From NCBI GenBank assembly GCA_946613195.1, contig CAMOFE010000006.1:1-35834 (forward strand): a DNA stretch of 35,834 nucleotides. Reading direction: 5' to 3'. This stretch comes from an uncultured Alphaproteobacteria bacterium (GTDB lineage Bacteria; Pseudomonadota; Alphaproteobacteria; Rs-D84). Below are positions 1-35,834 of this stretch, in pieces (position 1 is the stretch's first letter; each line of letters begins with the position of its first letter). The position numbers and the translations under genes are program-made. Under the pieces are notes generated by a model. It was not told where the DNA came from. It ran no database searches and saw nothing but the letters and a program-made list of their open reading frames with translations.

Positions 1-1176
1 TGGGATAATTATACTGTTGCCCTGGCCTGCGGACATTTTTGGTTGTATTTCACCATTTTTTGCGTTTATTATTTTTTCCAATTTTACAACTGTGTTCTGA
101 ATTTGTCCCGGAATTATAAAGTTTAATTCATCGCCTGGGCGTAATTCATTGCGTGCCTCTACTATAAATCCGTCTGCGTTTTTATCCGTGATAACACCAG
201 CGGCATGATATTCTGAATCAGAACGCGTTGTATCAAAATTATGTGCGGTATCTGGCAACGGTCCATCAAAGAACGCCGTTGTATATCCACGTGTTTCCAG
301 TTTATTTAATTCATTCATAAATGGTGCCGGGTCAAAGTTTTCTGGGTCGCGGGCATACGCATCCATTGCCGAACGATATGCGTGCACAACAGACGCAACA
401 TAGTATTCAGAACGATTACGCCCTTCTATCTTTAATGAATCTGGATGCGATTCCAAAACTTCGCGCAGACGCGGCATTAAACACAAATCTTTGCTGTTTA
501 ATATATACGCACCGCGTTCGTCTTCATCCAGGTTCATTTCTATTCCAGATTCACGTTCACGCAAAACAACATCATAATTCCACCGGCACAGTTGTGCGCA
601 CGCGCCACGATTTGATGGACGACCTGTTATAAAGTTAGATAACAAACACCGCCCCGAATACGCCATACACATTGCCCCATGAACAAAAATTTCCAGTTTA
701 ATATCAGGACACGCCGCACGTATTTTACAAAAATCACCGTGTGATACTTCGCGTGCCAAGACACACAAAGATGCGCCTGCGGCCTGCCAGAACTTAACCG
801 ATTGGGACGAACAAATGTTTGCCTGGGTAGAAATATGAATTGGCATATCTGGGAAGTTTTCACGTACCCAGCATACAACCCCCGGGTCGGCAACAATCAA
901 TGCATCAGGCTGTAAATAACGAATACTATCGGCGACACGATGAAAGTTCGCATATTCGCCATCATGCGCAAACAAGTTAAACGCCAAATAAACCTTGCGC
1001 CCCGCGGCATGCGCCATATCAATCCCGGCGCGCACTTCGTCCGTTGTAATTTTTGCACGCGCACGCATTGAAAACCCCGGCAACCCCGCATAAATTGCAT
1101 CTGCGCCATATAAAATCGCCGTGCGAAATGCCGCCAAAGTTCCCGCCGGCGCCAAAAGTTCAGGTAATTTAATCAT
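1..1176 (-). CDS. Peptidase U32 family protein (TrhP/YegQ-like), 3' end truncated by window edge
   Basis: Own translation: MIKLPELLAPAGTLAAFRTAILYGADAIYAGLPGFSMRAR...; U32 signature EIFVHGAMCMAYSGRCLLS and RGACAQLCRWNY. Not in ORF track because its stop lies outside the window. Confidence 0.88.
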   Translation of the reverse strand, partial: MIKLPELLAPAGTLAAFRTAILYGADAIYAGLPGFSMRARAKITTDEVRAGIDMAHAAGRKVYLAFNLFAHDGEYANFHRVADSIRYLQPDALIVADPGVVCWVRENFPDMPIHISTQANICSSQSVKFWQAAGASLCVLAREVSHGDFCKIRAACPDIKLEIFVHGAMCMAYSGRCLLSNFITGRPSNRGACAQLCRWNYDVVLRERESGIEMNLDEDERGAYILNSKDLCLMPRLREVLESHPDSLKIEGRNRSEYYVASVVHAYRSAMDAYARDPENFDPAPFMNELNKLETRGYTTAFFDGPLPDTAHNFDTTRSDSEYHAAGVITDKNADGFIVEARNELRPGDELNFIIPGQIQNTVVKLEKIINAKNGEIQPKMSAGQGNSIIIP

Positions 1177-1211
1177 TTTTCACGCGCATTATAATACGGC
1201 GATATCTGTTG

Positions 1212-2621
1212 TCAATTTATGTTTTTAATTTCACGACTGTCTTTCTGATTATACCAGCCTTCCATTTGCTGAATCACCTGGGCCATTGTTTGTAATTGCG
1301 ATTCTGATAAAGTTGACATTGCTGTATTAACGCCGACCCCCAGTCTTTTGGCAATTACGTTGGCATAGTAAACAGGATTATTACCATCTGATCTTGGCGC
1401 ATATGTTTCCATTGCATTCAGAATAGTCTTACTTTGGTATTTATCTGTACGCAACACGCGATTTAATTCTTTCATCCCTGTTTCTTCATCAGGGAACACT
1501 GCAAATCTGTATGCGCGTCCAATAATACCACTATCTTTTTGATAAGAAAACTCTAATGCGCCGGGGTTATTATTACGCCAAACGCGCGTACCGCCTTTTT
1601 GTAAATACTGCGAACCGTCTGCGCGTGTATAAATAACATCAACTTTGTTTGGTGCATCTGTGGCAGATATTGGTTTAGACAATACATCATTTGTATCAGA
1701 CCAAACCCTGTTCATTGCAACACCGATATTATTCCAATCTGGGTGTTCATCACCAATTATGTGATTAGATTCTGTCGCAATACCGACAATTTCATTTCTG
1801 GAATTAATCAGTGCACTGCCACTGTCACCGCGCCATGCACTGCATGTATGACGAAACATACGCGTATCAGAATTTGTAATTGTGCATCCCTGAATTGCTT
1901 TTAATTTATTGCCATCGGTTAAATATTCACGCAAAAAATCTTTACCCGTTAATTTCTTAAATTCTTCCAGAAAAGTATTATATTGCAATTTACCTGTTGA
2001 TGAATAAATATCATATTTTCCTAATTCTAAATTTGCGCCCTGACCTGCAACTTTATTACGTTCTATGAAATCGTATGGGTAAACTATTTTCAGCCATTTT
2101 ACATACGCAGCCTTGATATTTTTAATATCTTCGTTGTTTAATACTTTCAGTTCACTGAAACCTGCGCGTTGCAAACCTGATTGCGCTTGGGTTGTATTTG
2201 TATGTTTCAGACCTGTTACACCTTGTTTTACCCTTTGTTTCACATATGTTTTATCTTGTAATGCTAAAATCGCCCAGTCTTGTCCAGTATTCAGATGTTT
2301 GTTGTCGTCATATGCACAATTTTTTAATCCGCCACCTGTAATAACAACCTGGGCAGGTTGCACCGTTCCATCACTGACATAAACATTGCAATCAGACGCA
2401 CCCACACCACAACATGCCGCAGTCTTTTTACTGGTTAAAATATGACTGGCAGAAATAAATTCACCTGTGCCACAACCTGCACTGGTGCAAATACGGACAA
2501 ATTTGTTATATGGCGCAGTATTCCAATCAACATATTTACGTTTATCAATTGTGCCCACATCACCGAAAACAACAGACGGTGCAACACATAACGCAAAGAT
2601 TCCATATACGCGTTTTGTCAT
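1212..2621 (-). CDS. Secreted trypsin-like serine protease fused to a phage lysozyme-like C-terminal domain
   Basis: Signal peptide MTKRVYGIFALCVAPSVVFG; ISASHIL (His), QDWAILAL (Asp), RGDSGSALI (Ser); C-terminal GGTRVWRNNNPGALEF...FAVFPDEETG. Start at 2621 overlaps the upstream stop (ATGA) and follows a GAGGGG-type SD. Confidence 0.75.
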   Translation of the reverse strand: MTKRVYGIFALCVAPSVVFGDVGTIDKRKYVDWNTAPYNKFVRICTSAGCGTGEFISASHILTSKKTAACCGVGASDCNVYVSDGTVQPAQVVITGGGLKNCAYDDNKHLNTGQDWAILALQDKTYVKQRVKQGVTGLKHTNTTQAQSGLQRAGFSELKVLNNEDIKNIKAAYVKWLKIVYPYDFIERNKVAGQGANLELGKYDIYSSTGKLQYNTFLEEFKKLTGKDFLREYLTDGNKLKAIQGCTITNSDTRMFRHTCSAWRGDSGSALINSRNEIVGIATESNHIIGDEHPDWNNIGVAMNRVWSDTNDVLSKPISATDAPNKVDVIYTRADGSQYLQKGGTRVWRNNNPGALEFSYQKDSGIIGRAYRFAVFPDEETGMKELNRVLRTDKYQSKTILNAMETYAPRSDGNNPVYYANVIAKRLGVGVNTAMSTLSESQLQTMAQVIQQMEGWYNQKDSREIKNIN

Positions 2622-3640
2622 AATGCCCCCTCGCATTCCTGGGCAGATTGTATTAATCGCTTCGTTAATGTTATCAGCGATATATTAACACCTGTTTCAA
2701 TAGCACCTGTTGCGACATTTGCACCGGCTGCGATATTTGCGATTGTATTCAATGTTTTTTCTTTTTGTTTTCCGGCATCTGTATTGTCATTTCGGATTTT
2801 ATCTGTATTTGCCGCCGCACTGGTTCCGACACCAACGGCGCCAATCGTCGCGCCTGTAATACCAGTTCCCATAACAACGCCCATACGCTTTTCAATTTTT
2901 TCTATATCTGCGACATTTAATGTACCACATTTGTTCAATGTTTCAGAAAACTTTTGCAACAACGGATCATCAATCGGATTAATCCCTGCGGCAATTGCAC
3001 TGGCATTTACATTGCGCAGTTTTTCTAATGCCGAATTACACGCAGATACATGTTGAATTAAATCAGATTGGTCCTTATTCAGTCCCGCAATTATCGCAGT
3101 TGTTACATTTGTGCCGATTGTTCCCGCCAACAAACCAGTACGCCAATTACCCAACTTTTTAGATTTTGCAATTTCCATATCTTGTTGTTGTTTCAGCGCT
3201 ATCATTCTTGAAATTTCTTCTGAATTGCCGGAATTAACCAACTGCACAAGTAATGGCAAAATAGTTTCTGCAAACTCTTCATCTGTCATCGTTTCCACTT
3301 TATCAGGGTCGCAACCACCAATTTGGCAAATTTGTTGTGATAATTCTGCAACTTTTTTATCTGTTTGTGCCTTGACAATACCAGTTGCCAATGCGCCACC
3401 AGCGACCGCCGTTCCAACCGCGGACACGGCTGTATTTGCCGCTGCAACACCTGTTATATGTGAAATTTCATCCGATATGCCACCACATAATTCTTGGACA
3501 GCATCGTACGTATTGTACATATTTTCCACAATTTCATCAGGAATATCTAATTTTTCATTTATAATTTGGACATAATCATCGGACCACGCTGCAAATACAG
3601 GTGCGCACAAAACCCCTAAAACACCTAAAAACCTGAACAT
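2618..3640 (-). CDS. Secreted/membrane protein of unknown function, Gly/Ala-rich hydrophobic segments
   Basis: 348-aa ORF; likely start MFRFLGVLGVLCAPVFAA (signal peptide); ATGA-coupled to the downstream protease. Confidence 0.65.
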   Translation of the reverse strand: MFRFLGVLGVLCAPVFAAWSDDYVQIINEKLDIPDEIVENMYNTYDAVQELCGGISDEISHITGVAAANTAVSAVGTAVAGGALATGIVKAQTDKKVAELSQQICQIGGCDPDKVETMTDEEFAETILPLLVQLVNSGNSEEISRMIALKQQQDMEIAKSKKLGNWRTGLLAGTIGTNVTTAIIAGLNKDQSDLIQHVSACNSALEKLRNVNASAIAAGINPIDDPLLQKFSETLNKCGTLNVADIEKIEKRMGVVMGTGITGATIGAVGVGTSAAANTDKIRNDNTDAGKQKEKTLNTIANIAAGANVATGAIETGVNISLITLTKRLIQSAQECEGAL

Positions 3641-3737
3641 TCTCTGGAAAATTATATCACACAAACAAATGTAAAGAAAGTGAAATAATTTTTCCCTTGA
3701 TTTGATTTTATGAATATATATAATAGATTTCGCATTG

Positions 3738-3813
3738 GCCGGTTTAGCTCAGCTGGTAGAGCGACTGATTTGTAATCAGTAGGTCGGGGGTCCGAGTCCC
3801 TCAACCGGCACCA
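3738..3813 (+). tRNA. tRNA-Thr (TGT), CCA encoded
   Basis: Acceptor GCCGGTT/AACCGGC, D-arm TAGCTCAGCTGGTAGAGC, anticodon stem-loop CTGATTTGTAATCAG, T-arm GGGGGTCCGAGTCCCTC, A + CCA. Confidence 0.95.
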
Positions 3814-3822
3814 TTAAAATTT

Positions 3823-3848
3823 CGCCATGAAAACAATGGCGTTTTTTT
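3823..3848 (+). terminator. Intrinsic terminator after tRNA-Thr
   Basis: CGCCAT-GAAAACA-ATGGCG followed by TTTTTTT. Confidence 0.8.
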
Positions 3849-3914
3849 ATATCACATTTATTGACAATTATTTTTTATGTATTATACTGCTAATATATCA
3901 AAAGGATGTAATCT

Positions 3915-4718
3915 ATGACGCCGGACATTAATGCAGCAAATGAATATTTTGCACACAACAACAGTTCATGTGGCAAATTCGCCCAATATTCATCTGCATA
4001 TACTGTTACAAACGAAGATTTACGAAATGCATTAACACTGATACCAGAAAATGCGAAAAGCGCGCTGACCGTTGCTGCATCTGGCGACCATCCGATGTTT
4101 ACAGCATTGTGCGGCATACAGCATATTGATACTTTTGATATAACATTTAATGCCAAGTGTATAATGGACATCAAAACAACCGCATTACAGAAATTATCAC
4201 GCCAAGAATATATAAATATGTTGGATGATTTATATTATACTCGTGATATATTTATGGTACGTGGTGTAAATAAAATATTTGATATGTTACCGCAAACGGA
4301 TAGGCAATATTTAGCCAAAATGAATGGCAACAAAATTTTTGGACACGGACTGCAACCAAGAAATTATGAAAAAAATCTGCCAACACAATTAGAATATGAA
4401 CAAATGCGAAAAACAATAACACAACCGTTTAATTTTATTTGGTCTGGCATCGATGAAATACACAAACATCTGAATCAGAATTATGATTTTATGCATTTGT
4501 CCAATATATTTGATTATATTACCGAAGAAACAAAAATAACCCAAATATTAAATAATTTAATGCAACACATAAACCCAGGTGGGCGAATTTTATTTTATGA
4601 TAAAATTTCATCACCATTGGGTAATGCATGTCGTGATTTAACCGCACGTCAACCAAACATATGGCAATTTGGACGAGTTAAACAAACACTGATTAAAATA
4701 TTACAACGCGAAAAATAA
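3915..4718 (+). CDS. DUF3419 / BtaA-like SAM-dependent transferase family protein
   Basis: Motif SALTVAASGDHPMFTALCGIQHIDTFDITFNAKCIMDIKTTALQKLS and C-terminal HLSNIFDYI...GGRILFYD; SD AAAGGATG; upstream TTGACA...TATACT. Confidence 0.6.
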   Translation: MTPDINAANEYFAHNNSSCGKFAQYSSAYTVTNEDLRNALTLIPENAKSALTVAASGDHPMFTALCGIQHIDTFDITFNAKCIMDIKTTALQKLSRQEYINMLDDLYYTRDIFMVRGVNKIFDMLPQTDRQYLAKMNGNKIFGHGLQPRNYEKNLPTQLEYEQMRKTITQPFNFIWSGIDEIHKHLNQNYDFMHLSNIFDYITEETKITQILNNLMQHINPGGRILFYDKISSPLGNACRDLTARQPNIWQFGRVKQTLIKILQREK

Positions 4719-4723
4719 TACGT

Positions 4724-5545
4724 TTAATCCACTGCCACAATAAATATTTTTGCGGCATTTGCCGTGGCAATAACGGCATCCCTGTCAATAACAAAACAAG
4801 TACGCGCGTTTACAATTATTCCGCGCAAATTTCCCGCAGCGACCGCACGCACAGTATCAACACCAATCGCAGGAATATCAATACGTAAATCCTGACCTGG
4901 TTTAGTCATCTTGGCAAAAACGCCACTGGCTTTTTTATGATTTTTACGCATTTTCACAACACGTTCTAACATTTTTGCGGTGCCTTCGGCAGCCTCTACC
5001 GCGATAACTTGTTTATCAACCACAACAGATGCACCAATATCTGCCGCACCGATTGTATGCGATACATCAATCGCACGTTCAATATCTGCCATATCACGCC
5101 GCGATGGTTTTGCACGTGTTTGTACACCCGCGGTCTGAAAAGTTAATTCTGGTGCCACATCTTGGGCGGCAACAACATTAAAACCATTTTTTTCAAGAAC
5201 CTTGTTCAGTGCAACAGCCATTGAATCATACCCCCGTTGGTTTCTTTTGATATAAAACAGCGTCCGCAGCGTCCAAAAATCTGGACGCAAATCCGTCAAA
5301 TTTGGATGCCCCAGTGCGCCAACAAATGTCATTTTGTTAATGCCACGACGACGAAATTCGCGTATCGCACGCCCGCCACCGCCCAATCGCACAACCATAT
5401 CAGGATTTAATTTTGGGTCATAGAAATTTTTCAGTCCCACAACAAACACATCCCAACCAGCGCGCCGCAACGCATCACGCGCCAGTGCCGGCAATGCCAA
5501 CGCCCCGGCAACCAATGCAATTTTATTATCTTTGTTCTGTTTCAT
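4724..5545 (-). CDS. lpxI: UDP-2,3-diacylglucosamine pyrophosphatase LpxI (DUF1009)
   Basis: MKQNKDNKIALVAGALALPALARDALRRAG...; GGGGRAIREFRRRGI; C-terminal GIIVNARTCFVIDRDAVIATANAAKIFIVAVD. Confidence 0.85.
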   Translation of the reverse strand: MKQNKDNKIALVAGALALPALARDALRRAGWDVFVVGLKNFYDPKLNPDMVVRLGGGGRAIREFRRRGINKMTFVGALGHPNLTDLRPDFWTLRTLFYIKRNQRGYDSMAVALNKVLEKNGFNVVAAQDVAPELTFQTAGVQTRAKPSRRDMADIERAIDVSHTIGAADIGASVVVDKQVIAVEAAEGTAKMLERVVKMRKNHKKASGVFAKMTKPGQDLRIDIPAIGVDTVRAVAAGNLRGIIVNARTCFVIDRDAVIATANAAKIFIVAVD

Positions 5546-5607
5546 AACATATATGGTACGCGTAATTGAGACTGGAATCAAGTTACAAATTGTGTTAGTA
5601 TTTTTTT

Positions 5608-6561
5608 ATGTGCAATAATAAAACTTGTCCTTTTTTTGGTAAATGTGGTGGGTGCAATTATGATTTTACCGCCGATGATTATCATGATAAAAAACTGTTA
5701 CTGTTACGGCAATTTTCAATGACCGATGCGCCAATCTGGATTCCGCCATATTCGCGCAGACGTGCGGAATTTTGTTTTTCTGGGGGTAATTTTGGATTCT
5801 TTCGGCATCACAGCAAAGACATCATTGCAATTAATCATTGTCCGCTGTTATGCCCAGAATTAAATGCAATTCTGCCAAGATTGCGCGAATTACCCTGGAT
5901 TGGCAGTGGCGAATGTTTATTAACATTGTGTGATAACGGAATTGATGTTGGTGTTAATGCAAACATTCCATATTGCACCCCTGAATTTCGCAATGCATCA
6001 ACAAAACTGCCTGTGATTCGCGTATCGTGGAATGGGCGCGTAATTCACCAGACCGACACACCTGTTATTTCATTTGGTGCGCATAAAACAGAATATCCAA
6101 TTGGTGCATTTTTACAACCAACGATTATCAGCGCAGATATAATGCGTGAAATGGTACAGGACACCACACGCGATGCGCATCGTGTTGCAGATTTATTCTG
6201 TGGACTGGGGAATTTTACTTTTGCGACAAATGCGGATGGATTTGATATTGTTGGGACTGGTATGACCCGCGACTTGTTTCGCAAACCATTGACACAAAAA
6301 ATGCTGGCGCAATACGATTGTGTAATAATAGATCCGCCGCGTGCCGGTGCAGATGCGCAATGCACAGTATTAGCAAAATCAAATGTTGCACGCATTGTTT
6401 ATATATCTTGCAATCCGCAAACATTTGCACGCGATGCAAAAACATTGGCCGGTGGCGGATATAAAATCGTAAAACTGACACCGGTTGATCAATTTATAGG
6501 TAGCAACCATTGGGAACTGTTTGCGGTGTTTGATAAGGAACCGTGTTCTCTGTGTTCTTAA
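5608..6561 (+). CDS. RlmD/TrmA-family (uracil-5-)-methyltransferase with Cys-rich N terminus
   Basis: CPFFGKCGGC Fe-S-type motif; DLFCGLGNFTF; IDPPRAGADAQC; VYISCNPQTFARD. Confidence 0.88.
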   Translation: MCNNKTCPFFGKCGGCNYDFTADDYHDKKLLLLRQFSMTDAPIWIPPYSRRRAEFCFSGGNFGFFRHHSKDIIAINHCPLLCPELNAILPRLRELPWIGSGECLLTLCDNGIDVGVNANIPYCTPEFRNASTKLPVIRVSWNGRVIHQTDTPVISFGAHKTEYPIGAFLQPTIISADIMREMVQDTTRDAHRVADLFCGLGNFTFATNADGFDIVGTGMTRDLFRKPLTQKMLAQYDCVIIDPPRAGADAQCTVLAKSNVARIVYISCNPQTFARDAKTLAGGGYKIVKLTPVDQFIGSNHWELFAVFDKEPCSLCS

Positions 6562-6562
6562 A

Positions 6563-6589
6563 AAATCCCGCAATTGCGGGATTTTTTAG
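6563..6589. terminator. Bidirectional intrinsic terminator
   Basis: AAAAATCCCGCAATTGCGGGATTTTTT between convergent genes. Confidence 0.85.
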
Positions 6590-8235
6590 TAATTTATATT
6601 TGGTATTGTTATCATATCATTATATTGCGACAAGTAACGTTGTCCGGTAAAACAATACACTTTTTGCAACGAATCTTTATATTCTTGACTGGCGGTTACC
6701 CAACGTTGCTGAATTTCATCCTGGGCACCTTGGTATGCAACATAACCGCCCAACGCGCCACCAGCACCGGCACCAATCATTGTTGATTTCATACGGGCGC
6801 GATTACTAAAATCAATTAACGCGCCATCTTCGGCATCAACAGTCATTGGATAGAAATTATCCAGTGTATATTTTGAGGTTTCTTCATTGTCGCCCTTATC
6901 TAATGCAGATAAATTACCCTTGGCATCACGTTTATACAACTGATTGGCATTCAACTTGCCCTTCATTGTATACCATTCAGATGATTTTATACCAAAGAAT
7001 TTATCATTAACATTTATAATGGCGGCTGGGATTTTATCACCAGGCAAACTGGCAGAAACAACCATAACATATTCACCACCATCAGATTCTGTCATCGTAT
7101 AATTTTCTAAATTGTATTGTGCTATACCAGATTCTGGTCCTTGCCATTTTTTGTCCGCAATTAATTCTGATATTGTTTTTGCTTTTTCATCATTACTAAT
7201 CTTAACATTTACCAGTTGTTGCGACATACAATTTTTGTATTTATTATCATCACCTTTTTTACACTTTAATGTGGAACCTGTTTTATAATTTACAAATGTC
7301 GGATTATCGGTTGCATTATATTCTTTTTCTTGAACAATTATACCCCACAGACACTTGGTATCAACATTATTTAATTTACAATTTTCAATACGCAAAACCG
7401 CATCACCCGCACCCATCATATTACCAATAACACCACCGGCAACCGCATTTACACCCGTAGATAAAATTACATCGCCGGCAACCTTGCCGGAATAAGCACT
7501 GGCCGCCATTAAACTTGCGCCACCAACACCACCGATAACAGTTGTTTTCATTTTCTGTTTGCCGGTGCCCATTAAACTTTCTTCACCGATTTCGTTTTTA
7601 CCGGCAATATTGCCCGCCAACGCGCCAACAACCGCCGCTGCTGCGATTTTCAAGCCCGCATTTTGACGTTGTTCCGCGTTCATAACCTCTACCACATCTT
7701 CAACTGTGGGGGCTTTGTCTGCGGGAAATGTAATTTGTGATGCAAAAGATGTATATGAACCCGCCGGAAAATCAGATATATTACATTTTATTGCGTCCCC
7801 TGCGGCAATATTCGCACGCGCCAAAACAACATCAGAACCTGTTTTTGTATCACGTGTACGCATTTCAACAACCGCGACACAGGTTGCAGGTCCACCCGCG
7901 CTTAAACCTGCGGTTGGGGATGCCCATGCAAATTCACCATTGGGGTAAATCATTGAACACGCATCCATCTGCTGAATTGTCTGGGTATCATTATTTGCGA
8001 TAACATTCTGCGCCAAACTGGAATCTGCGACAGTTAATGGCAAACTGACTGTGGCACGTGCGGCATCGTTTGCTTGGGCTTCGGCATAGGCACGCTGTTG
8101 TGCAACCTGTTCGTACGATTCCGCGTAACTGCGTGATAAATTTCCAACACGCACCGCAGAATATGCCGCATTTGACACAACACACATTGCGATGAACGAA
8201 CAATGAATAAAGAATAATGAATGATTAGATTTCAT
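6586..8235 (-). CDS. Secreted/membrane protein of unknown function
   Basis: Likely start MKSNHSLFFIHCSFIAMCVVSNAAYS (signal peptide); long ORF with Gly-rich hydrophobic segments (VIGGVGGASLMAASAYSGKVAGD; GAGAGGALGGYVAYQGA). Confidence 0.65.
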   Translation of the reverse strand: MKSNHSLFFIHCSFIAMCVVSNAAYSAVRVGNLSRSYAESYEQVAQQRAYAEAQANDAARATVSLPLTVADSSLAQNVIANNDTQTIQQMDACSMIYPNGEFAWASPTAGLSAGGPATCVAVVEMRTRDTKTGSDVVLARANIAAGDAIKCNISDFPAGSYTSFASQITFPADKAPTVEDVVEVMNAEQRQNAGLKIAAAAVVGALAGNIAGKNEIGEESLMGTGKQKMKTTVIGGVGGASLMAASAYSGKVAGDVILSTGVNAVAGGVIGNMMGAGDAVLRIENCKLNNVDTKCLWGIIVQEKEYNATDNPTFVNYKTGSTLKCKKGDDNKYKNCMSQQLVNVKISNDEKAKTISELIADKKWQGPESGIAQYNLENYTMTESDGGEYVMVVSASLPGDKIPAAIINVNDKFFGIKSSEWYTMKGKLNANQLYKRDAKGNLSALDKGDNEETSKYTLDNFYPMTVDAEDGALIDFSNRARMKSTMIGAGAGGALGGYVAYQGAQDEIQQRWVTASQEYKDSLQKVYCFTGQRYLSQYNDMITIPNINY

Positions 8236-8275
8236 TTTTTCTCTCTGCCTTATGCTCTGTGCCATATGCCTTAAA

Positions 8276-9415
8276 TTAGAATTGCAGACGCAATCTGGCA
8301 CCGACATCAATACTGCTTAATCTGCCGCTTTCGTACCAATTAGTATAATGGAATACACTGTCGTATGGGGCTTCGTATTCACCATCTGGCAATCCAGAAC
8401 CGTCTGACAACCATTCTGTCTGAGATACAACAATGCTGCCTGATGTTTTAACCTTGCCCAAGTTGGCGTAACGCACGAACAAATCTAATTTCAGACCATT
8501 ACCCAAATCTGTTGACAGACCACCTTCTAACATAAATGCCAAATTCGCCTCGGTCCCGCCATTGTGATATGCGTAAATATCAGATATACCCGTTAATTTT
8601 CCTGCCGGTGCTTCTTGGGGCAACATAACAGAGTAAAAATGATTATCAAACACGACATAATCTGCAATCGTATTTAATGACAAACCACCACCCAATCCGA
8701 TATATGGACGCAATGAACCACCTGCAATATAACCTGTATATGAATCCAAGTTATAATACAAATTCAACATAACAACATTTGCAGTAATTGCGCCACCATC
8801 AACGGATGCATCTACGGTCGCACTGCCGGTATCATCAGCAGTCAATACATGGTCAGCATAACTTAGCCCCCAATATCTTGAATATGAAAAATCAAGACGA
8901 ACATCGTTATTTATTGCGGCACCCACAGACACCTGTAATGGAATTATAGTTTCTTTATTATACGAAGATGACGCAAATGAACCCGGCACAAAACTGCCAC
9001 CTTCTTCGCCGCCATAGTCAGCAGTCATATCACCCATCAAACTGGCAGAATATGATGCAGAAACACCAATGTACAGTCCACTGTCGGCCAATCTGTCATA
9101 ATCTGCGGGTTGGTAATATTGACGACCTGCACTGGTTGCAGCCGACCCAACACGCGGTAATGTACCTGTTACGCGGCTGGGCTGGGTTGCGACAATTGGA
9201 TTTGCAACAACCACGCCATTTGTTGGCGTTGGTAAATATACCAGTTGTCCGGGTTGATTTTGTGCCTGTATAGCATTATTTGCAGGGACAAGAACCACCT
9301 GTTGTGGTGTTGCCTGGGCCTGGCGGGCAACATTTACAGGATAAACGGTATTTGCCCAAACGGGCGCACCCAGCAAAACACCGGTCATAAATACCATAAA
9401 ATTAGTGCTTTTCAT
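8276..9415 (-). CDS. Outer-membrane beta-barrel protein
   Basis: Signal peptide MKSTNFMVFMTGVLLGAPVWA; alternating strand pattern (YIGVSASYSASLMGD, VRLDFSYSRYWG, PYIGLGGGLSLN), ends DVGARLRLQF with C-terminal Phe. Confidence 0.75.
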   Translation of the reverse strand: MKSTNFMVFMTGVLLGAPVWANTVYPVNVARQAQATPQQVVLVPANNAIQAQNQPGQLVYLPTPTNGVVVANPIVATQPSRVTGTLPRVGSAATSAGRQYYQPADYDRLADSGLYIGVSASYSASLMGDMTADYGGEEGGSFVPGSFASSSYNKETIIPLQVSVGAAINNDVRLDFSYSRYWGLSYADHVLTADDTGSATVDASVDGGAITANVVMLNLYYNLDSYTGYIAGGSLRPYIGLGGGLSLNTIADYVVFDNHFYSVMLPQEAPAGKLTGISDIYAYHNGGTEANLAFMLEGGLSTDLGNGLKLDLFVRYANLGKVKTSGSIVVSQTEWLSDGSGLPDGEYEAPYDSVFHYTNWYESGRLSSIDVGARLRLQF

Positions 9416-9486
9416 CGCTTTCCTGTTTTTCCTTTGCACATATTATATCATAAAACTATTAATTACAAAAGCAGAAATACAAAAAC

Positions 9487-9514
9487 AAAAATCCAGCATT
9501 TGCTGGATTTTTAT
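9487..9514. terminator. Intrinsic terminator
   Basis: AAAAATCCAGCATTTGCTGGATTTTTATT. Confidence 0.75.
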
Positions 9515-9517
9515 TTT

Positions 9518-10522
9518 TTAGAATTTCAGATTAAATCTAAATCCTGATTCTATCTTGATATCTGTTGTATTTGACGACAGATGTGCACCGTTATCGTATG
9601 TATCTTCAATATACCATGCGATTTGCAGATAATCTGTCATTTGACGCGCAACAGTAAAGTTAAAGATGTATTCATTGAACTTGTCGCTCATATCAGCGAA
9701 TTTTGTCAACAAACCATCAGCAACCATTTGTTGCATGGCGTTCAATTCTGAATGAACAGTGCGCAATTTGTTACTGGCATGATAGTTATAACGCAAACCA
9801 CCACCCACAGACCAACGATCATCAACCTGGTAAAATGCAGACAGACCGGCATTAACCTCGGTCGTTGAGCCAATATTCACAGAAATCTTTGATGGCATTG
9901 GCACACCCATAACTGTTGCAGGCAATTCAATTTCATTATTATGATTGCCCCATGAACGCAACATTTCTATGAACATACTGGCCGAAAAACGCGACCATTT
10001 TTTGCCAAACTTGGTTCCAATATGATATCCCCAACGACCGTTGGAATAATTATCATAATTAAATACCGCAGGATGTTCTGGATTTCCCGTCATCATCAAA
10101 GAACCACGCATTTTTTCTATTCCGCCCAAGTGGAAATCACCATACAAATCCCAAACAAATCCCATATCAGATTCAATCACGCGGTATGTTGCACCAACAC
10201 GTCCCAAATGAAAGCCCGCACGATCAATATCTGGGTCATATGTATAACCAACAGTTCCATGTACAGCGAATCTGTCTGTAATTCCGACACCTAATTCTTC
10301 GGCTGGTCGCCAAATTGGAAATTCTACTTTTCCATTGTGTTTGCGCAGAATTTGGTTCAGTGTTTTATCTGTCTTTTTATACATCAACCCCAATGTTGTT
10401 TTGGAATAAACCTGACCGGCATCTGGCAAGAATAACGGATTTTCCATATTCCCTGTTATTGCGAACGCAGGTGCAGTTAAAACCACCAATGCGGCAGCCA
10501 CAGATAAATGTTTTTTCATCAA
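9518..10522 (-). CDS. Outer-membrane beta-barrel protein
   Basis: Signal peptide MMKKHLSVAAALVVLTAPAFA; beta-strand repeats, ends IKIESGFRFNLKF with C-terminal Phe. Confidence 0.75.
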   Translation of the reverse strand: MMKKHLSVAAALVVLTAPAFAITGNMENPLFLPDAGQVYSKTTLGLMYKKTDKTLNQILRKHNGKVEFPIWRPAEELGVGITDRFAVHGTVGYTYDPDIDRAGFHLGRVGATYRVIESDMGFVWDLYGDFHLGGIEKMRGSLMMTGNPEHPAVFNYDNYSNGRWGYHIGTKFGKKWSRFSASMFIEMLRSWGNHNNEIELPATVMGVPMPSKISVNIGSTTEVNAGLSAFYQVDDRWSVGGGLRYNYHASNKLRTVHSELNAMQQMVADGLLTKFADMSDKFNEYIFNFTVARQMTDYLQIAWYIEDTYDNGAHLSSNTTDIKIESGFRFNLKF

Positions 10523-10760
10523 AAAACTCCTTACTTAAATTTATTAATTTCACAACCCCCATTATTGGCAAGATTGCGGTCTATGCCCACACCGCCCATT
10601 ATTGGCAACAGTATGTTTTTTTTGACATAAACGAAACGAATTTTATCTTAATATAAGAATAAAGTCAAAAAATTAATATATCTTGACATTTGTAAATTTT
10701 TACCTAAATAAAATTGATGTAGATGATATGCACTGCATCGTGAATAAAAAGGAGTGCAAA

Positions 10761-11315
10761 ATGAATACGAACACCACAAACACTAAAAATATGAACAAAA
10801 ATCAATTTATTGCAATGTTGCACAATGCAAATACACCCTACAAAACATTAACACCCGAACAAAAACAAGAACTGAGACGCGCATACTTAAAAATGTATTT
10901 TGGGCTGGCACTGACACTGTGGGCAAACGGCAAAACATTGGGCGCGGCATGGCAAACCGCAATGGACCAGATGAAAACTTTCCTAAAATCTAAAAACCAA
11001 AACAACCCTGCAACAGAATACTTGCGGACGGTTCACGCTGCACACAGCGCACGCTGGGCACGCGTAATTATGACCAGTAAATTCAGCAACACAAAACTAC
11101 CACAAGAAAACACAAAATTGATTGAATCGTTGCGTAAATTTGGTGCAAAAAACATACGCGAATCAATGGGAAAAATTAATCAGGTTATGCAACAATACGC
11201 ACAACCGACACAAACCAAAGACATGCAAAAAAATACCATGGCAATCACAAACGATAAAATGCAAATGATGATATTAATGCGTATGCGTCAAAATCAACAA
11301 GGGAATGTCGCATAA
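10761..11315 (+). CDS. Small basic protein of unknown function
   Basis: Start at MNTNTTNTKN preceded by AAAAAGGAGTGCAAA (SD); upstream TTGACA-like box; followed by a terminator. Confidence 0.65.
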   Translation: MNTNTTNTKNMNKNQFIAMLHNANTPYKTLTPEQKQELRRAYLKMYFGLALTLWANGKTLGAAWQTAMDQMKTFLKSKNQNNPATEYLRTVHAAHSARWARVIMTSKFSNTKLPQENTKLIESLRKFGAKNIRESMGKINQVMQQYAQPTQTKDMQKNTMAITNDKMQMMILMRMRQNQQGNVA

Positions 11316-11320
11316 AAAAA

Positions 11321-11343
11321 ATCCACGTTTTGTGGATTTTTTT
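11321..11343. terminator. Bidirectional intrinsic terminator
   Basis: ATCCACGTTTTGTGGATTTTTTT flanked by an A-tract. Confidence 0.85.
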
Positions 11344-12064
11344 ATTGTTCATCTTCGGCGCGCGCCGCGGTTTCAATTTGCAACAACTGGTTTTCCAGGG
11401 CTGTACGTTCTGACGATTTATAACCAGTCTCGGGCGCGGACTCTGGCTGTGCTACTTTTTGTGGCGTGGGTTCTGTACTAGTTTTAGAAACAGTCGGATT
11501 TATCAGGTTATTGTAAATCTCTATTGCTTCCAAACTGCCCGCCTGGTCGCGCGCCAATAATTTATTTGTTTCCCCCGGGACAAACCAATCATCTAACTTA
11601 ATCGCTGTTAATTGCATCACAGGACGTGTACGCGCCTGGGCCACCCAATCCGGCAATGCGGGCGCATCAGAATAATACCAAACCGCCCCCCAATAAAAAG
11701 CACCCATAACCACAATACCACGAACAATTCCGAAAATTACCCCCAAAGTATGGTCGGTAACATTCATCATGCTGTCTTGAACACGATCGCGCAATTTCTG
11801 GTTAAAGAACCCAACCAACAATAAAATCGCAAAGAATACAACAAAATACGATGCAACCAATGTGCCAACTGTTGATTCGCTGAACCCGAACCACTGTTGA
11901 AATTGGGTGTCCAGCATGGGCGACACAAAACGCGCGCACAATGCCGCCAATACCCATGACAGCGTGGCAACTGTTTCATACACACCGCCACGAATTGTCG
12001 CCCATATTGTTGATGCCAGTATGACACCAATATATATATAATCCAACACAGTCAAATCAAACAT
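11342..12064 (-). CDS. CvpA family membrane protein
   Basis: MFDLTVLDYIYIGVILASTIWATIRGGVYETVATLSWVLAALCARFVSP...; four hydrophobic segments; typical CvpA N terminus. Confidence 0.85.
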   Translation of the reverse strand: MFDLTVLDYIYIGVILASTIWATIRGGVYETVATLSWVLAALCARFVSPMLDTQFQQWFGFSESTVGTLVASYFVVFFAILLLVGFFNQKLRDRVQDSMMNVTDHTLGVIFGIVRGIVVMGAFYWGAVWYYSDAPALPDWVAQARTRPVMQLTAIKLDDWFVPGETNKLLARDQAGSLEAIEIYNNLINPTVSKTSTEPTPQKVAQPESAPETGYKSSERTALENQLLQIETAARAEDEQ

Positions 12065-12082
12065 TGTTTTTCACCGTTTATA

Positions 12083-12646
12083 TTATTTTTTCTTGCGACC
12101 ACGTACCAGCACGAATCCTAAACCAACAACCAGCAATCCCAACAAACCATACAACCAACCTAGGGACGGTCCGTCATTTTTTTTTTGCGCGTCCGCGCCA
12201 TCGTATTCAGAAATTGCGGATTTTCTGTCTGCATGCGATGTCCGAAACGCATCTGCATCAGTTGCCAATGCCGCTTTATTTTCTGCCGCGACTGCACGGG
12301 CAGAATCTGACATATCAACCTCTATCGCGCGACGCATATCATCTTGCATAAAGTCAGCATAACCTTGAAAACATTTATCACCGATAACCATTACCGGCAC
12401 GCCCCCAGATTTATATTCGCATTTTTTAATAACTTTACGAAAAACCTCTCTATTTGCATCAACTGTAACATTTACTTCGGTTACTTTTAATTCTGGATAT
12501 TCGTAAATCAGTGTATCAGAAATAAAATCACGCGCATGATGACAATGCGGACAAGACGGTGAATAATAAATTGTTATATCAGCCGCATTTGCAGAACCAA
12601 ACACTAATGCGCCAATCATGGCGGATACCAACGAAAACTTTTGCAT
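12083..12646 (-). CDS. Periplasmic membrane-anchored glutaredoxin/thioredoxin-like protein (CPHC)
   Basis: Signal peptide, YYSPSCPHCHHARDFI, GVPVMVIGDKCFQGY, C-terminal TM LGWLYGLLGLLVVGLGFVLVRGRKKK. Confidence 0.78.
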   Translation of the reverse strand: MQKFSLVSAMIGALVFGSANAADITIYYSPSCPHCHHARDFISDTLIYEYPELKVTEVNVTVDANREVFRKVIKKCEYKSGGVPVMVIGDKCFQGYADFMQDDMRRAIEVDMSDSARAVAAENKAALATDADAFRTSHADRKSAISEYDGADAQKKNDGPSLGWLYGLLGLLVVGLGFVLVRGRKKK

Positions 12647-12710
12647 TTTTTCTCCTTAAAATTATGTATTGGAATTATAAGAATTGCGCCCCACTGGTGC
12701 AAGTGCTTTT

Positions 12711-13013
12711 TTATCGTTGTGCACAAATTAAACGCACATCATCAAATTCTGGATTTCTGCAACACATTGCACGTGCCAACGGACACAGTGTTATTATCTT
12801 GCGATGTTGAGCGCGTGCCACTGTCGCAACACATCGCATCAACTGCATTCCGACATCACGATTTACATAATCATCTGATATACCTGTATGGTCAATAATT
12901 AACTTATCCAATCCAACACGAACAAAAGTTATTTCACCAATACATTGACCATGACATAACGCAACAAAGCCCAAACCGTTTTCCGACCATACATAATCAA
13001 TCTTGTCGTCCAT
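12711..13013 (-). CDS. GNAT-family N-acetyltransferase (YjdJ-like)
   Basis: GEITFVRVGLDKLIIDHTGISDDYVNRDVGMQLMRCVATVARAQHRKIITLCPLARAM. Confidence 0.75.
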   Translation of the reverse strand: MDDKIDYVWSENGLGFVALCHGQCIGEITFVRVGLDKLIIDHTGISDDYVNRDVGMQLMRCVATVARAQHRKIITLCPLARAMCCRNPEFDDVRLICAQR

Positions 13014-13087
13014 AAAAAACACCTTTGTTGATACAGATAATAACAACAAAGGTGCGATACATAAATAAGACTGTAATCCAAAGGAAT

Positions 13088-14035
13088 CTAAGCCTTATAT
13101 GATTTTTGCAGACGCACAAAGTTATCGCGAATAATTTTTGTTGTGCGCCGTAATTTTGCATTTTCTGTACGGTCCATCTTTGGGTTCAACGTTGTTACAA
13201 CACCATTTGCACCAACGATTCGTGGCAATGATATTGCAACCGAATCGCGACCCGCGCCCATCACAGTACTGACTGTCATTATGCGGCATTCATCGTTTAT
13301 TATACAACGCAGCAAGTCCGCAACAGCCCCCGCAATTCCATCCCATGTTGCACCGCGCCCCTGGATAATTTCATATGCGGCATTTTGTACGCGCCGTTCA
13401 ATTGTTGCGCGTGCTGCACATGATAATGGGCTTTTTGTTTGCCGACAAAAGTCATCCAGTGGAATCGCACCAACCGAAACAGATGTCCAGTTAACAAAAC
13501 TGCTGTCGCCGTGTTCACCCAATACATACGCATTTATTGATTGGGGGGATACCGATAATTGCCGCGACAGAATCGTGCGCAGACGCGCTGAATCTAACAT
13601 TGTTCCTGTTCCAATCACGCGCGCAGCGGGCAATTTTGATATTTTTTGCGCCAACATAACCATCACATCCAATGGATTCGTTACGACAATAATTTTTACA
13701 TTTTTGGAATCAACATTTGCCATAACACGCGGAATAATATCCGCAATAACAGATGCATTTGCCGCCAATAAATCTGTACGCGTCTGACCCGGCTTTTGAT
13801 TTGCACCGGCGGCAATAATGACAATTTCGCAACCACGAATACCGCGGTAATTATTTACCGCTGTTATTTTAACATCCCACGAGAACGCAACCGCATGTCC
13901 TAAATCTTCAGCCGCCGCACGACTGCGCAAATTATCGCGATCAAACAATACGATTTCATGTACCAAACCGGTATTTTTAACCGCGGTTGCAACCGCCGCA
14001 CCCACAGTACCAATACCAATAATTGCGACTTTCAT
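13088..14035 (-). CDS. ldh: L-lactate dehydrogenase
   Basis: KVAIIGIGTVGAAVA; AAGANQKPGQTRTDLL (Gln in the substrate-specificity position); VVTNPLDVMV; VIGTGTMLDSARLR; AYVLGEHGDSSF. SD GGAGGGA before MKVAIIG. Confidence 0.88.
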   Translation of the reverse strand: MKVAIIGIGTVGAAVATAVKNTGLVHEIVLFDRDNLRSRAAAEDLGHAVAFSWDVKITAVNNYRGIRGCEIVIIAAGANQKPGQTRTDLLAANASVIADIIPRVMANVDSKNVKIIVVTNPLDVMVMLAQKISKLPAARVIGTGTMLDSARLRTILSRQLSVSPQSINAYVLGEHGDSSFVNWTSVSVGAIPLDDFCRQTKSPLSCAARATIERRVQNAAYEIIQGRGATWDGIAGAVADLLRCIINDECRIMTVSTVMGAGRDSVAISLPRIVGANGVVTTLNPKMDRTENAKLRRTTKIIRDNFVRLQKSYKA

Positions 14036-14126
14036 AAATTCCCTCCTGGGTATCGCAATTATTATATCATAAAAAGCATTTGATAAAATGTTTTTTATTT
14101 TGTTAAAATGCGCAACGAACAAAAAA

Positions 14127-14891
14127 ATGGAAAGACTTATGAAAAAAATATTATGTTTTGGCGATGTTAATGATAAGTATGTGCGTGCGATTGAAAATGC
14201 AATGCACAAATGCGCAAATATTTCTGGATGGGAAAATGCGCCCGATACAGACGAATTACCAGAAACAGATGATGAATTTATTTTAATGAAGTGTGATATT
14301 CATTCTGATGATTTCTTGCGCCGCGTGATTGCGATAAATAAAAAATTAACAAATGGTGAAAAGTTTTATTTAACACATTGTGCGGTTTTCTTTGATACAT
14401 CCGCCACTCGTCCGCCGTTTATTTTAACAGATGCCGCATGTATCCCCACCCCAGACGAAACACAATTAACGCACATTGTGCATAATGCTGCATCTTTGTT
14501 TAATACAGTATTTGGAAATGCGCGTACGCCATTTATATCATTGATTTCAGCTGGCGGTGATACCAATACAAAATTATCACCTATGTTACATTCTTGGTAC
14601 AATGCGCACAAAGATAAATTTACGCCAAACACATTGCGGATTGAACAACTGGATGTTGCATTGGATGAAAATATTCGCCACGAAAAACATTTATCTGGCA
14701 ATATTGCAGACATTATTGTTGTTGATAATATCAATACAGGTAATGCGATATTCAAGTCGCTGTCGGTATTATCAAATACATGGGAACCATTATGCTTTTT
14801 AATGGGTGCAAAAAATACAATTTTATTAAATTCACGCGGTGCAACAGAACATACACTGACACAAAATATTTTATTGATATGCAAAAACTAA
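14127..14891 (+). CDS. Divergent phosphate acetyl/butyryltransferase (Pta/Ptb) family protein
   Basis: C-terminal half ISLISAGGDTNTK...NIADIIVVDNINTGNAIFKSLSVLSNTWEPLCFLMGAKNTILLNSRGATEHTLTQNILLI resembles Ptb (NIEAGNVLYKSL...GAKVPVVLTSR). N-terminal part poorly recognised. Confidence 0.6.
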   Translation: MERLMKKILCFGDVNDKYVRAIENAMHKCANISGWENAPDTDELPETDDEFILMKCDIHSDDFLRRVIAINKKLTNGEKFYLTHCAVFFDTSATRPPFILTDAACIPTPDETQLTHIVHNAASLFNTVFGNARTPFISLISAGGDTNTKLSPMLHSWYNAHKDKFTPNTLRIEQLDVALDENIRHEKHLSGNIADIIVVDNINTGNAIFKSLSVLSNTWEPLCFLMGAKNTILLNSRGATEHTLTQNILLICKN

Positions 14892-14920
14892 AACGGCGCA
14901 AATTGCGCCGTTTGTTTTTT
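14891..14920. terminator. Intrinsic terminator
   Basis: AAACGGCGCAAATTGCGCCGTTTGTTTTTT. Confidence 0.85.
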
Positions 14921-16355
14921 AATATGCCTTGGCTACAAATACAAATGTTGGATCATTATCATCCAGACATCTGCGTGTGATTTTGTATTTTTCCATCATT
15001 GCATCAAACGCATCACATTTTGTTTGTTCATATTTGATGCGGAAAAATCCAATTTTACCCGCAGCCAATGCAGAGTCCAATTCTGCCAAATCTGCGACAT
15101 TATGAATCATTGATTCATTGCGATGTTCCGCACGCGATAACATATCATCGTGAATCTGACGCAGTATATTTTTTGCATCATTTACAAATGCATCCACAGA
15201 TAGTGTTTTCTTGGATTCTTTGCCAATATCACGACGGGTAACCGTTATCATATTTTCTGACATTTCGCGCGCGCCAACCTCTACACGTAATGGAACACCA
15301 CGTTTAATCCATTTCCACATTTTGTCTGGCGAACGCATATCAGATGAATCAACCAGTACGCGCACACCCGTGCTGCGTAATTTTTCTGCGATTGTTTCTG
15401 CATACGCATTTAATTCATCGGCTGTTTCATCACGCGTGATTGGAATAATTACAACCTGGTACGGTGCAACAAATGGTGGCAAAACCAATCCATCATCATC
15501 AGAATGCACCATAAACATACTGCCCATCATACGGGTTGTTGTTCCCCAAGATGTCGTCCATGCATGTGTTAATTTGCCATCTGTTCCCAAGTATTGAATA
15601 CCAAAAGATTTTGCAAAGTGTTGTCCCAAATCATGTGATGTACCCGCCTGCAGGGCCTTGCCATCTTGCATAATATGTTCCAATGTGTATGTATGGTCGG
15701 CACCGGCAAATCTTTCTTCGGGTGTCTTTTCGCCCATAATAGATGGAATTGCCAAAATATCGCGCATAAAGTCGCCATACATTTTATGCATTTTGCGCGC
15801 ATCCGCGTTCGCTTCGTCATGTGTGGCAAAAACATTATGCCCTTCTTGCCAATTAAATTCAGATGTACGCAAGAACATACGCGGCCGCATTTCCCATCGC
15901 ATAACATTCACCCACTGATTTAACTTTAACGGCAAATCGCGATATGATTGCACCCAACGCGACATCGCTTCGCCAATAATTGTTTCAGATGTCGGGCGAA
16001 TAATATATGGTTCGGTCAATTTTGATTCTGGGTCTGGTTGCAATTTGCCGTCAATCATTTTCAGACGGTAATGTGTAACAACCGCGGCTTCTTTGGCAAA
16101 GCCCGCAACATGTTCTGCTTCTTTATTAAAAAATTCAATTGGTATCAACAATGGGAAATTTGCATTTTGCACCCCATTTGCCTTAATCCGTCTGTCCATT
16201 TCATCGCGCATCAGTTCCCAAATTGCCCACCCGTATGGCTTTATCGTCATGCATCCACGCACAGGCGCATTTTCTGCCAAGTCTGCGGCAACAATTAAAT
16301 TTTGATACCATTCGCTGAAATTTTCAGCACGCGTTGGTGTTATTGCTGTTTTCAT
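14919..16355 (-). CDS. proS: Prolyl-tRNA synthetase, short archaeal/eukaryotic-like type
   Basis: RAENFSEWYQNLIVAADLAENAPVRGCMTIKPYGWAIWELM; PYIIRPTSETIIGEAMSRWVQSYRDLPLKLNQW; TSEFNWQEGHNVFAT; AGTSHDLGQHFAKSF. Confidence 0.92.
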   Translation of the reverse strand: MKTAITPTRAENFSEWYQNLIVAADLAENAPVRGCMTIKPYGWAIWELMRDEMDRRIKANGVQNANFPLLIPIEFFNKEAEHVAGFAKEAAVVTHYRLKMIDGKLQPDPESKLTEPYIIRPTSETIIGEAMSRWVQSYRDLPLKLNQWVNVMRWEMRPRMFLRTSEFNWQEGHNVFATHDEANADARKMHKMYGDFMRDILAIPSIMGEKTPEERFAGADHTYTLEHIMQDGKALQAGTSHDLGQHFAKSFGIQYLGTDGKLTHAWTTSWGTTTRMMGSMFMVHSDDDGLVLPPFVAPYQVVIIPITRDETADELNAYAETIAEKLRSTGVRVLVDSSDMRSPDKMWKWIKRGVPLRVEVGAREMSENMITVTRRDIGKESKKTLSVDAFVNDAKNILRQIHDDMLSRAEHRNESMIHNVADLAELDSALAAGKIGFFRIKYEQTKCDAFDAMMEKYKITRRCLDDNDPTFVFVAKAY

Positions 16356-17191
16356 TTTTGCATCTCTTTATTTTTAATATTTTTTAATTCCATATATTTA
16401 TCTGACACTATTTTGCCCAGTGTGCTTGCTATTTCTTTTCTATCCATGTTACCCGGTTGCACGGGTGGCATAATTGTAATTTCAACACGAAACCCGCCAA
16501 TTGCCATTATATGAAATATTTGACCAAACGCACTGCGTTCACGCGAACACTTTGGCCCCATATCTTGTTTTGCATTATCAAAGTATCCATAATGTTCTGC
16601 CAATGTTTCATCATCAATCGGTGTTCCATCACAATAACGATAGTGCATCGCAATCGGTTGAACCCATGTATCTGAATTTTCAACAAAGTTGAACAAAGTA
16701 CTCTTAAATGGTTTTACATATGCGCCGTTTGTCGTTGTCCCTTCGGGAAATATAATCATTGGGTATTTTACATCTTTGACCTGGGCTTGAACATGTGCCA
16801 ATGCATCACGTGCATGTGATGGACGACGATCAACAAACACAACACCAAATTTACGCGCAATCGGTCCCACAATCGGCCAATGTTCCATTTCTTTCTTGGC
16901 AACAAAACTGCCACCGACAATTAATGGAAATGTTGCAATCTCAAAAACAGAGATATGATTTGACACAACAATCAACGGTCTGTGTTCCGACACTTTTCCA
17001 TTTACGCGAATTTTAATTCCCGCCAATTTTACCAAGAACCACATAAAGACACGCATATACCATACCGCCATTCGCCCACGTGGTAAAATTGCAATTATTG
17101 GAATCTGGACCCCAACCAAAATACAAAAAATACCAAACTTGCATACCGCGATTGTGTTAGTAAAAATATTTTGTTTTCGCATATTTGCCAT
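16352..17191 (-). CDS. 1-acyl-sn-glycerol-3-phosphate acyltransferase (PlsC/OlsA family)
   Basis: VVSNHISVFEIATFP (NHxxxxE-type variant), IIFPEGTTTNGAYVKPFKSTLF; start taken at MANMRKQN directly after the olsB stop; ATGA overlap with proS. Confidence 0.85.
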   Translation of the reverse strand: MANMRKQNIFTNTIAVCKFGIFCILVGVQIPIIAILPRGRMAVWYMRVFMWFLVKLAGIKIRVNGKVSEHRPLIVVSNHISVFEIATFPLIVGGSFVAKKEMEHWPIVGPIARKFGVVFVDRRPSHARDALAHVQAQVKDVKYPMIIFPEGTTTNGAYVKPFKSTLFNFVENSDTWVQPIAMHYRYCDGTPIDDETLAEHYGYFDNAKQDMGPKCSRERSAFGQIFHIMAIGGFRVEITIMPPVQPGNMDRKEIASTLGKIVSDKYMELKNIKNKEMQK

Positions 17192-17192
17192 T

Positions 17193-18161
17193 TTATTCAC
17201 CAGTCCCCTGTTCATCTTCGGCATCTGTTATAAATTCTGCATCGGCTGCATCTTCGCGCAACAAGAAATCAAACACAGCGCCCGCCATTTTCAGTGGCAC
17301 AGTTACCGGCGACAAAACGATTTTGCCAACAGTCTTGATAAAACCATCACGAAATTCACCATCATCAATTCCATCCAATGCAGTCGTGCGTCCCAAGAAA
17401 TGTTTTTTATATGCCGCATCAATATTTTTTACCTGCATCAAAACAAATACATCGTATGTATTAAACGGTGCATCAACAAATACACCACGACCAAAAGATG
17501 CCCCCAGACGCAAATATCCTTTAATCAACGGTGGCATTTCACGACGCGCCGCATCTTCATCAACAAACACAGCCGGTAAAATATTCATACGTGCCAATTT
17601 TGGATTAACACCATCTGCAAAGTTTTCTGGAATAACAGTTGCACGGAATTTAAGTGGTGATAAGTTGTTGTAATACAGATACGATATCGCCTGGGCAGAT
17701 AATCCTGGATTTTTACCAACCCACGATGCAACGCCGAATATCAGCGCAACCTTGCGACGTACAATGTATTCACCCAGTCCCGCCCACAACATTCGCATAA
17801 CCAATGCATTGTCGCGATATTCGCGCGCAACACATGCACGCGACATTTCCGCAATATTCGCTGGTGATTTTTTTATTTTTGTAATATTAAATTCTGTTTC
17901 TGTATAAAAACCACCCATTTTTTCAGCAGCGTTTCTGTCAATAATTCTGTATGTTCCAACAACTTTACCATTATGAAATACCGCCATATATTCTGCGGCC
18001 ATATCATAGTCATCATATTCTTCGCGCAATGCGTGCTGTTCTTCGGTGGCCGATGCCCCCTCTTCCACGACAAAGACTTCGTACCGCAGATTGCGCACCA
18101 TACGTCTTTCTTCTTTGTTACGGGTCAACCTAACCTCAAAATCACGAACTTTTATCGCCAT
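17193..18161 (-). CDS. olsB: L-ornithine N(alpha)-acyltransferase (OlsB)
   Basis: LRYEVFVVEEGA...VVGTYRIIDR...GGFYTETEFNI...EMSRACVAREYR...MPPLIKGYLRLGASFGRGVFVDAPFNTYDVFVLM, typical OlsB/COG3176. Confidence 0.83.
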   Translation of the reverse strand: MAIKVRDFEVRLTRNKEERRMVRNLRYEVFVVEEGASATEEQHALREEYDDYDMAAEYMAVFHNGKVVGTYRIIDRNAAEKMGGFYTETEFNITKIKKSPANIAEMSRACVAREYRDNALVMRMLWAGLGEYIVRRKVALIFGVASWVGKNPGLSAQAISYLYYNNLSPLKFRATVIPENFADGVNPKLARMNILPAVFVDEDAARREMPPLIKGYLRLGASFGRGVFVDAPFNTYDVFVLMQVKNIDAAYKKHFLGRTTALDGIDDGEFRDGFIKTVGKIVLSPVTVPLKMAGAVFDFLLREDAADAEFITDAEDEQGTGE

Positions 18162-18282
18162 AATATAAACCTTTGTATAATAATGCCTAGGCTAGCAGAG
18201 AAAAAGCAGATTGTAAAGAAAGACTTTTTGGTGAATAATGTTTCGCATATTTCATCGTGCGGGTACTCATCCATTATTAACT

Positions 18283-18309
18283 AAAATCGCCCATCGGACG
18301 ATTTTTATT
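18283..18309. terminator. Intrinsic terminator
   Basis: AAAATCG-CCCATCGGA-CGATTTTTATTT. Confidence 0.55.
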
Positions 18310-19303
18310 TTAACCGGTCTGCCAGTTCTGCAATGGCGATTGCGTACCAGTTGGAATTATTCCATTTTTTTATGCGATAAAAATTAGGATATGTCAGATA
18401 TGCAATTATTTCTGCATCATCCGCAACATTTGCCAAATCTGCAATCAAACCCGCAGACATCTGGGATTTTGGCAACGCAGAACCATCTGGATTCACAACG
18501 CCCATTTTCGCCCATTCCGACAAATTTTTCTTTGTTTTCCCGTCCAATAATTTTCTGTTAAAATCGTGTGGCAATACAACACGACGAACAATACGTTCGT
18601 CCTTGTTCCAGCCCAGTTTATTCAGATAATTTCCGGCACTGAACATTGCATCGCTGACATTATTTATAATATCAACCTTGCCATCATCGTTTCCATCACA
18701 ACCGTATGTTGCCAATGTTGTTGGAATAAACTGAAAATGCCCCATGGCACCTGCCCAACTGCCTTGAATTTTATCTATGTCCAATTTATTATCATCTGCA
18801 ATTTTCATCAGTGCCAACAACTGGTCCCCAAAGAATTTTTCGCGCCGTCCATCATACATCAATGTAAAGAAAGAATCTTTCAGACGATAATCCCCATGCG
18901 CCCGACCATAATTAGATTCCAATCCCCAAAACGCCAGAATTACATGTGGTTGAATGCCATATTCTTCTTGAACACGATGCAACAATGTCGGATATGTATC
19001 ACGCATACGCCGACCATTTGCAACACGCGTTTTGGTAACCATACGCGATAAATACTTATCTAAATCCAGACGAAATTCTTTCTGGTTTTTATCATTTTTT
19101 ATAATGGATGGAATAAACATTGGCGAATTTAGTGTCGCATCAATTGTGGCATTTGATATGTTTTCAGACACAGCACGTGTTCGCACATCGTCCATTAAAG
19201 AATTCCATCTGTCCATATCAAAATCGCCATCTGCACGCGCGCCACCAAACAAAGTAATAAATAACGCAGCAACAAATGTGCGTGAACATAATTTATATAT
19301 CAT
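18305..19303 (-). CDS. Lytic murein transglycosylase, MltB-like
   Basis: ILAFWGLESNYGRAHGDYRLKDSFFTLMYDGRRE...QGSWAGAMGHFQFIPTTLATYGCDGNDDGKVDI...SAGNYLNKLGW. Confidence 0.88.
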   Translation of the reverse strand: MIYKLCSRTFVAALFITLFGGARADGDFDMDRWNSLMDDVRTRAVSENISNATIDATLNSPMFIPSIIKNDKNQKEFRLDLDKYLSRMVTKTRVANGRRMRDTYPTLLHRVQEEYGIQPHVILAFWGLESNYGRAHGDYRLKDSFFTLMYDGRREKFFGDQLLALMKIADDNKLDIDKIQGSWAGAMGHFQFIPTTLATYGCDGNDDGKVDIINNVSDAMFSAGNYLNKLGWNKDERIVRRVVLPHDFNRKLLDGKTKKNLSEWAKMGVVNPDGSALPKSQMSAGLIADLANVADDAEIIAYLTYPNFYRIKKWNNSNWYAIAIAELADRLK

Positions 19304-19318
19304 GTAATATCCTTTGAT

Positions 19319-20875
19319 TTAGAAAGAATACTTAAATCCCAGACGCAAACCGAATGATTGCCATGTGGCTTCTTTCAATGAATCTGAAACATCTTCGGTA
19401 TGTGCGTTTGTTGTAACAATAGCATAATCACCTGTAAAGTTACCAAAATCATCCGTTAACGCAACAAATTCAGAATATTGCGCGATGTACAATTTTCCAG
19501 GGATTTTACCAATATGGAAACAGTTTGTATCTGCCTTTAATGACAATGCCAAACGGTCTGACAGGTGAAAGTCATATTCTAACTCAAACGCGTACGCATA
19601 TGCGCCAGATGTACCTTCGTCCAAGAAACTGGGGTCTTGCTGCCAATCATCACGGTTTGGCCAAATACCTTCGGATGAATATTTTGGCAAACTGAACTGT
19701 GCGTACAGACGCAATTTATCAGACCACGTCATTTGCTTTTCTATTTCCAGTCCCACATAAAAACCCGACCATGTTGTATTATAAATATGTGTTGTACCCG
19801 GCACCATAATCGGCCCATCGCCACCAATAACCACACATTCGTTTGGTCCGACACCCCACGGTATCAGCCCCATTGTCGTTGGGTCATAATCCGTGGTTAC
19901 AATGTTTGTTTCACCACCAACATCCACTGTATTTATATAATTATATCCATAACCGTCTGGGACACTGGATGTGATTGCAACCTTGATATCTTCGGGTGAC
20001 ATACAAACCTGATACCAATTAGGTGGCACATTTGTTGCACCAACTGGGACACTGTGATAATAAACTTCGCCCAAAGTATCGGTTACTTCACCAAATACAT
20101 ATGCGCCCGTATTTGTCATCAATGGCAAATAGATGCCAGGGTTTGGGAAATAATGATCGGACATTTCCAAGTTATGCTTGAATATCTCGTACCCAATTGA
20201 TGGCGAGAATTTCCATCCCCCAATATCCCAAACATGATGCGCACCAATTCCCAACTTAAAGTGATTAGTACGACCAGATTGATCACCCATTGATACGGTA
20301 AATATCCCCTCGGACGGTTTGGCCATATCGTATGGTTTCAAGTCATAATCTGTTGACATTCCACCATGCGACATATCACCAAATGTATATTCACCATACG
20401 CAAACAAATCAAAATTGCGCAGACCAAACACATGACGCAAACCAACGGTAAATTCATTAAACACCATATCGTCCCATTCCAAGACAGAATTTACCCCGGT
20501 GGTAAAACTAAAATCTGCAAAACGACGCGCGTATCCGCCATATATACTGGTTCTGTTTTCAGATTCAATCGGACGCGACACACCGTTTACGGTCATTGCA
20601 GAATCCATCCCAGACGTTATCGCCACTGTATCAACAGTTTGTTGTTTTGGAATTCTGTATGTATATGTACGATTGCCAACAACCTGTTTAGAACCTGTTG
20701 TGCCGACATATTTGCTGTACCCTTGGGATTTATAGTCGCCGTATGCCGCCTGGTTTGCTGTTTTTTCCCCACTGTCTTGATAATAAACAGGAACACCTTC
20801 GTTCGCTGCAAACGCCGCAAACGATACAGAAAACGCGGATAATAGCGTCAAACAACCTTTCGTAACCACTTTCAT
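19319..20875 (-). CDS. Outer-membrane beta-barrel protein of unknown function
   Basis: Start MKVVTKGCLTLLSAFSVSFAAFAANEG; beta-barrel pattern, ends SFGLRLGFKYSF with C-terminal Phe. Confidence 0.72.
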   Translation of the reverse strand: MKVVTKGCLTLLSAFSVSFAAFAANEGVPVYYQDSGEKTANQAAYGDYKSQGYSKYVGTTGSKQVVGNRTYTYRIPKQQTVDTVAITSGMDSAMTVNGVSRPIESENRTSIYGGYARRFADFSFTTGVNSVLEWDDMVFNEFTVGLRHVFGLRNFDLFAYGEYTFGDMSHGGMSTDYDLKPYDMAKPSEGIFTVSMGDQSGRTNHFKLGIGAHHVWDIGGWKFSPSIGYEIFKHNLEMSDHYFPNPGIYLPLMTNTGAYVFGEVTDTLGEVYYHSVPVGATNVPPNWYQVCMSPEDIKVAITSSVPDGYGYNYINTVDVGGETNIVTTDYDPTTMGLIPWGVGPNECVVIGGDGPIMVPGTTHIYNTTWSGFYVGLEIEKQMTWSDKLRLYAQFSLPKYSSEGIWPNRDDWQQDPSFLDEGTSGAYAYAFELEYDFHLSDRLALSLKADTNCFHIGKIPGKLYIAQYSEFVALTDDFGNFTGDYAIVTTNAHTEDVSDSLKEATWQSFGLRLGFKYSF

Positions 20876-20882
20876 AGTGTGC

Positions 20883-20911
20883 ATTATATCATAAAAACAC
20901 AAATATGACAA
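20883..20911 (-). promoter_or_regulatory. Sigma70-like promoter for the 20875 gene
   Basis: Minus strand TTGTCA - 17 nt - TATAAT, then GCACACT-ATG. Confidence 0.55.
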
Positions 20912-20960
20912 AACAATTATCACTTGCATACAAAAAACAAGACTGTACAATACTCACATA

Positions 20961-22016
20961 ATGATACAGCCCCATAACATATACATCCATGTCCCATTTT
21001 GCGCATCAAAATGCAAATACTGCGCTTTTTTTTCAAGCGCATGCGCCAACCCAGATTGGTATTTATATACCGCAAAAATTTGTGATGAAATAAAATACTG
21101 GGGGATACGTCTGGGAAAAATTTCTGTACCGACTGTATTTTTTGGCGGGGGAACACCATCACTGATGCCGACAGATGTTTTTGATAAAATAATGTCTGAA
21201 ATACGCAAAAATTTTAACATAACAAATGATGCAGAAATAACACTGGAATCAAATCCAGGAACATTAAATAAAAAAAAATTATCAGATTTTATCAGTGCCG
21301 GGGTAAATCGTCTGTCTGTGGGTGTTCAACGTTTAGACGATAAATCATTAAAATTCTTGGGACGCGTGCACGATGTTAAAACAGCACGTAATATTTTAGA
21401 TATCGCACAACAAATGGACATTCGTCTGTCGGCTGATTTTATTTACGGGTTACCTGGGGATACCGTAAAATCAGTTATGCAAATGTGTCGTGATATAAAC
21501 TCTATCGGGTTAAAACATTGTTCAATGTACGAACTGACAATTGAAGAAAATACCCCATTGGGAAAAATGAATCTGAATATGCCGACTAATGATGAAATGG
21601 CAGATATGTACAATGCGATTGATGAAACATTGATTCTGCCCAGATATGAAGTTTCTAACTATGCCGCACACGGGGATGAATGTCGGCACAATCAAAACAT
21701 CTGGGACGGCGCACCATATATCGGAATTGGTCGGGGTGCGGCAGGACGGATTTATATTGATGATACTTGGTATGAACAAATGGGCGCATACGAAAAATTT
21801 ACACCCATCAATTCGCACGAACGCGCAACTGAAATTTTGATAACAGGTATGCGTACCACACGCGGTATTAAATTGACAGACCAAATAAAAAATATTATTG
21901 ATATACAATACGCAAACACACATCCAGAACAGATAACTATCGCAAACGGGCGAATATCTGCGACAAAAAATGGAATGTTGATTCTGGATGATTTGTTGTT
22001 AAACTTGGTAAAATAA
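20961..22016 (+). CDS. hemW: HemW-like radical SAM protein
   Basis: NIYIHVPFCASKCKYCAFFS (CxxxCxxC); VFFGGGTPSLM; ITLESNPGTL; NRLSVGVQRLDDKSLKFLGRVH; SADFIYGLPGDT. Confidence 0.88.
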   Translation: MIQPHNIYIHVPFCASKCKYCAFFSSACANPDWYLYTAKICDEIKYWGIRLGKISVPTVFFGGGTPSLMPTDVFDKIMSEIRKNFNITNDAEITLESNPGTLNKKKLSDFISAGVNRLSVGVQRLDDKSLKFLGRVHDVKTARNILDIAQQMDIRLSADFIYGLPGDTVKSVMQMCRDINSIGLKHCSMYELTIEENTPLGKMNLNMPTNDEMADMYNAIDETLILPRYEVSNYAAHGDECRHNQNIWDGAPYIGIGRGAAGRIYIDDTWYEQMGAYEKFTPINSHERATEILITGMRTTRGIKLTDQIKNIIDIQYANTHPEQITIANGRISATKNGMLILDDLLLNLVK

Positions 22017-22017
22017 A

Positions 22018-24006
22018 ATGAAGAATAAAATATTAAACATTATTGGAATAATCGCGGTCTGCGTAATGGTCGCAATGGCTGTTTTTATTAAAAAGGAGAA
22101 AACTATGCAAATTGGTATCAACCCAGAAAATATGGATTTAACCACACGTCCAGGCGATAACTTTTTTGATTATGCAACATATGGTTGGCGCAAATCGCAC
22201 CCAATCCCAGATGACTATACACGTTATGACGCGTTTGAGGTATTAAATGAAACCAACATGACACGTGTTCGCGAAATTGCAGAAACAGATAACGGTAAAA
22301 TTGGCACATTGTATAAAATCGCAATGAACGCAGAAAAATTAAATGCGGATAAAACCACACTTGTAAAAAAATACTTGGATAAAATTGATGAATTAAAATC
22401 ACCATCTGATTTGCCAAAATATTTGGGATATGCACATCGTTTTTCTGGGGGATTTTGGGGTGATGGTGTTGCACTGGATGAAATGGACAGTGAATATTAT
22501 CTGTATAACATTGGCCAAGGAGGCATTGGTCTATCACGCGATTACTTTTTTGATACGGATGAAAAATCGGTTCAAGTTCGCACTGCATATAAAAAGTTTA
22601 TTACAAAACAGATGAAAAATTTTGGCATAAATGTAGATGCAGAAAAACTGTATGCATTAGAAGAACGTATGGCGAAATCGTTTTATAAAAAAGAAAAACT
22701 GCGTGATCCACATGCAAACTATCACAAAATGTCTGTGGCAGAAGTAAAACAAAATTTCCCAAACTTTGATTGGGATGAATATTTAACTGCGCGTGGTGCG
22801 GCGGCGGCAAAACATATCAACATCAACCAACCCGAAGCAATTTCTGAATCAATCAAAATTATGAATGATACAGATTTTAATTTGATAAAGACATATCTGA
22901 AATATCGCATAATAACAGGCGCTGATTCGTTTTTAGATGATGATACATATGAAATATCTTTTGATTTTTACAACCGCACAATCGCAGGACAAAAAGAACA
23001 AAAACCGCGCTGGAAGCGCAGTGTTGCAATGTTGGATGGAACACTGGGCGAAGAAATCGGACATCTGTATGTAAAAAAATATTTTCCCGCAGATGCTAAA
23101 AAACGTATGGAAACACTGGTTGAAAATTTGCGCCGTGCATATGAAATACGCATTAAAAATCTGGATTGGATGAGTGACGATACCAAAAAACGCGCATTGG
23201 AAAAATTGAATGGGTTTACTGCGAAAATAGGTTATCCAAACAAATGGCGCGATTACAGTAAACTGGAAATATTGGCAGATGAATCATTGTATGAAAATAT
23301 GATTCGTGTTGCGCGTTTTGAGGATGATTTTTGGATAAAAAAAATAGGTCAGAAAAAAGACCCCAGCATTTGGTATATGAATGCACATGAAATAAATGCT
23401 TATTACGACCCATCTACAAATGAAATTTGTTTTCCTGCCGGCATTTTGCAGTATCCATTTTTTGATATGTCCGCAGATGATGCATTTAACTATGGTGCGA
23501 TTGGTGCAATTATTGGGCATGAAATGACACATGGTTTTGACGATATGGGACGGAAGTTTGATAAAAACGGGAACTTGGTTGATTGGTGGACCGCGGCAGA
23601 TGCATCTGGATTTGATGCGCGTGCATCTGTTATGCGTGAATTCTTTGATAAAATTGTAATTGCCCCAGATGTACACGCAAATGGCGAATTTACATTGGGC
23701 GAAAACTTGGCTGATTACGGCGGGGTTACAATCGCATACACCGCATATAAAAACTTTGGTGTGCCATCAGATACAGTAAATGGTATGACCCCAGATATGC
23801 GATTCTTTATCGCATACGCGGGTGCATGGGCGGGCAATATTCGTGATGATGCCGCAATCGCACAAACAAAAACAAACGAGCACTCGTTAAACGAGAATCG
23901 TGTAAATGGAATATTACCACACATTGATGCATGGTATGATGCGTTTGGTATATCAGATACTGATAAAATGTATATCGCCCCCAGCATGCGCGTCAGGCTG
24001 TGGTAA
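22018..24006 (+). CDS. M13 family zinc metallopeptidase (neprilysin/PepO-like)
   Basis: N-terminal TM; RPGDNFFDYATYGWRKSHPIPDD; INAYYDPSTNEICFPAGILQYPFF; GAIIGHEMTHGFDD (HExxH); GENLADYGGVTIAY. Confidence 0.93.
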   Translation: MKNKILNIIGIIAVCVMVAMAVFIKKEKTMQIGINPENMDLTTRPGDNFFDYATYGWRKSHPIPDDYTRYDAFEVLNETNMTRVREIAETDNGKIGTLYKIAMNAEKLNADKTTLVKKYLDKIDELKSPSDLPKYLGYAHRFSGGFWGDGVALDEMDSEYYLYNIGQGGIGLSRDYFFDTDEKSVQVRTAYKKFITKQMKNFGINVDAEKLYALEERMAKSFYKKEKLRDPHANYHKMSVAEVKQNFPNFDWDEYLTARGAAAAKHININQPEAISESIKIMNDTDFNLIKTYLKYRIITGADSFLDDDTYEISFDFYNRTIAGQKEQKPRWKRSVAMLDGTLGEEIGHLYVKKYFPADAKKRMETLVENLRRAYEIRIKNLDWMSDDTKKRALEKLNGFTAKIGYPNKWRDYSKLEILADESLYENMIRVARFEDDFWIKKIGQKKDPSIWYMNAHEINAYYDPSTNEICFPAGILQYPFFDMSADDAFNYGAIGAIIGHEMTHGFDDMGRKFDKNGNLVDWWTAADASGFDARASVMREFFDKIVIAPDVHANGEFTLGENLADYGGVTIAYTAYKNFGVPSDTVNGMTPDMRFFIAYAGAWAGNIRDDAAIAQTKTNEHSLNENRVNGILPHIDAWYDAFGISDTDKMYIAPSMRVRLW

Positions 24007-24021
24007 TTTAAGCAAGTCTTT

Positions 24022-24050
24022 ATCCCCCACTGTTTTTGTGGGGGATTTTT
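24022..24050 (+). terminator. Intrinsic terminator after M13 peptidase gene
   Basis: ATCCCCCAC-TGTTTTT-GTGGGGGAT-TTTT. Confidence 0.85.
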
Positions 24051-24092
24051 ATATTCACAATACGGTATTTATATGCTATACTGGCACAACAA

Positions 24093-25424
24093 ATGAAACG
24101 ATTCATATTGTTTTTATTATTGGTTTCTATCCCCAGTATAGTATCAGCGGAAATGAAAACAGTTACAATGTCTGCATTGGACGCGATTAAAACCGCCGGC
24201 CAATTGGTTGAACGCGGTGATTATGATACGGCAACACAAATATTAACCATGATGCCCCAGACAAATAATCTGCCAGTGGAAATTGAACGTTGGTTTTTAA
24301 TTGCGCAAATATCACAAAGACAAGGCGATATTGATACCGCAATTAAAATTTATCGCAAAATTTTGGACGACCAACCCGATTTAGTCAAGGTACGATACGA
24401 ATTGGCGCAATGTTATATGGTAAAACAACAATGGTATCGGGCAGACTATCACTTGCGTTTGGCGATGGCTGGACGCAACATCCCAGACGAAGTAAAACAA
24501 CGTATGATGTACTATCGCTATGTTGCACGCAAAAACAAGAATTGGAATGTATGGTTTAACTTTGGCGCGGCACCTGATAATAATATTAACCAGGGTGCTG
24601 GGGGCGAAGAATGTGTTACAAATATGTGGGGAACATTTTGTAGGCAATTACCAGACCCCGTATCCGCAATCGGTTATAATTTAACACTGGGCGGAAATTA
24701 TGAGTTTCGTTTATCTGACCATTGGCGTTGGAAAAATGACGCCAATCTGTACACCAATATTTATAACAAGCACGATTTTGATGACCTGTATTTATCAGCC
24801 AGCACTGGTCCCCGTTATGTTTGGCAAAACGGCGACATATGGGCGGCAATAATTACATCGCGTCGCTGGTACGGATGGGACGGATATAATTGGTCGTATG
24901 GTGGAAAAATAGAAACAAATTATGACTTTACGCGAAAATTATCTGTGGGTTTATCTTTGCGCATCACAGATAATATTTATGATGATTATGGTGAATATAT
25001 GGACGGTCAAACATATTCATCAAATGCACGCGTATCTTATTCAATTGATGCGACAAAATATGTAATTCTGCGCGGGGGCGTATCACGCGAAGATGCCACG
25101 GATGATATTTATGCAAATTGGAGGTATTCAACCGGAATTGGATTTGGTTCTGAATTACCGTTTGGATTTCATATTTATGCAGAACCATCATTTATATGAA
25201 TGAATTATGATGGTCCACGTTGGGTTGTAAAAAACAATCAATTTGCCGAGATTACAGAACGCGACTTTATTCAACGATATGCAGTATCTTTATCCAACAG
25301 CAAATTAGATATATGGGGATTTGTTCCAACAATTACCATCAGTTATACGAAACGCGATTCCAATATTACCGCCCGCGAATACGATAAAACCAGCATTGAA
25401 TTCAACATGCAACAACGGTTTTAA
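24093..25424 (+). pseudogene. SLAM-like (surface lipoprotein assembly modifier) TPR + beta-barrel protein, interrupted by in-frame TGA at 25197-25199
   Basis: Signal peptide MKRFILFLLLVSIPSIVSA; TPR-like N terminus; ORFs 24036..25199 and 25200..25424 share a frame; the second supplies the barrel end GFVPTITISYTKRDSNITAREYDKTSIEFNMQQRF. Confidence 0.65.
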
Positions 25425-25431
25425 TAAAACA

Positions 25432-25453
25432 TCCGCCATTGGCGGACTTTTTT
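25432..25453 (+). terminator. Intrinsic terminator
   Basis: TCCGCC-ATT-GGCGGA-CTTTTTTATT. Confidence 0.8.
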
Positions 25454-25458
25454 ATTAG

Positions 25459-25486
25459 TGAACAGTGAATAATGAATAGTTAATAG
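25459..25486. repeat. Degenerate heptanucleotide tandem repeat
   Basis: TGAACAG TGAATAA TGAATAG TTAATAG. Confidence 0.65.
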
Positions 25487-25498
25487 TGTTTGGATTTT

Positions 25499-25789
25499 TT
25501 ATTCCCCATTTGCCACGCGTTCGCGGAATTCGGCACTGGGGCGGAAAGACACCACACGGCGCGCAGATATAACCGCCGGCACGCCCGTTTTTGGATTGCG
25601 TCCCATACGCGCAGATTTATTCAGAATCTTGAAACTGCCCAGGCCCGCAAATTTCACTTCTTCGCCATTAACCAATGATTCACCAATTTCATCAAAAATA
25701 ACATCAATCAATTTATATGCATCCGCAGTTGTTAAACCAAAGCGTTCACGCAATCTGTTTGCAAAATCGTTTCTTGTAACCGTCGCCAT
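25499..25789 (-). CDS. ihfA: Integration host factor subunit alpha-like (HU/IHF family)
   Basis: MATVTRNDFANRLRERFGLTTADAYKLIDVIFDEIGESLVNGEEVKFAGLGSFKILNKSARMGRNPKTGVPAVISARRVVSFRPS. Confidence 0.88.
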   Translation of the reverse strand: MATVTRNDFANRLRERFGLTTADAYKLIDVIFDEIGESLVNGEEVKFAGLGSFKILNKSARMGRNPKTGVPAVISARRVVSFRPSAEFRERVANGE

Positions 25790-25882
25790 AATATCACCTC
25801 TTGCTGTATATCAATGCGTATTATACAAGGCACGAATAGAACTTGCAATATTAAAATAAGCAGAATAAAATACTTGCAATTC

Positions 25883-25958
25883 GTCCCCATAGTTCAACCG
25901 GATAGAATAGAGGTTTCCTAAACCTTTGATACAGGTTCAAGTCCTGTTGGGGATGCCA
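25883..25958 (+). tRNA. tRNA-Arg (CCT), CCA encoded
   Basis: Acceptor GTCCCCA/TGGGGAT, anticodon stem-loop GAGGTTTCCTAAACCTT, T-arm CAGGTTCAAGTCCTG, G + CCA. Confidence 0.9.
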
Positions 25959-25965
25959 AGAATAT

Positions 25966-25994
25966 AAAAATCCAGCATTTGCTGGATTTTTATT
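25966..25994 (+). terminator. Intrinsic terminator after tRNA-Arg
   Basis: AAAAATCCAGCATTTGCTGGATTTTTATT; same sequence as at 9487. Confidence 0.8.
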
Positions 25995-26022
25995 AAAGAG
26001 CAAAGAGCAGAGAGCACAGAGC
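25995..26022. repeat. Degenerate heptanucleotide tandem repeat
   Basis: AAAGAGC AAAGAGC AGAGAGC ACAGAGC. Confidence 0.7.
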
Positions 26023-26045
26023 AATGTTGTGAAAGAGTAAAGGCA

Positions 26046-26702
26046 CTAAACCGTTTTATCACTTGCATTGCAGAAATGCGCAACTGGGCATTCGGCACAT
26101 TTTGGGCGCAGCGCGCGACAAACATATCGCCCATGCAGTACCATTACATGATTCACAATCGCGTGATATTTTGCAGGAATTTTTTTTAATAATTCTGTTT
26201 CTACTTTTTCGGGCGTATTTGCGTTTTCCCCAACCCATCCATAACGATGTGCATTACGAAACACATGCGTATCAACGCCGATATTTGGCGCCCCCCACAA
26301 CACATTCATTATAACATTTGCGGTCTTTTGCCCAACGCCCGGCAATTTCATCAAGGCATCACGATTATGATATTTTTGTGGAAATTTATAATTAATATCA
26401 TCTGCCCCATCATCATTCATCAAAACGCACGATAACCCAATTATTGAACGTGCCTTGTTATTAAAAAAAGAAATTTGCGAAATATATTTTTTAATCCCAA
26501 ACTCCCCCAGCGCAACCATTTTTTCAGGCGTGTCGGCCACCGCAAACAACGCAGGTGTTACTTCGTTAACCTTTTTATCGGTTGCCTGGGCAGACAAGAT
26601 AACCGCCACAGCAAATGTAAATTCGTTTGTGTGCAATAATTCTGTACGGATATCCATATTTATGGATTGTGGTACACAATCAAAATATTGCTGTGGCGTC
26701 AT
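26046..26702 (-). CDS. nth: Endonuclease III
   Basis: ILSAQATDKKVNEVTPALF; LPGVGQKTANVIMNVLWG; VDTHVFRNAHRYGW; Fe-S motif CRALRPKCAECPVAHFC. Confidence 0.92.
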   Translation of the reverse strand: MTPQQYFDCVPQSINMDIRTELLHTNEFTFAVAVILSAQATDKKVNEVTPALFAVADTPEKMVALGEFGIKKYISQISFFNNKARSIIGLSCVLMNDDGADDINYKFPQKYHNRDALMKLPGVGQKTANVIMNVLWGAPNIGVDTHVFRNAHRYGWVGENANTPEKVETELLKKIPAKYHAIVNHVMVLHGRYVCRALRPKCAECPVAHFCNASDKTV

Positions 26703-27076
26703 TGTGCTTTTAACTCTTCTAATTTAGCATCGCAAAATTCATTACAAAACGGCTGACAATCTTTTTCAGACTCGTCTAATTCATAATCAAGATGTTTTAT
26801 TTCATTACTAGAAAAAGTATAATGTTTGTCGCCGATTGTTATATTACAATCACACAACCATTCTAATGTACTGGTACAAGATGCAATTGTATCTAAATTA
26901 CGACAATGCGCCGTGTATTCTGTTCTGCAATTTTTATCCGTTTCTGTTGATTGTGTTTGCCAATAACAGAAACGAATACCAAACAATGGCACGCATTTAT
27001 TAGTATTATACATATAATACCCAACAGCGACCACAAAACATAATACTATAACAATCAACAACAAAAACTTTTTCAT
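26699..27076 (-). CDS. Small N-terminally anchored Cys-rich extracytoplasmic protein
   Basis: TM MKKFLLLIVIVLCFVVAVGYYMY followed by ten Cys; ATGA overlap with nth; 3 nt after ileS stop. Confidence 0.65.
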   Translation of the reverse strand: MKKFLLLIVIVLCFVVAVGYYMYNTNKCVPLFGIRFCYWQTQSTETDKNCRTEYTAHCRNLDTIASCTSTLEWLCDCNITIGDKHYTFSSNEIKHLDYELDESEKDCQPFCNEFCDAKLEELKAQ

Positions 27077-27079
27077 CTT

Positions 27080-30000
27080 TTATGCCTTTTGTACAGATAT
27101 TGCGAATGCATAGCCTTCTATATCGGTTTCATATTCGCCCACGCCGACCGACATTTCGCGTATCAGCGCATCACGCATAATCCGTTTTTTATGCGTATCA
27201 ATCGCCGCCATTAATGCAGGATCGCCTGAATATGTCATCGTTATACGGTCAGACACATCCAAACCCGCCACTTTACGTGTATCTTGGATAAATCGCAACG
27301 CATCATTCGCCAAACCTTCGGCAACCAGGTCGGCTGTTATATCTGTATCCAGCACCACAACCGCCGTATTATCTGGCAATGCCGCACCCGATACACCATC
27401 ACGCACCGTCAGACGATTCTCAAACTCATCAGGGTTCAATTCATTTGCGCCCACAACCAGTTTATCGCCACGCATTTCATAATCGCCGCGTTTCACCGCC
27501 GGTATGATATCTTTTAACGCACCACCCAGACGCGCGCCAATCTTTGGTGTTATCAAGTACACAAAACCGTCCGCGACAGCATCAAAGTTCGGTTGAAATT
27601 CTATATGCTTTACATTTAATTCATCACTGATAATGTCTGCATATTCTGGCATATTTGCGCCTGCAACAACTAATTTATTTAATGGCAGACGATTACGCAA
27701 TTTATATTGTTCACGCAACTGTTTTCCAACCGACACCACTGATTGCACACGCCGCATATCCGCAACTATCTTTTCATCCACCATACCTGCGGTTGGGAAA
27801 GTTGTCAAATGCACAGATTCTGCGCCTGTCAGATTCTTGTAAATATATTCCGACACAAACGGTGCGAATGGTGCCAAACAGCGACACAATTCACACAATA
27901 CAAAGTGTAATGTATCAAATGCGCCCTGCTCTTCATCCCAGAAACGCGCACGACATCTGCGAATGTACCAGTTGTTTAATATATCCAAGAATCGCACAAA
28001 TTCTTTAATCGCGACATCTGGTTTATATTCATCCAACGCACGCCCCACAACACCAATCAAAACATTCAATTCAGAAGTGATGTATTTATCTAATACATTG
28101 CTATCTGCTATTTGCGCATTGCTCTTTGCAACAACGCCACCTGCATTTGCGTACAATGTAAAGAAGTGATACGCATTCCACAGTGGTGTCAGAATTGTTT
28201 TGATGGTTTCGCCAAAAACTTTGCCTTCTTTATCAACAGGCACTGGTTCGGCTTTCATAAAATTACTGCCCAAGATAAACAGTCGCACCGCATCTGCGCC
28301 ATATGTTTCCAGTTGTTGCGTTGGGTCAACAAAATTCCCCAATGATTTAGAAAACTTGCGCTTGTTTTCATCAACAACCATACCATTTGCAGATACCATA
28401 CGAAATGCAGGTTTATCAAACAACGCAACCGCCATAATCATCAAATGATAAAACCAGCCACGTGTTTGATCTTGCCCTTCTATGATATAATCAGCAGGGA
28501 AAGTCGCAGCAAATTTATCTTGATTCTCAAACGGGTAATGCAGTGATGCAAACGGCATAGAACCCGATTCAAACCAGCAATCTAAAACATCTGGGATACG
28601 TTTCCAACCATCACGAGTCAACGCATCCAATGTTGGTCTGTGTAAATCGTCTATTTTCGTGCCAAAGAATTCTTCTATTTCCGCGATTGAACCAAATATT
28701 TTATATTCCCCGTTCCGTTCCCAAATTGGCAATGGCACACCCCAGAAACGATTTCTGGATATTCCCCACGGACGCGCATTTTCAATCCATGACAAGAAAC
28801 GATTACCCGCCGATGTCCATATTGTCTGCTCTTTGGTTATTTCAACCAAGCGTTCACGAATTTTTGGAACATCAACATACCACGCATCTGTTGCGCGATA
28901 AATCAGTTTTTCTTTGCTGCGCGGTCCAAATGGATAACTGTGTTTATGTTGCGATTTTTGCACCAGTCGCCCATTGCTGCGCAACCAATCAATAATTTTT
29001 GGATTCGCAACAAATATGTTTTCACCCGCCCATTCTGTAACAGTTGAATCAAAATTACCATAATCATCAACATTCAGAATTACCGGGAATTGCGCATCAA
29101 TCGCCTTGGCAACGATATAGTCGTCTTCACCATATGCCGGCGCGATATGCACGATACCTGTACCATCACTGTCTGATACATAATCCCCAGAAATAATTGT
29201 GTACAATCCATGCCCCGCATCCGCCAGTTCTGTATAGTACGGGAATATTGGTTTATAATGTAATCCAACCAATTCAGCCCCACTAACCGTACCTAAATTT
29301 TCTGAATTTGCAAAAATTTTATCGTATGCTTTTAATCTGCTTTCTGCCAAGACATAGACATGTCCATCATCATGTTTCATACGAACATAACGCATATTCT
29401 TGTTAACCGCCAACGCAGAATTTGCCGGCAAAGTCCATGGTGTTGTTGTCCATGCTATTGCACGGTCACCATTTTCCATCTCAAACCAAACTGTAACTGT
29501 GTCATCGGTAATATCTTGGTATTCGGACGATGCCTCGGAATTAGATAAAACAGTACCTAATTTCCAATCGTATGGATTAACCTTAAAGTCTTTGTATAAT
29601 AAACCCTTGGTATGCAGTTCTTTAATTGCCCAAATCACAGATTCCATAAAGTTTTTATCCATTGTGCGATAGCCATAATTATCGCCACCATCAACCCAGC
29701 GTCCCAGACGCTCAAAATATCGTAACCATTCATTAGAATATGTCATAACATCCGTCCGGCACATATCACAGAATGCGCCAATACCGTCTGATGCAACAAT
29801 ATCTTTGGCACTGCGTTTTTGTCTTTTTTCCACAGAATTTTCTGCGGGCAACCCATGGCAATCCCATCCCAACGCGCGTTCAACATAACGACCGCGCATT
29901 GTGTGGTAACGCGCGACCATATCTTTGACCGCCGACACACCCAAATGCCCCCAGTGTGGCAAACCATTTGCGAACGGTGGCCCATCATAGAACGAAAACG

Positions 30001-30121
30001 GATGTCCCAACTTGGTTGCGTTCAGACTTTTATGAAAAGTATCATTTTCCCGCCAAAACGCGATTATTTCATGTTCCAGTGCTGTAAAGTCTGCGCGTGG
30101 TTCTGTTTTTGGGTATGCCAT
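27080..30121 (-). CDS. ileS: Isoleucyl-tRNA synthetase, eukaryotic-like (type 2)
   Basis: [78 protein letters not shown] AGGAG. Confidence 0.95.
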   Translation of the reverse strand: [1013 protein letters not shown]

Positions 30122-30149
30122 ACTGTATTTCTCCTATTTTTAAGTTATT

Positions 30150-30176
30150 AAATAAAAACGGGCGCGATATGCGCCC
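30150..30176 (-). terminator. Leader terminator (candidate attenuator) upstream of ileS
   Basis: Minus strand GGGCGC-ATATC-GCGCCC-GTTTTTATTT, between leader ORF and ileS SD. Confidence 0.75.
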
Positions 30177-30202
30177 CAGCGACCGCCAAAGCGCAGCCCG
30201 GG

Positions 30203-30235
30203 TTATTTAATAATAATTATTGTTACCTGTTTCAT
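30203..30235 (-). CDS. Candidate ileS leader peptide MKQVTIIIIK
   Basis: Minus strand ATG AAA CAG GTA ACA ATA ATT ATT ATT AAA TAA; four consecutive Ile codons directly before the attenuator. Confidence 0.7.
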   Translation of the reverse strand: MKQVTIIIIK

Positions 30236-30245
30236 TACATTGGGC

Positions 30246-30274
30246 ATTTTATACAGTATTTATTACAAAATCAA
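30246..30274 (-). promoter_or_regulatory. Candidate sigma70-like promoter for ileS leader
   Basis: Minus strand TTGATT - 17 nt - TAAAAT; predicted start about 5 nt before the leader ATG. Confidence 0.5.
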
Positions 30275-30275
30275 C

Positions 30276-30301
30276 AAAAAATCGCCCTGTGGGCGATTTT
30301 T
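30276..30301. terminator. Bidirectional intrinsic terminator
   Basis: AAAAATCGCCC-TGT-GGGCGATTTTT. Confidence 0.75.
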
Positions 30302-30427
30302 AGAGCAAAGAGCACAGATAAAACAGAGCACAAATATTGTGTGCGTATTATGCGCACAATATTAAATTGATGCGGGCATACGCCCGCATTCATTATTTGT
30401 TATCTGTGCTCTTTGCTCTGTGCTCTA
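30302..30427. repeat. Heptamer-rich inverted repeat flanking two palindromes
   Basis: AGAGCAAAGAGCACAGATAA at 30302-30321 and its exact reverse complement at 30400-30419; inner AATATTGTG...CACAATATT and ATGCGGGC-ATAC-GCCCGCAT. Confidence 0.7.
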
Positions 30428-30540
30428 ATAAATGTCCCGCCGGCGATTACTCGCGCGGCGGGCTGCTCCCTTCCTTCCGATAAACGGAAACTGATATATG
30501 CCCGGAATACCGCAACTGGGCGGCAATACACATGTCGGCG

Positions 30541-30876
30541 TTATGCCGCCATACGGGCAGACGAATCCGCATCACGCGAATTTGCGTCCATAATCTTTTT
30601 CGCTTCGGCAAAAACCATTTCTTTGACACGCAATGCCAACGCGCGTGTTTCTAAACTTTCTGCGGCGACATCAAAATTATCTGTACGAATTTGCAGGGAT
30701 ACATATGCACCAACCAATGATGGGCGGGATAAATCTTCTATTGAACGGGGGGCATTATTTTTACCAATTCCCAATTCATCACTAAGTGATATAATTTGCC
30801 GATCGCTGTTGACCCAAACCGTTGTTGTTAAGACTTGGTTCAATGCAATCATTATTTCTTTGATGTTTTTTGACAT
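30541..30876 (-). CDS. Small protein of unknown function (111 aa)
   Basis: MSKNIKEIMIALNQVLTTTVWVNSDRQ...; strong SD AAAGGAGGGG upstream. Confidence 0.65.
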   Translation of the reverse strand: MSKNIKEIMIALNQVLTTTVWVNSDRQIISLSDELGIGKNNAPRSIEDLSRPSLVGAYVSLQIRTDNFDVAAESLETRALALRVKEMVFAEAKKIMDANSRDADSSARMAA

Positions 30877-30920
30877 GTGTGTACCCCTCCTTTCATGGGT
30901 TTTGTAAAAATTTCCGCAGA

Positions 30921-30949
30921 TTTTGTAAATACACGATGTATTTACAAAA
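30921..30949. repeat. Perfect 13-bp inverted repeat with 3-nt spacer
   Basis: TTTTGTAAATACA-CGA-TGTATTTACAAAA. Confidence 0.85.
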
Positions 30950-31191
30950 AGCCGTTTTAATTTTTATTTTCCTGTTTGTTTTTGGCGGAATTCCGGTTTT
31001 TCATCGGTTTTCCGGGCTTTTTTTGTCTTTTTCCCTTGTCTATACACATATGATAAAATAAAACCGATTCGCAGGTCAAGAAAAAAATATATGTTTGTAT
31101 GATAAAATATATATAATTATAATAAAAAACTTTCAGATAAAATTTAATTAATCAATTTATTCATCATATTTTATTCACAAATCAATTTACA

Positions 31192-31213
31192 AAAAACACC
31201 TCATAATGAGGTG
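31192..31213 (-). terminator. Intrinsic terminator of the 880-aa protein gene
   Basis: Minus strand CACCTCA-TTA-TGAGGTG-TTTTTT. Confidence 0.75.
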
Positions 31214-31234
31214 CTTTTATTAATCAATTAATTA

Positions 31235-33877
31235 TTATTGTACACACTGACACCCCAAGTTAGTTGTTGCATTACAAGTATCAGAACGGGTTGCACAACA
31301 ATAACCACCACCAGTCGCTGACGCAGTAATTTGACCATCTGGACAAGGACTGCATACACGTACACCATTTACCTCGTCATTGATTGGCAATTGTGTAGAA
31401 CCACAATCTGTTTGACAAGTGATAGAACCCGTCCCTGTAGCACTTTGCGTTCCTGACCCTGCTACAGTATAAGTTGGGGCATAAAAGATATAATTTTGTG
31501 GCTGTATACACGCACATCTACCTTTTGAATCATTCCAGTACACAGTACTACTGTCACCATTTCTTGCGCACAACAAACGTTCTGCAGTTAACAATGTGCC
31601 CAACGCAGAATCCAGCCACGCATACACAGTTTCGGTTTCCGTTGACGGTGTCGTCACACTTTTGCACGATTGTATAGTTGTCATACATGCACGTATCGCT
31701 ATATTTGACGGATTAGATGCTTCTAACAAACTATATGATGATGCAGAATTTGCAAAATTGTATGTATTTTGCGATAAACATGACGATACATCGGACACAC
31801 ACGATTCCGCATAATTAGCCAGAACCTCATCTTGTTTTGCCTTAATCTGAATTATTGCGCGTTCCAAGAATTGACGAACAACGTCATTATCCGCCTTGTA
31901 CGCGCGTTTACTACCTGTACCAGAATAACTGTAATTCTGACACTTTGACAATACAGATGAACACATACCAATTGCACGATTATCTTTATCTATATAACCG
32001 ATCTTTGATTGCAAGTACTTGGTCATAGTACCATCTGTCGCTTTAATTGAACCGCCAGCCGAAGATATAGTAGCATCAATATATTCTGCCAACTTACCAT
32101 CTAATGACCAAGCATTTTTAACGGAAGAATAATCCCAAGTAGAATACAAACTCTTACCCCAGTACAACTTATCTTCACCCAAAACTTCGGTCATTTGGAA
32201 ATCAGAATAGTTGCCCGTACGTAAATTGCTTAAACGCACAACCGCCCGACCAGAACCATTTGGATTACAATAATAAGAACCATTGCTTGTTGTGCAACTT
32301 GTACCTTCATCACTTGCACCACTAGAACTATACTCTCCACCTGCGATACCAGGTCTGCTGCCCTTTACGACTTCGCCGTTAACGATATATTTACCGGATG
32401 GATCCAAGCAGTATTCATAGTCTGTACCGCATACATAATCATCCTGCATACATGCATCCAATGCATTTATACAACCCCGCAGGTCATATGAATTCTTGTT
32501 CTGTGCGACCAGCAAACGCGCCTTTTGCAAAACTGTTTTTGCATTACGCACCGTGGACAACATTTGGTCATTTGCATCAGTCAACGCACGTTCATATTGG
32601 ATACACTGTTTATCAATTTCCATATCATACGCATTGATAATAACAGCGGTATCAACACCTTGGTTTTGGCAACTGTTTAACACTGCAGATTTGCAACGTG
32701 CGGCGGCTGTTTTATACAGTGTTTCACCACGTTGATTAGAAATACCTTCTACGCGTTGATTTTGTGTACCAAACAGCGAGAACAAATCAAATCCATCTGC
32801 ACTGAAATTAAAGTTCAACAAACCAGATAAATCAAAGGACAAATCACTGGTTGTTGTATCTGATACACTGGCAGTACCAGATTTAACTGCAACAATCATA
32901 TTTTTAATTCTGTCCAAATCGCCTTTTAATTTAGAACTGTCGGTTGTGGACGACATTTTTAATTCAGCTTCGGTTTCTGTAAACAGAGTTTCTATATCTG
33001 TTGCAGATAATCCGATATATTGAATCTGGTATGCGACATCCTGTAATGCCTCGGTCGCCTCTTTTAATGCTGCCTCGGTCTTTTCATAGTTCTTGACATT
33101 TTTGGAACATGTGCAACGTCCCTGGTTATCATCCAACACATTACAGAAATTATCCATACATTCCATATACTGTGCCTTGCAATAATCGGACAGTTCTGCC
33201 AATTCATTCATATTCGCAGTTACTTCGGCCGCTGTTAATGTCGGTGTTGTAACAGCCGTTGCAGATGCCACACGAATCGTTGGCACACGTGATGCCACAC
33301 CAGTATTTGTGCGCAAACCCGCACGCGATGCAGACGACGTTGCATTATATAGCGTCTGACCACTGGTCCGCAAAACAGTTACATTTGGCGACGAAGAAGA
33401 ACCCGTGGCAGACATACTGATACGCGCAGCAGTGCCCGCCGTACCATTTACACCAACACGGGCGCGAGTTGATTCACCCGAACGCATTGCGTCACCACGC
33501 GCCGTAACAGTGCTGGATGCACTATCCGCAACCGCCGCACGCGTTGTTGCGCTTCGGTCGTTTGTCGTTGTACGTGCAGTTGTCGCACGCGACGAAACGC
33601 CACGCGCACTGGCCGCACGACGCGAATTAACTGTGTTATGGGAAGTTGCCGCAGGAACAACGCGCGAAATATTACGCGCAGACGAAACCTTTTGAGATGT
33701 TTTCGCACCCATCATTTCATTTTTTTCTGAAGATTTTTCATCACCGGACGCAACCGTCGTCGCATCTTCGGCATCAGAATATTCAATCACATCAGTGTCG
33801 TAATAAATCGGCGCAACCTCTGCAAATGCAGGCAAAACCAATAATCCACTGATAACGGCAATAAGTCTTTTTGTCAT
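31235..33877 (-). CDS. Large secreted protein of unknown function, Cys-rich with low-complexity N-terminal region
   Basis: Signal peptide MTKRLIAVISGLLVLPAFA; Ala/Ser/Thr/Arg-rich residues approx. 60-215; Cys clusters (CKAQYMECMDNFC, CTCSK; C-terminal CSPCPDGQ...CQCVQ). Confidence 0.75.
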   Translation of the reverse strand: MTKRLIAVISGLLVLPAFAEVAPIYYDTDVIEYSDAEDATTVASGDEKSSEKNEMMGAKTSQKVSSARNISRVVPAATSHNTVNSRRAASARGVSSRATTARTTTNDRSATTRAAVADSASSTVTARGDAMRSGESTRARVGVNGTAGTAARISMSATGSSSSPNVTVLRTSGQTLYNATSSASRAGLRTNTGVASRVPTIRVASATAVTTPTLTAAEVTANMNELAELSDYCKAQYMECMDNFCNVLDDNQGRCTCSKNVKNYEKTEAALKEATEALQDVAYQIQYIGLSATDIETLFTETEAELKMSSTTDSSKLKGDLDRIKNMIVAVKSGTASVSDTTTSDLSFDLSGLLNFNFSADGFDLFSLFGTQNQRVEGISNQRGETLYKTAAARCKSAVLNSCQNQGVDTAVIINAYDMEIDKQCIQYERALTDANDQMLSTVRNAKTVLQKARLLVAQNKNSYDLRGCINALDACMQDDYVCGTDYEYCLDPSGKYIVNGEVVKGSRPGIAGGEYSSSGASDEGTSCTTSNGSYYCNPNGSGRAVVRLSNLRTGNYSDFQMTEVLGEDKLYWGKSLYSTWDYSSVKNAWSLDGKLAEYIDATISSAGGSIKATDGTMTKYLQSKIGYIDKDNRAIGMCSSVLSKCQNYSYSGTGSKRAYKADNDVVRQFLERAIIQIKAKQDEVLANYAESCVSDVSSCLSQNTYNFANSASSYSLLEASNPSNIAIRACMTTIQSCKSVTTPSTETETVYAWLDSALGTLLTAERLLCARNGDSSTVYWNDSKGRCACIQPQNYIFYAPTYTVAGSGTQSATGTGSITCQTDCGSTQLPINDEVNGVRVCSPCPDGQITASATGGGYCCATRSDTCNATTNLGCQCVQ

Positions 33878-34072
33878 AGAACTTCCCCTCTTGTTGTTTC
33901 TAATTTTATCACATATCGCAATCTTTTACAAATAAAAAATGCAATATTATTGTGATTTTTGACACCTTCCCTAAATTGCTGATGTAATAATACAAAATAT
34001 TACACAAGTAACGCAATAGAAAAATTCATCTTTTTAGATTGTACAACAAAAAAAATTTCTTATAATCATCAT

Positions 34073-35656
34073 ATGATTAGTTTGCACAAGATTTCTGATT
34101 TTATTTTTTCGTTGCCATTGCCGGGCTATACCGTGGTTCCAACCAGTACACGTGATGCGCGTCTGAAAAATTATAAAGCAAAAATCACATATAAAGATTT
34201 TGATTATAATCCGATGACAACACCCGTGGCAAAATGCTATGCCGACAAACTGAAAAAGAAAGATACCAGTGGCGCAACATTAATAGAAGATGGATTGGCG
34301 GCATTTATTATGCGGGCCGCATTTGCACGTATGGCAACCAAAACTATTGATTTGCAAACTTATATTTACAGCAACGATTTGTCTTCGCGCGTATTAATCG
34401 CAGAACTGAAAAACGCCGCCGATAGGGGTGTACGTGTACGAATATTACTGGATGACCACGGAACAAATTCTGATATCGCAGATGTTTTGTTGCTGAACCA
34501 ACACCCAAATATAGAGGTAAAAGTTTTTAATACTGTCGCAAATCGCGCAAAAATATTTTATTACCCACAATTCTTGCTGGATTTCAACAGATTAAATTCG
34601 CGAATGCATAACAAACTGTTTATCGTGGACAATATTGCATACATAACTGGCGGTCGCAATGTCGGCAGTAATTATTTTTATCCAGAAACAACTTCTAATT
34701 TTTCTGACACTGATGTTTTGTTTATTGGAGATATGACAAAATATGCCACAAAAAGTTTTAATGACTATTGGATGCATCATCTGTCTGTACCTGCATCGGT
34801 GTTCCCCAAGGCGGGGTCTGCCAAGGCAGCACGCAGGCTGGAACAAAAAATACGGAATATAAATGTACAAACCGCACGCGCATTAAAAAAATACAACGCG
34901 ATTATATCAATGGTGCAAAACGAATATAAGACAAAGCAATTTGATTTTTCATGGGGTCGTGGAAAATTCTTGGCTGATTCACCAGACAAGGTTGAAATGA
35001 CAATGCACGACAAAGAAAACTATCGTGGTGATATCGTACGCGCGCTGGTGCAATTATGGCGCAACACTAAAAAATCAGTTTATATGTCGGCGGCATACTT
35101 TGTACCCGGGCGCGGTTGGCTGGAATCACTGGCGCGTCGTGAAAAAGCAGGTCTGCATACAACGATTGTTACAAATTCATTGTCATCTACGAATGCACCA
35201 ACAGTTTATGCCAAGTGGGAAAAATATAGACGCGAATTGATAAAAGCCGGCGTGGATGTATATGAATTTATGGCATCTGCGGAAAATATGCGCGGACAAC
35301 TGCAACCACGCGAACCGAAAAAAACTGTTTTTTCCGTACTGCACAGCAAAACCATCGTTTTTGACGACAAAATTTCTTGGATTGGCAGTTTCAATCTGGA
35401 CCCGCGCAGCGGATGTTTTAATACAGAAAATGTCGCTATTTTTGAAAGCGAACAATTTGCCACAAAACTGCGCGGTATGATTATGGAAGATGCGCGAACT
35501 TCGTGGCGTCTGGGACTGGACCGGTTTGGAATTGTTTGGCGTGGCAAACGTCCGAACGATATAAAAACGCGCACATACAGGTACAGCCCCAATACAACCA
35601 TACTGCGCAGATTATGGAAAGAAATCACAAAAATGGTGCCTGAAAAATATGTATAA
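34073..35656 (+). CDS. Phospholipase D / cardiolipin synthase family protein
   Basis: Two HKD motifs: MHNKLFIVDNIAYITGGRNVG and LHSKTIVFDDKISWIGSFNLDPRS. Confidence 0.88.
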   Translation: MISLHKISDFIFSLPLPGYTVVPTSTRDARLKNYKAKITYKDFDYNPMTTPVAKCYADKLKKKDTSGATLIEDGLAAFIMRAAFARMATKTIDLQTYIYSNDLSSRVLIAELKNAADRGVRVRILLDDHGTNSDIADVLLLNQHPNIEVKVFNTVANRAKIFYYPQFLLDFNRLNSRMHNKLFIVDNIAYITGGRNVGSNYFYPETTSNFSDTDVLFIGDMTKYATKSFNDYWMHHLSVPASVFPKAGSAKAARRLEQKIRNINVQTARALKKYNAIISMVQNEYKTKQFDFSWGRGKFLADSPDKVEMTMHDKENYRGDIVRALVQLWRNTKKSVYMSAAYFVPGRGWLESLARREKAGLHTTIVTNSLSSTNAPTVYAKWEKYRRELIKAGVDVYEFMASAENMRGQLQPREPKKTVFSVLHSKTIVFDDKISWIGSFNLDPRSGCFNTENVAIFESEQFATKLRGMIMEDARTSWRLGLDRFGIVWRGKRPNDIKTRTYRYSPNTTILRRLWKEITKMVPEKYV

Positions 35657-35834
35657 AATACAGATTAAAAAATTTTTATTGGCCGCATGTATGCTGATTA
35701 TCGGCGGATGCGCATATTTGTGTTCTGTACCACGTGTATATTACACCGATGACACGACACAAAATGGTGTTGCCCGTGCTTTTGACGCACTGAAATGGGA
35801 ACCAAATGGTATGGTTGCTGTAACAATCAATGAT
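35649..35834 (+). CDS. Putative lipoprotein, 3' end beyond window
   Basis: Own translation MYKIQIKKFLLAACMLIIGGCAYLCSVPRVYYTDDTTQNGVARAFDALKWEPNGMVAVTIND; lipobox-like IIGGC; overlaps the PLD stop. Confidence 0.65.
   Translation, partial: MYKIQIKKFLLAACMLIIGGCAYLCSVPRVYYTDDTTQNGVARAFDALKWEPNGMVAVTIND

Follow-up and report, generated by a model that had tools for sequence, protein, structure and literature searches.

Ribosome-mediated attenuation of transcription is textbook knowledge, and the pheST synthetase genes are known to be under such control. In Escherichia coli pheST, the leader pheM encodes a peptide rich in the cognate amino acid in front of an aminoacyl-tRNA synthetase gene, while the trpL leader has a layout of three hairpins and its control codons lie inside hairpin 1. 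Among the Alphaproteobacteria, the transcript of the Sinorhizobium meliloti attenuator trpL (rnTrpL) has been mapped to start with the leader ATG (PMC7298713, PMC10117765), and in Bacillus a leader peptide has been predicted 5′ of hisS paralogues in a treatment of his leaders that leaves ileS unmentioned (PMC2965389). The isoleucyl-tRNA synthetase gene itself is preceded by T-boxes in several Actinobacteria (PMC1262725).

We consider it highly likely that a ribosome-mediated transcription attenuator controls ileS in the window, i.e. the whole analysed stretch of 35,834 nucleotides, which is contig C6 of assembly G000 (816,817 bases). The locus combines a short leader ORF with consecutive codons matching the downstream gene and a mutually exclusive antiterminator and intrinsic terminator with one strand in common, as in attenuators of the trp/pheST type. 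With pheM it shares the cognate-amino-acid-rich leader peptide before a synthetase gene and a terminator whose predicted stability falls with a ribosome at the cognate codons, although amino acid, gene and sequence are different and the terminator follows the leader stop after 49 nt in pheM versus 26 nt here. The three hairpins of trpL have their counterparts in hairpin 1, antiterminator and terminator; unlike in trpL, hairpin 1 of the ileS leader begins just after the stop codon and is consequently reached only by ribosomes at the last Ile codons. The S. meliloti trpL leader is likewise an alphaproteobacterial attenuator, with the start at the leader ATG mapped there and predicted for the ileS leader, but it controls trpE(G) and has trans-acting products. 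The Bacillus hisS/hisZ leader peptide equally precedes a synthetase gene, though in Firmicutes and for histidine, whereas the Gram-positive T-boxes tie ileS expression to tRNA-Ile charging by direct tRNA-RNA recognition and involve no leader peptide.

All elements which the first-pass annotation had proposed, from the promoter-like site to the Shine-Dalgarno sequence and start codon of ileS, are present on the minus strand (Table 1).

Table 1. Features of the ileS leader region and the adjoining genes in the window.
Feature	Positions	Strand	Remark
Intrinsic terminator of the upstream gene	30277..30301	-	directly 5′ of promoter-like site
Promoter-like site TTGATT-N17-TAAAAT	30246..30274	-	-10 end ~10 nt 5′ of leader ATG
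Leader ORF MKQVTIIIIK	30203..30235	-	stop 30205-30203
Control codons AUA AUU AUU AUU (Ile x4)	30209..30220	-	run of 4 typical among relatives
Competing hairpin 1, right after leader stop	30175..30202	-	anti-antiterminator or pause hairpin
Antiterminator 5′ arm GCGCUUUGGC	30185..30194	-	starts with GCGCUUU (30194-30188), 8 nt after stop
Antiterminator 3′ arm GCUGGGGCGC	30171..30180	-	strand in common with terminator 5′ arm
Terminator hairpin GGGCGC-AUAUC-GCGCCC, then GUUUUUAUUU	30160..30176	-	stem covariation among relatives
U-rich tail GUUUUUAUU	30151..30159	-	T-run columns invariant in alignment A1
ileS Shine-Dalgarno AGGAG	30131..30135	-	sequence
ileS, type-2 isoleucine--tRNA ligase, 1013 aa	27080..30121	-	ATG at 30121
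Small Cys-rich protein, probably membrane-anchored; possible operon member	26699..27076	-	position between ileS and nth
nth (endonuclease III), possible operon member	26046..26702	-	Pfam HhH-GPD and EndIII_4Fe-2S

A scan of named genomes for the combined pattern of leader end and antiterminator arm gave 58 matching stretches, nearly all of them from Alphaproteobacteria or proteobacteria labelled as uncultured, with sample names that in many cases refer to gut or rumen, and Candidatus Enterousia onthequi is among them; the source of the window is a Candidatus Enterousia-like gut alphaproteobacterium of the order Rs-D84. The encoded IleS scores 748 bits against NCBIfam TIGR00392 (cut-off 621.4) and carries the Pfam domains tRNA-synt_1, Anticodon_1 and a C-terminal DUF5915, the last of which we take to be associated with the type-2 form, so that the protein appears to be of this type. 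In NCBIfam, MupA and MupB rank next behind ileS itself, and the protein is only ~31% identical to most other sampled Alphaproteobacteria. For the Cys-rich protein no match was obtained in Pfam or NCBIfam, and the top NCBIfam match of nth, TIGR01083, stays with 193.9 bits under its cut-off of 211.7. From the tight spacing it is plausible that both genes are co-regulated with ileS.

Ile-rich leaders are the rule upstream of ileS in the window's relatives. In a sample of ileS upstream regions from 147 genomes of the window's genus and family, 145 hold a leader with an uninterrupted run of three to five Ile codons near its end, followed after 8-10 nt by GCGCUUUGGC, GCUGGGGCGC and a terminator of the form GGGCGC/GCGCC(C)-U5; the unit is absent from the two remaining regions, L152 and L166, which have tRNA genes directly upstream. 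The run comprises four Ile codons in 134 leaders, three in 8 and five in 3, and in nearly all it is separated from the stop by one Lys, Arg, Glu, Gly or Gln. The conservation of Ile run and hairpin in relatives, set beforehand as a point on which the proposal was to stand or fall, thus extends across the family. Among the 140 leaders ending in [I/V]III plus one residue, departures from the majority base in the four codons number 83 at third versus 3 at first or second positions, three leaders have Val in place of Ile1, and the sole third-position G sits in a Val codon, so that no Ile has been turned into Met. Judged from this bias, selection in the leader codons is on isoleucine and not on the DNA alone. 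The distance from stop to antiterminator arm is kept at 8-10 nt in 112 of 114 leaders while the intervening bases vary.

AUA was considered as a special sensor codon and dropped: 143 of 145 leaders contain it, yet a share of 35% among the Ile codons of the complete genome G003 would already give ~82% per leader, and the leaders are not independent, being related. As a separate observation, a penultimate Arg is encoded by AGA in 30 of 34 leaders, AGA making up 6.8% of the Arg codons in G003, which probably reflects drift from AAA to AGA or a requirement for purine-rich RNA.

The two alternative structures of the RNA are conserved together. The first-pass annotation had paired GCGCUUU with GGGGCGC; this antiterminator exists and covaries, but with seven pairs it had been drawn too short, as it is a 10-bp hairpin, GCGCUUUGGC-GGUC-GCUGGGGCGC (30194-30171, minus strand). 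In alignment A1, which comprises 114 distinct leaders, 95.3% of the antiterminator cells are paired and 4 pairs are changed on both sides, a covariation reached by 0 of 500 shuffles, which take the leaders as unrelated; the four outer pairs are intact in 114/114 rows, two of them with compensatory changes. The terminator stem is paired in 97.5% of cells with double changes at 3 pairs (reached by 2 of 500 shuffles, leaders again taken as unrelated). Hairpin 1, with 84% of cells paired and weak covariation, competes with the antiterminator, and its core is compatible with the terminator; the mean energies of hairpin 1, antiterminator and terminator are -9.3, -14.7 and -12.2 kcal/mol, respectively. 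In L144, L165 and L197 the three arms read GCAC/GUGC/GCAC and in L051 ACGC/GCGU/ACGC, the change of one arm being answered in both others so that both alternative stems are kept; from the differing substitutions we read these triple changes as at least two independent events. The anticipated compensatory changes are therefore found in both stems alongside the synonymous changes of the Ile codons, and on this comparative evidence the unit is not due to chance. A second pairing suggested earlier, CGGGC (30200-30196) with GCCCG (30163-30159), is present in the window, but was rejected as a conserved part of the switch since relatives in A1 usually carry other bases.

Pairing probabilities were calculated on growing transcripts of the 114 leaders and the window with the nucleotides under the ribosome masked, in the main setting 14 nt counted from the start of the A-site codon. 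At column 57, before the terminator arm is made, the antiterminator is favoured without a ribosome (mean 0.71). With the transcript end in the terminator 3′ arm (column 68), the mean values for antiterminator/terminator over the 114 leaders were 0.40/0.57 without ribosome, 0.37/0.60 with the ribosome at Ile1, 0.62/0.36 at Ile3, 0.71/0.16 at Ile4, 0.77/0.02 one codon further on, and 0.20/0.68 at the stop; the window itself gave 0.05/0.95 without ribosome, 0.74/0.25 at Ile3, 0.92/0.06 at Ile4 and 0.00/0.98 at the stop. Stalling at the Ile codons is hence predicted to leave GCGCUUU free, as had been claimed, but the predicted effective sites are Ile3 and Ile4, where the ribosome covers the start of hairpin 1, and not the whole run. 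That the finished peptide leads to termination is reproduced at a footprint of 14-15 nt; the ribosome at the stop covers, however, no more than the beginning of the antiterminator arm, so that the outcome hangs on the exact footprint: with 12 nt the values at the stop are 0.65/0.11, not clearly terminating. Given a footprint of ~14-15 nt, the position of the ribosome at Ile3/Ile4 versus the stop is predicted to select the structure.

Once complete (column 70), the terminator is favoured in every state, with means of 0.74 at Ile4 and 0.96 at the stop, and in the window 0.99 with the ribosome at Ile4. Folding of both conformers thus reproduces the predicted switch on the growing transcript, with the complete terminator winning at equilibrium, so the switch must be a kinetic one. 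A comparable calculation on full E. coli leaders lowered the terminator for trpL at Trp-Trp-Arg and for pheM and pheL at the Phe codons, less sharply for thrL at the Thr codons, and gave no response for hisL, a known attenuator.

The attenuation logic of the trp/his/ilv type invoked at the outset is thereby supported by conservation, covariation and masking on the growing transcript. Transcription would begin near the leader ATG, and a ribosome would trail RNA polymerase into MKQVTIIIIK, translation of the leader and its coupling to transcription being presumed. When Ile-tRNA is scarce, the ribosome would wait at the third or fourth Ile codon, cover the post-stop sequence of hairpin 1 and leave GCGCUUUGGC free to pair with the emerging GCUGGGGCGC before the 3′ arm of the terminator exists; with the antiterminator formed, RNA polymerase would continue into ileS. 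The antiterminator would have to form first and to hold by kinetic trapping. An early-forming, persisting antiterminator is usual for attenuators. A response to tRNA-Ile charging would be expected of such a leader, and, according to the modelled structures, the switch very probably raises IleRS when charged tRNA-Ile is scarce.

The upstream gene's own terminator and the promoter-like site that follows it indicate that the upstream transcript has no need of the leader terminator, which suggests that the leader is a transcript separate from the upstream gene. The promoter-like motif, found once versus 1.7 times in shuffles, is weak alone. Between upstream gene and leader promoter, the inverted repeats TGTGCGCATAATACGCACA and GATGCGGGCATACGCCCGCAT lie at 30340-30390. 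A simple score called a promoter in 98 relatives' regions, and in these the -10 end most often lies 7 nt (29 regions), 8 nt (18) or 10 nt (13) from the leader ATG. SD-like motifs stand 5′ of the leader in 11/145 and 5′ of ileS in 145/147. From this short gap and the rarity of leader SD motifs, transcription is likely to start within few bases of the leader ATG in many relatives. In others, of which L029, L030, L153 and L175 are examples, a tRNA-Thr(CGT) gene ends ~10-17 nt 5′ of the leader ATG and no obvious promoter is seen between the two; in tRNA-preceded relatives the attenuator may therefore be read from the tRNA promoter, with a terminator that may also serve the tRNA.

Other readings of the same elements have to be weighed. 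The peptide end is strongly conserved and located at the C-terminus, which would also suit an arrest peptide, where the ribosome is halted by its Ile-rich nascent chain or by a small molecule and the same RNA switch follows. We regard this as improbable, because the N-terminal part is variable, the residue after the Ile run varies between Lys, Arg, Glu, Gly and Gln, Val can replace Ile1, and the regulated gene is the exact cognate synthetase, which fits tRNA sensing. Instead of a hairpin switch, leader translation might work by Rho-dependent polarity or by reinitiation at ileS, the latter having been proposed for leader ORFs near structural genes with a distance peak at 10-11 nt (PMC4833913); here, ileS starts 66-89 nt after the leader stop in 143/145 relatives, far above this peak, and has its own SD-like motif in nearly all of them, and terminator and antiterminator covary, so that this route is less probable still.

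Slightly lower again we place an ordinary terminator of an upstream transcript or of tRNA-Thr, with the Ile codons an accident of AU-rich sequence. In its favour, a tRNA T-arm lies within 60 nt 5′ of the leader ATG in 34 relatives; the window, however, already has the upstream terminator (30301-30277) and then the promoter-like site (30274-30246), the Ile codons vary synonymously, and covariation links the antiterminator arm to that of the terminator, which a plain terminator would not need. A T-box or another direct RNA sensor, as regulates ileS in Gram-positives and stands 5′ of the gene in several Actinobacteria (PMC1262725), has next to no likelihood here, since no Rfam T-box matched up to E=10 and the ~85 nt from leader ATG to T-run are too short for one. 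The Rfam model Phe_leader matched with E=0.0007, but on the other strand and with a score under the gathering threshold, and was discarded as chance in AU-rich DNA. Attenuation by the translating ribosome remains the preferred reading.

A covariance model of the unit, R1, was searched against the genomes of the order and a sample of the class. Of the order's 201 genomes, 165 carry the unit according to this model, all within the window's family, where 11 of 13 genera have it. Among 14 ileS upstream regions from four other families of the order there is no such leader, the 385-genome class sample gave nothing convincing outside the order (top E ~0.1), and in the window's own genome no further copy was detected, the second match having E=3.6. 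The complete genome G003 was scanned for short ORFs that carry four or more identical codons and are followed by a terminator and a gene. Of the five entries obtained, the ileS leader alone matches its downstream gene; as attenuators, two Ala runs were rejected for their resemblance to the ends of coding genes, a Val run because it is out of frame within the end of a coding region, and an Arg run for its position before a doubtful 121-aa ORF. IlvC and IlvD are absent from 59 genomes of the genus, the same searches succeeding in 14/14 control genomes, and Rs-D84 genomes have been reported without amino acid biosynthesis (PMC12306168). The genus apparently cannot make isoleucine, and without IlvC and IlvD the switch would act on the synthetase alone and not on a biosynthetic operon.

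A second Ile leader is found in another alphaproteobacterial family, f53 (L379-L405), where 27 of 30 ileS upstream regions have a leader of 13-17 residues ending in Ile-Pro (26 of these 27 in Ile-Ile-Pro). The stop codon of this leader falls within the loop of a conserved hairpin, AUCCC(C)-URR-GGGGAU, after which comes a variable U-run; a related Ile leader lies 5′ of ileS in G250 (L334) of a third family. In several of the (I)IIP leaders, the start region is complementary to nucleotides beyond the hairpin, as AUGUGCAA is to UUGCACAU in L379. Tentatively, and at a little under even chances, alphaproteobacterial type-2 ileS could have gained control by Ile leader peptides on two or more occasions, through a near-leaderless antiterminator/terminator switch in the Enterousia family and through another RNA design in f53. 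If so, isoleucine control in reduced genomes that lack the biosynthetic pathway would be left to the synthetase.

The novelty surmised at first pass holds within the open literature searched, whose coverage of comparative attenuation work is incomplete: it yielded no account of ileS being attenuated through a leader peptide, and the ileS switch would be a case of trp/pheST-type attenuation at a gene for which no such description was found. The unit would be a cis-regulatory RNA without match to any Rfam 15 family, and its more than 140 natural variants form a data set on leader spacing, codon position and competing hairpins. Ribosome-mediated attenuation would extend to isoleucyl-tRNA synthetase, a gene otherwise tied to T-boxes. 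Its hosts have genomes of ~0.9 Mb without isoleucine biosynthesis, and such small genomes are often assumed to be poor in regulation, yet this switch has been kept in most genera of the family.
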